A stretch of DNA of 64,000 bases. Origin: Anabaena sp. UHCC 0187. Lineage in GTDB: Bacteria; Cyanobacteriota; Cyanobacteriia; Cyanobacteriales; Nostocaceae. The stretch is taken from the NCBI RefSeq assembly GCF_009712035.1, contig NZ_VILB01000014.1, positions 88,086 to 152,085 on the forward strand, written 5' to 3'. Made by a program: the position numbers and the translations under genes. A model generated the notes under the pieces. That model made no database searches. It was not told where the DNA came from and saw only the letters and a list, made by a program, of their open reading frames with translations. Below, one piece after another: positions 1 through 64,000 of the stretch. The number at the start of each line of letters is the position of its first letter. Position 1 is the stretch's first letter.

Positions 1-290
1 GTGGATGTTGCTTGGGGGTTATGAAAGCGAAAACCGCCACCGGTCAAATCTTCTGAATAATCTACTGACAACCCATTGATGTAATTTAGGGTTTCTGGGT
101 CTATAACTACACGAATATCATGCAAGTCTAAAACCTGATCTTGAGATGTTACTGTGGCATCAAAAGCCAGATCGTAAAACCAATCAGCACAGCCCCCAGA
201 TTTTACCCGCAAGCGAAATAAGATATTTGATGGTTGTTTAGATTTTAAGCGCCCGATCTCATTAATGGCTGCTGGACTCAAATGAATCAT
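1..290 (-). CDS. IscA/SufA/HesB-type iron-sulfur assembly protein (3' end cut by window edge)
   Basis: The reading frame starts at an ATG at 290 and runs off the left edge of the window, so only about 96 N-terminal residues are present. The protein begins MIHLSPAAINEIGRLK and carries the first conserved cysteine (about residue 34) in the context SGGCADWFYDLAFD, followed by the A-type carrier pattern DYSEDLTGGGFRFHNPQA. The C-terminal CGCG motif that would complete the cluster-binding cysteines lies beyond the window. Proteins of this family carry or deliver Fe-S clusters to apo-proteins in the cytosol. The exact subfamily (IscA, SufA or HesB-like) cannot be decided from the fragment. The shape of the gene upstream of the truncation is normal, so the truncation is only the edge of the window. 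Confidence 0.85.
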   Translation of the reverse strand, partial: MIHLSPAAINEIGRLKSKQPSNILFRLRVKSGGCADWFYDLAFDATVTSQDQVLDLHDIRVVIDPETLNYINGLSVDYSEDLTGGGFRFHNPQATS

Positions 291-301
291 GGAATTTTTT
301 T

Positions 302-423
302 ATTAGTCAGTGGTCAGTGGTCGGTTGTCAGTGGTCAGTTGTCAGTTGTCAGTGGTCGGTTGTCAGTTGTCAGAAAGAATAGAATTTCTCCCCTGCTCCC
401 TGCTCCCTGCCCCCTACTCCCCT
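302..423. repeat. Heptanucleotide STRR tract (GTCAGTG/GTCAGTT family) plus CTCCCTG heptamers
   Basis: Positions 306-373 are about ten tandem copies of a degenerate 7-mer (gtcagtg, gtcagtt, gtcggtt). It is followed at about 390-423 by a second 7-mer family (ctccctg, ccccctg). Both are typical short tandemly repeated repeats of heterocystous cyanobacteria. The tract fills the space between the iscA-like gene start and the 3' end of the cupin gene. Confidence 0.9.
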
Positions 424-425
424 GC

Positions 426-845
426 CTATTTTTCCGAACGGGCATAGTCATCTTGATAGCGAATAATATCATCTTCTCCGAGATATTCGCCATTTTGGAC
501 TTCAATCAAAACCAAGGGAATCACACCGGGATTTTCTAAGCGATGGGTTGTACATTGGGGGACATAGGTTGATTGATTATTACTTAATAAAATTTCTTGC
601 TCACCACAAACTACTTTAGCTGTACCGGAAACAACAATCCAGTGTTCACTGCGGTGGTGGTGCATTTGTAAACTAAGGCGATGTCCAGGCTTGACTTCAA
701 TTCGCTTAATTTTATATCCGCGCCCTTCTTCCAAGACTGTGAAAGAACCCCAAGGACGTAATTCACCAGCAATAACACTTTTAGAATTAATTGTTGGTTG
801 TAGAGTCAGAGTATTATTTGGGGCAGTTTCTGATACTTTAGCCAT
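426..845 (-). CDS. Cupin protein of the mannose-6-phosphate isomerase type II C-terminal family
   Basis: A single-domain cupin of 139 residues. It matches the C-terminal phosphomannose isomerase domain that in ManC/AlgA is fused to a GDP-mannose pyrophosphorylase; here it stands alone. Visible signatures are RPWGSF near residue 30, the metal-binding stretch QMHHHRSEHWIVVSG near residues 60-74, and the ending GEYLGEDDIIRYQDDY. Family knowledge suggests interconversion of mannose-6-phosphate and fructose-6-phosphate, feeding GDP-mannose for glycan synthesis; this is inference. I prefer the start at 845 (MAKVSE), because it has GAGGT five bases upstream, over the ATG at 866, which has no ribosome binding site. 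Confidence 0.85.
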   Translation of the reverse strand: MAKVSETAPNNTLTLQPTINSKSVIAGELRPWGSFTVLEEGRGYKIKRIEVKPGHRLSLQMHHHRSEHWIVVSGTAKVVCGEQEILLSNNQSTYVPQCTTHRLENPGVIPLVLIEVQNGEYLGEDDIIRYQDDYARSEK

Positions 846-1086
846 AGTTACCTCAGATGGAGACATAACAAACCCGTTTTTTAGTTTGAACAGTTGATGG
901 AAAAGGGGCGAAATTTAGCCACCTTGATCAAGATAGCAAAACTCACCATTGACTGGTAAAATTTCTTGCTTAAACTGATGTGTCTACACAAAGTCTTCAT
1001 CAAAAAAATGAAGACTTGTTCTCAACTTCAAAATTGACAAATGACAAAATCTGATTTAACGAGAGTGCTTTCTCCGAACTCCGACT

Positions 1087-2943
1087 TTAAGGTTTGACAG
1101 ACTTGGATTCTAGAAAAATTCCAATACCGTTGTGAACACGAGCCGCAGTATTGGGAGAACGGTCAAGTAACTGACCGCCTAAATAAAGACTGGTAGAACT
1201 ACCACCATCTAAATTTAGAGCATTGACACAACCCATTGCTTGCATTAATTGTGCTTGTTCCGCCAAGGTTGGGCCCCCACCCCCAGCCCGATTATGTACA
1301 GCAGCAATCATTAGATTACCTGTGGAGGTGGTACAAATACTACTGCGAACTGCTTGACCTTTCATAAAAGTGGGCTGGAATTTTTCTGCTAGTCCGTCCA
1401 AGACTATTTGCCGATTTTGGACTAACAGGGGACCTGCACCAATAATATGGGGGTAGCGACTAAATTCAGGTGTGGTAGTGGTGCTGGTAAGGGAAACTTT
1501 TGTGCCAATGGGTAATTGTGGGGTTTGACTACGGAAGGTGAGGAGATAACCATTTTGGGGAATAGGAATAGCAGTTATACCACTTTTACCACCGGCTAAC
1601 TGATTGGTTACTTGATTATTTTCGACAACCACTATAGTTTCATTATCAGCTAGGGGTGTATAAGTATTTCCCCATGCTGGAGTATAACGAGCGATACCGC
1701 GTTGGACGTAGCCAGTATTGAGAAAGAGAATGGGTAAATGCTGATTATTGTTGGTAATTAGGGTTTCTGTCAGGGTGAGCCGACCAAAATAAAATTGTCC
1801 GTTATTATTCCAAGCGATCGCTCCTCGGTTGAGAATTGGACCGGATATCCACTGATTATCTCGCCGAATTGCGCCTAAAGGTAATCTATTATTGCGGTTA
1901 AAATAACCACCATTAATTGCGGCTACTGCTAAGTAATTTTGAGCAGTTTGGATTAAAGGCGCAGTACCAGTGAGTGTTTGCGGGTTCGTGACTATGGGTT
2001 TAAGTGTTAATCCCACAGCACGGGGGTTAATATCTAACCAAACCACGGGAAAGCGATCTGTTCCTAAAGTTACCAACTGCTGTCGCCATTGTAATCCCTG
2101 CGCCCAGGCAATACTCCTTTCTAGCAAAGCTTCAGGTTGAATATCAATAACTAAGCGATTTGGTTGGGGAATAGTGCTAACTTGTACAGACTGACCAAAG
2201 GGAACACTCAACCGGATAATTGTTTGATTGTTAACTACTTCCACTTTTTGAATTATTGATGCGGGGACTGGTGGTGTAGTAGGTTGAGAATTATAGCGTT
2301 GCAGTAAAGCTGGATCAGCAATACCATCTAAGGTGACTGTCCATTCTCGGTTGGGTGGTGTGGTAGATTTGGGGATAATCTCATCAGGATCTACTACTTT
2401 TTTGACTGGTAACTCTTGTCGAACCTGCCAAGGTGTGGCCATATCTAAATCGAGAACAACTCTATCTCCTGTGGGTTGTTTACCCAGACGGATATTTTTG
2501 AGTTGGGAAGGGGGAGTAGAAATTACCAAGGTATTACCCTTAGCTTGGATTTGCCATTTACCTCTTTGAGCTAATTGAGTAATATCTAAATAGCGATATC
2601 CTCCGCTGAGATTGGTGTTGAGAATGAGGGGATTTGTCAAGCCAGAAAACCACTGTATTGGTTGTTTACTAGGATTACTACTATTGAGTAAATCTATCCC
2701 CATTAATTGCTTAATTGCGCCATCACTAAGATAAGTTTGTCCTTGAGCGGTGGTTGCTCTTGGCTGTAACCATGCTCCCGGTAAAGTCCGACCATTGAGA
2801 ATAATTTGATTACCAGCACTAATGGAAGTGGAAACGGGAGTTGGTAAACTAGGAACATCTTGAGCTATTGCCCGATAAGTAGCAGTCAAACACAGTCCTG
2901 TTGACAGTAGCGATAACACAGAATTCATTATTTTCAAGATCAT
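1087..2943 (-). CDS. Exported phosphodiester glycosidase (NAGPA-like) family protein
   Basis: A 618-residue protein with an N-terminal signal peptide (about residues 1-28, ending ATYRAIAQ). An N-terminal half of about 300 residues resembles AMIN/copper-amine-oxidase-N-like beta domains and contains a repeated LRNP-type pattern of short strands. The C-terminal half is the NAGPA domain, with AAINGGYFNR near residue 340 and the hallmark VNALNLDGGSSTSLYL near residue 580. Members are thought to act on phosphodiester-linked sugars in the periplasm or cell wall. Two in-frame ATGs (2943 and 2928) compete; neither has a strong ribosome binding site, and the longer form gives the better signal peptide. 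It is a single gene, with no clear operon partner. Confidence 0.85.
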   Translation of the reverse strand: MILKIMNSVLSLLSTGLCLTATYRAIAQDVPSLPTPVSTSISAGNQIILNGRTLPGAWLQPRATTAQGQTYLSDGAIKQLMGIDLLNSSNPSKQPIQWFSGLTNPLILNTNLSGGYRYLDITQLAQRGKWQIQAKGNTLVISTPPSQLKNIRLGKQPTGDRVVLDLDMATPWQVRQELPVKKVVDPDEIIPKSTTPPNREWTVTLDGIADPALLQRYNSQPTTPPVPASIIQKVEVVNNQTIIRLSVPFGQSVQVSTIPQPNRLVIDIQPEALLERSIAWAQGLQWRQQLVTLGTDRFPVVWLDINPRAVGLTLKPIVTNPQTLTGTAPLIQTAQNYLAVAAINGGYFNRNNRLPLGAIRRDNQWISGPILNRGAIAWNNNGQFYFGRLTLTETLITNNNQHLPILFLNTGYVQRGIARYTPAWGNTYTPLADNETIVVVENNQVTNQLAGGKSGITAIPIPQNGYLLTFRSQTPQLPIGTKVSLTSTTTTPEFSRYPHIIGAGPLLVQNRQIVLDGLAEKFQPTFMKGQAVRSSICTTSTGNLMIAAVHNRAGGGGPTLAEQAQLMQAMGCVNALNLDGGSSTSLYLGGQLLDRSPNTAARVHNGIGIFLESKSVKP

Positions 2944-3784
2944 TGACTCGGTATTTTTGAACGTGATTATGCAAAACCCAGCCTAACGAAAATTTATCAG
3001 AAAATTTAAAAAATAATTACCTTTTTTAGAAATAATCGTGATAATATCTATATTGGGTTTTTGTCTCTTATTCAGAGTAGTAAACAATTATCATGCTAAA
3101 AATACTAGCCTTAATTGTTTTAAATAATACAAAATACTAATAGACTATAATCATAGTCTAAGTATTGAAGCTGAAATTCGCGCATTCCACCCAATCTCTA
3201 AAGTTTTGGATTTTGGATTAGGGGTTTAAATCTAAAATTCCTGTGGTGGCTCATGAATAAACAGCCAAAATATAGGCAAAAACAGTATATTTTAGGAATT
3301 GTCACATGGGCATATAGTAAAAATAGGCTAATTTTGTGGCTGCACGTAGAAAAATTGCGGCTGTTAGGACAGTAAAGTGTGATAGCGTGGCGTTTAGCCA
3401 TAGTTGAGATCAGATTGCAGATAAGCCAAAAATAGGTCATACCTCAAGTTTTTGATCTGCAAACAGGCAATCATTAAAACAGCTTCACAATGTACAGTAG
3501 AATTCTGATAGCCCAGTATGGTGTAAGCCATCAGCAAAAAAACTGCAAACTTCAAAAACCGTTAGATTTACAGGTTCTTCTGGATTAGGGTAGTTTGTTT
3601 TTACAGGGCAGTAAACAAATAAAAAATAGATAGGCATTGGTAGCACAGCTTTGGCTAAATGTCAAGCTATAATTGTTATCCCTAAACTTTGGTAATTATG
3701 TATTTTTATCCAGTGCCAAAACTGAGAAAATTTCCCTCTAGCAGTAATAACAACATCTGTACCTCAACATTTCAGGAATAGAGT
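2944..3784. other. Non-coding leader region between the glycosidase gene and glsF
   Basis: 841 bases without a credible gene, AT-rich. It must hold the divergent promoters of the glycosidase gene and glsF. An 8-bp perfect inverted repeat with a 4-nt loop (tagactat...atagtcta) lies near 3141-3160. I see no clear consensus NtcA site. Confidence 0.6.
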
Positions 3785-8470
<4,686 letters not shown>

Positions 8471-8471
8471 T

Positions 8472-8652
8472 TTGTCTGAATCAGGATTTACAGGATTTAA
8501 TTAAATACTTTGTTTGTATTTATCCTGTTCATCCTTTAATTCTTTTTTGTCTGAATCAGGATTTACAGGATTTGAAGATTTACAGGATTTAATTAAATAC
8601 TTTGTTTGTATTTATCCTGTTCATCCTTTAATCGGTGGTTATCCTGATTCTG
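8472..8652. repeat. Two direct copies of a TGAATCAGGATTTACAGG-type intergenic repeat
   Basis: Copy A (about 8472-8540) and copy B (about 8546-8632) are nearly identical over about 70 bases; copy B carries a short internal duplication. The element ends with atcctgattc at 8641-8650, the inverse complement of the gaatcaggat at the start of each copy, so each unit can fold into a long hairpin. The tract lies directly after glsF and before the convergent deacetylase gene, where it could act as a bidirectional terminator. The same repeat family recurs around the 3' end of miaA. Confidence 0.85.
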
Positions 8653-8662
8653 ATATTTTTCT

Positions 8663-9592
8663 TTAAGGTTTCGGTTTCTTAGTTTTCTGAGCTTTTTGGG
8701 CAACTAAGTGTGGATATTGATCTTGCATTTCTAAAAGTTCGGGAACAGTGACAAATTCATAACCTTGTTTACGGAACTTGCTAATAATTTCTGGTAAAGC
8801 TGTGACAGTATGAGAACGATCACCACCACCATCGTGCATTAACACAATTCCACCTGGTTTAGCTTCCCTGAATATATTGTTAATTAATCTTGGTATACCA
8901 GGACGAGCATAGTCCATGGAATCAGCCGACCACATAATAACAGCATATTTATTGCTTTTAGCGTAAGCAGCTACTCCGTTACTCATAATCCCTCCTGGTG
9001 GACGGAATAGACTGGTTTTCACCCCTGTAGTTTGATAAATGATGTCTGATGTATTAGCAACTTCGTAAGCTGCCGCTTGGGCATTCATGTGATGATACCA
9101 GTGATGCCAAGTATGGTTAGCAATTACATGACCATCTGTAACTACCCGCTTTGTTAAGTCAGGATAATTCTTGACATTTTGGCCAACCACAAAAAATGTG
9201 CCTTTGATATTATTTTTTTTGAGAATATCTAATACTTTTGCGGTACTACTAGGCCAAGGCCCATCATCAAACGTTAGGGCAATCACTTTTTTTTCTGGGG
9301 GAAGTTTAGCTTCGCTAATCACAACCCCTTGAAAGTTAGATGGTACATCGGTAGCAAACCCTTTGGCTTGTGCTTCTTGTTGCCAACTGGTGAGCATTTC
9401 TGTTTTAAACTGCTCTAACCGCTGCTGAGTTTTGACATTAGCAGCATTATCTTTATTTTTGACACTGACACTTTGAGCATCAGAGGTATTAGTTTTGAAC
9501 AGGATCATTAAAGCAATACTTAAAGTGCCTGCGAGGCCAAGGATTACAATTAATATTCCCTGCGTCCCAAAAAATGACTTATTATTTTCCAC
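8663..9592 (-). CDS. Membrane-anchored polysaccharide deacetylase (NodB-homology, CE4)
   Basis: 309 residues: one N-terminal membrane segment (about 13-33), a short charged linker, then the NodB domain from about residue 103. Catalytic motifs are complete: TFDDGP with Asp109/Asp110, the metal-binding pair His160 and His164 (HTWHH), RPPGG near residue 198, and HDGGGDRS near 253. Family members remove N-acetyl groups from peptidoglycan, chitin-like or other polysaccharides outside the cytoplasmic membrane; the substrate here is not known. The start is a GTG at 9592, supported by AAGGAG seven bases upstream. Confidence 0.9.
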   Translation of the reverse strand: MENNKSFFGTQGILIVILGLAGTLSIALMILFKTNTSDAQSVSVKNKDNAANVKTQQRLEQFKTEMLTSWQQEAQAKGFATDVPSNFQGVVISEAKLPPEKKVIALTFDDGPWPSSTAKVLDILKKNNIKGTFFVVGQNVKNYPDLTKRVVTDGHVIANHTWHHWYHHMNAQAAAYEVANTSDIIYQTTGVKTSLFRPPGGIMSNGVAAYAKSNKYAVIMWSADSMDYARPGIPRLINNIFREAKPGGIVLMHDGGGDRSHTVTALPEIISKFRKQGYEFVTVPELLEMQDQYPHLVAQKAQKTKKPKP

Positions 9593-9970
9593 AGCGTAAC
9601 TCCTTCAAGGGGTGAGCAACCAATGATGGCAGTGATGGCTCTGACGGTAGGTTATAACACATTTTGCTATAGTATTGAAATTGTTAGCTATGTTCTGAAC
9701 TATGGGTTACTTGAATATTCATGTATATTTTACTGCTTCGATTCATGGGTTACTTTTAAGTAAAAAGTTATTTTTTCCTCAATGCTATGAAATAGTTAGA
9801 TAATAATTAACTGAATATAGTTTCCCACTTATGAATGATATTTGGTAGTTACAGTAGCTACGGTTCTAACCTGGAGCGGAGATATTTTTATCACCAATTC
9901 ATGACTTTTTATTAGTAGTAATTGAAGAAACTGAATTTAGCCAGTAAAATTAGCTTTTTTTGTCCGAATT
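9593..9970. other. Non-coding, AT-rich spacer
   Basis: 378 bases upstream of the deacetylase gene and downstream of the small membrane protein gene. It should contain the deacetylase promoter; I see no gene, repeat or RNA in it. Confidence 0.5.
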
Positions 9971-10339
9971 TTATTTTCTCCAAACAACTAAGATCACACC
10001 TGTAACAATCAAACCTAGTCCACAAACACGGGTTAGAGAAATAGATTCTTTTAAAACAAAATACCCCAAAAGTACGGAAAATATATAACCAATTGATACA
10101 GCAGGAGCAGCCACACTCAGATTAACTCTTGTGAGTAGAAGAATATAAGCTATAGCACCAACGCCATAACACGCTAGTCCTAATAAAAGTTCCGATGTAG
10201 TTATAATGCTGAGAATATGACTGACTACGTTACTTGTATCAACTTTTCCTAATTTTATCGCTCCCATTTTCAAAAAAAACTGTCCAGCGATACTTATGAG
10301 GACTGAGATTAGCAGTAAACCAAATTCTTGTAATGACAC
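9971..10339 (-). CDS. Small four-helix membrane transporter of the EamA/SMR type
   Basis: 122 residues with four predicted transmembrane helices (about 5-22, 45-68, 72-95, 100-118). The patterns GQFFLKMGAI, APAVSIGYIFSVLLGYFVLKESIS and a final GVILVVWRK resemble small multidrug resistance and EamA half-size proteins. Such proteins include the ArnE/ArnF-type flippase subunits that move lipid-linked sugars. Its position near a cluster of lipid-linked-sugar glycosyltransferases makes a flippase-like role attractive, but this is inference. No ribosome binding site stronger than GGAAAG before the ATG. Confidence 0.75.
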   Translation of the reverse strand: MSLQEFGLLLISVLISIAGQFFLKMGAIKLGKVDTSNVVSHILSIITTSELLLGLACYGVGAIAYILLLTRVNLSVAAPAVSIGYIFSVLLGYFVLKESISLTRVCGLGLIVTGVILVVWRK

Positions 10340-10437
10340 GGAAAGTTCCTTTGTATAGTCCAGTTAGATTTTTGCATAAATTGTCAATAATTTAGTATAA
10401 ATTTAAGTTGCTTGGTGAAATTTAATGAGCAAATACC

Positions 10438-10468
10438 ATCCCGCACTATATCATGTTTAGTGCGGGAT
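10438..10468 (-). terminator. Hairpin downstream of dxr
   Basis: An 11-bp perfect stem (atcccgcacta / tagtgcgggat) with a 9-nt loop begins 12 bases after the dxr stop codon. There is no strong T-run on the minus strand, so it is a candidate terminator or 3'-end stabiliser. Confidence 0.5.
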
Positions 10469-10479
10469 TATCCTAATTT

Positions 10480-11676
10480 TTAACCAACAGAAATTATCTG
10501 TGGCTGAGTTGCTACCTTTTCCATGGCTGTGAAAACTTCTTGTCTAGCCCATTTATCTGCTGCCAAAATGTCATCTAATGTAGGATTTTGTGTGTGATCA
10601 TTTTGATGGCGATCGCACACAAATTCGATACACTTGGGAATATCCAAATAGTGAATTTTCTCATCTAAAAATAATGCCACAACTTGCTCATTTGCCGCAT
10701 TTAATACTGCCGGCATAGAACCACCAGCCCTACCAGCAGCATAAGCTAAACGCATACAAGGATATTTTTGATGATCTGGTTCACGGAAAGTTAAATCACC
10801 AGATTTTACTAAATTCAATCTTTCCCAATTAGTGTAAATTCGCTCCGGCCAAGATAAAGCATAAAGCAAAGGTAAACGCATATCTGGCCAACCAAGTTGG
10901 GCTAAAACTGAAGTATCTTGTAATTCTATTAACGAGTGAATAATACTTTGAGGATGAATGACAATTTCGATGTTGTCATAATCTACCCCAAATAAATAAT
11001 GAGCTTCAATTACTTCCAAACCCTTATTCATTAAGGTTGCCGAATCTACCGTGATTTTTCGCCCCATTGACCAGTTAGGATGTTTAATAGCATCAGCAAC
11101 CTTTACCTCTGGTAATTTTTCCACAGCCCAATCTCGGAAAGCACCACCGGAAGCGGTAAGTAATATCTTTCTTAAACCATCTTTAGGAACACCCTGGAGA
11201 CACTGAAAAATAGCGGAATGCTCAGAATCTGCTGGTAATAATTTCACCCCGTGTTTTTCCACCAAAGGTAACACCACAGGAGCACCGGCAATAAGAGTTT
11301 CTTTGTTTGCTAAAGCTATATCTTTACCCGCTTCAATAGCGGCAATGGTCGGTAATAAACCTGCACAACCAACAATACCAGTTACAACTGTTTGAGAATC
11401 GCCATACCTGGCAACTTCTATGACTCCTGCTTCCCCACCTAGTAAAATAGGTTGAGGATTTAAGTCTTTGATGGCTTCTTTGAGTTCTGATAATTTTTCA
11501 GCGGCAGAAATGGCGGCGATTTGGGGACGAAACTGGCGAATTTGCGCCGCAAATAGCTCCACATTTCGTCCAGCAGCTAATCCAACGATGCGGAATTTAT
11601 CGGGGTGTTCAGAGACGATATCTAAGGTTTGAGTACCAATTGAGCCAGTAGAACCCAGTAAAGTAATAGCTTTCAC
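10480..11676 (-). CDS. dxr: 1-deoxy-D-xylulose 5-phosphate reductoisomerase
   Basis: 398 residues, the normal length for DXR (IspC), which makes 2-C-methyl-D-erythritol 4-phosphate in the plastid-type MEP isoprenoid pathway using NADPH. The N-terminal nucleotide motif [13 protein letters not shown] is at residues 8-20, followed by [11 protein letters not shown], the metal/substrate residues in [14 protein letters not shown] near 150, and the conserved [19 protein letters not shown] near 205-223. It feeds carotenoid and phytyl synthesis; the CrtO-like gene is elsewhere in this window. Single gene, minus strand. Confidence 0.97.
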
Positions 11677-11853
11677 AATTATTTAAGAATTAACAGATAA
11701 TTTCAACTATAAATGGCTTGGGACTCATTGATAAGAGGAATTCCCACAATAAATTAACTCCAATCAAAACTTTTGCTATTTTCGCCATAAATGCGTAACA
11801 TTACTTAAAACTAACATTGTCATGACCTCAGAGTCAGAGAAAAACAAAAGCCT

Positions 11854-13155
11854 ATGGTTAAAGCGCAAATGGCTATCACCAAATTTATCTGGACAGACGA
11901 TTTCTTATTTCCTGCGTCTATGTGGCTGGTAAGTCGCATATTTATTTGGACTGCTATGTTGCTGATTGCCCCCAATTTACCAGCATTACAAGATGGCATT
12001 ACGCCTCATTTTGGCTGGGGAATTTTTGATGCTTGGGATAGTGTCCATTATCGAGCAATATCCACTGAAGGTTATGAATTTATTGATGATGGGAAGCAAC
12101 ATAATTTAGCATTTTTTCCCCTATTTCCTGTCAGTATTTCTATCTTCATGAAGTTCGGTTTTTCCTTTGAAATAGCCGGATTAATCATCAATAATTTGGC
12201 ATTTCTAGGAACACTTTATTGCTTATATTCTTGGATAAAAAAACAATGTGGCATCAGTGCAGCCCATTGGACAATTGCTGTCATGGCTTACTGTCCCATG
12301 TCTTTATTCACAGGAGTAATTTACACAGAAGGTTTGTATTTGTTATTGAGTACAATGGCTTTACGTGCCTTTGATCAAAAACAATATGTTTGGACAGCAA
12401 TTTGTGGGGCAATGGCAACAGCGACACGTCCCACAGGCATGGCATTAATTCCCGCATTTTTAATTACTGCTTGGAAACAAAATAAACCACCAATTGCCTA
12501 TATTGCAGGTTTATTATCTGCTACAGGGTTGTTAATATTTAGTGTGTATTGTAAGTTAAATTTTAATGATTTTTTAGCCTTTATCGCTGCACAAAAAGGA
12601 TGGCGGCCTTCCTTCGGTTTTGATTGGGAAGGTTGGTTAAATATGTTTATGCAAATTCCCTTTGGCAACAATTGGCATTTTGGTTGGGTCGAGAATGATG
12701 AAGGTGGAATTAAAGACCTTTGGTATCCGCTATTCTTTGGTCTAATTGTGATGAGTTCTTTTTGTTTATTATATTGGCGAAAATATTTCAATCCATTGAT
12801 ATTATATACTGGTTATGGGATAATTATATTATCATTAATAATTGCCGATCAGGGATTAATAAATAATTTACTGAATGTATCTATGATATTAGGTAGTACC
12901 TACCTTTTATGGTATTTCCGTCAGCAACTAACTCCAGTTATGGTAGCTTATGGTTTTTGTGGTATTGGTTTACTTTTAGCCTCTGGTGGCACAATTTCTT
13001 TAAGTCGTCTTGCTTATGGAATTGTCCCTTTGAGTGCAGCTATTGGTGTCTGCTTATCTCGTTATCCGCGTCAAGCTTATTTAGTTATGGGTTTGTTTAT
13101 CACTTTACTTGGTAAATTAGCAATAGGTTTTGCTCAAGAAATTTGGGTAGGATAG
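11854..13155 (+). CDS. PIG-V-like membrane mannosyltransferase family protein
   Basis: A 433-residue polytopic membrane protein with about ten hydrophobic helices. The first extracytoplasmic loop has the pattern FDAWDSVHYRAISTEGYEF followed by NLAFFPLFPVSI, the WDxxHY...FFPLxP signature of GPI mannosyltransferase 2 (PIG-V)-like enzymes that use lipid-linked mannose donors. A second relative lies at 17837-19234 with WDVEHYATMA and FYPLWPF. The acceptor is unknown; a role in cell-envelope glycan or glycolipid synthesis is inferred. An alternative start is the ATG at 11869 (MAITKF). The gene starts divergently from dxr. Confidence 0.75.
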   Translation: MVKAQMAITKFIWTDDFLFPASMWLVSRIFIWTAMLLIAPNLPALQDGITPHFGWGIFDAWDSVHYRAISTEGYEFIDDGKQHNLAFFPLFPVSISIFMKFGFSFEIAGLIINNLAFLGTLYCLYSWIKKQCGISAAHWTIAVMAYCPMSLFTGVIYTEGLYLLLSTMALRAFDQKQYVWTAICGAMATATRPTGMALIPAFLITAWKQNKPPIAYIAGLLSATGLLIFSVYCKLNFNDFLAFIAAQKGWRPSFGFDWEGWLNMFMQIPFGNNWHFGWVENDEGGIKDLWYPLFFGLIVMSSFCLLYWRKYFNPLILYTGYGIIILSLIIADQGLINNLLNVSMILGSTYLLWYFRQQLTPVMVAYGFCGIGLLLASGGTISLSRLAYGIVPLSAAIGVCLSRYPRQAYLVMGLFITLLGKLAIGFAQEIWVG

Positions 13156-13360
13156 GGGAGATATTTAAAGTTGAAAAGATCAAGATGTAGAATTTTCGAC
13201 TGCCGATTTTATGTTAGGAAATTCAACTTTATTATATAAATCTTGTAAGGAAATCTCAAAAGGTACTGTTACCAGAGATATGTTTTGATCTTCTTCATCT
13301 TAGAGAAGTCGGGGATCTGAAACTCTCGACAATTTAGTAAATACAAACTTAAAATTAATT

Positions 13361-14575
13361 ATGTTACATTTGTCTCAAAAAAAATGCAGAGAATACTTGA
13401 TTTATTTTGCTCCAGTAATTTTATTAGTTTATTTAATTTTAGAATCATATCAAATAGATTTTAGAGTTTTTTATGTGGCTGGCAAATCCGTACTATACCA
13501 TTTAGATCCTTATTTAAATCAAGTTTCAAAATTTCCTGAACTATACGTACCAGTTAACGCCCATGATGCACCTACATCTGGCTTTATTTATCCACCTTTC
13601 GCTGCTTTAATTTTTGCACCTTTAGGGCTTTTTCCCTATGCAATAGCTAAAATGATTTTTAGTCTAATAATGATTTTTATTTTGATTATTCTGAGTTTTC
13701 ATTTTCTGCAAAAAAGTCAATTTAAACTTCCGGGAGAAGCTATTTTATTTATCATGTGTAGTTTTCCTATATTTGCAACATTTGAAAGAGGTCAAATTGA
13801 TATTTTAGTTCTTTATTTAACATTTTTATCTTTTGATTTATTTCAAAATAGAAATAAAAAATTAATTTTACCGGCATCTTTGCTTTTAGCTACAAGTAGC
13901 TGTATTAAAATTTTTCCCATAGTAACATTGATTTATTATCTATTTAATAAGAAATTTAATTTTTTATTTTGGGGAATATTATCTACATTGATATTATTTT
14001 TTGTTCCTTTAATATATTTTGATGTTTCTGTTTATCAGCACTTTTTTCAAGTCATCTTACCAAATTTATTTGGAGAAATTACAACTTCAGAACCAATCAA
14101 TACTCATGGACAAAACGTAATTAATAATCTGGTGATTTCTTTGGAAAGTACAGGTTTAATGGCGAGTCGTAATCTTTCTAATGGTTATATGAACCCATTT
14201 TTAAAAAATAATGCTATTGGTGCATTTTTGTTAGGTTTATTATCCATTATATTACTATTAATAGTTAACCGTAAAAATAGCCAAGAGTATCAATTTTATG
14301 CAATTTTAAATACTATTAACTTATTTAATCCTAGAGCATGGATTATGGGATTAGTCTGGTATTTTCCCATCTTCTTAATTTTATATCCTCAAGTTAATAA
14401 ATTGGGTAGATTTGTAATTTTAATACCGATATTTATGCCGCCATTTACAAATACCAATGCAATTTTAGCCTTTGTCATTACTTTATTATTTTCTATATCT
14501 TTGAAAAATGCCAAGTTAGGAAAATATTTATTTAAACAGGAATACCTCAATAAAGCCGATGAAATTACAATATAA
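13361..14575 (+). CDS. Glycosyltransferase family 87 (DUF2029) membrane mannosyltransferase
   Basis: A 404-residue protein with about ten transmembrane helices. The N-terminal region contains VFYVAGKSVLYHLDPYLN and GFIYPPFAALIFAPL, typical of GT87/DUF2029 enzymes that use polyprenol-phosphate mannose donors (related to PimE of mycobacteria). The donor and acceptor in cyanobacteria are not known. The 3' end overlaps the convergent methyltransferase-GT2 gene by 11 bases. Codon use is very AT-rich compared with dxr, as for the whole glycosyltransferase group. Confidence 0.8.
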   Translation: MLHLSQKKCREYLIYFAPVILLVYLILESYQIDFRVFYVAGKSVLYHLDPYLNQVSKFPELYVPVNAHDAPTSGFIYPPFAALIFAPLGLFPYAIAKMIFSLIMIFILIILSFHFLQKSQFKLPGEAILFIMCSFPIFATFERGQIDILVLYLTFLSFDLFQNRNKKLILPASLLLATSSCIKIFPIVTLIYYLFNKKFNFLFWGILSTLILFFVPLIYFDVSVYQHFFQVILPNLFGEITTSEPINTHGQNVINNLVISLESTGLMASRNLSNGYMNPFLKNNAIGAFLLGLLSIILLLIVNRKNSQEYQFYAILNTINLFNPRAWIMGLVWYFPIFLILYPQVNKLGRFVILIPIFMPPFTNTNAILAFVITLLFSISLKNAKLGKYLFKQEYLNKADEITI

Positions 14576-16025
14576 ACTTAATTTTCTTGGCAGCATATAA
14601 ACACATACCTAACAAAATTAAACCTTCACGGAAATGGGAAATATTAGATTTCCCATAGGTTCTTTCTTGATATCTCACAGGTACTTCGACAATATGTAAA
14701 TTTAATTTTGCTGCACCAAACAATAAATCAAAGTCTCCAAAAGGATCAAAATCTCCAAAATAACTGCGATTATTGGCTATTTTTTCGTAATCTTCCCTCC
14801 ATAAAACCTTAGTTCCACAAAGTGTATCTTTGATGTTATGACCTAGTAAAAACGATATTACTAACGCAAAAAATTTGTTAGCTACAGAATTTAACCAAGG
14901 CATTGCTTGATGAGAATAAGGATAAACTAAGCGGGAACCATTAATAAATTCTCCATGATTTGTAGAGATAACTTCAACAAATTTTGGTAAATCTTCAGGT
15001 TGTACTGTTAAGTCAGCATCCAGAATTATTAAAATATCTCCTGTCGCTTCTGCAAACCCTAATCTGACAGCATCTGCTTTACCTTTACCTGTTTGTTGAA
15101 ATGCCTTTAAAGTAAAATTGCCTTGATATTTATTCACCAAATCTTGTATTTTTTCCCAAGTATTATCTTGTGAATGTCCTTCAATGAAAATTACTTCTGT
15201 ACTTTTTCCTAACTTTGGTAACCGTTCTACCGCAGCAGCAATATTTCCTTCTTCATTCCTGGCTGGTATAATTACACTAACACGATATTTTTCGACATCA
15301 TGAATATCTTCATACCAAGTGGGACGTGCTACTACATAATTAGTTAAACACAGGTGATTTATTATGGGTAATTGACTAATATAATGATTGATGAAATTAG
15401 CAATAATCGGGATTTTTTTAGGAAATAAAAATCTTCTACCTATTTTAACTTGTTGATAACCTGTAATAGATAAAAAATTAATCATATCATTCATTGATAA
15501 CCAATTTTGTGGAGGTTGGGGACGACGTTGATTAATTTTTTCCGCAAATCGCAATATAGGTTCCCAAAGAAAGTTATGAAAAACTAAAATAATTCTAGTT
15601 CGGGGATGACAAAATACTTTTAACCGTTCCATAACTGCTTGAATATCTGTCAGATAACCAAGCACTCCCGCTAAAATAATAAAGTCAAATTTACCAGATG
15701 AAATAGGATGATTTATCAAAAATTCCGCATTAATATTTTCAGCATCAAGACAATAAAAATCTAAATGTGGATGTTTATCTTTTGCTAGAGAAATTACTTG
15801 TTGGGAAAAATCAATTCCAACTCCTAATTTTGGGTTAGTTGCTGCTAATAAATCTCCTGTTCCACAACCTATTTCTAAAACATTATTTCCTGATGGAATA
15901 ATGAATTTATGTAATTTTTGAATATCTTGATAATAATATTTATTGCGACGATTCCACAAATCTAAATCTAAGGCTATTTTATCAAAATATTGTTTTATTT
16001 CTTCTTTGAATGTGTTATTTTTCAT
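14565..16025 (-). CDS. Fusion: class I SAM methyltransferase + GT2 glycosyltransferase
   Basis: 486 residues in two domains. Residues about 30-200 form a SAM-dependent methyltransferase with motif I VLEIGCGTGDLLAA and the acidic loop VGIDFSQQ. Residues about 235-470 form a family 2 glycosyltransferase with VSVIIPARNEEGNI, EGHSQDNT, and the metal-binding ILDADLTVQP. The GT2 part resembles dolichol/polyprenol-phosphate sugar synthases (Dpm1-like), which would provide the lipid-linked sugar for the neighbouring PIG-V-like, GT87 and GT39 enzymes. That link is inference from context. It is followed 8 bases upstream by the GT39 gene on the same strand, so the two probably form an operon. Confidence 0.85.
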   Translation of the reverse strand: MKNNTFKEEIKQYFDKIALDLDLWNRRNKYYYQDIQKLHKFIIPSGNNVLEIGCGTGDLLAATNPKLGVGIDFSQQVISLAKDKHPHLDFYCLDAENINAEFLINHPISSGKFDFIILAGVLGYLTDIQAVMERLKVFCHPRTRIILVFHNFLWEPILRFAEKINQRRPQPPQNWLSMNDMINFLSITGYQQVKIGRRFLFPKKIPIIANFINHYISQLPIINHLCLTNYVVARPTWYEDIHDVEKYRVSVIIPARNEEGNIAAAVERLPKLGKSTEVIFIEGHSQDNTWEKIQDLVNKYQGNFTLKAFQQTGKGKADAVRLGFAEATGDILIILDADLTVQPEDLPKFVEVISTNHGEFINGSRLVYPYSHQAMPWLNSVANKFFALVISFLLGHNIKDTLCGTKVLWREDYEKIANNRSYFGDFDPFGDFDLLFGAAKLNLHIVEVPVRYQERTYGKSNISHFREGLILLGMCLYAAKKIKFIL

Positions 16026-16033
16026 TATCTAAT

Positions 16034-17692
16034 TTAATGTTTATGAATGAGTTGCCAGTTTTTTACAGTACCAATAATTTGATATTGATTTAAAAAAGTT
16101 TTAGATATTTTAGGATTTATCCAAGCATAGCTTTCTGTTGGTAAATTTTCTATTGGTAATATTTTACCTAATTTTGGTGTATAAAAACTTAAAAGTAGAA
16201 AATGCTTGGAAATATCCACATCAGTATAATCTTGTACCTTTATATCTACTAAATTATTTTTGGGTACATCTATGATAAAGTTAATAGGATATGAATAAAT
16301 TATTTCCGCAATATTTTCTTGATTAATTTCTTTTTTGAATCCCGGATTTCTATCTCCTAAAATCCCCGTAAATCCTAACGTAGTTATGGCTAAATACGGA
16401 GATATTAACCAACTTAAAAGCCAATATTTATCAGGTAATAATTTACGTTTTTGCCAAGTCGTAATAATTGTTGCCCAACTTGCACCTAAAATGATTCCTA
16501 ATATACCATATTGTTTAATTTGTGAAGTTAAAGCAATTCCGGGTATGGTAATATCTAATATTATTAATGAACCTGCAATTATTAATAATATTCCCAATAT
16601 TGTAAATACGTTTAATACATAAAATATGATTTTGTTTAGTTTGTATTTACGCATTTGATAAATATTTTCTAAATTAAATAATCCTACTGCTGCTAATATT
16701 GCCATAAATGGTAATAGTTGTAATGGATAATAGGGGGTTCGGGTTCTAAAAATACATAAAAGCAGAAATAAAATAGTTGGATAACCTAGCAACAAGGATA
16801 AATGATATTTTTGAGAAGTTCGAGAAAACCAAACATATAAAAATCCAATTACACTGAATAAAGCCCAAGGAAAAGTATTTAAAGGTATATTCCAAAAGTA
16901 GTAAAATGTTCCAGGATTATAAGTATTATCGGCAGATAAAGTGAATAATTTACCAAATAAATCTGTAACAGGAAATAAACTATTATATTTAAAACAACTC
17001 AATATTAACCAAAGTGTTGCCGGAATAACCCCAATTATTAAACCTAAATAAATACCAACATTTGTTAAATGACGATGTTGTTTATTTTTAAATATTAAAT
17101 AAGGGATAATTGCTACCCCTGGTAAAATAATCATAAATCCCTTAATCAGAAATCCTAACCCAAAGGTAGAACCTGCTAATATTCCCCAGAATATTTTTTG
17201 ATTTTTCTGCTTAGTTCCTAATTCTTCAGCACGTAATAAAGCCCAAATTCCTAGTAATTCTACACAGACTAAAGCAGTATTTTGAGTGGCTGAACGTCCT
17301 TCAAATATCCAAATTGGCATTAAACATAGAATTATTGCTGCTAAAAAAGCAATTTTTTTATTAAAGGTAATTTTCCCAATTTGATAGGTTAATAAAACGC
17401 TAATTGTACAGGAAATAATACTAGGTAAGCGAGCATTAAAATCACTAATTCCTAATAATTTATAAATTAAGGCTATTAACCATTGGATACCAATTGTGCG
17501 ATCATAATTAGGTGTACCCCACCATTGGGGTGTTAACCAATCTTGCGTTTCTAAAATCCATCGTGCTTGCATAGCATAATAACCTTCATCATGTGCTAAT
17601 AAGCTATGATTGCCATTGGTAGCAAGTAATAATAATGCACTTAATAATAGTAAGCTTAAATGTGGATGTTTACGGATAATACTGGATATCAT
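16034..17692 (-). CDS. GT39/ArnT-like membrane glycosyltransferase
   Basis: A 552-residue polytopic membrane protein. The first periplasmic loop contains LAHDEGYYAMQARWILET followed by WGTPNYDRTIGIQWLIALIYKLLG; the Asp-Glu pair is the catalytic signature of PMT/ArnT-type (GT39 and GT83) enzymes. About 11 helices are followed by a soluble C-terminal domain of about 100 residues. These enzymes move a sugar from a polyprenyl-phosphate donor to lipid A or protein. It lies 8 bases upstream of the methyltransferase-GT2 fusion gene and is probably co-transcribed with it. Confidence 0.85.
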   Translation of the reverse strand: MISSIIRKHPHLSLLLLSALLLLATNGNHSLLAHDEGYYAMQARWILETQDWLTPQWWGTPNYDRTIGIQWLIALIYKLLGISDFNARLPSIISCTISVLLTYQIGKITFNKKIAFLAAIILCLMPIWIFEGRSATQNTALVCVELLGIWALLRAEELGTKQKNQKIFWGILAGSTFGLGFLIKGFMIILPGVAIIPYLIFKNKQHRHLTNVGIYLGLIIGVIPATLWLILSCFKYNSLFPVTDLFGKLFTLSADNTYNPGTFYYFWNIPLNTFPWALFSVIGFLYVWFSRTSQKYHLSLLLGYPTILFLLLCIFRTRTPYYPLQLLPFMAILAAVGLFNLENIYQMRKYKLNKIIFYVLNVFTILGILLIIAGSLIILDITIPGIALTSQIKQYGILGIILGASWATIITTWQKRKLLPDKYWLLSWLISPYLAITTLGFTGILGDRNPGFKKEINQENIAEIIYSYPINFIIDVPKNNLVDIKVQDYTDVDISKHFLLLSFYTPKLGKILPIENLPTESYAWINPKISKTFLNQYQIIGTVKNWQLIHKH

Positions 17693-17836
17693 TAGTTGCG
17701 GTTATATAGTTCTGTCAGCGAATAAGCAGACAATTAAGTAAACTAACGTAATTTGCGATATTTTATACATAAGCTAATTAACAGGAGAAATTATACCATC
17801 TAATGGTACGCTTGTGTTGCTATCCAATTTTCAAGG

Positions 17837-19234
17837 ATGAAAATTTATATACACCTAAATAAAATGCTCCAAAAATCAAAAAATATTAATTTGATACTAC
17901 CCTTAATTATCTGTGGTGCATTTATTCTATGTGCTGCTATAGGAATGTTGATTTATCCTGATGCTTTTCATAAGTTCTTTTCTCCATTACAGATATTTCG
18001 TGCTGTTCCTCCTGTATTACCTCATAATAGTTATTATTGGGACGTAGAACATTATGCAACAATGGCTCTTAACCCCAGTTGCAAAGCATTTTATCCCCTA
18101 TGGCCATTTATTATTCGTAACCTCTTTCATCCCCAAACTATAGAACAAGCAGCACATTATTTTTTATTGTTGTCTACGGTAATATTTTTCGTCACTAATT
18201 TTTTACTATTTTGGGTTTTCCAAACAGCCTTACAACGCACATATTTAGCTTTTTGGATCATGTTAGCTTATACCGTTAATCCGATGGCAATATTTAGAGT
18301 TATCGGTTACACAGAAAGCCTATTTTCTTTGTTTAGTACGTTATTTATTTGGGTTTGTTTACCAAATAGCAAAATCAATCAAAATCTAAAAATCGGGTTT
18401 ATTTTTATAATCACATTTTTAATGAGTTTAACTCGACCTATATTAATTCAAATATTTTTTGCTAGTGCATTAACTTTAATAACTATTATTAGTTTGGAAA
18501 TTTTACGATCTAATAGATATTCTTGGCAGAATTTATTAGTTAATCTTAAAAAATATCAGCATGAAACGAAAATGACAGTAACTATATGGGTTGCAGCATT
18601 ACTAGGTTATTCTGTATATGGTAGCTTTTGTCTAAAGACTAGAGGTAATTTTTTTGCTCCTTTTGATGATCAGAGGCTTTGGGGAAAGTCACTAGGAATT
18701 CATTTAGAAATACTATTATTTCCTAAATCACCTTTGTTTGATATTATAGCTTTTTATTTACCCTTAATAATTCTATTATTATCCCTAACTTTTACATATT
18801 ACAAATTTAGTAAACAAAATAATATCATTTTCTTACCAAGATATAATTTATGGTGGAGTATCTTCTATTTATATCCACCTGTATTAATTTTTATATATGG
18901 TTTCAACTTTATGAAATCAATAAAAACAAAAACAAATTTATCTAAAATTAATATTCCTGATTATACGAATAAGTTAGCTATTAATTATGTATTCTGGTTT
19001 AGTCTTTACTTTACTACTGCCCATTCATTGATTAACTTTTTTACATTTGACCGCTTAATAAGTTTAGGTAGATATATATTAGCAACTCCATTTTTCTTCA
19101 TTTCTTTAGGCTATTTATATCGCTGTATTCCTGGAAAAATCAAATATCAAACATTGTTTTTTATGACTTTTATTTCTGCTTTAGCTTTATTAGATCAATG
19201 GATTAGATATGGTCAAGATAAATGGCTAGGCTAA
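17837..19234 (+). CDS. PIG-V-like membrane mannosyltransferase family protein (second copy)
   Basis: 465 residues, polytopic. The first large loop has YYWDVEHYATMALNP followed by FYPLWPFIIRNLF, matching the WDxxHY/FxPLxP signature of PIG-V-type enzymes. It is a distant paralogue of the gene at 11854-13155. It is divergent from the GT39 gene, with about 145 bases between them that hold both promoters. AAGG just upstream supports the ATG at 17837; an ATG at residue 10 is possible. Substrate unknown; inferred to act in the same envelope-glycan pathway. Confidence 0.7.
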   Translation: MKIYIHLNKMLQKSKNINLILPLIICGAFILCAAIGMLIYPDAFHKFFSPLQIFRAVPPVLPHNSYYWDVEHYATMALNPSCKAFYPLWPFIIRNLFHPQTIEQAAHYFLLLSTVIFFVTNFLLFWVFQTALQRTYLAFWIMLAYTVNPMAIFRVIGYTESLFSLFSTLFIWVCLPNSKINQNLKIGFIFIITFLMSLTRPILIQIFFASALTLITIISLEILRSNRYSWQNLLVNLKKYQHETKMTVTIWVAALLGYSVYGSFCLKTRGNFFAPFDDQRLWGKSLGIHLEILLFPKSPLFDIIAFYLPLIILLLSLTFTYYKFSKQNNIIFLPRYNLWWSIFYLYPPVLIFIYGFNFMKSIKTKTNLSKINIPDYTNKLAINYVFWFSLYFTTAHSLINFFTFDRLISLGRYILATPFFFISLGYLYRCIPGKIKYQTLFFMTFISALALLDQWIRYGQDKWLG

Positions 19235-19333
19235 TTATTAGGTTATATGATATTTGTTGCATGAAGGTTAAAAATGTATGTCAATTCCATAATCATCTGA
19301 TGCTTGTTTGGTGCGAAGGGCTGTGATAATTGC

Positions 19334-19388
19334 GTTATTAATGGTGGGTATTGTTGGTTCTTTTTGCGTCAACCCAACCCACTTACTA
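19334..19388. repeat. Island repeat, copy 1 (short form)
   Basis: The tract reads ttattaatggtgggtattg... and ends aacccaacccac, with an internal inverted repeat. It is the conserved end part of the repeat that recurs at 22130-22190, 23060-23105, 23880-23917 and 24580-24632. It lies 20 bases beyond the stop of the MazF-like remnant. On the minus strand the next 60 bases (to 19271) encode a short open tail ending ASDDYGIDIHF and a stop, which may be the 3' scrap of a lost gene. Confidence 0.7.
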
Positions 19389-19407
19389 CTGAATCAATAA
19401 AAAATGA

Positions 19408-19626
19408 TTAATTGCTGTTTAAACTAAGATATCTCCGCAAAATGTTTTGTGTCTGTTCTAATAATTCTGCTTCTAATTCTCCTAATTGTTGAGTTAAACA
19501 AATTTTGTCAAATGTCATGGGTTCAACGCAGATTAAAAGACTATCTACAGAAAGTCCATTTTGCGCTGATGTAGGTACTTCAACTACTGCTGGTGAAATG
19601 CGGGGGTTATTCGGTTTTGCGCTCAT
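19408..19626 (-). pseudogene. Remnant of a PemK/MazF-type toxin (C-terminal part)
   Basis: 72 residues. The segment NGLSVDSLLIC, then MTFDKICLTQQLGEL and ILRRYLSL, aligns by eye with the C-terminal half of MazF/PemK endoribonucleases (NGL..DS, DK..L...LG, I...YLGL). The N-terminal half with the catalytic arginine is missing, and no antitoxin gene is next to it, so it is probably a non-functional fragment. ATG at 19626 has AAGG eight bases upstream; a GTG at 19635 is also in frame. It could alternatively be an unrelated small protein. It abuts the IS fragment on its 5' side, with 4 bases of overlap. Confidence 0.45.
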
Positions 19627-20348
19627 ATCTTGCACCTTGAAATAGTAATGTCAATTCCATGACTAAGTGCTAAGGGTCGAAGTCGTTCAATGTCAAGTAA
19701 TAACAAAGACAGGACTAAATGAGGAAGAAAAGTAGAGAGTGCAAGAAAAGCAGCTTTACCCCAGTCCAAAGAATCAGATAAAGAAGATGAAATATATGCC
19801 CAATATGCTAATAAATAGGCAGTCATAGACAAGATTAACCAACGATAAACCCCTAAAAGAGTGCCTTGTCCAAATTTGTCTAAACCAAAGCGATGTTTAG
19901 CAGTTTTGAACCAACCTTCAATTTGCCAACGGCGTTTACCCCACCAAGAAATAGTGCTAGGTTTAATGGGTTTTGTAGAGATAACATATCTTTTCAGAAA
20001 CTGACCATTCTCGCGTTTGAAATAATACCAAGAAAGGGTAACAGGAAAATCTAATCCAATGAGTTGAACTTGTCTTCCTCGACGATGTAAAAGTTTAACA
20101 AGAGTGCCATTAATTAATTTACGATTACAACCAATACCAAGGACAGCATGATATTTAAGTTTACGAATACCGTTGATAAAATCTTTAGTGCCAAAAGCTG
20201 TGTCAGCTAGAATTTTCACCTCGAATTTTTTGGTAAAATCTTTTGGTAAGTTACGTACCATTCGTAGTGCCATCTGAGCAGGACTGGCTGTACCTTTACC
20301 TCTCCAGACACGAAAATTCCAGGGGATACGCCATTTTCCAACTACCAA
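19623..20348 (-). mobile_element. Partial IS4-like (DDE) transposase, N-terminus missing
   Basis: An open stretch of 241 codons that encodes the C-terminal part of a DDE transposase. It contains an Asp in VKILADTAFG and the YREK-like signature RRWQIEGWFKTAKHRFGLDKF typical of the IS4 superfamily, then a hydrophobic C-terminal tail. A complete transposase of this type is about 350-400 residues, so the first third or more is gone. Its first codons are fused to the TOPRIM gene upstream: at about 20336-20342 the sequence changes from TOPRIM to transposase in a different frame. No inverted repeats were identified at either end. It is dead as an autonomous element. Confidence 0.8.
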
Positions 20349-20634
20349 TTAATCCTATAATTCTTTCATAACCAGATGCACTCAAAGAATTATACATATC
20401 TCTCATGTCTGAAACAACATTATTATCACTACCAGAGTTATAAACTAATACATGAAATTTTGTTGTACTAATGAGAGGATCACTAGCAATTACTGTAGTA
20501 ATTCTATTTCCTTGCTTACCATTTATAGAACGTACTTCTATAGAAATGTTATTTCTACCAGCAATTTCCTTCAGTAATTTTTCTACAAAAATCTGTTCTG
20601 TCTGTCCCTCCACAAAAATAGCTAATTTTTTCAC
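20296..20634 (-). pseudogene. TOPRIM/DUF4276-like nuclease partner, truncated by the IS fragment
   Basis: The 112-residue reading frame begins MKKLAIFVEGQTEQIFVEKLL; VEGQTE is the TOPRIM-type glutamate motif seen in DUF4276/AbiLii-like partners of OLD-like ATPases. About residue 98, after YERIIGLIG, the frame enters IS sequence and adds about 14 foreign residues before a stop. Normal DUF4276 proteins are about 180-230 residues, so the C-terminal half, with the DxD part of the TOPRIM fold, is lost. ATGA overlap (20631-20634) with the ATPase gene shows the two were one operon. Function is probably abolished. Confidence 0.75.
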
Positions 20635-21821
20635 TGATTTATAGACTCCTCATTCTGAAAACCTTCTACATAGAACTGACTCGCAAAAAAGTCAAAATTA
20701 TTGAGTCCAGTAAACTTGAAATCATCAAATATTTGTTTTGAATTATTTATATTATGCAGCTTCGCTAATCCTGTTTTACGTTCAATGACAGACCAAAATT
20801 CTAAAGGAACACCATTCATAATAAAGCGATCATTGGAAGTCATTATTAGCTGAACTAATCCAGTTTTAGCCTTATCAATAAGTAATTTAATCATTGAAGA
20901 TGATCTCTCAAAATCAAGTCCTTCACCTATATCATCTATTAAGATGCAACTGGATTTTCCAGATAAAAGAGAATAATTAACTTGAATAATTAGAGACAAG
21001 GCTCTAAACATACCTTGAGACATTGAATATTGTTCTGTCTTCTGTCTTAAGTCACTTTCCTTAACATAAAGACATTCTGGTTTTCTATCTATAAATTGAT
21101 CTGTTTCGTCTTCAAGAAAAATAGATGGTGTTTTTGTACCAACTTCAGTTATTGCGTAACCAACAGATAACATATCTGATTTTATAGCTTCAATAAAAGG
21201 TGTTCCTAATTCTTCCTCTCCTAATTTAAAGATGCCAATTACTTGTTCTGTGTCCTTAAAATCTATTTTTTTTCTGAGTGATTCTTTTTTTCTAGACTTA
21301 ACTAATGCAAAAACACTCCTTCCTAACTCTGTACCAAATTGATAGTATCTTAACGTACTTGCCCAAATATAAAGATTTTCAAAAAAAGGATGTTGAATAG
21401 AGTCCCTGCGTTTTAAAGCAGCAATTTCATCAATAGGAGTTTGAAAATCAATGTCTACGTTTAATTTGTTAGCCCAAATTTTACCTTCTCCTGATTTGTT
21501 TCTATTCAGATATATCTTACTCCCAATAGTTAACTTCTCTTCTACAACTGTGCCATTATCTACTATTAATACATAGACTTGCTTATCATCTGGACTATGA
21601 GAATTGAATGTTAAAGTCCATTCTTTGAAAATTCTGTCAGATTTAAGATTTTGGTCACCAGATAGCAAATTAGATAGTAAGTTAATCGCTCTGAGAATTT
21701 TAGATTTACCAGAAGCATTTTTACCAACAATCAAGTTTACATTACCTAATTGGCAACCATCTACACGCCATTCACTAGGCATCCCTTTATCTTCACAATA
21801 GTGAACTGAATCTAATTTCAT
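20631..21821 (-). CDS. AAA/ABC-type ATPase of an OLD-like defence pair
   Basis: 396 residues. Walker A is at about residues 33-40 (VGKNASGKSK), the Walker B region is CILIDDIGEGLDF near residue 290, and SMSQGMFRALSLI before it takes the ABC signature position. This is the SMC-like ATPase with a coiled insert found in OLD, AbiL, PARIS and similar two-gene anti-phage systems, here with a downstream TOPRIM gene. Since the partner is truncated, the system is likely inactive in this strain. The gene lies in the minus-strand accessory island between repeat copies 1 and 2. Confidence 0.8.
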   Translation of the reverse strand: MKLDSVHYCEDKGMPSEWRVDGCQLGNVNLIVGKNASGKSKILRAINLLSNLLSGDQNLKSDRIFKEWTLTFNSHSPDDKQVYVLIVDNGTVVEEKLTIGSKIYLNRNKSGEGKIWANKLNVDIDFQTPIDEIAALKRRDSIQHPFFENLYIWASTLRYYQFGTELGRSVFALVKSRKKESLRKKIDFKDTEQVIGIFKLGEEELGTPFIEAIKSDMLSVGYAITEVGTKTPSIFLEDETDQFIDRKPECLYVKESDLRQKTEQYSMSQGMFRALSLIIQVNYSLLSGKSSCILIDDIGEGLDFERSSSMIKLLIDKAKTGLVQLIMTSNDRFIMNGVPLEFWSVIERKTGLAKLHNINNSKQIFDDFKFTGLNNFDFFASQFYVEGFQNEESINQ

Positions 21822-21936
21822 ATAATGTTCATTCCGTTAATGATAATGTATTTAGCATTTGCTGTAGTTGAGAATTATAAATCTGTTATTTAAACTATAC
21901 ATCAGTAGAGACTGTAAAAGTCGTACAGATATGCTT

Positions 21937-22190
21937 TGCTATCGCTCTATTAATCCCTAGTAATGCTTGAGTGAGATAACGTAAACAGATACAGAGTAAG
22001 CTTTTCAGGTGCGAACTGCTTGCAGCAGCGCTAGTTCCCTCCGGGACGCACTCGCGTTCGCTATCGCTCTATTAATCCCTAGTAATGGTTGAGTGAGATA
22101 ATGTAAAAAGATACAGAGTTTTTGGGCTGTAATTTAGTGTTATTAATGGTGGGTATTGTTGGGTTTCATTACGTCAACCTAACCTACTTT
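21937..22190. repeat. Island repeat, copy 2, with a nested palindromic repeat
   Basis: The block gctatcgctctattaatccc...gagtgagataacgtaaacag...acagagt occurs twice (about 21937-21999 and 22059-22119). Between the two lies a palindromic REP-like piece (about 22009-22058: gcgaactgcttgcagcagcg...gggacgcactcgcgttcgc). The second block continues into tttagtgttattaatggtgggtattg and ends aacctaacctac at 22187, three bases before the PIN toxin stop codon. This also covers most of the 369-base gap after the ATPase gene. Confidence 0.8.
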
Positions 22191-22601
22191 TCAAAGCATT
22201 TTTAATAACTCTTCTGGCAATATTGCTGGTACTAAAGACGCTACAAAATCAACCTTATTTCTTGTGACAATTATTTCTACACCTGCTGCTGTTGCGGCTG
22301 CACTTGTCACTGCATCTTCAAAATCTTTAATTGGACTTTGCAAAGCTTGATGAATTACTTCATTTGTAACGCTGGCAATTTGAATATGTTGCAATAAATT
22401 TTCTATTAATTTACGTGCTGCTTCGCTACCAATTTGGCGGCGTAAAATATAGAAAATATTGGTGACAGCGTGTCCTGAAACAAAGCCTTGCACCTGTTTT
22501 TTCATGACTGTATTTAATGCTTGTGCTGAGGCAACAACAAACGGTTGACGCTGTGCTAAAATATCTAGCAAAACATCGCTGTCAAATAATACCTGCTTCA
22601 A
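22191..22601 (-). CDS. PIN-domain toxin (VapC-like)
   Basis: 136 residues of a PIN-fold ribonuclease. The first acidic residue is in LFDSDVLLDILAQR (residues 5-18), and the later ones in SPIKDFEDAVTSAAA and VTRNKVDF. Typical PIN toxins cut tRNA or rRNA and are neutralised by a cognate antitoxin. The antitoxin gene is immediately upstream with a 4-base ATGA overlap (22598-22601). The repeat copy 2 ends three bases downstream. Confidence 0.9.
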   Translation of the reverse strand: MKQVLFDSDVLLDILAQRQPFVVASAQALNTVMKKQVQGFVSGHAVTNIFYILRRQIGSEAARKLIENLLQHIQIASVTNEVIHQALQSPIKDFEDAVTSAAATAAGVEIIVTRNKVDFVASLVPAILPEELLKML

Positions 22602-22843
22602 CTATATTTCTCCTCTAGGTAATTAACATAACTTTCTTCTGGATTTTCTGATTCTAAGCTAATTACACCTATTAAGCTTTGTGTCCAGGGGTCAAGTTCA
22701 GATAAGGTTTCTAGGGTGGGTTGAGGAGGAATAGAGGATAGGGTTTCTTGTTGAATTGATGCTAGTACGGTTTGCACAAAATTCCAGCGTTCTTTGATTG
22801 GTAATTTTAATACCTGTTCTTGCAATTGTTGTAATTGAATCAT
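22598..22843 (-). CDS. Antitoxin partner of the PIN toxin
   Basis: An 81-residue small acidic protein starting MIQLQQLQEQVLKLPIKERW. The layout, ending ENPEESYVNYLEEKYS and overlapping the PIN toxin gene by 4 bases, is that of cyanobacterial PIN-associated antitoxins. The N-terminal helical segment with LPIKERWNFVQTVL resembles the region that in related antitoxins carries the dimerisation/DNA-binding part. No classical DNA-binding motif can be assigned with certainty. Confidence 0.8.
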   Translation of the reverse strand: MIQLQQLQEQVLKLPIKERWNFVQTVLASIQQETLSSIPPQPTLETLSELDPWTQSLIGVISLESENPEESYVNYLEEKYS

Positions 22844-22893
22844 TACTTTGCTGTTAATTCTATCATTTACTATGTTAACAGATGGTTGATTTT

Positions 22894-23105
22894 GTTCGGG
22901 TGATAATTCTCAGGTGAGATGAATCTTTCTAGGTGTATCTATGATGGTTCTATTGTCTTCTCTTATTTACACGATAGCAGGGATCGCCCCAGTAATCCCT
23001 AGTAATGCTTGAGTGAGATAATGTAAACAGATACAGGGTTTTTGGGTTGGAATTTAGTGTTATTAATTGTGGGTATTGTTAGGTTGCCTTGTATTAACCC
23101 AAACT
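22894..23105. repeat. Island repeat, copy 3 (full length)
   Basis: Starts ttcgggtgataattctcagg, passes through ggtgtatctatgatggttct and cttatttacacgatag, continues into gagtgagataatgtaaacag and gtgttattaattgtgggtat, and ends acccaaactac. It runs from just after the antitoxin start region to eight bases before the Uma2 stop codon. Copies 4 and 5 share the same order of blocks. Confidence 0.85.
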
Positions 23106-23113
23106 ACAAACTA

Positions 23114-23707
23114 CTACTTTTTAATACCTTTAATAAATGCTGTTCTTGCATCAATGATGGAAGGCATCAAAACACAGTTCATCAATAAATCTATATCTAA
23201 ATCTGCCAATAATTCACTTTGATTAATTTGCTCATAATTATCGTTTTTAAGATGATATAAATACAATTTATTATTTTCCCAAAACCAGACTTCGGTAATA
23301 TTAAATCTTTTATATTTTTCTAGTTTATCAATACTGCCACTGGTAATATTAATTTCAATTGCTAAATCTGGATTTTCCTTTTTTTCTCCGATGTAATAAG
23401 ATTCATCAGGTTCAAAGGAAGCGCTCTTTTCTTTTGCACGACGAGTAGCACTACCTACTGGAATCAGATTTATACCTATTTCACAGGAATATAATTCTAG
23501 TAAAAAACCAAGAATGGTTTTAATCATTTCATGTTGTTCACTCAGCGTCATAAATTCGATGCACCCATCAAGATAAGTTATCCGCAAACCTGCTGCGTCT
23601 GCGGTTAAGGTTTCTATTGTTTCAAATTCCTCCCAGGTGTAATAACCAGGTAGAAGAAATCGCTGTTCGGAAATTGTGGTGGTTTTGTTTAAGGTTTGGA
23701 TAGTCAT
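23114..23707 (-). CDS. Uma2 (DUF820) family putative endonuclease
   Basis: 197 residues, the usual length for this PD-(D/E)XK-fold family, which is greatly expanded in cyanobacteria. Visible parts are LPGYYTWEEFETIE near the N-terminus, ITYLDGCIEFMTLSEQHE, FEPDESYYIGE, and the core acidic strand NPDLAIEINITSGSIDKLEKYKR near residue 120 with the catalytic D/E-x-K type pattern. Function in cells is unknown; many members are suspected mobile-associated nucleases. It stands alone between repeat copies 3 and 4. Confidence 0.9.
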   Translation of the reverse strand: MTIQTLNKTTTISEQRFLLPGYYTWEEFETIETLTADAAGLRITYLDGCIEFMTLSEQHEMIKTILGFLLELYSCEIGINLIPVGSATRRAKEKSASFEPDESYYIGEKKENPDLAIEINITSGSIDKLEKYKRFNITEVWFWENNKLYLYHLKNDNYEQINQSELLADLDIDLLMNCVLMPSIIDARTAFIKGIKK

Positions 23708-23748
23708 AGTAATTTTATGGTTATGACTTTAATCTTGATTATAACTCA

Positions 23749-23917
23749 TGGTCGGGTGATAATTCTTAGGTGAGGTGAATATTTCCAGGTGTACCTGTAA
23801 TGGTTCTATTCTATTCTCTTCTCTTATTTACATGATAGCTGGTGATGGTTGGGTGAGATAATGTGAATAGATACAGAGTTATTAATGGTGGGTTATGTTA
23901 TTGCTAACCCACGGAGA
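23749..23917. repeat. Island repeat, copy 4
   Basis: Contains the ordered blocks gataattcttaggtgaggtg, ggtgtacctgtaatggttct, cttatttacatgatagctgg and tgggtgagataatgtgaata, but lacks the gggtttttgggttgtaattt part present in copies 3 and 5. It ends in the hairpin gtgggttatgttattgctaacccac (here 23887-23911), adjacent to the hicA stop codon. Confidence 0.8.
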
Positions 23918-23920
23918 GTA

Positions 23921-24139
23921 TTACTTATTTCCTAAAAATTCATCTACGGTAATTCCTGCTTGTCTAATTAAACTTCTGAGTAAACCTGGTGCTAGTTCTT
24001 TATGATTAGGAACTGATAAAATGGGTTTTGATTCGTGCCAAAGTATGATATGACTTCCGGTTTGATGGTCTACAGCATAGCCAAATTTTTCAAAGATTTT
24101 GACTGTTTGTTTACCGGAAATATTTGATAAGCGTCCCAT
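23921..24139 (-). CDS. hicA: HicA mRNA interferase toxin
   Basis: 72 residues with the dsRBD-like HicA fold. The pattern is KIFEKFGYAVDHQTGSHIIL, with the catalytic histidine in GSH, then SVPNHKELAPGLLRSLIRQAG. HicA cleaves mRNA and is blocked by HicB. The ATG directly follows the hicB stop codon (24140), with a GGGGAAG ribosome binding site inside hicB. Confidence 0.95.
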   Translation of the reverse strand: MGRLSNISGKQTVKIFEKFGYAVDHQTGSHIILWHESKPILSVPNHKELAPGLLRSLIRQAGITVDEFLGNK

Positions 24140-24358
24140 TTATACTACTACTTCCCCTACAAAAGATTGAGATTCTTTGGTTACATAGGGTTTTCCATGT
24201 TTTTCTAATACGTGAAGATAGCCTTTGATAGCATCTTTGATATTTTCAATTGCTTCATCTAAGCTTTTACCTTGACTGACACAACCAGGAAGTTCTGGTA
24301 CTTCAGCAACGTAACCTAGATATTCTGAATCATAGGTGAATATTACTTGAAATTTCAT
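24140..24358 (-). CDS. hicB: HicB antitoxin
   Basis: 72 residues, the partial RNase H-like HicB fold: FTYDSEYLGYVAEVPELPGC, then VSQGKSLDEAIENIKDAIKGYL. It lacks a C-terminal DNA-binding domain, as do the short HicB forms found in cyanobacteria. It is encoded first in the operon, with no gap before hicA. A purine-rich AGGAGG-type ribosome binding site (cctcctg on the plus strand) precedes the ATG. Confidence 0.95.
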   Translation of the reverse strand: MKFQVIFTYDSEYLGYVAEVPELPGCVSQGKSLDEAIENIKDAIKGYLHVLEKHGKPYVTKESQSFVGEVVV

Positions 24359-24436
24359 ACAGGAGGGGTTTGTATATTTGTGTGCTGATTATTAATATAT
24401 CTAATTTTCTTGGCTAGTTGTTCGAGGATTTGATTT

Positions 24437-24632
24437 AGTTCGGGTGATAATTCTCAGGTGAGGCGAATGTTTCCAGGTGTATCTGTGATGGTTCTATTGT
24501 CTTCTCTTATTTACATGATAGTTGGTGATGGTTGGGTGAGATGATGTGAACAGATACAGGGTTTTTGGGTTGTAATTTAGTGTTATTAATGGTGAATATT
24601 GTTGAGTTTCCTTCCTCAATCTAACCTACGTA
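24437..24632. repeat. Island repeat, copy 5 (full length)
   Basis: Same block order as copy 3: gataattctcaggtgaggcg, ggtgtatctgtgatggttct, cttatttacatgatagttgg, tgggtgagatgatgtgaaca, gtgttattaatggtgaatat, ending aatctaacctac at 24630. The last 17 bases overlap the 3' end of the ROK-like gene, so its last residues (VRRLD) are encoded inside the repeat. Confidence 0.85.
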
Positions 24633-25545
24633 CTAAGTCTGTAATTGACTGTTCATAAACAAAACGCTCTATCCAAGCTTGTCCTACTCCTAAAAGTGCA
24701 GGTTTAATACCTTCTCTTATTTTAATTTTATAAATTTTTCCTTGTAGATATTGTTGTAATTGAAGTTCATCTATAGAAGAAGTCCGTCCACCTCCTAGAA
24801 TAACAGATTGAAATTGGAGTTTTTCTTTAAGGCTATCTATAATCCAATAAATACGTTCAGTATACAATTTATTTTTCTGAGTTTGATTATAATCAGGATG
24901 CTCTTTTTCTATCCAATTAAAGAATGGCTGACCAGCTAAAATATGTATGTTGCCTTCAAAACCATTTGGCCATTTTCGTGCAATTACCTCACCTTCAAAT
25001 GGCAAAATATAGGGGGTTTTCTTTGTAATTACAGCACAGCCAATACCACCCCCAAGAGTTAAGCACAGAATAGGTTTTTTCAATTTCTTCTGATTTAAAC
25101 AATTAAATGCAAATGAAACAGCATCATTTAGTAGTAAAATATTAGAAATACCTAATTTATCATGAATTATCCTACTTAGTTCTTCTGGCCATTCCCAATA
25201 TTTAGGAGTTGTAGCGGTCTTATTATAAACTTGGCAGCCTAATGAAAGTGCTAAACCATTTATAGATTGATTTTCAATCCATTCATTTAGCCATGATAAA
25301 AAATTTTCAAAATTATTTTCACCAAAAAATTCTTCACTATTTTTGTTTTGTGGTTCATCTATTTTTAAAGATTGAAGTCTATGTTCCTGTATTTTAAACT
25401 TGAGTAAAGCAGCCTTAGATCGCATATGCCCAATTTCAACACAGAGGATACTATAATCACCATCAGTAAATGATGTTGAGCGTGTTATTATCTTGTTTAA
25501 CAATTCCCATAATTTTACTACCTGATCTACTGGTGAAAATTCCAT
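24616..25545 (-). CDS. ROK-like (hexokinase/actin-fold) protein
   Basis: 309 residues. The fold signatures are an N-terminal phosphate-1-like strand YSILCVEIGHMRSKAAL, the central LLLNDAVSFAFNC, the glycine-rich LTLGGGIGCAVI near residue 170, and GVGQAWIE near the C-terminus, which together suggest an ASKHA/ROK ATPase. The usual ROK zinc-binding motif CxCGxxGC is absent, so its activity may differ from sugar kinases. It stands alone between repeat copy 5 and the GxxExxY gene. I cannot name a substrate. Confidence 0.65.
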   Translation of the reverse strand: MEFSPVDQVVKLWELLNKIITRSTSFTDGDYSILCVEIGHMRSKAALLKFKIQEHRLQSLKIDEPQNKNSEEFFGENNFENFLSWLNEWIENQSINGLALSLGCQVYNKTATTPKYWEWPEELSRIIHDKLGISNILLLNDAVSFAFNCLNQKKLKKPILCLTLGGGIGCAVITKKTPYILPFEGEVIARKWPNGFEGNIHILAGQPFFNWIEKEHPDYNQTQKNKLYTERIYWIIDSLKEKLQFQSVILGGGRTSSIDELQLQQYLQGKIYKIKIREGIKPALLGVGQAWIERFVYEQSITDLVRRLD

Positions 25546-25670
25546 TAGTACAATCCTTTATAAGTAAAATTTTGTATATTCATTCTAACCACACCCAAGT
25601 AAAAACCTAGATGGAGTATTTATATTATATTAATTTTTATAGTTTTGATACATGAAATTCCCCTAATTCA

Positions 25671-25705
25671 GAGGAACGCGGATGAACGCGGATGAACGCA
25701 GATGA
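25671..25705. repeat. Decamer-type repeat (CGCGGATGAA)
   Basis: Three tandem copies of a 10-mer (gaacgcggat, gaacgcggat, gaacgcagat). A complementary tract (gcgttcatct x2, then gttaatctgcgtacatctgc) lies at 26078-26178 at the other side of the GxxExxY gene, giving it inverted flanking repeats. Confidence 0.85.
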
Positions 25706-25707
25706 GT

Positions 25708-26097
25708 TTAGAAATTACGGACAACACGCTTTATCTCCACTTTGGGATTACCAAAATTAATTAATAGACATAGAGTAAGTCCAGTTGTTTTCAGATAATT
25801 CATACATTGGGCAAAATGCTTAGTATCTAGTGCTGTTACTGCCTTTAACTCCACAATAATAGCGTTTTCCACCAACAAATCAGCCCTATAGTTACCCACA
25901 ACTATACCGTCATACCAAACTTCCAACATTTTCTGCGGCTCAACCAACAAACCAGTTTTCCGTAACTCATGCACCAGCGCATTTTCATAAACCGCTTCCA
26001 AAAAACCAACCCCCAAAGTATTACCCACCTTAAAAGCACACCCAATAACCTGCTCCGTAACCCTATTAAAATCTAATCTGCGTTCATCTGCGTTCAT
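25708..26097 (-). CDS. GxxExxY protein (PD-(D/E)XK_3 nuclease-like family)
   Basis: 129 residues. The family signature is GVGFLEAVYENALVHEL with the GxxExxY motif, then YRADLLVENAIIVELKA with the D...ExK nuclease-type pattern, and a C-terminal INFGNPKVEIKRVVRN. The role is unknown. The start is set at 26097 (MNADERRLDFN), which has GGAGG nine bases upstream; the frame stays open back to 26136. The N-terminal residues MNADERR are themselves encoded by the flanking decamer repeat, a common feature of this family. Confidence 0.85.
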   Translation of the reverse strand: MNADERRLDFNRVTEQVIGCAFKVGNTLGVGFLEAVYENALVHELRKTGLLVEPQKMLEVWYDGIVVGNYRADLLVENAIIVELKAVTALDTKHFAQCMNYLKTTGLTLCLLINFGNPKVEIKRVVRNF

Positions 26098-26178
26098 CTG
26101 CGTTTCCCTCCAATAAAAATGAGCAAATGTACGCAACCCAACGCCAAAACATCCGCGTTAATCTGCGTACATCTGCGG
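26078..26178. repeat. Decamer-type repeat upstream of the GxxExxY gene
   Basis: Tandem gcgttcatct units at 26080-26103 and a diverged cluster (ccgcgttaatctgcgtacat, ctgcggtt) at 26151-26178. They are the inverse complement of the tract at 25671-25705. They overlap the start codon of the GxxExxY gene. Confidence 0.8.
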
Positions 26179-26188
26179 TTAAAAAATC

Positions 26189-28402
26189 TTAATGCACCAA
26201 CTCAATAGCCCGCTTAGTCAACGCTTCCGCAGTCAAACCATTAAAAGCCATCAACTCACCCGCACTAGCGGTAGTTTCCCCACGCTTCCAGGCAAAAGAA
26301 TCACGCTGAGAATTACTGCGTAACATGATTGGTTCTAACATCGCCGCAGCGCCACCTGTCACACCAATTAAGGCATCTCCACCAAACAATTGCTCAAAAT
26401 CGGCATCACTTAAAAAACCGTTATCAGGTTCAGAACAAGTATCCCAAGCAGTATCATGAGGACGATATAAACGACGAGGATTGATAATAGAAACAATCTT
26501 CACACCAATACCTTCAGTTTCTAAAAAAGCCGCCGCTTCAAACACAGGAATTAATGTCAAATCGCCAATGACAGCAAATACAACAGTCTTCCCACCAGCC
26601 ACTTCATGTAATAACACCGCACCATCAATTAAGCCTTTTTCAGTTTGGGCAAAGGTGCTACGAATTGGCAAAGGAGACTTACTAGCAGTAATGACAATGC
26701 CCTTATTTTTTGTTTGCAAAGCCCAGTCATAACAGACTTGAATACTGTTAGCATCTGGGGGAAATAATGGGAAGACATTTCCCGTTCTCATCAATGATGC
26801 AAAATAAGCCTCTATTTCTGGTCTTTGGTGTGTCCAACCGTTGCGTCCTTGTTCCAATGCCCCGGCTGTAAATAATGTAATTGTTGACGGTGTTTTGCGG
26901 CGTAATTCTGCCATTGCTTGGGTGACAGTTTGCCAAATTGGTAAACCATTGATGGCAAAAGATTCATAGGAACACCACAAAGTTCTCGCCCCCATTAAGG
27001 ATAAACCAGCCGCTAAACCAGCACAAGCATCTTCGCTCAAAGGTTCGTAAACTTGACCTCCTGGGGCTTGGTTATAGGTATCATCGGTTGTAGGGTGAAT
27101 GATTTTTAATGCTTCATTAATATTACCAATTCCTGAAGCGGCGTTACCATCGGCGTTAGTCACAAGGAAGTTTTTATCTTTATTTCCTACTACTCCCACT
27201 AGCTTACCCATGACAGTTGTAGAAACTTGGGGAACTGCGCCAACTTGATATTCTACTAATGGTAATTCGCCAATTTCTGCTAAGGGTAATTCAAATTCTG
27301 TGACTACAGTTTTCGCAGCCGGACCACCTCCAGCCCGTTCCGCATTTGTCCGCACAATTTGCCATGCTGGGGCTGATAATGCCCGTTTTTGCAAGGCGCT
27401 GACAATGTGGGGCGCGTCTAAGGTATCTTTCGGATAGAGGTTGTGGGATTTTGCCCCTAAAGCGTGAACCCCTGCCCCTTTGAGTTGTTTGATAATAAAT
27501 ACAGTCAATTTACCGCCGAGTGCTGAACGGGCAGCTTTATCCATACCTACTAATACGGCTTTGGTAAATTCTAGGCGCTTGGCAAAGGAAAATACCGTAC
27601 TATCAACATATTCACCTGCTTGGTTTTGGTCGTCAAAATCTTTGGCGTTGACTAATACCACTTCGGCAAAACCGTTACCTTGCCAATAGGCGATCATCTC
27701 TGCGTTGGTTTTCAAAGATACCATGCTGTGGTGTTCTTGGCTGTAACCGTTCCACACTAACACGGGTAAGAAGTTGGTAGCGGTGGGGTAAGCGGTGTTA
27801 AAATGTGCCATTGCACTCATGATATAGGGTTCACCCAGTCCCCCGTCTCCCAGGGTGAAGGGGAAGAGTTTATCACGGTGCAACAGGGCTGCGGCCATGG
27901 CGAAATGTTGTCCTTGTCCCAGGGGGCCAGCCGGTGCGAGAATACCGGGAATATAGCCGGATAGGTGTCCTAATAATCCATGCTTTTCTCGAAAGCGATC
28001 GCCCAATTGTTGTACTGTAGAAATGCCCATGTCTTCTAGTGATCTGTCGAGGAACATGGCACTATAGAAACCGGGGGCGTGATGTCCAACTTCGGTGATA
28101 ATGTTTTTATGTCCCAACATGACCAAAGCTGCATAAGCCTCCGCTTGGCTGGCAAAACCGCCGGGATGTCCAGAAGCCTTACTAGCACTGACGTGGAGGG
28201 TGAGGTAGCGCAGGGCATCAGCCGCCAGTAAGGTTTGATATACTGCTGTTGTATCGGTAGGATTTGTTATAGATATATTACCAGATGCGATCGCTGGTGT
28301 TGCCCCATAAGTTTCAAAATCTGGCAATGCTTCCCCAAAATATTGTATTCCTTCGCAAAAATTTGGAACTGCGGAAGCTGTTTTTGATGTAACTACTGTC
28401 AT
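26189..28402 (-). CDS. Transketolase/phosphoketolase-like ThDP-dependent enzyme
   Basis: 737 residues. The N-terminal ThDP-binding half shows SKASGHPGGFASQAEAYAAL near residue 75 and LGDGGLGEPYIMSAM near 182, where the GDG motif binds Mg-ThDP. The pyrimidine-binding half carries ACAGLAAGLSLMGARTLWC and SITLFTAGALEQGRNGW. Such proteins are found in many cyanobacteria and are labelled transketolase, phosphoketolase or xylulose 5-phosphate 3-epimerase in databases. From sequence alone I can support only a sugar-phosphate ThDP enzyme of this superfamily. It starts at an ATG at 28402, preceded by AAGGTACTCAGC, and is probably monocistronic. Confidence 0.8.
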   Translation of the reverse strand: MTVVTSKTASAVPNFCEGIQYFGEALPDFETYGATPAIASGNISITNPTDTTAVYQTLLAADALRYLTLHVSASKASGHPGGFASQAEAYAALVMLGHKNIITEVGHHAPGFYSAMFLDRSLEDMGISTVQQLGDRFREKHGLLGHLSGYIPGILAPAGPLGQGQHFAMAAALLHRDKLFPFTLGDGGLGEPYIMSAMAHFNTAYPTATNFLPVLVWNGYSQEHHSMVSLKTNAEMIAYWQGNGFAEVVLVNAKDFDDQNQAGEYVDSTVFSFAKRLEFTKAVLVGMDKAARSALGGKLTVFIIKQLKGAGVHALGAKSHNLYPKDTLDAPHIVSALQKRALSAPAWQIVRTNAERAGGGPAAKTVVTEFELPLAEIGELPLVEYQVGAVPQVSTTVMGKLVGVVGNKDKNFLVTNADGNAASGIGNINEALKIIHPTTDDTYNQAPGGQVYEPLSEDACAGLAAGLSLMGARTLWCSYESFAINGLPIWQTVTQAMAELRRKTPSTITLFTAGALEQGRNGWTHQRPEIEAYFASLMRTGNVFPLFPPDANSIQVCYDWALQTKNKGIVITASKSPLPIRSTFAQTEKGLIDGAVLLHEVAGGKTVVFAVIGDLTLIPVFEAAAFLETEGIGVKIVSIINPRRLYRPHDTAWDTCSEPDNGFLSDADFEQLFGGDALIGVTGGAAAMLEPIMLRSNSQRDSFAWKRGETTASAGELMAFNGLTAEALTKRAIELVH

Positions 28403-28836
28403 GCTGAGTACCTTAATAAAATCGAAAAAAACTAGAGATTCTGGTTTAATGTCACCAAAATTTTACATCTTTAAGGATCTAATAGTTAATCGCATTTTCG
28501 CAATATCACCATAAGTAGGTTAAATGAACCACGTTCGCGGAGCGTCCCGAAGGGATAGGAGCGAAGTACACGAAGGAAGAAGGGAAGAAGATAGTTATCG
28601 TCAGTAACTCAGGCACATGGCGAAAAATCATTACTTATGATACCAAGAAATTAATTGCCTATTAAAATGGTACTAAAAGGTTGTCGTTAACCAGGTTATC
28701 AAAAACTGGAAGTTGAGAATAAGTTGATTGATTTTTAAGTTTTTGTTTCTTGTCAAGTTCCAATTACCCCAAGAGGGTTTATAGTTAAAGTTAAGTTATT
28801 CTGTAATTAATTGTGTAATCAAAATAGGAGAAAATT
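28403..28836. other. Intergenic region with P450 promoter and nested repeat
   Basis: 434 bases between the divergent ThDP enzyme gene and the P450 gene. It contains the nested repeat entry at 28522-28600. The part 28680-28836 is AT-rich and leads to the P450 start with TAGGAG nine bases before the ATG. No gene seen. Confidence 0.6.
28522..28600. repeat. Dispersed AACCACG...ACACGAAGG repeat with a 28-bp REP-like insert
   Basis: Reads aaatgaaccac, then a 28-bp palindrome-rich insert (28533-28560, gttcgcggagcgtcccgaag...), then gcgaagtacacgaaggaaga. The version without insert is at 63701-63740, and a version with two inserts on the minus strand is at 57610-57690. Confidence 0.85.
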
Positions 28837-30219
28837 ATGCAAATACTACCAGGACCAAAAGTACCAGCTACTATTCAAGTTTTAAACTGGATATTCAGAC
28901 CCATGCCTTATATGGTAGAATGTGCTAAAAAGTATGGTGATTTGTTTACTCTAAAATTGCAAAGTAGCTTACCACCAATTCTATTTGTTCATTCTCCTGA
29001 AGCTATACAGCAGATATTAAGTAATGATCATAAAGAATTGGAAGCACCAGGAGAATTGAATAGTATTTTTGAATATTTACTCGGCAAAAAATCTGTGATT
29101 ACTCTTAGTGGTAAAGAACATCAACGTCAACGGCAATTAATTATGCCTCCTTTTCACGGAGAAAGAATGCGAAATTATGCCGAATTAATTGAAAATATTA
29201 CCACAAAGACTATCAATAAACAACCAAAAAATCAACCTTTTAATATTAGAAATGCTTCTCAAGAGATTACACTTGGGGTAATGATGGAAGCTGTTTTTGG
29301 TATTTATGAAGGAGAACGTCCTGAAAAACTTAAACAGTTACTGTGTGAAATTGTCGAACAAACTAGTAGTCCTTGGAGAGTGGCTTTTCTCTATTTTCCC
29401 AACTTAAAAAATATGGTTGGTGTTTCGGAAATTTGGAAAAGACAAATTAAGAAACAGGAAGAAGCTGACCAACTCATTTATCAAGAAATTCGAGAAAGAA
29501 GAGAAAACTTTGATCCTCAGCGGACGGATATCCTCACTCTACTGATGGTCGCAAGAGATGAAGAAGGTCAAGCCATGACCGATGAAGAATTAAGAGATGA
29601 ATTAATGACCTTATTATTCGCAGGTCATGAAACTACAGCTACAGCGATTTCTTGGGCTTTTTACTGGATTCATAAACTCCCAGAAGTTCGAGAAAAGCTA
29701 TTAGCAGAATTGGATAGTTTAGGAGAAAATCCTGATTTTAGCACCATCTTTAAATTACCATATTTAACTGCTGTTTGTAACGAAACATTAAGGATTTATC
29801 CTGTAGGAATGCTAACTTTTCCCAGAAAGGTAAAAACACCTATTTCTCTTGGTGGTTATCAACTTGAAGCAGGTACAATTATTATGGGTTCAATTTATTT
29901 AACTCATCAACGGGAAGATATTTATCCTCAACCTGAAAAATTCAACCCAGAACGCTTTCTAGAAAGACAATTTTCACCTTATGAATTTATTCCTTTTGGT
30001 GGTGGTTCAAGACGTTGTATAGGTTTAGCATTTGCCCAAATGGAAATGAAATTAATATTAGCTAAAGTCCTGAAAACATGGTCAATGAAATTAGTTAATA
30101 CCGATGAAATTAAACCACAAAGACGGGGTTTAGTAACTGGTCCAAATGGTCCAATCAATTTAGAGATTCATAATCTTCGTCAACCAACATCTGCAAATTT
30201 AGAACCAGTGAAAGTTTAA
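28837..30219 (+). CDS. Cytochrome P450 (CYP110-like)
   Basis: 460 residues, the full length of a bacterial P450. The I-helix oxygen-activation motif AGHETTATAISW is near residue 266, the ExxR motif of the K-helix in NETLRIYP near 327, and the heme ligand loop FIPFGGGSRRCIGLAFAQ near 392-409 with the axial cysteine. CYP110 members are common in Nostocales and oxidise fatty acids or terpenes. No ferredoxin reductase gene is adjacent. TAGGAG lies nine bases before the start. It precedes the CrtO-like gene on the same strand, separated by two repeat copies. Confidence 0.95.
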   Translation: MQILPGPKVPATIQVLNWIFRPMPYMVECAKKYGDLFTLKLQSSLPPILFVHSPEAIQQILSNDHKELEAPGELNSIFEYLLGKKSVITLSGKEHQRQRQLIMPPFHGERMRNYAELIENITTKTINKQPKNQPFNIRNASQEITLGVMMEAVFGIYEGERPEKLKQLLCEIVEQTSSPWRVAFLYFPNLKNMVGVSEIWKRQIKKQEEADQLIYQEIRERRENFDPQRTDILTLLMVARDEEGQAMTDEELRDELMTLLFAGHETTATAISWAFYWIHKLPEVREKLLAELDSLGENPDFSTIFKLPYLTAVCNETLRIYPVGMLTFPRKVKTPISLGGYQLEAGTIIMGSIYLTHQREDIYPQPEKFNPERFLERQFSPYEFIPFGGGSRRCIGLAFAQMEMKLILAKVLKTWSMKLVNTDEIKPQRRGLVTGPNGPINLEIHNLRQPTSANLEPVKV

Positions 30220-30225
30220 TCTAGT

Positions 30226-30381
30226 GAAGATCCCCGACTTCTTTTTTCAGCTTGTAAATAAACGATGAGTTCATATCAGAAGTCGGGGATCTGGGTTTAT
30301 AACAACGAAGATCCCCGACTTATTTTTTCAGCTTGTAAATAAATTATGAATCCATATCAGAAGTCGGGGATCTGGGTTTAT
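30226..30381. repeat. Two direct copies of a 75-bp hairpin repeat (GATCCCCGACTT)
   Basis: Copies at about 30226-30300 and 30307-30381, almost identical. In each, agatccccgactt at the 5' side pairs with aagtcggggatct at the 3' side, a 13-bp perfect stem. A single arm (gaagtcggggatct) also occurs at 13305-13318. It lies between the P450 and CrtO-like genes and may act as a terminator. Confidence 0.9.
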
Positions 30382-30461
30382 CGTCCATTTTTTTTATTTA
30401 CTTGCAATTTGTTGTAAATATTAATAATATAAAAAAGCCAGGTTTTTATGTCATCAGAGAT

Positions 30462-32156
30462 ATGCAAGAATACGACGTTATCATTATCGGTGCTGGACAC
30501 AACGGCTTAGTTTGTGCAGCTTATTTACTCAAAGCAGGTTATAGCGTCCTCTTACTAGAAAAACGTCCTGTTCCTGGTGGTGCAGCGACAACAGAAGAAT
30601 GTATTCCAGATAAAGCACCAGGTTTTAAATTTAACTTGTGTGCCATTGACCATGAATTTATTCATTTGGGTCCAGTAGTAGAAGAATTAGAACTCACAAA
30701 ATATGGCTTAGAATATCTAGAATGTGACCCAGTTGTTTTTTGTCCTCACCCCGACGGTAAATATTTTTTAGCCCATAAATCCTTAGAAAAAACCTGTGCA
30801 GAAATCGCTCGTTACAGTGAACGAGATGCTAAAAAATATGCCGAGTTTACAAATTATTGGCAACGGGCAATTAACGCCATGACTCCCATGTTTAATGCCC
30901 CACCCACATCAATTATAGATATTTTTGGTAACTACAATCTTAAACAAGTTAAAGATTTATTTTCTGTAGTAGGTTCTCCAGCCAAAAGTTTTGATTTTGT
31001 GCGAACAATGTTAAATAGTGCCGAAGATATTCTTAATGAATGGTTTGATGAAGAATTTCTCAAAGCCCCCCTATCTAGATTAGCATCAGAATTAGGTGCG
31101 CCACCTTCTCAAAAAAATCTGGCAATTGGGGTCATGATGATGGCCATGCGTCATAATCCTGGTATGGCTAGACCTCGCGGGGGTACAGGTGCATTGGTGC
31201 AAGCATTGGTAAAATTAGTTAATAGCAAAGGTGGGGTAATTCTCACCGACCAGCACGTAGAAAAGATTTTAATTGATGATGGTAAAGCTGTAGGAGTTAG
31301 GGTGACTGGTGGTAAAGAATATCGAGCAAAACAGGGGGTAATTTCTAATATTGATGCTCAAAGATTATTCTTACAAATGACTGAAAAAAGCGATATTGAT
31401 GCCGTTGACCCTGATTTATGGGAAAGATTAGAACGTCGCATTATTAACAACAATGAAACTATCCTCAAAATAGATTTAGCATTAGATGAACCCTTACATT
31501 TTTCTCACCATGATCATAAAGATGAATATCTCATTGGTTCAATTCTCATTGCTGATTCTATGAATCATGTCGAACAAGCTCATAATAAATGTACAATTGG
31601 CGAAATTCCTGATTCTGATCCTTCCATGTATGTGGTTATGCCAAGCGCCCTTGATCCTAGTTTAGCACCACCGGGAAAACATACTTTATGGATTGAATTT
31701 TTTGCTCCTTATCAAATTGCTAATGCAAAAGGTACAGGTTTAAAAGGGACAGGTTGGACTGATGAATTGAAAAATCAAGTTGCAGATAAAGTAGTTGACA
31801 AATTAGCAACTTACGCCCCCAATGTGAAGAAAGCAACTATCGCTAGAAGGGTAGAAAGTCCCGCAGAATTAGGAGAAAGACTAGGCGCATATAAAGGGAA
31901 TTATTATCATATTGATATGACAATGGATCAAATGATCTTTTTCCGACCCTTGCCAGAAATAGCCAATTATAAAACCCCCATTGAAAATCTCTTTTTAACA
32001 GGTGCAGGAACACATCCAGGTGGTTCAATTTCCGGTATGCCAGGACGCAATTGTGCGCGGGTATTTTTGCAGAACAAGCAACCCTTTAGCCAGGCTTTAA
32101 AAGATGCCGGAAATTCGATTAAATCTACAGTTGGTTCGGTTTTTGGGATTAGTTGA
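30462..32156 (+). CDS. crtO: CrtO-like carotenoid ketolase / FAD oxidoreductase
   Basis: 564 residues of the phytoene-desaturase-like flavoprotein superfamily. The dinucleotide motif YDVIIIGAGHNGLVCAAYL starts at residue 4. The conserved RPRGGTGALVQALV lies near residue 245, and the C-terminal FAD motif NLFLTGAGTHPGGSISGMPG near 520. Length and motif pattern fit cyanobacterial CrtO, which adds keto groups to beta-carotene to form echinenone; other flavoproteins of the family cannot be fully excluded. I place the start at 30462 because the FAD motif is then at the N-terminus; the upstream frame (from a TTG at 30402) looks non-coding. Confidence 0.85.
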   Translation: MQEYDVIIIGAGHNGLVCAAYLLKAGYSVLLLEKRPVPGGAATTEECIPDKAPGFKFNLCAIDHEFIHLGPVVEELELTKYGLEYLECDPVVFCPHPDGKYFLAHKSLEKTCAEIARYSERDAKKYAEFTNYWQRAINAMTPMFNAPPTSIIDIFGNYNLKQVKDLFSVVGSPAKSFDFVRTMLNSAEDILNEWFDEEFLKAPLSRLASELGAPPSQKNLAIGVMMMAMRHNPGMARPRGGTGALVQALVKLVNSKGGVILTDQHVEKILIDDGKAVGVRVTGGKEYRAKQGVISNIDAQRLFLQMTEKSDIDAVDPDLWERLERRIINNNETILKIDLALDEPLHFSHHDHKDEYLIGSILIADSMNHVEQAHNKCTIGEIPDSDPSMYVVMPSALDPSLAPPGKHTLWIEFFAPYQIANAKGTGLKGTGWTDELKNQVADKVVDKLATYAPNVKKATIARRVESPAELGERLGAYKGNYYHIDMTMDQMIFFRPLPEIANYKTPIENLFLTGAGTHPGGSISGMPGRNCARVFLQNKQPFSQALKDAGNSIKSTVGSVFGIS

Positions 32157-32169
32157 GGAATAAAGATGT

Positions 32170-32204
32170 AGGGTGCGTTATGCTGCGCTAACGCACCAGT
32201 TTTT
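32170..32204 (+). terminator. Rho-independent terminator after the CrtO-like gene
   Basis: Stem ggtgcgtta / taacgcacc with loop tgctgcgc at 32172-32197, followed by agttttt. The stem is also a common cyanobacterial gggtgcgttangcgcaacgcacc repeat, used here as terminator. Confidence 0.8.
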
Positions 32205-32331
32205 ATATATTAAGAAGTTGTAATTTTCTCAAATATATCAAAAGATTTTAAATTTCTCAAATATAATGTAAAATGTATTGATAACTTACTTCCTGATAAT
32301 ACATTTGTATTATTTATTTCGTATTGCGCTT

Positions 32332-33615
32332 ATGGAAAGACTGACAGTAAAAAACTTTCTAAACATTAAAGATATTGAATTTAATTTATCAAAAATAAAT
32401 ATTATTATCGGACAGCAAGCTAGTGGTAAAAGTGTAATTGCTAAATTAGTTTATTTCTTTAAAGATTTCTTTATTAAATATCGTTCTTCAATCCAGAATA
32501 AGCAAAAAAAAGCAGAATTTGACAGAAGTATAATTACAACTTTTAAAATCATATTTCCTGAATATTCTTGGAAAAATCAGGAGTTTCAAATTTTATATGA
32601 ATTTGATAGTTATTCCGTAGCTTTAAATAACCAAAAATTAGATGATAAGAAGTCTAAATTATCTTTAATATATTCTGAATATTTAGTTAACGTTCGCAGG
32701 AAAATTTTGAGCGAGTATAACAAAAAAACTATTGAATATGCAGAAAATAACCCTGAAAAAATAATTGAAGAATACTACAACACAATTTTCACTAAATATG
32801 TTCTTAGAGATGTTAATAGTCTTGACTTAATAACTTTTATCCCTGCTGGAAGATCGTTTTTTGCTAACTTACAAAATAATATTTTTTCCTTTTTATCAGA
32901 AAATATACTCATAGATTATTTTCTAAAAGAATTTGGTTCAGCTTATGAAAGAGTAAAAAATTTGTATCATGTTAGGAAATTAATTCATCAATTAAAGCCA
33001 AATGATTCAATTGATGAATTAATTAATCAGATAATAGTTGGTAATTATTCGTATGAAAAAGATCAGGACTGGATATTATACACTAACGAAACTAACAAAA
33101 GCAGAAGGACTAATTTATCACATTCATCTTCTGGACAACAGGAGGCTTTACCTATGACACTTATATTAGCTATTTTGCCTTTTATTAGCTCAACAACACG
33201 CCTTTTCATTATAGAAGAACCAGAAGCACATTTGTTTCCTACATCACAAAAACATATTGTAAGTTTAATTGGCCAGGTTTTTAATGCAACGGAAAAAAAG
33301 CATAAGTTTTTCATAACCACTCACAGTCCTTATATATTAACTGCTTTTAATAATCTAATTCAAGCAGGTAACACTTTGAAAGCATTAAGAGAGAAACCTG
33401 AACAAAATTATTTACTAGAAGCTTTATTTAAAATAGTTCCAGAAAATCAAACATTAGATATTAATGATGTTGCTGCTTACACCATCAAAAATGGCATGAT
33501 TGAAAGTTTGATCAATGAAGATAATAACTTGATTGATACAAATATCATTGATGAAGTATCCAACGAATTTAGTCAAGTGTTTGAAAAATTAATAGAACTT
33601 GAATTTGGAGAATAA
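32332..33615 (+). CDS. ABC/OLD-like ATPase, putative defence protein
   Basis: 427 residues from the ATG at 32332 (MERLTVKNFLNI). The P-loop IGQQASGKSVIAK is at about residues 27-39, the ABC signature SHSSSGQQEALP near 264, Walker B LFIIEEPEAHLFP near 286, and the H-switch FFITTHSPYIL near 325. A long charged insert lies between. There is no TOPRIM domain in this protein, unlike classical OLD nucleases, and the next gene five bases downstream encodes a small protein with a nuclease-like motif. Together they look like a two-gene ATPase-effector defence system, which is inference. Confidence 0.8.
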   Translation: MERLTVKNFLNIKDIEFNLSKINIIIGQQASGKSVIAKLVYFFKDFFIKYRSSIQNKQKKAEFDRSIITTFKIIFPEYSWKNQEFQILYEFDSYSVALNNQKLDDKKSKLSLIYSEYLVNVRRKILSEYNKKTIEYAENNPEKIIEEYYNTIFTKYVLRDVNSLDLITFIPAGRSFFANLQNNIFSFLSENILIDYFLKEFGSAYERVKNLYHVRKLIHQLKPNDSIDELINQIIVGNYSYEKDQDWILYTNETNKSRRTNLSHSSSGQQEALPMTLILAILPFISSTTRLFIIEEPEAHLFPTSQKHIVSLIGQVFNATEKKHKFFITTHSPYILTAFNNLIQAGNTLKALREKPEQNYLLEALFKIVPENQTLDINDVAAYTIKNGMIESLINEDNNLIDTNIIDEVSNEFSQVFEKLIELEFGE

Positions 33616-33620
33616 AATTT

Positions 33621-34058
33621 GTGGACTTAGATAAATGTTCCGAAAAAATAAGCCATAAAAATATATTAATAGAAGAAAAGAAAAGTAGTAAAATAGTCTT
33701 TACAAATGAAAATTCAATAGAAGTAACTAAAGTTCAAGTAGATGGCTGTTTAGATATTCAAGGAGTTAAATGTGATTGGTTACTAATTATCAATGAACCT
33801 TATATTGAAATTTATATAGAATTAAAAGGTTCTGATGTAGAACACGCTTTTAATCAAATTGAAAATACTATTAAAATTGTCTCAAAAAATTATAAAACAG
33901 TCCTCAAGTATTGCTATATAATCACAACTAGATGCCCTATAAACTCAGCACAAATTCAAGTTAAGGCAAAATCATTTAAAAAGAATTATAATGCAGTGCT
34001 AAAGGTAAAAAAAACAGGATCTAATGAAAGTTTTAATACATTCATTGTAGATAAATAA
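33621..34058 (+). CDS. Candidate PD-(D/E)XK nuclease partner of the ATPase
   Basis: 145 residues starting at GTG 33621, with GGAG ten bases upstream inside the end of the ATPase gene. Central strands read VDGCLDIQGVKCDWLLI then YIEIYIELKGSDVEHAFNQIE: an Asp on one strand, followed by E-L-K on the next, matches the D-(x)n-ExK core of PD-(D/E)XK nucleases. I do not recognise a named family. Five bases separate it from the ATPase gene, so both are translated from one mRNA. Possible role: effector nuclease activated by the ATPase. Confidence 0.6.
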   Translation: MDLDKCSEKISHKNILIEEKKSSKIVFTNENSIEVTKVQVDGCLDIQGVKCDWLLIINEPYIEIYIELKGSDVEHAFNQIENTIKIVSKNYKTVLKYCYIITTRCPINSAQIQVKAKSFKKNYNAVLKVKKTGSNESFNTFIVDK

Positions 34059-34176
34059 ATGTATTATTTATGATATTGTATACTATGACATGGAAATATA
34101 GGATTCAGATTTCAAAAGATTAATAATTGAAATGAAGTAAAATAATCAATATAAAATAAACTCTAACCTTCACCCT

Positions 34177-34581
34177 ATGCCCACTGAAACAGTAACTCTC
34201 CAAATCCCAGAAATTATCTATCAGCGATTAGTTAATACTGCTAATGCTACTCAACGTCCCTTAGAAGAAGTAATGCTTCATGCTTTGCAAGTTGGTAGTC
34301 CACCAGCATGGGATGATGTACCAGAGGAATTTCAAGCTGAAATTGCCGCATTAGATAAGCTAGATGACAATACTCTTTGGCAAATTGCCAATGGTCGAAA
34401 AACAGCAGATGATATGGACAGATATAACATCCTGCTTGATCATAACTCTAGGGGTATACTTACAGAAGTAGAACAATTAGAGTTGATGTCACTTCGACAT
34501 GAGGCTGATTTATTTATGTTATGTAAAGCCCAAGCAGCAGTATTACTCAGTTGGCGAGGGTATCGTCTATCAAATTCTTAA
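34177..34581 (+). CDS. Hypothetical protein paired with an HNH endonuclease
   Basis: 134 residues, soluble, beginning MPTETVTLQIPEIIYQRLVN. The first 45 residues look like a ribbon-helix-helix-like N-terminus (TVTLQIPEIIYQRL...RPLEEVMLHAL), and the remainder is helical. It precedes the HNH gene by six bases, and the pair is a recurring arrangement in cyanobacterial genomes. It may be a DNA-binding or antitoxin-type partner; no activity is proven. Confidence 0.75.
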   Translation: MPTETVTLQIPEIIYQRLVNTANATQRPLEEVMLHALQVGSPPAWDDVPEEFQAEIAALDKLDDNTLWQIANGRKTADDMDRYNILLDHNSRGILTEVEQLELMSLRHEADLFMLCKAQAAVLLSWRGYRLSNS

Positions 34582-34587
34582 ATTGTT

Positions 34588-35013
34588 GTGTCTACATATA
34601 TTTCTGAAAGTTTAAGACAAAAAATCATAGAGAGGGATAAATCACGTTGCTGTTATTGCTTGACATCTGAAGCAAATAGCGGTATTCCTATGACTTATGA
34701 TCATATTCACCCAGTTTCTAAGGGTGGAGAAACAACTTTTGAAAATCTTTGTTTAGCTTGTCGTTCATGCAACGAATTCAAAAGTGATGCAGTTGAATCT
34801 ATAGATCCTTTGAGTGGTGAAACTATACAACTATTTAACCCTCGTAAACAGAAATGGGCTGACCATTTTGGATGGAGTGCTGATGGTACAAGATTAGAAG
34901 GTATAAATGCTATTGGTCGCACCACAATAGTTAAGCTACGAATCAATAATCCAATCATTCTGATTGCTCGAAAGCGTTGGGTAATTAGTGGTTGGCATCC
35001 TCCTCTTGATTGA
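34588..35013 (+). CDS. HNH endonuclease
   Basis: 141 residues. The HNH core is RDKSRCCYCLTSEAN, MTYDHIHPVSKGGETTFENL and ACRSCNEFKSD: two CxxC zinc pairs flank the D-H and N motif. The C-terminal 60 residues are a conserved tail of these small cyanobacterial HNH proteins. The start is a GTG (34588). It shares an operon with the 134-residue protein upstream and may be part of the same accessory segment as the ATPase pair. Confidence 0.9.
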   Translation: MSTYISESLRQKIIERDKSRCCYCLTSEANSGIPMTYDHIHPVSKGGETTFENLCLACRSCNEFKSDAVESIDPLSGETIQLFNPRKQKWADHFGWSADGTRLEGINAIGRTTIVKLRINNPIILIARKRWVISGWHPPLD

Positions 35014-35186
35014 TAGTATGTAAACAATAACTTATACAGCATCTAAGTTAAAAGACAAACACTCAGGCTGTGTTACTACTGACTACTGTTGCAGTAACTC
35101 AGTGAATTCTGCTTTATGAATAGTCCTAAAAAAGTAGTACATTAAAAAGTGCATCTAGTAGCATTAAAATTTTGATTAAATCACCT

Positions 35187-35912
35187 GTGCGGAAAATCGT
35201 TATTGCCGGTAACTGGAAAATGTTTAAAACCCAGGCAGAATCCGCAGAATTTTTAAGCGGATTTTTGCCTCACCTAGAGGAAACCCCCTCAGTCCGAGAA
35301 GTGATACTGTTTCCTCCCTTCACCGACTTAAGCCTGCTGTCCAAATCTTTGCATGGTAGCCGTGTGAATTTGGGCGCACAAAACGTCCACTGGGAAGAAA
35401 GTGGAGCATATACGGGCGAAATAGCTGCCCCCATGCTTACGGAAATTGGTGTGCGTTATGTGATTGTGGGACATAGTGAAAGACGGCAATTCTTCGGAGA
35501 AACAGACGTAACTGTCAATCTCCGTCTCAAAGCTGCCCAAAAGCATGGACTCACACCCATTCTCTGTGTTGGGGAAACTAAACAACAACGAGACGCTGGG
35601 GAAACAGAATCAATAATTAGCACCCAATTAAAAAAGGATTTGCTAGACATTGATCAAACTAACTTGATCATTGCCTATGAACCAATTTGGGCTATTGGTA
35701 CTGGTGATACCTGTGAATCCAAGGAAGCAAATCGGGTAATTGGCTTAATTCGCAATCAATTGACTAATCCCCTCGTTCCTATTCAATATGGGGGTTCAGT
35801 CAACCCGAATAATGTTGATGAAATTATGGCACAACCAGAAATTGACGGCGCTCTCGTTGGTGGCGCTAGTCTAAAAGCTGATAGTTTTGCCAGAATTGTC
35901 AACTATCAATAG
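35187..35912 (+). CDS. tpiA: Triosephosphate isomerase
   Basis: 241 residues of the glycolysis/Calvin cycle enzyme that interconverts glyceraldehyde 3-phosphate and DHAP. Catalytic residues are visible: Asn and Lys in AGNWKMF, the His in [14 protein letters not shown], the Glu in [12 protein letters not shown], and the phosphate loop QYGGSVNP. I place the start at the GTG 35187 ([12 protein letters not shown]), as other cyanobacterial enzymes begin this way; a TTG five codons upstream is the alternative. folP follows 54 bases downstream on the same strand. Confidence 0.95.
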
Positions 35913-35966
35913 TGGGGATTGGGGATTAGGGATAAATCAATTAAAAATTAAAAGTTAAAAAATTTC

Positions 35967-36812
35967 ATGTCTAACAACTTAACTATCCGAGATCACTGTT
36001 TTACCTGGGGAAAGCGGACTTATCTCATGGGAATTTTGAATGTCACCCCGGATAGTTTTAGTGATGGTGGTAAATTTAACACCACCTCAGCGGCTTTAAC
36101 CCAGGCACAAGCAATGGTGGCTGCTGGTGCTGATATCATTGACATTGGTGGACAATCAACCCGTCCAGGGGCGGAGCAAATCTCCCTAGAAGCAGAACTT
36201 GAGCGGGTGCTATCTGTTTTGGAGTTGCTACGTCCAGTCGTTGATGTCCCCATTTCTGTAGATACCACTAGAAGTGAAGTAGCTAAAGCAGCAATAAATG
36301 CTGGAGCAGATATAGTTAATGATATTTCTGCTGGGACATTTGACCCCCAAATGTTGCCAACTGTTGCTAGTTTAAATGTGCCGATTGTGTTAATGCACAT
36401 CCGAGGCAACCCGCAAACTATGCAAAAATTTACTGATTATGAAGATATAATTACTGATATTTATAACTTTTTATCCCAAAAAATTGCCGATGCTACACTT
36501 TTGGGAATTGAACACAATAAAATAATTATTGATCCTGGCATTGGTTTTGCTAAAAATCATGGGCAGAATTTAGAAATTTTTCGCCGCTTAGAATCGCTCA
36601 AAACACTCAATTCTCCGATTTTAGTAGGAGCATCTCGTAAAAGTTTTATCGGTAATATTCTCAACCAACCAGAGCCAAAAGCAAGGGTTTGGGGAACAGC
36701 CGCAGCCTGTTGTGCAGCGATTTTTAATGGTGCAGATATCCTCCGAGTTCACGATGTTCAAGAAATGCAAGAAGTCACTCTAGTAGCAGATGCTATTTTT
36801 CGTAATTCTTAA
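35967..36812 (+). CDS. folP: Dihydropteroate synthase
   Basis: 281 residues. DHPS joins p-aminobenzoate to 6-hydroxymethyl-dihydropterin diphosphate in folate synthesis. The signatures are LMGILNVTPDSFSDGGKF near the N-terminus, DIGGQSTRPGA, ISVDTTRSEVA, and IIDPGIGFAKNHGQNLE, with SRKSFIG near residue 221. It follows tpiA and may share its transcript. Confidence 0.96.
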   Translation: MSNNLTIRDHCFTWGKRTYLMGILNVTPDSFSDGGKFNTTSAALTQAQAMVAAGADIIDIGGQSTRPGAEQISLEAELERVLSVLELLRPVVDVPISVDTTRSEVAKAAINAGADIVNDISAGTFDPQMLPTVASLNVPIVLMHIRGNPQTMQKFTDYEDIITDIYNFLSQKIADATLLGIEHNKIIIDPGIGFAKNHGQNLEIFRRLESLKTLNSPILVGASRKSFIGNILNQPEPKARVWGTAAACCAAIFNGADILRVHDVQEMQEVTLVADAIFRNS

Positions 36813-36826
36813 CTACTCTTGCCTTA

Positions 36827-37690
36827 TTAATTAGCTCCATTACCGTTACCATTACCGTTACTAGATTTCTTGCCATGATTTTCTAGATTTGATGGATCAG
36901 AAATCAACTCCTGAAACATTTCGCTTGAGTTAGCAGGATCTACAAATACAATTTTTGCATTATTGCTTTCACCCAGTTTCTGACTAGCATCTACATAATC
37001 TTGGGCCACAAGATACCTTAAAATATCCTTACTTTCAGGGTGAGAACGCAAGGCTTCAGAAATTATTTCTATAGATGTTCTAGTTCCTTCCGCTCGTTTA
37101 ACTGCTGCTTGTCGTTCCCCTTCTGCTGCTTCTATAGCTGCCTTTTTTTTAATTTGTGCATTCTGTTGTTCTTCCATAGACTTGCGGACAGTTTCCGGTG
37201 GGGTGATGCTCTGAATATCCAAACGGATAATTTCAATTCCCCATGTGGCTGTAATGGGATTTAATACGCCTAATATGCTTCTGTCCATCTCGTCTCTAGA
37301 CATATTAGTATCCTCTAAAGAATTCTGGGCGATATTCTCCCGGAGGGTAGTTGTTGCTAAGTTGGCTAAGGCCTGTTGTAAATCATCAATGGCATAAAAG
37401 CTTTTTTCAATATCCTTGATGCGCCAGTAAAGAATTGCATCAACTTCTAAATAAACTCCATCCTGAGTAATTACATTTTGCGGTTTAATATCTAACAACT
37501 GCTCTCTGGTTGTATCCTCCATCACAATCTGATCAAGAATGGGAACAATAAAACTAAGTCCAGGATTGAGTTTGCGATGATACCGCCCCAATCGTTCAAC
37601 TAAAGCAACATTCCCTTGATTTACCATCTTTGCAGATGCCAAGGCATAACCTACTAGAGCTAAAAATATGATAAAAAAGATTGGGTCCAT
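36827..37690 (-). CDS. SPFH/band 7 (stomatin-like, slipin) membrane protein
   Basis: 287 residues with one N-terminal membrane segment (about 2-20) followed by the SPFH domain: GNVALVERLGRYHRKLNPGL, TREQLLDIKPQNVITQDGV and YAIDDLQQALANLATTTLRE. A coiled AAEGERQAAVKRAEG segment lies near residue 195. Such proteins form membrane microdomain rings and regulate membrane proteases. No partner NfeD gene is adjacent. The C-terminus is a low-complexity NGNGNGNG tail encoded by hexamer repeats, similar to the one in glsF. It converges with folP. Confidence 0.9.
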   Translation of the reverse strand: MDPIFFIIFLALVGYALASAKMVNQGNVALVERLGRYHRKLNPGLSFIVPILDQIVMEDTTREQLLDIKPQNVITQDGVYLEVDAILYWRIKDIEKSFYAIDDLQQALANLATTTLRENIAQNSLEDTNMSRDEMDRSILGVLNPITATWGIEIIRLDIQSITPPETVRKSMEEQQNAQIKKKAAIEAAEGERQAAVKRAEGTRTSIEIISEALRSHPESKDILRYLVAQDYVDASQKLGESNNAKIVFVDPANSSEMFQELISDPSNLENHGKKSSNGNGNGNGAN

Positions 37691-38020
37691 TATATTCTCC
37701 TCTTTCAGCTTTGGGCAAAATTGATTGTTAGGGTTATGTTTATAACTTGTATTAACTTTAAATTAAAATGGTTTAAGTGCGTAATTTTCTAATTAGTAAC
37801 TGTAATAAACCTGCGCTCACATTATAGGCGATCGCCACACCCCTAATCATTAATTGCCGAAAAAAGATTACCCAATCACTAGGAGAACATACAGGCATCA
37901 TTAAAATCATACCCCAAAGCAATTTCCAGTCTCTTCCCGTTGCCCCGTTCCTTGCTATATCTCTATTGTGGGGCTAGATTTTTTGATAGGAAACCTAGAA
38001 AACCAAGTTTTAGGCCTAAC
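37691..38020. other. Non-coding region upstream of the SPFH gene
   Basis: 330 bases with no gene. A HIP1-type gcgatcgcc is present near 37827-37836. The SPFH promoter must lie at the left part. Confidence 0.5.
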
Positions 38021-39454
38021 CTAAAATCCAAAGAATAATCTAACAATCCCCAAGATAGTACCCAGAGGACCAGCTACAGTATTGACTCTATCACCAGTTT
38101 TGGCTAACCCGTTACGATCAACTACTACAACATCATTGTTGCGAAGGATCGGATTTGTTTCCTCGTTAATTCCTTTAGACAAATCTACCTTAACTGGACG
38201 TTTACTAACAGTACCATTAGAGTTGAGACGAATCAGTTCTACACTTCCTCTACTGGCTCTACCATCATTGAAACCACCAGCCGCTAATAATGCCTGATTT
38301 AAAGAACTATTGGGTTGTAGTTTGACTGCACCTGGCCTTTTCACTTCACCGACTACACCCACTTCAATAGTATTTGGGGACAAAGTAGTTGTAGCCAATT
38401 GGGTAGATTCAGCAGCACTAATATCCGTAGCTGTAGGAATGATAATAGTATCGCCATCCTGCACCACTATGTCTTGATTGATATCACCACTTTGTAGTAA
38501 TTCCCATAAGTTGATATCTATAGTTTGTTCTGTACCAGTGCGGGTAGGACGGCGTAATTTAATCTTACGAACATCCGCAAGGGACGTAATTCCCCCGGCT
38601 AGTTGCAAACTCCGCATCACAGTTGGTAAACCACCACCAGCACCACCATCTTGTGCTCCACCTGCATTTCCAGGGGTGACAAGATAAGAACCAGGACGGT
38701 AAACTTGACCAATTACCACCACTGTGCGCGGTGAAGTTTGACTAGCGGCAAAGTTAGCTGAAAATAAATTTCGGGCTTCAGCAACATTCAGACTGGCAGC
38801 GGTGGGGACAATAATCGTATCTCCATCTCGTAAGGTAATCTCCTGGGATATTCTGCCTGTTTGCGTCAATTCCTTTAAGTCCAGCGAGACTGTCTGCTCC
38901 CCAGAACGTCCTACTTTGCGGCGTAATTGTACTTGAGTCACATCTGCTGCTAGTGTTACCCCTTGGGCTACTGTTAGTGCTGCTAATACTGTGGGGTATT
39001 GTACACCAGGGTTATTCCCTGCTCCTCCTTCTAAGCTGAGAGTATAAGCTCCTGGTCTTGTTACTTCACCAGCGACAAATACATTAATGGGACGCGGTGA
39101 TAATAAGTTGACAGAAATCAGGGGGCGTTTGAGAAAGCGAGCATATCTTTTAGCAATTTTATCAGCAGCCTGTTCAGTGCTTAAGCCTGACACAGGGACA
39201 CTACCAATTAAAGGCATATTAATGGCACCACCCGGAGGAATTTGATATTCACCAGTATATTCTGGGACTTCAAATACATTTACTCGGATGCGATCGCCAC
39301 CGCCTAATAAGTAATCTGTAGCTATATTGGATGTTGATTTTGCTGGCTGTTTTTGCGCCAAACTCACAGATGGCAAAGCAATATTGACAGTTGTTAGCAA
39401 TGCTAAACCCAGAGTTGAATGGGTGAGAACTTTACACAAATTTTTATTAAGCAT
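38021..39454 (-). CDS. Polysaccharide biosynthesis/export protein with SLBB domains (Wza/OPX family)
   Basis: 477 residues with a signal peptide (about 1-33). The poly-export domain follows, with DYLLGGGDRIRVNVFEVPEY and PPGGAINMPLIGSVPVSGL, and then three SLBB repeats: VFVAGEVTRPGAYTL, VVVIGQVYRPGSYLV and VGVVGEVKRPGAVKL. Proteins of this kind form the outer-membrane channel or periplasmic gate for exopolysaccharide export. No Wzx/Wzy-type genes are adjacent. The start is at 39454, with AGGTAAAT just upstream. Confidence 0.92.
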   Translation of the reverse strand: MLNKNLCKVLTHSTLGLALLTTVNIALPSVSLAQKQPAKSTSNIATDYLLGGGDRIRVNVFEVPEYTGEYQIPPGGAINMPLIGSVPVSGLSTEQAADKIAKRYARFLKRPLISVNLLSPRPINVFVAGEVTRPGAYTLSLEGGAGNNPGVQYPTVLAALTVAQGVTLAADVTQVQLRRKVGRSGEQTVSLDLKELTQTGRISQEITLRDGDTIIVPTAASLNVAEARNLFSANFAASQTSPRTVVVIGQVYRPGSYLVTPGNAGGAQDGGAGGGLPTVMRSLQLAGGITSLADVRKIKLRRPTRTGTEQTIDINLWELLQSGDINQDIVVQDGDTIIIPTATDISAAESTQLATTTLSPNTIEVGVVGEVKRPGAVKLQPNSSLNQALLAAGGFNDGRASRGSVELIRLNSNGTVSKRPVKVDLSKGINEETNPILRNNDVVVVDRNGLAKTGDRVNTVAGPLGTILGIVRLFFGF

Positions 39455-40034
39455 ATTTACCTGAGACTTTGAAGATGAGGATATTTACAGTTATTCTGAA
39501 ACATTTTTGCGTTGAGTCTACTTAAGCATCGCAGTGGCTCAACAATTTTATTTTCTAATAAATCTTTAGTTTTCCGGACATAAATAATTTGTTGATTGGG
39601 GATATTGATTTTAATTTTTCCATAAAGTCAGTTCATATTTTAACTTATTTCTGCAATTAAATTTTCAAGATTTATAATAATTTTGGATTCTATATTTATG
39701 ATTTTTGCCAATATACACTTTTAAAAATATAGAACCCATAATTTTATTGAAAACTCACTTATCTATTTACTTAATCTTCTCGTGTATTTGCGTTTTCCTT
39801 TCCTCCTTTTTATTTCATAAGTGACCATAAATTTTTATAATTTTGCTCAAATCTCTCAATATATTGATTGGTGATTTTACAAATATTTTGACTTTTTTGC
39901 TTCTGAATTCTGACAAACATAGTAACATAAATTGCGTATCCGCCAACTAATTAAGTTGTAAATATAGCAGTATTGCTAGGAATAAAATTACTACTTATGG
40001 CTGATTTATTCCTCTTGCTTCCTGCCTTCTTGTA
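39455..40034. other. Long AT-rich non-coding spacer upstream of the SLBB gene
   Basis: 580 bases, AT-rich, no gene. It would contain the SLBB gene promoter and the terminator of the ABC gene. No repeat family found. Confidence 0.5.
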
Positions 40035-41018
40035 CTAATTAAGGGGATGAGTTCGGGTTTGAATCTGGTGGATAAAAAACTCTTCTAGAGATTGACGTGA
40101 TAAATTCATCGTGATAATTTTTCCTCCCATCAAGCGAAGACTAGCTAAAAAATCATAGTAATCTTCTTGGAGTATGCCTTGCCAAGAACCATCAGCCCCA
40201 AATTGTAAACTACCGATCCATTTTTTCAATATTTCCCCGTCTCCACCTTGACCTTTGACATGATATGTGGTTTGATTTCCTAAAAGTTCTTTGAGAGAAC
40301 CAGAACAGATTAATTCTCCTTGGGCAAGAATAGCCACGCGATCACAAATTTGTTCGACTTCACTCAGCACATGACTATTAAAAAATATGGTTTTACCAGA
40401 TGCTTTCAAAGCCAGAATAATTTCTCGCATTTGATAGCGTCCCAAGGGATCAAGTCCAGACATGGGTTCATCTAAAAAAACCAAATCTGGATCATTAATT
40501 AATGCCTGAGCCATTCCTACGCGCTGAAGCATTCCTTTGGAATAGCGCCGCATTTGCTTTTTGCGAGCATCGGCTTGGGATAAACCGACTAATTCCAGTA
40601 ATTGGGGAATGCGTTGATGTTGTAACTTTTGGGGAATTTGAAATAAACCTGCTGTTAACTGCAAAAATTCCCAGCCACTGAGATAGTCGTATAAATAGGA
40701 ATTTTCTGGCAGGTAGCCAATATGTTGCTTGACAGAGCGATCGCCTATGGGTTTACCTAACAATAATCCCCGTCCAGAGGTGGGACGGATAATTCCCAGC
40801 AACAATTTTAACAATGTGGTTTTACCCGCACCATTGGGACCCAACAAGCCAAAGGTTTCTCCTGGGTACACTTGTAAAGAACAGTTTTTGAGAGATACAA
40901 CTTTTTGATTGAGCCAAAATCCCGTGCGATAAACTTTTCGCAATTCAGAAGTCAGGACTACAGGTTGTTTATCTAAGGGATTTTGTTGAGAATCGGGGTT
41001 GTCTGCAACAGAATTCAT
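40035..41018 (-). CDS. ABC transporter ATP-binding protein (export type)
   Basis: 327 residues. Walker A is LLGPNGAGKTTLLKLL (about residues 56-71), the signature RYSKGMLQRVGMAQAL is near 158, and Walker B DPDLVFLDEPMSGLDPLG near 180. The C-terminal 90 residues are the regulatory extension common in type II exporters. No permease gene is next to it, so its transported substrate is unknown. It lies downstream of hisB, 65 bases away. Confidence 0.9.
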   Translation of the reverse strand: MNSVADNPDSQQNPLDKQPVVLTSELRKVYRTGFWLNQKVVSLKNCSLQVYPGETFGLLGPNGAGKTTLLKLLLGIIRPTSGRGLLLGKPIGDRSVKQHIGYLPENSYLYDYLSGWEFLQLTAGLFQIPQKLQHQRIPQLLELVGLSQADARKKQMRRYSKGMLQRVGMAQALINDPDLVFLDEPMSGLDPLGRYQMREIILALKASGKTIFFNSHVLSEVEQICDRVAILAQGELICSGSLKELLGNQTTYHVKGQGGDGEILKKWIGSLQFGADGSWQGILQEDYYDFLASLRLMGGKIITMNLSRQSLEEFFIHQIQTRTHPLN

Positions 41019-41083
41019 GGCCGTAAAACTACCAACTACTGACTATTTAGAGCTAACTACAATTTAACCGATGTCGGGAATTT

Positions 41084-41689
41084 TCATAACACACCTTTAG
41101 AACTAGGAATTGTTTCCCCGCGACGGGGATCAATCTCTACCGCGATTCGCATGGCTCTAGCCAAGGCTTTAAATGTGGCTTCAATAATATGATGGGAATT
41201 AATTCCATCCAATTGGCGAATGTGTAAAGTCATTTGGCTATGATTTACCAAGGCCACAAAAAACTCCCGGACTAACTGTGTATCATAAGTCCCCACTCGT
41301 TGAGTAGGAATTTCTAAACCATAACTGAGATGAGGTCTACCAGAGAAGTCTAAAGCAACTTGGACTAAGGCTTCATCTAAGGGAGCGAGAAAATTCCCAA
41401 AGCGGACAATTCCTTTTTTGCTACCCAAAGCTTGAAATAAAGCTTGTCCTAAAGTAATTCCCACATCTTCGTTAGTGTGGTGATCATCAATTTCCCAATC
41501 ACCTTTAGCTTGAATATCCAAATCAAATAACCCATGAGAGGCAATTTGATGGAGCATATGATCTAAAAAGGGAATACCTGTGGAAACTTTACATATCCCT
41601 GTACCATCCAGGTTGATGGTGACATGAACATTAGTTTCACCAGTGGTGCGGTGAACTGAAGCTATCCGAGAAGTTTGTTTGTTGGTCAT
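41084..41689 (-). CDS. hisB: Imidazoleglycerol-phosphate dehydratase
   Basis: 201 residues: dehydration of imidazole glycerol phosphate in histidine synthesis. Metal-binding motifs are [24 protein letters not shown] and [14 protein letters not shown] near the C-terminus; length is normal for the monofunctional enzyme. The ATG at 41689 is embedded in a heptamer repeat (ctgacaaatgacc), with no Shine-Dalgarno sequence visible. Confidence 0.97.
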
Positions 41690-41797
41690 TTGTCAGTTAT
41701 TAATTGTCAGTTGTTAGTTGTCCGTTGTCCGTTGTTAGTTGCAATGGGGAAGAGGCAATAGGCAAGAAATATTCCCCCTGCTCCCTGCCCCCTGCCT
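41690..41797. repeat. Heptamer STRR tract upstream of hisB, plus CTCCCTG repeats
   Basis: On the minus strand, (A)ACTGACA and AACGGAC heptamers cover 41690-41745. On the plus strand the tract contains ctccctg and ccccctg (41776-41797). The hisB start codon is inside the tract. Confidence 0.85.
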
Positions 41798-41801
41798 TTT
41801 A

Positions 41802-42578
41802 CTACATCCCCATAATTTCATAACCTGCATCTACATACAGGATTTGTCCAGTAATACCGCTGGCTAAATCACTACACAAAAAAGCTGCTGTATTACCTAC
41901 TTCTAATTGAGTAACGGTGCGACGCAGGGGAGCTATTTCCTCAACATGATGAATCATATCTAAAATACCGCCCACGGCTGAAGATGCTAAGGTGCGAATG
42001 GGACCGGCGGAAATACCATTGACGCGAATATTTTCCGGACCGAGTTCTGCGGCTAAATAACGAACACTGGCTTCTAAACCGGCTTTAGCCACACCCATGA
42101 CATTATAATTAGGAATTGCTCGAACTGCTCCTAAATATGTAAGAGTAATAATACTTCCACCTTCAGTCATCAAAGGTTTGGCTGCACCGCTTAACTGTAC
42201 AAGTGAATAAGTGCTAACTTCCAAGGCCGTATTGAAACCAGAACGAGAAGTTTGACTAAAACCTCCAGTCAAATCTTCTCTTTTAGCAAAGGCCAAACAA
42301 TGCACCAAAATATCTATTTTCCCCCATTCTTGCCGGATGGTTTCAAAAGTAGATTGAATTTGCTCGTCATTTTCAACATTGCAGGGCAAAAATAGGCTAG
42401 GACTGAGCGGTTCTACCAATTCAGAAACTTTTTTTTCCATTTTACCCTTGTCATCTGGCAAGTAGGTAATGCCCAAATTAGCCCCGGCTTTGTGCAGTTG
42501 TTGGGCAATTCCCCAAGCAATAGAACGGTTATTGGCAATACCTGTAACTAGGGCATTTTTTCCAGATAGATTGAGCAT
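41802..42578 (-). CDS. fabI: Enoyl-[acyl-carrier-protein] reductase [NADH]
   Basis: 258 residues, short-chain dehydrogenase fold. NADH is bound by VTGIANNRSIAWGIAQQL (residues 10-27); the active-site pattern is Tyr...Tyr-x6-Lys in TLTYLGAVRAIPNYNVMGVAKAG. It catalyses the last step of fatty acid elongation. It is divergent from ntcA, in the same arrangement as other Nostocales. Confidence 0.96.
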   Translation of the reverse strand: MLNLSGKNALVTGIANNRSIAWGIAQQLHKAGANLGITYLPDDKGKMEKKVSELVEPLSPSLFLPCNVENDEQIQSTFETIRQEWGKIDILVHCLAFAKREDLTGGFSQTSRSGFNTALEVSTYSLVQLSGAAKPLMTEGGSIITLTYLGAVRAIPNYNVMGVAKAGLEASVRYLAAELGPENIRVNGISAGPIRTLASSAVGGILDMIHHVEEIAPLRRTVTQLEVGNTAAFLCSDLASGITGQILYVDAGYEIMGM

Positions 42579-42956
42579 AGAAATTGCTAATGTAATTCAT
42601 CATTAGGAGCATACTAGAATCTGAGCCTAGTTTGACTGCGTTGGGCTAGGGATTTTCCAAAATGCTGCCAGAGTAGTCAGTAAGCCGCCAAAAAACTATG
42701 ACCATGTTTGCAAAAATTCTCAAGAAATTTGCAATTTTTAGAGGCAAAACTTTTTGACTCTAATTGGTGAAACTACTTATCAAGGATTACTAGCTAAACA
42801 GAACAAGAATTATGTATCATTATAAACGAAGGACTAGGAATTCTGAGTTTAAGTATAGGAAAAAACAAAAAGGTTAATGGTGATTTATTGATTTTTCAGG
42901 TGTATTCTTAGGTAATTAGTTTTTGTTTTTCTGGCATTGGGTAGGGGAAGGGAGAA
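42579..42956. promoter_or_regulatory. fabI/ntcA intergenic regulatory region
   Basis: 378 bases with no gene, holding the promoters of divergent fabI and ntcA. A GTA-N8-AAC sequence lies at 42814-42827, one base off the NtcA consensus GTA-N8-TAC; it is a candidate site for ntcA autoregulation. GGGAG lies just before the ntcA ATG. Confidence 0.5.
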
Positions 42957-43628
42957 ATGATAGTGACACAAGATAAAGCCCTAGCAAATGTTTTTCGTCA
43001 AATGGCGACCGGGGCATTTCCTCCGGTTGTGGAAACATTTGAACGCAATAAGACGATCTTCTTTCCGGGAGATCCTGCCGAACGAGTTTATTTTCTTCTC
43101 AAGGGTGCTGTGAAACTGTCCAGGGTGTATGAGGCAGGAGAAGAAATAACGGTAGCTCTGCTCCGGGAAAATAGCGTTTTTGGCGTGCTGTCGTTGCTGA
43201 CAGGTAATAAGTCTGATCGATTCTATCATGCAGTGGCATTTACTACTGTAGAATTGCTTTCAGCCCCAATTGAACAAGTCGAACAGGCACTGAAGGAAAA
43301 TCCAGAATTGTCAATGTTAATGCTGCGAGGTCTTTCTTCGCGGATTCTGCAAACAGAGATGATGATTGAAACTCTTGCTCACCGGGACATGGGTTCGCGG
43401 TTAATTAGTTTCCTGTTAATTCTTTGTCGAGATTTTGGCGTTCCTTGCGCTGATGGCATTACCATTGATCTGAAGTTATCCCATCAGGCGATCGCTGAAG
43501 CAATCGGTTCTACTCGCGTTACAGTCACTAGACTGCTGGGAGATCTCCGCGAGAAGAAAATGATTTCCATCCATAAAAAGAAGATTACTGTGCATAAGCC
43601 TGTTGCTTTAAGTAAGCAATTTACGTAA
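42957..43628 (+). CDS. ntcA: Global nitrogen regulator NtcA
   Basis: 223 residues, identical in length to NtcA of Nostoc. It is a CRP/FNR family dimeric activator that binds 2-oxoglutarate and controls nitrogen assimilation and heterocyst genes. The N-terminal cyclic-nucleotide-binding-like barrel includes [18 protein letters not shown]; the effector/dimer helix is [19 protein letters not shown]; the C-terminal HTH reads [20 protein letters not shown], identical to the recognition helix of the family. GGGAG precedes the ATG closely. Confidence 0.98.
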
Positions 43629-43647
43629 GCATTCAGCATTCAGCGGG

Positions 43648-43745
43648 TTGTTGAGAAGGGGATTTAAATAAACCCTACCTCAACAGAATTCCGTCTGTAG
43701 AGACGGGGAAATTAAACTCAGAATTAGCTTACTAGTTGATAACTG
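43648..43745. repeat. Intergenic hairpin repeat (GTTGAGAAGGGGATTT)
   Basis: Reads gttgagaaggggatttaaat, then ccctacctcaacag, then agaattagcttactagttga. A close relative is at 60328-60402. The arms gttgag/ctcaac and gggg/ccct form the stem; the copy near ntcA carries an extra insert (gaattccgtctgtagagacg). Confidence 0.8.
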
Positions 43746-43861
43746 AATGCTGATAGCTGGTTAAAAATTATAAGGTAATGGAGTTGGCACAGGTTCCATT
43801 TTTGAGGTAGTGCGGTTTTGGGGTCTCTCCAGGCAGAGCAACTACCATAGAGATTCAACCG

Positions 43862-44240
43862 TTGACACTCCCCGGTCTAAAGATACGGGGATTCTTGGTT
43901 CAACGAGACCACTTAAACTAGACTCCTTGCGTTATCTAGCTCAGAGGTGGGACTCTTCCCAAGCGTTAACTTTCGGTCTGCCCGACCGTAGTTGCATTGC
44001 TGCAAGTCCTGTTTAGCTTGAAACGATTGTTTCAAAATTCTGAGTCGTCACGCTCGGTATAAATCTTTTACCTACTGCTAGGAGGAAAACGTGAACAATG
44101 CAGTAGAACCGCATAGATTTAATTGTCAAGGTACAGATTGCTGTTAGGCAGTTAGGTTTTTAGACAGGTTGATTACCTTTCCTGTTGCAATTAGTATAAC
44201 ACAAGTCACTGGAGGCTTTAGCCTCTAATTGGCTTTCATA
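43862..44240 (-). mobile_element. tnpB-less IS200/IS605-like relic with structured RNA-like region
   Basis: On the minus strand this segment begins (44240) with a subterminal hairpin (agaggct/agcctc) and a TTATAC box, and ends (43862-43893) with the typical IS605 right end AATCCCCG...CGGGGAGTGTCAA. Between them lie several short hairpins: cggtc/gaccg near 43973-43988, ttgca/tgcaa near 43993-44005, gaaac/gtttc near 44019-44034. No transposase or TnpB reading frame remains, apart from short open tails. The structured stretch is where TnpB elements carry their guide (omega) RNA. A GTG mini-frame of 18 codons with AGGAGG at 44091 is also seen. Classification is by analogy, not alignment. Confidence 0.5.
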
Positions 44241-44353
44241 ATTTGGAGGAAAATCTCAAAATTGGATAATTTGTGTTTTTGCCTAACTCCATTTACCCAC
44301 AGACAATGGTTAAACGTAGTAGGCTGGATCGGTTAGCATTACGGTAGCTAAAA

Positions 44354-45802
44354 ATGACCACCGGGTACATTCTGATTGCAGCAATTCTCATTTTGGGAGG
44401 CGTAATTGCCACCGTGGGCGATCGCATCGGCACACGAGTTGGTAAAGCACGCCTCTCACTCTTCAACTTACGTCCTAAAAAAACTGCTGTAATTGTCACT
44501 ATTTTTACAGGTGGTCTAATTTCTGCATCAACTTTAGCAATCCTATTTGCTGCTGATGGCGGATTGCGAAAGGGTGTATTTGAGTTAGAGGATATTCAAA
44601 GAGATTTGACGAACAAGCGGGAACAACTAAAAACCGCACAAACCCAAAAAAGTCAGGTAGAGACTGAATTAAACAAGGCTAGACAAGAAAAAATTCAGGC
44701 ACAACAAGAACTACAGACAATTAATAAATCATTACAGACAGCGAATACTAAACAAAAGATAACGCAAGCTCAACTCAATCGTACCCTCAACCAACAAGCA
44801 AAAACCCAAGCACGACTTAACGAAACTCAAAATCGTCTGGGTGGAATTGTGATTCAGTACCAACAAGCTAGAACTGAATTACAAACTCTTTATAATCAGC
44901 GAAAGACATTACAAGCTGCGGTGGAAGATTTGAAGGCGGAACAGCAGCGATTGTATGCTGAAGCTAAACAAGCCATTGATGAAGCAAGGACGGCTATTGA
45001 AAAACGCGATCGCAAAATTGCCAATTTAGATAAACTTATTCAAAATCGTAATTTAGAAATTAAACTGCGAGAGGAAGTTATTGCGACTAGAGAATCTCGC
45101 CTGAAAGAATTAGAGAAACAACAGCAATTTTTAGAACAGGAAGTAGCCAGACTAGAAAAATATTATCAGTCCTATCGTGACCTGCGTTTGGGTAAATTAG
45201 CCTTAGTTAGGGGACAAGTCATAGCCGCAGGGCTAATTACTGTTAACAAGCCTAATGGGGCAAGCCAGGCAATTATCCAAGTTCTTCAGGAAGCTAACCG
45301 CAATGCCAATATTCAGTTAACTGAACCTGGTGCGACACCAGCAAATAAAGAAATACTCCGTGTCACCAAAGATAAAGTTGAGCAATTAATTGCACAAATT
45401 AAAGATGGTCGGGAATACGTAGTCCGAATTTTTTCCGCAGGTAATTATGTTAGAGGCGAAAAGCAAATAGAATTTTTTGCAGACGCAACCCGAAATCAAC
45501 TGGTATTTTCATCAGGGGAAATTCTAGCTACAACTACAGCGGATTTAAAAAATATGACATCTAATCAACTGCGTCAACGGCTAGATTTATTAATGTCTGC
45601 TTCTGAATTTCGCGCCCGGAATGCGGGAATTGTTGAACCTGTGCAAATAGAAGGAACTCTTTTGCGCTTTGTCAGCCAATTACAGCAGGCACAGCAAGAA
45701 GTAGAAATTAAAGCTATAGCCGCAGAAGATACTTATACCGTCGGCCCTCTAAAAGTTAAATTAGTAGCCCTATTAAATGGACAAATTCTTTTTAGTACAT
45801 GA
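44354..45802 (+). CDS. DUF3084 membrane-anchored coiled-coil protein
   Basis: 482 residues. Two N-terminal membrane segments (about 4-22 and 45-66) flank GDRIGTRVGKARLSLFNLRPKKTAV. A long coiled coil (about 75-275) follows, rich in Q, E, K and R, and then a globular C-terminal half with GKLALVRGQVIAAGLI and ASQAIIQVLQEANRNANIQL. The family is conserved in cyanobacteria and its function is unknown; location next to ntcA is typical of Nostocales. RBS is weak. Confidence 0.9.
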   Translation: MTTGYILIAAILILGGVIATVGDRIGTRVGKARLSLFNLRPKKTAVIVTIFTGGLISASTLAILFAADGGLRKGVFELEDIQRDLTNKREQLKTAQTQKSQVETELNKARQEKIQAQQELQTINKSLQTANTKQKITQAQLNRTLNQQAKTQARLNETQNRLGGIVIQYQQARTELQTLYNQRKTLQAAVEDLKAEQQRLYAEAKQAIDEARTAIEKRDRKIANLDKLIQNRNLEIKLREEVIATRESRLKELEKQQQFLEQEVARLEKYYQSYRDLRLGKLALVRGQVIAAGLITVNKPNGASQAIIQVLQEANRNANIQLTEPGATPANKEILRVTKDKVEQLIAQIKDGREYVVRIFSAGNYVRGEKQIEFFADATRNQLVFSSGEILATTTADLKNMTSNQLRQRLDLLMSASEFRARNAGIVEPVQIEGTLLRFVSQLQQAQQEVEIKAIAAEDTYTVGPLKVKLVALLNGQILFST

Positions 45803-45852
45803 GGAAGTAGGCAAGAGGCAAAAGGCAAGAGGGGAAAAGAATTAGTTTACCC

Positions 45853-45900
45853 ATAACAACTGACAAATGACAAATGACAACTGACAACTGACAAATGACT
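45853..45900. repeat. Heptamer STRR tract containing the yqgF start codon
   Basis: Tandem aactgac/aaatgac heptamers; the last unit (ctgacaaatgact) supplies the ATG at 45895 and the second codon of the next gene. Confidence 0.9.
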
Positions 45901-46317
45901 AATACACAACCTGTAATTTTAGGATTTGATCCCGGTCGTGATAAATGTGGGATTGCCGTGATGGGACTAGATAGGCAAATATTCTATCATCAAGTTGTTT
46001 TGGCAAATGAGGCGATCGCTAATATTGAAATACAACTGCAAAAATTCCCTGTATCCTTAATGGTGATGGGAGATCAAACAACGGCTAAAAAGTGGAAACA
46101 GCAACTTAATCAAGAATTAAGTAAACCCACCAATATCATTTTGGTTGATGAACGTTATTCCACTTTACAGGCACGCGATCGCTATTGGCAGATGTATCCA
46201 CCCCAAGGCATCACTAAACTATTACCCAAAGGTTTGCGTCAACCTCCCCGGCCAATAGATGACATTGTCGCCATTCTTTTAATTGAACGATATCTTAACC
46301 GACTGACTGACAACTAA
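45895..46317 (+). CDS. YqgF/RuvX-like RNase H-fold protein
   Basis: 140 residues, RNase H-like fold. The first acidic position is ILGFDPGRDKCGIAV, a middle Glu lies in LVDERYSTLQARDRYW, and the last acidic pair in RPIDDIVAILLIERYL. The family processes pre-16S rRNA or acts as a putative Holliday junction resolvase. No ribosome binding site; the start codon is inside a repeat. The stop lies one base from the convergent DUF3146 stop. Confidence 0.85.
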   Translation: MTNTQPVILGFDPGRDKCGIAVMGLDRQIFYHQVVLANEAIANIEIQLQKFPVSLMVMGDQTTAKKWKQQLNQELSKPTNIILVDERYSTLQARDRYWQMYPPQGITKLLPKGLRQPPRPIDDIVAILLIERYLNRLTDN

Positions 46318-46318
46318 T

Positions 46319-46582
46319 TTACAATTCAGCCCGAATTGTAAAATCATAATCCCCCCCAGGTTCTAACTGATAGTCCTGTTGTTCTAAAAACCGCCCTAGA
46401 GGTTCTTTGATTAAAGCACGACCCTGGGAAGGCTTCACAGACAGTTCTCCCCGACGGAAATGCCACTGGAAATGCCACTGAAAATTACCGGCGCTAACTT
46501 CACCTTCAAGAAAGCCTTGTTGCCAAGATTGGCGGGTAACTCTCACATGAGCAGTAGTTTCTGGCAGACGTTTAGCACTCAC
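46319..46582 (-). CDS. DUF3146 family protein
   Basis: An 87-residue small protein conserved in cyanobacteria; function unknown. It starts at GTG 46582 (MSAKRLPETTAHVRVTRQSW). A 12-bp tandem duplication (aaatgccactgg/aaatgccactga) produces FQWHFQWHF near residue 35, probably a strain-specific change. It ends DYDFTIRAEL. It converges with yqgF. Confidence 0.8.
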   Translation of the reverse strand: MSAKRLPETTAHVRVTRQSWQQGFLEGEVSAGNFQWHFQWHFRRGELSVKPSQGRALIKEPLGRFLEQQDYQLEPGGDYDFTIRAEL

Positions 46583-46751
46583 GCTTATTTGATATCAAGT
46601 ATGGGATAAAAGCCAATTATTTATGTAGGCTACTTATTCTATGTACCAAAAATAGCTTAATTCTACAAACTCATAAAAACAAGATAAGTTATTAAAGTCC
46701 AGTTTCTTAACTGCTCTTTTGTAGTTAATTGACGATAAATGCAAGATCATA

Positions 46752-46928
46752 ATGCAATTATTGCATAAAACTATTTGTGAAGAGTGTGCTTTTTATATCA
46801 AATTAGAATGCACTCACCCTGATGAGTTGGCAGTTAATTGTGCTACTGTCACTTTCTGTAATTCATTCACTCCAGCGGTAGAAGTTGATAGTCCTTGTGT
46901 GTCTTTTGGTAATGATAATGAATATTAA
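46752..46928 (+). CDS. Small cysteine-rich protein (58 residues)
   Basis: ATG at 46752, stop at 46928. The protein starts MQLLHKTICEECAFYIKLEC and contains seven cysteines, among them a CxxC pair in ICEEC and others in LEC, NC, FC and PC. The spacing is like a small zinc-binding or metal-binding protein, and the frame has no run of rare codons. There is no Shine-Dalgarno motif, and the family is not known to me, so it is a candidate only. It stands alone in the gap between DUF3146 and the 105-residue protein. Confidence 0.5.
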   Translation: MQLLHKTICEECAFYIKLECTHPDELAVNCATVTFCNSFTPAVEVDSPCVSFGNDNEY

Positions 46929-47053
46929 TTCTGTTTCCCACAAAGTCGCAGATAAAGAAAATCAGCACAAAATATTGAGAGAATTATCTGACGGGAGAAC
47001 AAAAATAGAGTGCTATATAAATAGCATAGCTTTTTTGATGTCCGATACTTATG

Positions 47054-47371
47054 TTAATCATCCAACCATAAATAACCTTTTTCCCCTGCACTCTTTCCAT
47101 TCCATTTCATTGGGTTACTCATAGGTTGAAATTTAACGATAATTCGTTTTGGATCTTCTGATGATTGTTCCCATTCTTCAATTATTCCTTCTAAATAAGA
47201 CAATTCCTTTTTGCTTTCATGAAGTGCAAAATAAATACCTTTATCTAATTTTTCTTTAGTAATATGTTTCTTAGCCACCCACCAATGGCCACTTCTAAAA
47301 TACCCATGATCTAATCTTTCCACTCTAAGTCTATCTTTACAAATCACATGAATTCCTGCAACTCTTGACAT
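47054..47371 (-). CDS. Hypothetical protein, 105 residues
   Basis: A small soluble protein beginning MSRVAGIHVICKDRLRVERLD with a basic HWWVAKKHITKEKLDKGIYFAL middle part. The start has AAAGGAAA nine bases upstream. I do not recognise the family. It is alone, with a 293-base gap on its 5' side that holds the promoter of the toxin-antitoxin pair. Confidence 0.7.
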   Translation of the reverse strand: MSRVAGIHVICKDRLRVERLDHGYFRSGHWWVAKKHITKEKLDKGIYFALHESKKELSYLEGIIEEWEQSSEDPKRIIVKFQPMSNPMKWNGKSAGEKGYLWLDD

Positions 47372-47634
47372 TTTAATATTTCCTTTAATTACTACATTGG
47401 TATTTGTAACGCTTGAAAACTAGTTTTTGGTATTAAAATAATATAATCCAAAATACCTAAACTCAGGAATTTATATATACTACAACGAAGAAGGTAAATT
47501 AGTAATCATAAAGGAAGACTGGTATTATCCCAATTTCATCAACCAGCAAACAAACAGTTGGCAAAACCTTTGTCCGGAATGACCTTACACTTACAAGAGA
47601 CTAATGAAAACATTTTAAAAAATAATGTATAATG

Positions 47635-47648
47635 TAATGTATACATTA
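47635..47648. promoter_or_regulatory. Palindromic operator candidate of the RHH antitoxin
   Basis: Perfect 14-bp palindrome taatgtatacatta 17 bases before the antitoxin GTG start, within AT-rich DNA with more tata-like half-sites nearby. Ribbon-helix-helix antitoxins bind such sites for autoregulation. Confidence 0.55.
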
Positions 47649-47664
47649 AATATACTTCTAAATT

Positions 47665-47922
47665 GTGTCAACCAAAATTCGCAAACAGATTTATATCCAA
47701 CCACGTCAAGAACATCTACTCAAAGAAATTGCACAACAAACAGGTATAAGTGAAGCCGAGATTATCCGTCAAGCCATTGACCTTCATCTTGGTGAAATTA
47801 CTGTCCCCCAAACTGATATTTCACTGTGGGAAGCCGAAAGAGAATTTATTGCACAAATCAAAACTCGACCTGTTCAAGCTGGAGGTAGAGACTGGAAGCG
47901 AGAAGACCTTTATGAACGGTAG
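47665..47922 (+). CDS. Ribbon-helix-helix (CopG-like) antitoxin
   Basis: 85 residues from GTG 47665: the N-terminal strand RKQIYIQPRQEHLLKEIAQQ and helix TGISEAEIIRQAIDLHL are an RHH fold. The C-terminal tail (WEAEREFIAQIK..., RDWKREDLYER) would bind the toxin. It overlaps the PIN toxin start by 11 bases. Confidence 0.85.
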   Translation: MSTKIRKQIYIQPRQEHLLKEIAQQTGISEAEIIRQAIDLHLGEITVPQTDISLWEAEREFIAQIKTRPVQAGGRDWKREDLYER

Positions 47923-48343
47923 AGTTTTTATTGATACGAATATTCTTGTGTACATCTACGACCCACTAGATACTATAAAACAGGAACAAGCGATCGCAGT
48001 TGTTGATAGGTTAATTCGTTCTGGAAAGGCAGTAATTAGTACCCAGGTTATAGGGGAGTTTTTTATGGCTACAACCCGCACTAGGAGGTCACTTTTAACT
48101 CCTGCTGAAGCACTGGTGCGAATGCGTAACTACTTAGCCATTTGCCATATTGTTGATATGACAAAATTAATCTCCCTAGAAGCGATTCGTGGTGTAGAAA
48201 CCCATAACTTTAGTTTTTGGGACGCGCAAATTTGGGCAACAGCCAGACTCAATCAAATTGAAGAAATTTACAGTGAGGACTTCCCGTCAGGTGCAATTGT
48301 TGAGGGTGTAAAGTTTACAAATCCTTTTAAAATGAATGATTAA
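47912..48343 (+). CDS. PIN-domain toxin (VapC-like)
   Basis: 143 residues from ATG 47912. PIN motifs are FIDTNILVYIYDPLD near the N-terminus, the Glu in VIGEFFMATTRTRRS, and the pair in ETHNFSFWDAQIWATARL, with SEDFPSGAIVEGVKFTNPF at the end. VapC toxins cleave specific tRNAs or rRNA. The gene is translated from the same mRNA as the antitoxin, as shown by the overlap. Confidence 0.92.
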   Translation: MNGRVFIDTNILVYIYDPLDTIKQEQAIAVVDRLIRSGKAVISTQVIGEFFMATTRTRRSLLTPAEALVRMRNYLAICHIVDMTKLISLEAIRGVETHNFSFWDAQIWATARLNQIEEIYSEDFPSGAIVEGVKFTNPFKMND

Positions 48344-48472
48344 TTATGCTTTATGCACCCATATTTACCTTGCATATTTTCCTATTATTCACCAGAAAAA
48401 CATTGATTTTCCCTAATATTCCCTTCTTCCTTTGCGTCTTTGCTCCTTTGTGCCTTTGCGCGAAATAAACCC

Positions 48473-49384
48473 ATGCAATTATCATTAATTAAATATCCCA
48501 TCTTGGGGATAATCAGTTTATTATTATTAAGTATTAATATTCAGCCAGTATTTTCCAATTCTCCCCCGACTCTAATACTGGCACAAAAAGCAAATAGCAA
48601 AGCAGCTACAGAATCGTTAAATCAAGGACTACAAGCGATTCAATTAGGACAATTAGAAGCAGCAATTACCGCTTTTCGTCAAGCTATTAAACTAGATCCT
48701 AAATTAGCAGCAGCGCAGTATAACTTAGGTTTAGCACTACGACAATCAGGAAAGTTACAACCTGCGGCAGATGCTTTTTATCAAGCTACTCAAGCGGATT
48801 CTCAATTTGCTTTAGCTTTTGCAAATTTAGGTGGGGCATTATTAGAAGGAAATAATTTAAAATTGGCGCAAGATTATTTAAATCAGGCTTTGAAGTTAAA
48901 TCCAAATCTGGGTTTTGCCCATTATAACATGGGGTTGTTGAGGGAACAGGAGAAAAATTGGGAAAGTGCGATCGCCTCTTTTCAAAAAGCCAGAACCTAT
49001 AGTCAAAATGCTCCTGAACCAGCCTATCATTTAGGTATCTGTTATTTGCAACAAGGGAAAACTGAACAAGCGAAGACAGCTTTTACTCAAGCGATTAAAA
49101 TTAATCCTAAATACGCAGAAGCACACTATAATCTTGGTTCAATTTTATTTAACCAGGGAAAATTAAAAGAAGGTTTAGCAGCTTTCAGAAAATCAGCCGC
49201 AGCCAATTCTAATTATGCTAATGCCTATTATGGTGCAGGGTTAGTTTTTATGCAGTTAAAGCAATATAAAGAAGCTATGCAGGTCTTCCAATATGCCAGA
49301 GATTTATATAATACTCAAGGTAATTTACAATGGGTGAAAAATTCCCAGCAGTTATTACAACAAGCGGAAAAATTAAATAAATAG
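48473..49384 (+). CDS. Exported tetratricopeptide repeat protein
   Basis: 303 residues with a signal peptide (about 1-30, LLLLSINIQPVFS) followed by about six TPR units. Examples are LEAAITAFRQAIKLDPK, LKLAQDYLNQALKLNPN, TEQAKTAFTQAIKINPKYAEAHYNLG and KEGLAAFRKSAAANSN. Function: protein-protein interaction scaffold in the periplasm or inner membrane. ATG 48473 (MQLSLIKYP) is chosen; the frame upstream (to 48440) lies in the ctttgcgtctttgctcc repeat. Confidence 0.9.
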   Translation: MQLSLIKYPILGIISLLLLSINIQPVFSNSPPTLILAQKANSKAATESLNQGLQAIQLGQLEAAITAFRQAIKLDPKLAAAQYNLGLALRQSGKLQPAADAFYQATQADSQFALAFANLGGALLEGNNLKLAQDYLNQALKLNPNLGFAHYNMGLLREQEKNWESAIASFQKARTYSQNAPEPAYHLGICYLQQGKTEQAKTAFTQAIKINPKYAEAHYNLGSILFNQGKLKEGLAAFRKSAAANSNYANAYYGAGLVFMQLKQYKEAMQVFQYARDLYNTQGNLQWVKNSQQLLQQAEKLNK

Positions 49385-49526
49385 GTAGAGACAGTCTAGG
49401 GAACGTCTCTACTTTTTCATCAGCTACTAATAGAATATTTTCTCAGCTTTTAGATAGATGAATAAATCTAGGGGAATAAGTAGAAATTAATTAAGAAATT
49501 AATTAAATAACCAACAGAGTCGAAAA

Positions 49527-49760
49527 ATGACTAAAACCAAAACTCAAGAACCCATTAGTAACTTAGAGTTTGATTTTATTAGTGTGCTGCATACTAAATC
49601 GGTAGCAGTTCAAGCTTATGAAAATTATATCAAGGATGCCAAGGAAGCTAATTCTCAACCCTGTGTAGAACTGTTCCAAAAATTACGCCAATCAGAAATT
49701 GAACAAGCACACGAAATTCGTCATCATCTGCAAGAAGTTATGCAGCAAGGCAAGATGTAG
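49527..49760 (+). CDS. Small conserved helical protein (77 residues)
   Basis: 77 residues, charged and all-helical, with EFDFISVLHTKSVAVQAYENYIKDA and EIEQAHEIRHHLQEVMQQGKM. It looks like a ferritin-like helix-pair or DNA-binding-type small protein of cyanobacteria; function unknown. It lies upstream of and convergent with sigA. Confidence 0.7.
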   Translation: MTKTKTQEPISNLEFDFISVLHTKSVAVQAYENYIKDAKEANSQPCVELFQKLRQSEIEQAHEIRHHLQEVMQQGKM

Positions 49761-49813
49761 TTAATGCTGGGGGCAGGTTTAAGAGATTGATGATTTAAAC
49801 CCACCCCTAACAA

Positions 49814-50989
49814 TTAACGAATATACTCTTTTAGTACACTATTCCGATTGGGATGGCGTAATTTACGGAGTGCTTTAGCTTCGATTTGACGAATGCGTTC
49901 GCGGGTAACGTTGAAAATCTGGCCGATTTCTTCCAGAGTTTTCATGCGACCATCATCTAACCCATAGCGAAGTCGGAGAACGTCTCTTTCACGGGGACTG
50001 AGACTATCCAGGACTTTTTCTAGGTCTTCCCGTAGTAAATTCTTAGAAACTTGATCTTCTGGTGTTTCGCCATCAGATTCGATAAAATCGCCTAAACGGG
50101 AATCTTCTTCTTTACCGATAGGTGTTTCTAAGGAAATTGGCAACTGGGCAGATTTAGCAATAAACCGCAGTTTCTCGATGGTCATTTCCATGCGAGTCGC
50201 AATTTCTTCTTCTGTGGGTTTGCGTCCCATTTCTTGGGAGAGGAGTTTGGTGGTTTTCTTAATCCGAGAAATGGTTTCGTAGAGATGAACCGGTAAACGG
50301 ATAGTGCGAGACTGATCAGCGATCGCTCTAGTAATTGCTTGACGTATCCACCATGTAGCGTAGGTAGAAAACTTATAGCCTTTTTCGTGATCAAACTTTT
50401 CAGCGGCACGAATCAAACCCAAACTACCCTCTTGAATCAAGTCTTGGAAGGACAAACCCCGATTCATGTATTTTTTGGCAATGGAAACTACAAGCCGCAG
50501 GTTAGATTGTACCATTTTGTCTTTCGCTCTGCGGCCAACGTGCAGCCGATAACGAAAGGTAGGTAATGGTAACGATACTTCTGCTGCCCATTCGCTGTCT
50601 CTAGGATCGCGTTCTAGGCGTTCACAAAGCCTTTCCCGCGCTCGTTCTAGTTCCAGTAATTCAGCAATCTTCCGCGCTAATTCAATTTCTTCGTCTGCGC
50701 GTAACAAACGAATCCGCCCAATTTCTTGCAAATACAAACGAATCGAATCTTCGGTGTAGTGCTTTTTCTTGGCAATTGGTGTCCGACGACGCGATTTAGC
50801 GGCTTTTCCAGACTTTGCGTCGTCCTCATCAGACTGAGGCTCTAAAAAATCATCAATTTCGCCGTCATCAGTCAGCAATAAGTCCTCTTCTTCTTCTATT
50901 AAGAGTGCTTGTAATTCGATCTCAGGCGGATTTATCATTTCTAGGTCAGGCTGATAAATATTATCGAGTACGTTGTTAGCCTGGTTCAT
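49814..50989 (-). CDS. sigA: RNA polymerase primary sigma factor SigA (RpoD)
   Basis: 391 residues. Region 1.2 [16 protein letters not shown], region 2 [20 protein letters not shown] and [20 protein letters not shown], region 3 [19 protein letters not shown], and region 4 with the [24 protein letters not shown]. An acidic N-terminal region ([20 protein letters not shown]) is present, as in other cyanobacterial primary sigma factors. It recognises housekeeping promoters. A leader of more than 1 kb separates it from gyrB. Confidence 0.98.
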
Positions 50990-52154
50990 GCCGCGTTCCT
51001 CATGCTCCTTGCAGAATCAGTTACTCAAGACATTTTGATTACTTTTGGCATTAAGTAATCTCGTAAACCGAAAATTGGGTTTTGGCTGATTACCCTGAGA
51101 TATTTTCGGTGATTTTTTTCCTGTTTTATGCAGGATGGTTTAGTAAAAGTGGCAAAGATCACTTTTTAGTGAATTGCTCGCTTTTTAAATTGTCATCCTT
51201 GGTAATTCCTCATGTCACTTTTGATTGAGCAAATCTATCACCTAGATCCATTTTTTTCAAAAAGCTTCCTGATGGGAACACAAGTATATGACATTTGGCA
51301 GATTTAACTGTAAATACTGTTCCGATTGTAGCCTGTTTCACAAAAATTGCCCTCTTTTTGTGCATTATTTATGAACTCATTTACTAAGATTAAGCCACCT
51401 TTATCAAAAAGACATGAAAAATGGCGGTGATACCATTAAATCTTGTTGAAAACTTTTTGGTTTGACAGTGGCATTCTCATTAAATTAAAAGGTAGGCACA
51501 CTTTTATAAAACTTATACAAATTGTTACCAACTGAACAAAAAAGTGTTTATGTCCTGCTTTAAATCAACCCGACGGCGGGTGATTGTTTACAGATATTAG
51601 TTCTAGTTGAACTAATTGGACATTTTCACTGTTAGCTAGTGATTGGTGTTTGTTTCCAGGCACTAACCCTTGTATATGCTATACCAAGAACCTGAACTAA
51701 GGAGTTAAAGTTATGGCATATTTTTAGCGGGGTGAGAGATGAATTGAGATTTCACTCGATTCAGCCTTATTCACACATTAGCGCAGAGTTGAGATTTCTA
51801 CCCTGTGCAACTTGATAAACTGTTCTTATTGTATACAACGATATTTTAATCAAGCGATAAATAATATTGTTGCTAAAGTTACCTAATGTTCTAATTAAGT
51901 AACTTCACTTATGTTAATTGTACTTCTGAATACTTCGGATTTTAAGAAAGTGGCTGTCATCTGGTTATGAAAAGTTTTGTGTATGCTTACCAATCTTTGC
52001 TTTGTAGATAATATCTAGTCGCGCTATCTAAGCATAGCAAATGCTTTCCCTGTTTGTGGAGAAAATTTATGATTTTTAGTGAAAAAGTTGTGGGTAATAG
52101 GTTTTAAGCCATTACCCACTCAAAAATTAGGGAACAGGAAATAGGAAACTTACC
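50990..52154. other. Long non-coding region between gyrB and sigA
   Basis: 1165 bases with no credible gene on either strand. It must contain the sigA promoter and a long 5' leader, and possibly the gyrB terminator. A short stem (acccg/cgggt) is near 51567-51581; I see no tRNA, known riboswitch or repeat family. Confidence 0.5.
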
Positions 52155-55100
52155 TTAGATATCTAAATCTGTCATATTAAGTTTAGAACCATAGGTTTCA
52201 ATGAATTCCCTGCGGGGTGCGACGCGATCGCCCATTAAGATGGTGAAAATCCGATCAGCTTCGGCTGCATCTTCAATTTCCACTCGTTTGAGGGTGCGGG
52301 TTTCTGGGTTCATGGTGGTTGTCCACAGTTGTGCGGGCATCATTTCCCCCAAACCTTTAAAACGTTGAATGGTATAGTTAGCATTGCTGGGAAGAGTACC
52401 TAGATGCTGTTGTAATTCCCGTTCGCTGTAACAATACTGGTAATTTTTACCCCGTTCTACTTTGTACAGTGGAGGACAAGCGATATAGATGAAACCTTGT
52501 TCAATCAATGCCCGTTGATAGCGATAGAAGAAAGTTAACAACAGCGTGCGGATGTGCGCCCCATCTACGTCAGCATCAGTCATCAAGACTATGTGATGAT
52601 ATCGTAATTGGGAAGCGTTAAATTCCTCACCTTTGACACCTAAACCGAGTGCGGTAATTAACGATTGAATTTCGTTATTTTTATAGATTTTAGAGTCGTC
52701 GGTTTTTTCGATGTTGAGAATCTTACCACGCAGAGGGAGAATTGCTTGGGTACGGCGATCGCGTCCTTGCTTCGCGCTATTGTGAACAAATACACCACTG
52801 GCTAAAGCGAAGTTATGTGTTTTGGGAACTTCGATATCGTAAACGTCTACCTGTTCTGCTAAACGTTCAATACTGACAATGCGGTGGTTGTAATTAGCAA
52901 CAGCTTCATAAGCTAACGCTGGATTACCATCAAAGTAGCGTTGACAAAAACTATCAAACCGTAATAAAGACTTGTCTTTTGTCTGTTGACGGTAGGTATT
53001 ATAAGCTTCCAAATCAAGCTTACCTTGCTCAACTTCAATCTGTTTGAGGACAGTAATAGTTTTGCGATAGTAGGTTTGCTGCAAAGTAGCATGACGTTGG
53101 GCGCGAAATTCAGGTGTCCATTGCTGCTGTGTTTTTTCTCGCCGCCATGCCAATAAAGCTTCATCTTCCCATTGTTCCTTAGCCAAAACCGATTGAGTTT
53201 CACGGGCTTGGGGATTATTCGCAAAATAGGCGCTAACTCTTTGGGATTGGGCTAAACGGTTGGCTTCATCACTCCAATAGTCTTGCTGTGCTTGGTTGAG
53301 GCGTTCATTGTTTTCCTGACGATAAGTTTCGTTATTGTCATAAAACTCTCTCCATTTGCCCAGCATATAGCTTTGATAAGCTTCATCTTGCCATTGTTCC
53401 TTAGCTTGTGCTGACAAAATTTGCTGCGTTTCCGGCTGCTGCATTCTTTGACTCATCTTGGCACGAAATTCTTTACCTTGACGAGTTTTCCGGCTCTTTT
53501 CAATTACATCTTGACGATGTAATGTTTTTTCAATATGAGCGCGATGCAAAGCTAAGTGGGACTCAACCGATAACCGCTGTAAATTAGTAGGGTTATTATT
53601 ACGCTTGTTGAAATCAATATGATGGCAATGTTCTCCGTCTGTTAGCTGATAAACACCTAAATAACGGTTATACCAAGCCGCTAAGGTATGGGTGAACAAC
53701 CAAGAATCAGAACGGGGATTCCAAACCATTTCATAGCCATTAATGGTAATCCCTGGATTGTTTATATCAGATATTTGCTGATATAGAGGCATGAGGGAAT
53801 CATCAGGGGTTAACAATGCAGCTTGCTTATAACTGCCATCGCGCAACATGAAGCGATGATCCGGTGTGCAAACAATTGTTTCACCATTATCCAATGTCAC
53901 CTTAATGACTTCAGCATTGGCTTTAGTCATGCGGGGGTTAATAATCCGTTCTACCCCAATAGTGCCATCATTACGAATGGTGTAGCAAAAATGCTCTTTT
54001 CCGATTGCTTGTTCGGCGACGATTTCTTTAAAACTGAGCGATCGCCCATCAACTAATGCTACTAATGTATCACCATGAAAACAGCCACCCGCTGAATCGC
54101 CTTCCACGATGTATATTTCAGACTCAGCAGGGTCGCGGGAACTACAATCTGCTAATTTACCAGGGAGAGGAGAAGATTCTAATACTGATTTGCGACGGAC
54201 TAATTCCCGTGCGTGTCTAGCAGCTTCAGCAGCTTTAAACGCTTGTATGGCTTTATCTAAAATAGCATCAGCTATGGCGGGATGAAAATCTAGATACTCG
54301 GTGAGAACTTCACCCACAAAAGAATCAACAATACCGCGAACTTCTGTATTTCCCAGTTTAGTTTTAGTTTGTCCTTCAAATTCAGGATCAGGGACTTTCA
54401 CCGAAATTACAGCGGTTAAACCTTCGCGGACGTGTTCACCACTAAGATTAGATTCATTCTCTTTAATTTTATTCCGTTTACGAGCGGTGGCATTTAATGT
54501 CCGAGTTAAAACTGCTTTTAAACCTTCTAGGTGTGTACCACCATCAATAGTCCGAATATTATTAGCAAAGCCGAGGACATTATCTGTGTAAGCATCAGTA
54601 CACCACTGTAAAGAAACTTCTACCTGGACGTTGTTACGTTCCCCTTGGACATAGATAATTTCTTCATGGAGAGGTTGCTTCTCACGATTCATGTAGGCGA
54701 TATATTCTTTAATACCACCCTTGTATTCGTAAGTTTCTATTCTTGGTGTGTCGCTTTTAAGGATTTCTAAACGATGATCCGTAAAAATAATTCTGACACC
54801 TGCATTCAGATACGCCAACTCGCGCAAACGACCTGATAAAGTAATGTAATCAAATTCTATGCTGGTGGTAAAAATTTGTGTATCTGGCTTAAAAGTAATA
54901 GATGTACCAGTTCTATCTTCTTTGTAAGGCGTTGCTACTAATTCCGTAACCGGAAAACTCCGTTCATATCGCTGGTTGTGTACCTTGTGATCACGCCAAA
55001 CCGTAACTTCTACAAACTCAGACAAGGCGTTAACAACGGAAATCCCCACCCCGTGTAAACCACCAGAAACTTTGTAGCCACCACCACCAAACTTACCACC

Positions 55101-55397
55101 AGCATGGAGAACAGTTAATACTGTTTCTAAAGCTGATTTCCCGGTTTTTGGGTGAATATCTACGGGAATACCCCGACCATCATCTGTTACTGTAACAGAA
55201 CCATCAGCATTGATATCCACTTCAACATGGGTACAGTGACCCGCCAAAGCTTCGTCAACAGAGTTGTCCACTACCTCGTAAACTAAATGGTGGAGTCCTC
55301 TCGGACCTGTAGTACCAATGTACATCCCTGGTCGTTTGCGGACGGCTTCCAGACCTTCCAGAACTTGAATCTGATCGGCACTGTAACTGCTCGTCAT
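52155..55397 (-). CDS. gyrB: DNA gyrase subunit B, with an in-frame intein
   Basis: 1080-residue precursor. Residues about 1-438 are the GyrB ATPase and transducer domains (GHL motifs DNSVDEALAG, DDGRGIPVDIHP, GGLHGVGISVVNAL) up to the TOPRIM strand IYIVEGDSAGG. A 435-residue intein follows, and the second extein part resumes with SAKQGRDRRTQAILPLRGK and the DADVDGAHIRTLL motif. The mature protein (645 residues) has normal length for cyanobacterial GyrB. The start is set at ATG 55397 (MTSSYSADQ), with AGGAG seven bases upstream. Confidence 0.97.
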   Translation of the reverse strand: MTSSYSADQIQVLEGLEAVRKRPGMYIGTTGPRGLHHLVYEVVDNSVDEALAGHCTHVEVDINADGSVTVTDDGRGIPVDIHPKTGKSALETVLTVLHAGGKFGGGGYKVSGGLHGVGISVVNALSEFVEVTVWRDHKVHNQRYERSFPVTELVATPYKEDRTGTSITFKPDTQIFTTSIEFDYITLSGRLRELAYLNAGVRIIFTDHRLEILKSDTPRIETYEYKGGIKEYIAYMNREKQPLHEEIIYVQGERNNVQVEVSLQWCTDAYTDNVLGFANNIRTIDGGTHLEGLKAVLTRTLNATARKRNKIKENESNLSGEHVREGLTAVISVKVPDPEFEGQTKTKLGNTEVRGIVDSFVGEVLTEYLDFHPAIADAILDKAIQAFKAAEAARHARELVRRKSVLESSPLPGKLADCSSRDPAESEIYIVEGDSAGGCFHGDTLVALVDGRSLSFKEIVAEQAIGKEHFCYTIRNDGTIGVERIINPRMTKANAEVIKVTLDNGETIVCTPDHRFMLRDGSYKQAALLTPDDSLMPLYQQISDINNPGITINGYEMVWNPRSDSWLFTHTLAAWYNRYLGVYQLTDGEHCHHIDFNKRNNNPTNLQRLSVESHLALHRAHIEKTLHRQDVIEKSRKTRQGKEFRAKMSQRMQQPETQQILSAQAKEQWQDEAYQSYMLGKWREFYDNNETYRQENNERLNQAQQDYWSDEANRLAQSQRVSAYFANNPQARETQSVLAKEQWEDEALLAWRREKTQQQWTPEFRAQRHATLQQTYYRKTITVLKQIEVEQGKLDLEAYNTYRQQTKDKSLLRFDSFCQRYFDGNPALAYEAVANYNHRIVSIERLAEQVDVYDIEVPKTHNFALASGVFVHNSAKQGRDRRTQAILPLRGKILNIEKTDDSKIYKNNEIQSLITALGLGVKGEEFNASQLRYHHIVLMTDADVDGAHIRTLLLTFFYRYQRALIEQGFIYIACPPLYKVERGKNYQYCYSERELQQHLGTLPSNANYTIQRFKGLGEMMPAQLWTTTMNPETRTLKRVEIEDAAEADRIFTILMGDRVAPRREFIETYGSKLNMTDLDI
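52779..54083 (-). other. GyrB intein (435 residues) with HNH homing endonuclease domain
   Basis: Lies between EGDSAGG and SAKQGRDR of the TOPRIM region, the same site and length as the Synechocystis GyrB intein. Block A is CFHGDTLVALVDG with Cys1; block B is TPDHRFMLRDG; the C-terminal blocks are VYDIEVPKTHNFALA and SGVFVHN with Asn435 and Ser+1 outside. The inserted middle part (about residues 130-370) includes HCHHIDFNKRNNNPTNLQRL, an HNH motif, and repeated QW/KEQW segments. Self-splicing and homing are inferred from the motifs. Confidence 0.95.
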
Positions 55398-55578
55398 GAA
55401 AATTCTCCTGATGCTTGGGTGTAATATCGCCAAAAGGCGAAAAAAGTCAAATCACCCCAACATTATAACACAAAAGCCTTCCTGCCGTCTGTAGCGCAAT
55501 TTGATGAGAAGTTTATATAGGGACTGTAACCCTAGGGGGAATTGGGGAGAAAATTCCCTGTTTTTCGTTTTTATTCCC

Positions 55579-55612
55579 ACTGACAACTGACAACTGACAA
55601 CTGACTAATGAC
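55579..55612. repeat. Heptamer STRR tract containing the miaA start codon
   Basis: Tandem ctgacaa units end in ctgactaatgactaa; the miaA ATG (55608) and its second codon are part of the repeat. Confidence 0.9.
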
Positions 55613-56519
55613 TAAATTAATTGTAATTTGTGGAGCGACAGCGACGGGTAAATCTGGTTTGGCTTTGAGTTTAGCCCAGAGATTAAATACTGTAATTCTT
55701 AGTGCTGATTCTCGTCAAGTATATCGTGAATTTGATATTGGTACAGCTAAACCAAATCTAGCGGAAAAAAAATCAGTTCCCCATTATTTAATAAACATCT
55801 GCGAACCAACTCAAATAATGACGTTAGCAGATTATCAGGAACAAGCACAAGCTTTAATTGCTAGTTTAGAAGTTGAGCCACTGCTGTTAGTTGGTGGAAC
55901 TGGTTTATATATTCGTTCCATTGTACAAGGAATGAAGATTCCCAGAGTTGCACCACAACCAGAATTGCGATCGCAATTAGAATCCCTTGGGCAAATTCAA
56001 CTTTACCCCATGTTACAACAAGTTGATCCCATTGCTGCTCAAAAAATTCATGCTAATGATTTGGTGCGAACTTTAAGAGCTTTGGAGGTTTACTATACAA
56101 CGGGTATTCCCATTTCTGAGCAGCAAGGAGAAAATCCTCCGAATTATCCAATTTTACAAATTTGTTTAGATTCTGATGCAGAACATTTAGATGTGAGAAT
56201 TCGCAAACGAACTGAGCAAATGATTACAGATGGTTTAGTTGGTGAAGTTGAATATCTTTGTCAAAAATATGGTACTGATTTACCTTTATTAAATACTTTG
56301 GGATATCAAGAAATTAAGCAATATTTAACTGGTGAACTTTCTTTAGATGAAGCCAAAGAATTAATTGTTTTACATACCAGACAATTCGCCAAACGTCAAC
56401 GGACTTGGTTTCGACAATCTCCTAATCTTGAATATGTTGATATGGATAATCCTGATTTATTAGAAAATGTTTGGCAAAGAATTAATCAATTTGTCGGAAT
56501 CAGGATATCCAGGATTTAA
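55608..56519 (+). CDS. miaA: tRNA dimethylallyltransferase
   Basis: 303 residues. It prenylates A37 of tRNAs that read UNN codons. P-loop VICGATATGKSGLALSLAQ at residues 5-23, SADSRQVYREFDIGTAKP near 34-51, LLVGGTGLYIRSIVQG near 95-110. The last nine residues (VGIRISRI and the stop) are encoded by an inserted repeat rather than by conserved sequence, so the original C-terminus may have been lost. The start codon lies within an STRR. Confidence 0.95.
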   Translation: MTKLIVICGATATGKSGLALSLAQRLNTVILSADSRQVYREFDIGTAKPNLAEKKSVPHYLINICEPTQIMTLADYQEQAQALIASLEVEPLLLVGGTGLYIRSIVQGMKIPRVAPQPELRSQLESLGQIQLYPMLQQVDPIAAQKIHANDLVRTLRALEVYYTTGIPISEQQGENPPNYPILQICLDSDAEHLDVRIRKRTEQMITDGLVGEVEYLCQKYGTDLPLLNTLGYQEIKQYLTGELSLDEAKELIVLHTRQFAKRQRTWFRQSPNLEYVDMDNPDLLENVWQRINQFVGIRISRI

Positions 56520-56756
56520 GGATTTTCAGGATGTTATTTTTTATTTTTTTGTTGATATCAGGATTTTTTTGATTTAGGGATTGTTTGGAGATGTTATTTT
56601 TTTGTTGATATTAGGATTTTGATAATCTAGATATTTAGGGATTTACAGGATATTATTTTTTTACTTGTTATTCTTAATATCTTGCTATTCTCGAATAATA
56701 CATCAACAAAAATCCTGTAAATCCTTAAATTCTGGATATCCTGATTCCGACAAAAA
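56487..56756. repeat. Repeat cluster with long inverted ends at the 3' end of miaA
   Basis: Left arm: tttgtcggaatcaggatatc... (56489-56534). Right arm on the other strand: 56707-56752, matching over about 44 bases with three mismatches. Between them are two imperfect direct copies of about 55-65 bases starting gttgatatcagg (56551) and gttgatattagg (56605). The left arm overlaps the last codons of miaA. Confidence 0.85.
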
Positions 56757-56787
56757 ATTCATCAATAAAAATCGGAAAAACCTAACT

Positions 56788-57189
56788 CTAAATAAATAAA
56801 CTAGGAGAAACTTTAAAATATTCTCCCAAGGCTTTAGCTTGTGCTTTACTAATTGAACGTTTACCGTTGACAACTTCTGAAACTACACCGCTACTAGAAC
56901 CAAGAATGCGTACTAAGTCAGCTTGACGAATTCCGCTAGATTCCATGATATGTAGCAATATGTCATGAGGTGTAGATTCATCCATTGGATAATTTTCTTC
57001 CTCATAATCTTCAATTAGTTTGACAATCAATTTATCTAAAATTCGCTCCTCTGGAGTAAGATTCTTTTTAAAAGTTAGAAATTCTGCAACTTTCAAAAGC
57101 CGTTCATACTCTGCTTCAGTTTCAATTACTTGAGGAGCAATTTCTGCTAGTAATTGACTATAAGTTTTATCGTCAAAAGTAATAGTCAT
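56788..57189 (-). CDS. higA: HigA-type antitoxin with C-terminal HTH
   Basis: 133 residues. The C-terminal half is an XRE-type helix-turn-helix: MESSGIRQADLVRILGSSSG, VVSEVVNGKRSISKAQAKAL. The N-terminal half is acidic and helical. It overlaps the toxin gene by 17 bases (57173-57189). Confidence 0.85.
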   Translation of the reverse strand: MTITFDDKTYSQLLAEIAPQVIETEAEYERLLKVAEFLTFKKNLTPEERILDKLIVKLIEDYEEENYPMDESTPHDILLHIMESSGIRQADLVRILGSSSGVVSEVVNGKRSISKAQAKALGEYFKVSPSLFI

Positions 57190-57472
57190 TTTTCCATTTA
57201 TCTTTATTGTATTCAGCGTGAGTTAGCAAGTATTTGTAGTGAACCTTTTTTGTTTCATAATTAATCCCGACAATTAAACGATAATCATTACCTTTGATAT
57301 TAAAAACAGTAAAATTACCAACAGCTTCAGCATCTCGGTAATTCTTGCGGACATCTTCTAAATTTTGCCATTCTGCTTTTTTAACAGTTGCATACCAACT
57401 CTCAATTTGTTTTTTGATATCAGGGTACTTTGCTGCTTCTTCGCGGAGGTTGCGAATTGAAATTAAGTGCAT
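57173..57472 (-). CDS. higB: HigB-type mRNA interferase toxin
   Basis: 99 residues from ATG 57472 (MHLISIRNLREEAAKYP). The HigB fold shows WYATVKKAEWQNLEDVRKN, then VFNIKGNDYRLIVGINYETK and VHYKYLLTHAEYNKDKWKND, with the C-terminal His/Tyr/Lys catalytic group. HigB cleaves mRNA on the ribosome and is inhibited by HigA. The toxin is first in the operon, the reversed order typical of hig loci. Confidence 0.9.
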   Translation of the reverse strand: MHLISIRNLREEAAKYPDIKKQIESWYATVKKAEWQNLEDVRKNYRDAEAVGNFTVFNIKGNDYRLIVGINYETKKVHYKYLLTHAEYNKDKWKNDYYF

Positions 57473-57599
57473 ATATTTTGATTTTTCTATTATTTTTGTG
57501 TATAAACATAACTTTTTTCCTTGGTCGGTATTGTAGTCTATTCTCTCAAAATGAGAGTAAATTGTCAATCCCTAATCATGACTTATGCAAAATCTCTCT

Positions 57600-57690
57600 A
57601 AAACCCTCTTCCCTATCCCTAACGGGACGCTCCGCGAACGTGTTCTTCGTTCCTATCCCTTCGGGACGCTCCGCGAACGTGGTTCATTTT
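57600..57690. repeat. Double REP-like insert in the dispersed AACCACG repeat
   Basis: On the minus strand: aaatgaaccac, insert 1 (57651-57678, 28 bp), acgaagaacac, insert 2 (57611-57639). Both inserts share gttcgcggagcgtcccg with the one at 28533-28560. Confidence 0.85.
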
Positions 57691-57804
57691 TCTGTAATTA
57701 AAAACTCCACAAAGATAAAAAATCCTTGAGGAGCTTGAGAGAGTATTAACAGCTTTTACCGAGCCATAAAGAATTAAGCCATAACACACCAAATAGTAAA
57801 TTTA

Positions 57805-58308
57805 CTAATTATCTGGGAGTTGCTTTTTCAAAGCATCTAATAAAGCCCAACGGCTATCAGTAGGTGGTTCGGAAACAGCAGAATTCAAAATACCTGGACA
57901 ATTAATGTTACATAATTGACGCTGAGGCAATGCTAAACACATCTGTTGATAGAGCCATTCACCGGGATCAAAATGACCATCAGGCGCTAAAGTTTCCAGT
58001 AAATCCTCTACAGCAACTTCCATTTCTAAAGGCAAATCTTCCGTTTGATTAGAGGTTTCATCTAACCAAATTACTTCCTGAGTATTGAGAACCAAACGAT
58101 GGTTATACTGCTGCAAACAGCGATTGCAGGTGCAAGTAACAATTGTTTCTGCCTGAGATGAAACTTCTAAATAATTACCCTGGTGTTTAACCTGGATAAC
58201 TCCGCGAACTGGTGTCAATGTTTCTAATCCAGGCAGAAACTCTTGAACTTGAATTTCCTCTGTCCGCTCCGGGGCTTTGGTTAGCTGCGGAATAAAAATA
58301 GCGTCCAT
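57805..58308 (-). CDS. YceD/DUF177 family protein (23S rRNA accumulation)
   Basis: 167 residues. The family pattern is VRGVIQVKHQGNYLEVSSQA, the cysteine pair VTCTCNRCLQQYNHRL, and the C-terminal LALPQRQLCNINCPG; the cysteines may bind a metal. E. coli YceD affects 23S rRNA amount. rpmF is not adjacent here. It is followed by jag and yidC on the same strand. Confidence 0.9.
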   Translation of the reverse strand: MDAIFIPQLTKAPERTEEIQVQEFLPGLETLTPVRGVIQVKHQGNYLEVSSQAETIVTCTCNRCLQQYNHRLVLNTQEVIWLDETSNQTEDLPLEMEVAVEDLLETLAPDGHFDPGEWLYQQMCLALPQRQLCNINCPGILNSAVSEPPTDSRWALLDALKKQLPDN

Positions 58309-58340
58309 AGGATTTGTGAAATACCCTTAAAATTGATCAT

Positions 58341-58408
58341 TGGTAATGGGTAATGGGTAATTGGTAATATTCTTGTCTGTTCCCTGTTACCTATTACCTA
58401 TTACCTAA
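58341..58408. repeat. GGTAATG/TTACCTA heptamer repeats forming an inverted tract
   Basis: ggtaatgggtaatgggtaat at 58342-58361 and ttacctattacctattacct at 58388-58407 are inverse complements of each other, so this spacer can form a long hairpin between jag and the DUF177 gene. Confidence 0.8.
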
Positions 58409-58930
58409 TTATGGTGTAACTGCTTGACGAACAACTAAATGACGATAAGGTTCTTTACCACGACTGAAGGTTTCTAAATCAGAAAATTCCTGCAATAACG
58501 TGTGGATTTTGCGGCGTTCTGAAGAACTGAGAGATTGAAGTTCTACCTCTCTTCCAGAAAAGCGGACTTCTGCGGCAGCAGTTTCGGCTAAAGTGCGGAT
58601 TTCGGCTTCTCGTCTCACCCGATAACCGCTCAATTCAACAGTGTAAGCCGTCTGATTGTCTTCTGGTTGATTTAAGTTGAGAACGGAATTTGCTAGATAC
58701 TGAATTCCATCTAGCACCGAACCACCTGCACCAATTAAAATCCTAATTTGTTCTGATGTTAAATTGGTTTGATCTATTGTCAACCAGCAGTTTACTCCTG
58801 CGGGTACATCTTGCTCAGAAGATGGGTTAGTTTCTAAATTAGCCCGTACTTGAGTAGATACACCAGTCAGAAGTAGCAAATTCTGTAGCCATTGTTCACT
58901 ACTCTGCATAAAAATGTCGCTCATAATCAA
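58409..58930 (-). CDS. Jag/KhpB-like R3H-domain RNA-binding protein
   Basis: 173 residues: a KH-like part ([35 protein letters not shown]) and an R3H domain ([30 protein letters not shown]). Proteins of this kind bind RNA and influence cell envelope biogenesis. It overlaps yidC by 4 bases (58927-58930). Confidence 0.9.
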
Positions 58931-60072
58931 CCATTAGCCTTTTTCTTAGAACTTTTGGGTTCAAATGGCAACGCTTTTACTTCGATGGTTTGGGCTTCTT
59001 TCTCTTGTAAGTCTACGATTTTTTGAATTTCTTCTGGTAGAGGTTCACGGGAGAGAATATAGGTTTGGATAGTTTGAAAAACGTTACCAATTACCATATA
59101 CATGAGTACCCCAGCCGGTAGGGGGAAGAATAAGAACATCCCAGAAAAGATCACAGGAGTAATTTTATTTACCGTGTCTTGTTGAGGGTTGCCACCGCTG
59201 GAATTTTGCCCAGACAGCATTTGGCTCACATAAAGGCTGATACCAAAGAAGACAATCATCGCCACAATATCCCAATGGACTGTGTTATCGGGATCAATAG
59301 CTCCGACTCTACCCAAAGCGTCAATAAAGAGAAATCCCTTATCTGCTGCTAGTCCGGGAATTGTGCCTTGAATGGTCACGTCTCCGGCTTCTAGAGCCTC
59401 TATATTGCCTTCGGCATCAATTTTAACTCTTTCTTCACCTTTAGTGATTGTCCATTCTGGTGTCAATTTAGTGTCTGGATGTTCTACTAAGAGCAGATCA
59501 AATGGCTTACCTTCTAAGGTTTGATATTGAATCTTAGTTTTTTCTCCCACCGCTAACTTGTTACCACCAGGAAGGAGTGCGGTAACTTTAGTATGCTCCC
59601 CATCAGCAATGTAAATATTTTGTGGGGGAGTGGCAAAGGCTTGGGGTTGAATGCGCTCAATTTGTTCAGAAGGGAAGATTTGCAAGTTAACGGAGTAGTT
59701 AACCCCGGAAAAAGGCGAACCCCGCAAAGTGGCAAACAGTGCTAGTAATACTGGCATCTGTAAGAGTAGAGGTAGACATCCTGCTAAGGGATTACCAAAT
59801 TCACTTTGGACCTTGAGCATTTCCTCTTGTTGCTTTTTCTGATCATCTTTGTAGCGTTCTTTAATTTCCGCCATTCGCTTTTGCATGAGAGGTTGCACGA
59901 CTCGCATCCGGCGCATACTACGGATAGAGCCAGCACTCAGGGGATAGAGCGCAAAGCGGATAACCAATGTTAAAGCTACGATCGCCAACCCATAGCTAGG
60001 GACAAAACCATAGAAAAGGTCTATGATTGGCAACATCACGTTGTTCGAGAGAAACCCGATACCAAAATCCAT
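58927..60072 (-). CDS. yidC: Membrane protein insertase YidC/Oxa1
   Basis: 381 residues. Transmembrane segments: about 17-42 ([27 protein letters not shown]), 92-115 ([21 protein letters not shown]), and the C-terminal ones near 275-345, with a large hydrophilic loop (about 120-260) between them that is typical for the cyanobacterial type. It inserts membrane proteins, including photosystem subunits in thylakoids. The upstream PH-protein gene is separated by 348 bases of repeat material. Confidence 0.96.
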
Positions 60073-60420
60073 TATTCTGAATTCAACCTGCGGTACTTTG
60101 ACACTCCCACCCCGGTTAGGAGTGGGATGCTTAGTTGAGCCTATCTTCTGACTATAGTTAGTTGTCCTTCTATGTTAGAGACGGTTCTCTTCCAAGCTTT
60201 TGCTCTATATTGTAGAGGTTTTTGTTAAGCATTGCTGTGACTACCCACAAGCTACGCAAGCTTTGAAAGCTACGGATAGCCGCACATTAGATAAAAATGT
60301 GAATGTTAAAAAAGCTGTCAGCGGCTTGTTGAGAAGGGGATTTAAACCCCACCTCAACAGGTAATGAAACCCAGAATTAGCTTACTAGCTGATAGCTTGT
60401 TAACGCTCTGGACAAATGAC
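60073..60420. mobile_element. Repeat-filled gap between yidC and the PH-domain gene (IS605-like end and hairpin repeat)
   Basis: At 60090-60126 the plus strand reads tttgacactcccaccccggt and taggagtgggatgcttag, the inverse complement of an IS200/IS605 right end (ATCCCAC...GGTGGGAGTGTCAA). At 60326-60402 is the hairpin repeat also present after ntcA. Between them is about 200 bases of unassigned sequence. No gene is supported. This insertion splits what is otherwise a tight gene block. Confidence 0.55.
60328..60402. repeat. Intergenic hairpin repeat (GTTGAGAAGGGGATTT)
   Basis: Second copy of the repeat at 43648-43745: gttgagaaggggatttaaac, ccccacctcaacag, then agaattagcttactagctga. The stem is intact here (gttgag/ctcaac and gggg/cccc). 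Confidence 0.8.
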
Positions 60421-60807
60421 TTATTTAGGACTGCTATATTGGGGATTTTTAGCAGCAACTTTTTCATTAATGTAGTCATAGACTTCCCGAAAATTAGGAA
60501 CAGCCCGCATTTCTATGAGAGTACCATTTTTGAGAGTGATTGCCATATCTCCCCATAGGCCGATGCCACGGGGAACTTTGACAACTTTCAGCACTTCTGA
60601 ATAAATTACATCATAGCGATCGCGTCCCATCCAACCGCCTGTTACACATACCCGTCGATCTGTGATGCGGAAGCGTAGCCATACAGCCCTGACTATTGCT
60701 CCAACAGCTAAGGGGATACCCACCACTGTTAGCCCAACCAGCAGGTTGAGAATCAAATCCCCAATGTGGGGACCACCCTCATAATAAACTTCTTCACGAA
60801 TGCCCAT
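60421..60807 (-). CDS. PH-domain (bPH2-type) membrane protein
   Basis: 128 residues with one or two membrane segments (LILNLLVGLTVVGIPLAVGAIVRAVWL) and a bacterial PH-like beta domain (RFRITDRRVCVTGGWMGRDR, SEVLKVVKVPRGIGLWGD). It overlaps the rnpA gene by 14 bases (60794-60807), so the genes are translationally linked. Function unknown; the position between rnpA and yidC is conserved in cyanobacteria. Confidence 0.85.
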   Translation of the reverse strand: MGIREEVYYEGGPHIGDLILNLLVGLTVVGIPLAVGAIVRAVWLRFRITDRRVCVTGGWMGRDRYDVIYSEVLKVVKVPRGIGLWGDMAITLKNGTLIEMRAVPNFREVYDYINEKVAAKNPQYSSPK

Positions 60808-61183
60808 TTAATACCTCAGTTTGTGCCAACAACTGCTCTAATTCTTGCAGAAATTTCTGGGTTTCGCACTCAGATTTTGCTGTTGTTGGTTTCACAATTA
60901 ATACTAGCCGCCATCCTGGGACTAATTTAGGCAACAATTGATGTAATGCTGCTGTAATTTGCCTTTTGATTTTGTTGCGAACAACGGCGCGTTTACTGAC
61001 TTTTGTACTAATGGCAATACCAATTTTTGTGGCAGGGGGGGCAGTATCCAAAGAAGGTTCTGTCGAAAGAGCAGGTTTTAAAGCTCTCAGGGTGAAATGA
61101 GAACTATGTCGCCGAATTCCTTCCCGGAAAACTGCCTGAAAATCCTGACGGGATTTGAGACGATATGCTTTGGGCAAAGCCAC
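60794..61183 (-). CDS. rnpA: Ribonuclease P protein component
   Basis: 129 residues. The RNR motif is in VSKRAVVRNKIKRQITAALHQ near residue 68; the start is GTG (MALPKAYRLKSRQDFQAVFRE). It supports the catalytic RNase P RNA in 5' processing of tRNA. It follows rpmH by 28 bases on the same strand. Confidence 0.95.
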   Translation of the reverse strand: MALPKAYRLKSRQDFQAVFREGIRRHSSHFTLRALKPALSTEPSLDTAPPATKIGIAISTKVSKRAVVRNKIKRQITAALHQLLPKLVPGWRLVLIVKPTTAKSECETQKFLQELEQLLAQTEVLNGHS

Positions 61184-61211
61184 AACTAGATATTAATTGC
61201 TGAATTTTACC

Positions 61212-61346
61212 CTACACGCTCAGACGATGCCGTCCTTTTCTTCTTCTAGCGCTGATCACGTTTCTGCCGTCTGGTGTCCGCATTCTGGCCCGAAATCCAG
61301 ATGTTCTTTTTCTTTTACGGCAAGTGCCGCCCAGTGTTCTTTGCAT
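61212..61346 (-). CDS. rpmH: 50S ribosomal protein L34
   Basis: 44 residues from ATG 61346 ([20 protein letters not shown]...), ending [11 protein letters not shown]. The basic pattern is diagnostic of L34. AAAAGGAGAACGAT precedes the ATG. It is the first gene of the block rpmH-rnpA-PH-yidC-jag. Confidence 0.97.
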
Positions 61347-61461
61347 ATCGTTCTCCTTTTAGGCGATTTTCATAAAAAGTCACAATCTGATATTTTACCA
61401 CTTTACAGGCAATTGCATGAGATTTCTGGATAGAGTTTTCCAGAAAAATAAAAGCCGTAGG

Positions 61462-61968
61462 TTAAATAATACTGATAATCCATGAGCCGAGATAACGCAA
61501 TAATGGCACATCTCCAGGGGAAAGAACTTGACAGTTAAAATAGAAAACTCCCCCAAAAGCCGGATTTTGGACGTTAGATAAGACTACCTCGACTTTTTGA
61601 CCAGCGGGAACTGGTTCTTCGGGAAATATTTTAATTACCCGGCCTTCCTTATCCCATTTGACTTCCGATAGGGGGACTTTTTTGCCTTTAACTAAGACTT
61701 CAATATTTTTGGTATCAAAAGTTCCATTGTAATAATCAGGATAGGTAATGGCAAATTGAGCCACTGCCAATTTCATTTTTTTGGCAGGAACTCTGAGTAT
61801 ATAACGATCTGTGCTATTGGTTTGTCCGCCAAAATCTAACCGAAAGGGTAACTGATTTTCACTTTTCACGCCGCTAAAAAGTGTCAAGCCAGATTGCGCT
61901 AAGGTTGTAGCTGGTAAACTCGTTAATACACAGCTAGTGACAGCTAAAGCAGCAAGTAAGCGTTTCAT
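61462..61968 (-). CDS. Exported DUF2808 family protein
   Basis: 168 residues with a signal peptide (about 1-24, LAALAVTSCVLTSLPATTLAQ). The family pattern PFRLDFGGQTNSTDRYILRV, AVAQFAITYPDYYNGTFD and VKWDKEGRVIKIFPEEPVPA is visible. Common in cyanobacteria; the function is unknown, presumably periplasmic. Confidence 0.85.
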   Translation of the reverse strand: MKRLLAALAVTSCVLTSLPATTLAQSGLTLFSGVKSENQLPFRLDFGGQTNSTDRYILRVPAKKMKLAVAQFAITYPDYYNGTFDTKNIEVLVKGKKVPLSEVKWDKEGRVIKIFPEEPVPAGQKVEVVLSNVQNPAFGGVFYFNCQVLSPGDVPLLRYLGSWIISII

Positions 61969-62532
61969 AAATTGGGTTTCCTCTAGTTGATAGTTTTTAA
62001 CTAAGCGTTAGTATTTGTAACTAAACTTTACTACTATATGCTTGACAATTGACGTTAGTTAAAGGTAAAAGTGCCATTCTCGTGAAAGATTCCATTTATA
62101 AAGCAAAATTACTGTTATTTAACATTTAGAGTAAATATTATTAATTTTATCATCTAAAAGAATAATTTTTGTTGCTAATTATGAATATTTAGATACATTA
62201 AAAATGATTAAAAATTAAATAGTGAATCAAAAAAAAAGAGTCGAACTCTTCCAATATATAAAATAATCTAAAGAACAATATCCAAAATGTAGAAATCGGC
62301 AGAAGATGTGCGATAACTAATTTTACTTATAGCTATTTTGTAAGGATGATATCTGCATACTGTCAAATTGAGATTGTGACTAGATAACGAAGATAACAAA
62401 AACAAAATTTGAAAATTCTATCTACAAAGGTAATTCATGGTTCATCATCCCATCAGCTTAATGATACCAATTTGAAATAAAAAGTATTAAAAGTTAACGG
62501 ATGATGTTAAGTATTCATATCCAGGAGATTGC
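61969..62532. other. Non-coding region upstream of pntA
   Basis: 564 bases, AT-rich. A 6-bp stem with a 3-base loop (aagagtcgaactctt) is near 62237-62252. The DUF2808 promoter is on the left and the pntAA promoter on the right. Confidence 0.5.
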
Positions 62533-63687
62533 ATGAAAATAGCAGTTGCGAAAGAAATAGAAGTTTGTGAAAACCGAGTGGCATTAATTCCCGACACCGT
62601 AGGCAAATTAGTCAAACAAGGTTTAGAAGTTTGGGTAGAAACAGGGGCGGGAGAAAAAGCATTTTTTAGTGATGCTGACTATGAAGCAGCAGGAGCAAAA
62701 ATTAGTCATAATTCTGCCCAATTATGGAGTGAAGCGGATATTTTACTCAAGGTTAGCCCACCGGAAACTAGAGAAGATGGCCGGACAGAAATTGAGTTGC
62801 TCAAATCTGGTTCTGTATTAATTAGCTTCTTGAATCCTCTGGGAAATCCCGTAGTTGTCCAAGAACTGGCAAATCGGCAAATTACAGCTTTGAGTATGGA
62901 ATTAATCCCCCGTACCACCAGAGCGCAAAGCATGGATGCCTTGTCCTCCCAAGCCTCACTGGCGGGCTATAAAGCGGTATTGATTGCGGCGGCGGCATTA
63001 CCGAAATATTTCCCCATGTTAACCACTGCGGCGGGGACAATTGCTCCCGCCAAAGTATTTATTATGGGTGCAGGTGTGGCAGGATTGCAAGCGATCGCTA
63101 CCGCCCGGAGACTAGGAGCAGTAGTAGAAGCCTTTGACATCCGCCCAGCCGTTAAAGAAGAAGTCCAAAGCTTAGGAGCGAAATTCGTCGAAGTCAAACT
63201 CGAAGAAGAAACCGTTGCTGCGGGTGGTTACGCCAAAGAAATTTCAGAAGACAGTAAAAAGCGTACCCAAGAACTAGTAGCCAGCCACGTCAAAAACTCC
63301 GATGTTGTCATTACTACTGCCCAAGTACCAGGAAGACAAGCCCCCAGACTGGTGACAGAAGAAATGGTAGCGCAGATGAAACCCGGTTCAGTCATAGTAG
63401 ACTTAGCCGCAGAACAAGGTGGAAACTGCGCCTGTACGGAAGCAGGTAAAGATATTATTTGGAACGGTGTCACCATTATCGGACCAATTAATTTACCCTC
63501 ATCAATGCCAGTACACGCCAGCCAACTGTATGCAAAAAACGTTACTTCATTAATGCAACTTTTGATTAAAGACAAAGCCTTAGAAATCAACTTTGGTGAC
63601 GATATCGTTGAGGCTGCTTGTGTGACTCATGGTGGAGAAATTAGAAACCAACGAGTAAAAGATGCTTTGCAAGCGGTAGCGGTGTAA
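62533..63687 (+). CDS. pntA: NAD(P) transhydrogenase subunit alpha part 1 (PntAA)
   Basis: 384 residues: domain I of the proton-translocating transhydrogenase, which couples NADPH formation to proton flow across the membrane. Motifs are MKIAVAKEIEVCENRVALIP, TRTRAQSMDALSSQASLAGYKA-type RAQSMDALSSQA, and VFIMGAGVAGLQAIATARRLGA for NAD(H). AGGAG five bases before the ATG. In cyanobacteria alpha is split into PntAA and PntAB, and PntAB follows. Confidence 0.96.
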   Translation: MKIAVAKEIEVCENRVALIPDTVGKLVKQGLEVWVETGAGEKAFFSDADYEAAGAKISHNSAQLWSEADILLKVSPPETREDGRTEIELLKSGSVLISFLNPLGNPVVVQELANRQITALSMELIPRTTRAQSMDALSSQASLAGYKAVLIAAAALPKYFPMLTTAAGTIAPAKVFIMGAGVAGLQAIATARRLGAVVEAFDIRPAVKEEVQSLGAKFVEVKLEEETVAAGGYAKEISEDSKKRTQELVASHVKNSDVVITTAQVPGRQAPRLVTEEMVAQMKPGSVIVDLAAEQGGNCACTEAGKDIIWNGVTIIGPINLPSSMPVHASQLYAKNVTSLMQLLIKDKALEINFGDDIVEAACVTHGGEIRNQRVKDALQAVAV

Positions 63688-63699
63688 TCAAATATAGAT

Positions 63700-63815
63700 T
63701 AAATGAACCACGAAGAAGCGAAGAACACGAAGGAAGAAGAGTTTAAGAGAGATTTTGCGTAGTAAATTTTCTCTTTGCGTCTTTGCTCCTTAGCGTCTTT
63801 GCGCGAAACCTCTTA
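63700..63815. repeat. Dispersed AACCACG...GAAGG repeat and CTTTGCGTCTTTGCTCC repeat
   Basis: 63701-63740 is the uninserted form of the repeat seen at 28522 and 57610; 63769-63808 repeats the ctttgcgtctttgctcct sequence seen at 48430-48468. Both lie between pntAA and pntAB. Confidence 0.8.
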
Positions 63816-63829
63816 AATCCAAGAATGAC

Positions 63830-64000
63830 ATGACACAAGCATTACTTCCAGCCTTATTTGTACTTGTCTTAGCCTCTTTTATCGGCTTTGAAGTCATCAA
63901 CAAAATTCCCCCCACGTTACACACCCCGTTAATGTCCGGTTCAAACGCCATTTCCGGGATTTCCGTAATTGGTGCAATCCTGGCTGCGGGGGACAAAAAC
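63830..64000 (+). CDS. NAD(P) transhydrogenase subunit alpha part 2 (PntAB), cut by window edge
   Basis: The frame begins ATG at 63830 (MTQALLPALFVLVLASFIGF) and runs off the right edge after 57 codons. The membrane segment and the pattern HTPLMSGSNAISGISVIGAI are typical of the alpha-2 transhydrogenase subunit. Confidence 0.9.
   Translation, partial: MTQALLPALFVLVLASFIGFEVINKIPPTLHTPLMSGSNAISGISVIGAILAAGDKN

Follow-up and report, generated by a model that had tools for sequence, protein, structure and literature searches.

Downstream of the phosphoketolase-like gene xfp, Anabaena sp. UHCC 0187 and its relatives carry a chromosomal hotspot for toxin-antitoxin (TA) and defence genes, in which variable cargo occupies one conserved site and whole modules are probably swapped by homologous recombination within shared, lineage-specific linkers. 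The starting point was a stretch of 64,000 nucleotides (the window), in which an earlier note had described five modules, each followed by a copy of the same repeat. Related genomes were sampled at three levels: the genus as 16 species with one genome per species, the family as two sets of 145 and 140 genomes, and the order as 243 genomes; counts from these family and order samples are lower bounds, the first candidates having been scored in part.

The array and the anatomy of its repeat

All features of the array lie on the minus strand, and the gene order, shared strand and repeat positions given earlier were all reproduced. The conserved left anchor is xfp (26189..28402; 737 aa; Pfam XFP, XFP_N and Transket_pyr), and the final gene ahead of the array is a 309-aa ORF (24616..25545). 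Nothing bore out its earlier label, ROK-like: the ORF has no Pfam family at E<=0.01 and no PADLOC match at E<=0.001, and BLASTP against five ORFs beside xfp in related arrays gave no match; no family is assigned. Then follow repeat 5 (24425..24632), the hicB antitoxin (24140..24358; 72 aa; HicB_lk_antitox, 2.8e-9) and hicA toxin (23921..24139; 72 aa; HicA_toxin, 2e-19), repeat 4 (23752..23912), a Uma2-type protein (23114..23707; 197 aa; Uma2, 7.1e-15) that is also PADLOC phage-defence candidate PDC-S17 (5.9e-77), and repeat 3 (22886..23109). The next module pairs a PIN-domain toxin (22191..22601; 136 aa; PIN_3, 1.8e-28) with an 81-aa small partner (22598..22843), an antitoxin by position with a sub-threshold DUF6364 match only. 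Beyond repeat 2 (21927..22189) come an AbiLi- or AriA-like AAA_21 ATPase (20631..21821; 396 aa; AAA_21, 1.8e-11; PADLOC AbiLi, 1.3e-18, and AriA, 2.9e-17), the N-terminal part of its TOPRIM partner (20296..20634; OLD-like_TOPRIM, 8.1e-5; PADLOC HEC-01B, 2.1e-8), which runs into an IS transposase fragment (19623..20348; DDE_Tnp_1, 1.2e-10), the C-terminal remnant of a MazF/PemK toxin (19408..19635; PemK_toxin, matched over positions 43-108 of the 109-position profile; cluster c10, with a longest member of 123 aa) and repeat 1 (19334..19388). These Pfam matches bear out the cargo identities (HicB/HicA, Uma2, PIN, ATPase, TOPRIM and transposase fragments, MazF remnant) first proposed from the letters. 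The window holds no tRNA gene, and integration at a tRNA was set aside. Between 17500 and 28500 nothing exceeded the Rfam gathering score, the only match being snoR71 inside hicB on the opposite strand (23.8 bits against 40), and an Rfam element was set aside.

The repeat itself is not a product of chance: when a 208-bp copy was searched against its own genome, all five matches at E<=0.01 lay at this locus, the strongest apart from the copy itself at 1.1e-50. The copies are nevertheless unequal, and two elements had been merged in describing them as the same repeat five times: an array-specific core of about 100 bp, here M (CCCTGTATCTGTTYACATYATCTCACYYAACCATYAC) followed by T, and a palindrome (GGTTGGGTT..AACCCAAC) that occurs genome-wide. 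M and T are present in three window copies, M only in one and neither in one. Repeats 5 and 3 consist of palindrome, M and T, with the palindrome of repeat 5 at about 24582-24632 and a small insert in the M core of repeat 3; repeat 4 carries M and T with a different palindrome ahead of M; repeat 2 combines the palindrome with a pair of M units, between which lies a GC-rich element (GCGATAGCGAACGCGAG..-type insert), and lacks T; and repeat 1 is palindrome and short linker only. The inverted sequence gttgggt..acctaac, noted earlier, is not specific to the island: a pattern search of the genome with up to 2 mismatches gave 44 forward and 42 reverse matches, most places being counted on both strands because the palindrome is nearly self-complementary. 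Unlike the palindrome, the core does not behave as a MITE- or REP-type dispersed repeat, its own-genome copies lying at the array only. The palindrome, found over the whole genome and not detected beside many modules, was rejected as the recombination site. The spacing of about 20 bases from the preceding stop holds only roughly: in the window the first detected repeat bases lie at -24, 38, 24, 4 and 20 bp relative to the end of the ORF before them, and in other genomes this offset depends on the module.

One chromosomal site, several linkers

The array lies downstream of xfp in most genomes whose contigs permit the check, and the site also exists in related genera. In 21 loci xfp is within the same sequence piece as the array, and 266 of the 268 M/T matches in these loci point away from it; the xfp protein was found in at least 138 of 140 family genomes. 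A block of clusters c40-c42 lies further downstream in 13 loci, is inverted in G036 and in G046 has no modules between it and xfp. Some modules also occur outside the site (PIN3 in G142 at C1:1050108, Uma2 in G067 at C2:1589956). A further 40 xfp loci were hand-chosen across genera, partly for modules already seen near xfp, so that the figure of 20 of 40 obtained from them is not a frequency.

The repeat was matched in all 16 sampled species of the genus, where the core, among the matches listed, is nearly confined to the array and was not seen to be equally common beside unrelated genes. Across the order the core was matched in at least 9 of 243 genomes, all in one family. Searching 72,556 plasmid and 50,697 phage records with repeat 3 gave no match, and an origin from plasmids or phages was rejected on these record sets. 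Other arrays use other linkers: linker X has 10 matches in G093, G115 and G040, all inside the array, and a parD-leader linker lies mostly inside the array in G011, G048, G045, G053 and G090. Three different linkers (M/T, X and parD-leader) thus occupy one chromosomal site, and such turnover suits homology better than one specific site. By eye, linker X and M/T share the words TGTTTAC and TGTAAATA and may be distantly related.

Probable exchange of whole modules

About 19 TA/defence modules recur at the site in related genera. A simple script called ORFs of >=60 aa, which were clustered at >=50% identity, and each module took its name from one member. Of 153 repeat blocks flanked by genes at both ends, the 102 whose two neighbours lay <=150 bp away were retained, and profiles used 80 of these or the 44 single-M blocks. 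The same neighbours enclose different content: ParDE1 is followed directly by Vap2 in G055 and G067 and by Vap1 and then Vap2 in G132, and HicB is interposed between ParDE1 and Vap1 in G119. Order is close to random between genomes, with a slight excess of conserved adjacencies over shuffles (142 of 721 eligible, or 0.197, vs 0.149, sd 0.020, for the 32 of 42 loci that entered with >=4 modules each); relatives do not retain the order, and the same order with degraded repeats was not seen. Orientation relative to the array is fixed in 263 of 264 genes. Together with the near-confinement of the core, this is the cassette-like behaviour that the earlier note had proposed.

Junctions are module-specific and mostly constant. 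T ends at 91 in 14 of 18 Uma2 junctions, HicBA combines T106 with 66 bp (4 of 4) and Mrr combines T106 with 71 bp (4 of 4), MazA has T66 in 6 of 7, and M starts 8 bp past the stop of Vap3 in 5 of 5; exceptions are Vap2, whose T ends at 89, 103 or 77, and Dzb, which is widely variable. By eye, the modules seem to have their own promoters.

Measured against xfp, a yardstick of one gene, module DNA is more similar between species in 294 of 451 comparisons (by at least 2 points) and less similar in 12 (by at least 5), figures inflated by the loss of diverged module pairs through coverage and clustering limits. At core positions 79-118, copies from one genome resemble one another more than copies from different genomes do (difference 0.023, reached by 0 of 300 label shuffles), and the left flank at positions 13-78 has no such within-genome excess. 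Over aligned positions only, pairs with the same upstream module gain little (0.874 vs 0.852 at 13-36) and pairs with the same downstream module gain modestly (0.919 vs 0.870 at 186-205); the repeat's tracking of its neighbouring module comes mostly from where the repeat stops. The ends of high-identity blocks (n=120, query side) avoid ORFs and spread over linker and flanks: 35 fall in the linker classes, 62 in the remaining intergenic DNA and 23 in ORFs, which make up 20%, 20% and 61% of array length respectively, by a crude mapping that retained pairs lacking an xfp value (G012/G013, for example). For most pairs of the variable core sites 94, 99, 107, 111 and 115 all four combinations occur, several on 1-2 copies, and 99-111 is short of one; recurrent transitions could also produce this pattern.

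In the mechanism we favour, the linker in this lineage is the core of about 100 bp, M then T, and each module brings its own linker junction, with a characteristic T end upstream and a characteristic distance to M downstream. Donor DNA from relatives, or from another part of the same array, would pair with the linkers flanking a module, and pairing at both would replace, insert or delete the whole module with its orientation retained. We infer RecA-type recombination as the agent; uptake of foreign DNA presumably supplies the modules, and phages or addiction presumably select for them. Repeat-mediated homologous recombination, offered earlier as the simpler explanation, is the better-supported mechanism, on indirect evidence.

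Alternative explanations and known systems

A core that is confined, conserved and in a single orientation could just as well mark a site of site-specific recombination. A dedicated, unrecognised recombinase acting on the linker core, functionally parallel to integrons with another enzyme and site, seems unlikely to us, although the nearly exclusive core in one orientation, the characteristic module junctions and the multiplication of M units into gene-free tandem runs resembling empty cassettes (15 M matches in one block of G012) are in its favour. Against it, a survey of tyrosine recombinases in the genus gave only weak matches common to every genome, no ORF cluster is conserved across loci between xfp and the first linker (adjoining genes annotated in part), the core does not fold unusually, and three linkers share the site. 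We are equally doubtful of the wider proposal that Nostocaceae possess an integron-like TA/phage-defence platform, in which the exclusive, lineage-specific cores would be the site of an unrecognised enzyme, evolved apart from integrons and with its site changed at least twice at the same address.

Less probable still is that the linkers are selected regulatory or terminator sequences uninvolved in exchange, the array changing through illegitimate recombination or IS elements. The linkers do sit between operons, the IS fragment at 19623-20348 breaks modules, and the arrays of G045, G011 and G048 contain modules with few or no M/T linkers. However, modules keep a fixed orientation and differ as wholes, and the core is homogenised within genomes, all of which speaks against this explanation; three linkers in one place argue against a single shared regulatory role.

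The likeness to integrons drawn in the earlier note extends to behaviour and not to membership. No integron integrase (TIGR02249) exceeded the cut-off in 16 genus genomes and 16 others, nor in 14 control genomes, so that the search had no positive control over cut-off. In attC sites the boxes run in the order RYYYAAC ... GTTRRRY. None of the 80 copies shows this order, against an average of 2.26 in mononucleotide shuffles, even though the RYYYAAC box alone is in 72 of 80. The consensus core folds no better than shuffles (z +1.26 and +0.77 for the two strands, one sequence folded); linker X of other genera gives a modest z of -1.84 (one sequence folded). G040 carries a broken integron-integrase remnant on a different contig from the array, with no direct repeats >=40 bp and no module match in its surroundings, and G081 has a fragment in what is, by eye, the same neighbourhood. 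An integron was rejected on integrase, attC order and folding, and a CALIN because attC sites were found by neither box order nor folding. A decayed chromosomal integron or CALIN with drifted attC sites is thus highly improbable, despite the shared plan of genes parted by a repeat, the TA cargo, the frequent RYYYAAC box and the integrase remnants, given the missing box order, the unremarkable folding, the position of the G040 remnant and the modules' apparent own promoters.

With no integrase or integron sites detected, ordinary recombination at shared linkers is most likely. The array would then show that cassette arrays of defence and TA genes need no integrase to come about and to last, here at a single chromosomal address common to several genera with linkers differing by lineage. 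It would make the upkeep of a swappable phage-defence stock in bloom-forming organisms testable, and provide a natural set of replaceable linkers for telling homologous from site-specific exchange.

No earlier description of such an array was found in the literature searched. Sedentary chromosomal integrons such as the Vibrio superintegron (PMC8618304, PMC12409362) line up small modules, among them many TA or anti-phage ones, with a conserved lineage-specific repeat between them and variable content. The present array resembles them in all these respects, but is without an integrase above cut-off, attC box order or fold; its modules are mostly two-gene, in either orientation and with apparent own promoters, and its linker differs wholly between lineages at one site. 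CALINs, which are attC clusters without an integrase (PMC8618304), share the cassette-like array with no integrase nearby, whereas no attC sites were detected here. Like defence islands and chromosomal hotspots, the array gathers TA and defence genes at a conserved location whose flanks are also conserved. Ordinary hotspots are not known to carry a nearly exclusive repeat that separates most of their modules. In the modular theory of phages, short common sequences between functional modules permit whole-module recombination; here, the exchange would be chromosomal and between toxin-antitoxin pairs, with linkers homogenised within the genome.

Linkers and modules in the window

The array lies downstream of xfp, a phosphoketolase-like gene on the minus strand (26189-28402), and on the same strand it carries hicBA, a Uma2 gene, a PIN pair and an ATPase/TOPRIM module, the last interrupted by an IS fragment that continues into a C-terminal MazF toxin remnant. 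Within 19408-20634 this fragment connects the start of the TOPRIM gene with the end of the mazF gene, which suggests that two modules fused here and lost the intervening linker. Adjoining xfp, a 142-aa ORF (25708-26136) lies between CGCAGATGAA-rich inverted repeats of 40 nt that are 85% complementary (25670-26109); the arrangement resembles a small mobile-like unit in its own right.

The earlier note had described five copies of one repeat. Repeats do sit between the modules, but the copies are unequal: the repeat is tripartite, with a palindrome (P), a part of ~38 bp (M) and a tail (T), and all three are present only in R5 and R3, whereas R4 has M and T with a palindrome different from P, R2 has P and two M, and R1 is P alone. 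The palindrome, GGTTGGGTT..AACCCAAC, is an abundant element dispersed over the whole genome, with 44 forward and 42 reverse matches to P spread throughout, mostly at the same places on both strands. The 208-bp R5 used as a query matches its own genome at the array locus only. The array-specific element is thus the ~100-bp core M+T, and the terminal inverted sequence that had been counted as part of it does not belong to it.

Distribution and alternative linkers

The repeat was matched in all 16 of the species of the genus examined, with 3 (G011) to 57 (G012) matches per genome among the matches listed, and is mostly a single locus per genome. Among the same matches, off-array ones in G012, G005 and G006 are separated from the array by at least tens of kb; in G002 a small copy in reversed orientation sits on the opposite side of xfp. 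One block of the G012 array (L034, about 11472-12851) holds 15 tandem M matches, between which lie short, GC-rich spacers of a few types (GCGATAGCGAAGCGCTGCTGCAAGCAGTTCGC). The M motif occurs in Dolichospermum, Aphanizomenon, Anabaena, Trichormus, Sphaerospermopsis, Cuspidothrix and an uncultured cyanobacterium, and the core in at least 9 of 243 genomes sampled across the order, all from one family; a database search with R3 gave no match in plasmid or phage records. Where one fetched piece held both xfp and the array (21 loci; the pieces from G001, G008, G009, G068 and G039 did not reach xfp), 266 of 268 M/T matches are directed away from xfp.

Of 40 further xfp loci, hand-picked from the family and not random, 20 have one or more module homologues within the fetched piece, up to about 16 kb downstream. 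A second block of ORF clusters, c40-c42, follows further downstream in 13 loci; it is inverted in G036, where the module homologues lie far away and adjoin c40, and in G046 modules are absent in between. Some modules also occur at other places in the genome, for example PIN3 in G142 and Uma2 in G067.

In three genomes (G093, G115 and G040) a different linker, X, separates the same modules. It is confined to the array (10 matches, zero elsewhere in these genomes), and a search found none in G000, G045 or G053; by eye, T tails are still on some modules in these arrays. In G011, G048, G045, G053 and G090 the linker is the leader and start of a parD antitoxin gene, multiplied between modules, several copies having stops or truncations; it seems to act as the linker there, and all its matches in these five genomes are in the array except one (G011:C17). 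Some parD-leader matches in G107 and G039 are on contigs without a link to xfp.

Cargo and shuffled order of modules

We tracked 19 recurrent modules across genomes. Their scanned members include toxin-type domains (PIN, MazF/PemK, ParE, HicA, HigB and papain-fold toxin) and an Mrr-like restriction domain; PADLOC assigns the Uma2 module to PDC-S17 and detects DzbA at 1.5e-144, the second Dzb gene being named from position alone. The partner in the DUF4258 module is MqsA-like by a match below the cut-off, and several partner genes match no family and are labelled antitoxins from position only. By eye, a promoter-like leader, about AGTTTATAATAGAATCATACCGAAAAATTTTACTCAATT, is similar upstream of the different TA modules Vap1, Vap2 and Vap3, so the modules themselves look mosaic.

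Module order between genomes is close to random, with 142 of 721 eligible adjacencies conserved (0.197) versus 0.149 (sd 0.020) after shuffling, across 32 loci. Many genome pairs differ by one whole module with matching neighbours on both sides, the kind of difference that the gain or loss of modules proposed for checking in the earlier note would leave. Orientation is fixed for each module (263/264 genes), including six that face back towards xfp, and junctions are module-specific and mostly constant between genomes, with Vap2 and Dzb among the exceptions. Set against xfp, module DNA is 2 or more points higher in identity in 294 of 451 comparisons, 5 or more points higher in 159, and 5 or more points lower in 12. 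This excess gives no more than a rough indication of transfer, given that xfp is one gene and diverged module pairs are lost from the comparison.

Copy pairs with a common upstream module agree in the left flank and those with a common downstream module in the T tail, mostly reflecting where the repeat ends (substitutions alone have a small effect); the M core shows no clear association with either neighbour. Across 80 copies, similarity within genomes exceeds that between genomes by 0.023 in the core (reached in 0/300 shuffles) and by 0.039 in T (4/300), but not in the left flank (-0.008; 246/300). Given this difference between core and flank, the core looks homogenised within genomes.

Mechanism and the integron comparison

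We favour homologous recombination, the simpler explanation of the earlier note, as the agent: modules would be exchanged through crossovers in shared intermodule linkers. Three features of the sequences point this way: the core is homogenised within genomes; high-identity blocks end mostly outside ORFs (97/120 on the query side and 107/120 on the subject side, with 39% of array length non-ORF) and at no single common point; and linkers vary by lineage, which fits any shared sequence better than the site of one enzyme. A site-specific enzyme of another class may instead exchange the modules, a reading less suited to such varied linkers. Those phage-integrase matches that every genome of the genus shares are weak, and the open frames that hold them are mostly 400-530 aa long. 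Many of these genomes have some three long open frames with a weak tyrosine-recombinase-like match (in G011 and G002 within about 75 kb of one another), which may be the heterocyst excision recombinases.

The literature covered, to which subscription papers and preprints did not belong, gave no description of the locus or of a cyanobacterial TA cassette array. Membership of the integrons, whose plan the earlier note had compared, is rejected, as no integron integrase exceeded the cut-off in the genomes searched (control genomes also all fell below it), the attC box order occurs in 0 of 80 copies and the linker sequences folded show no attC-type structure. The integrase search is able to detect relatives, given that it found a broken integrase in G040 at 195 bits. 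This remnant (C126:5840-6867, L162; scores of 195 and 87 bits, the first piece having seven stops) adjoins a 500-aa gene, and in G081, from another genus, a small integrase fragment (C1:4628713-4628826, L163) adjoins what by eye is apparently the same gene. Together, the two remnants suggest an old integron, since lost, in the family.
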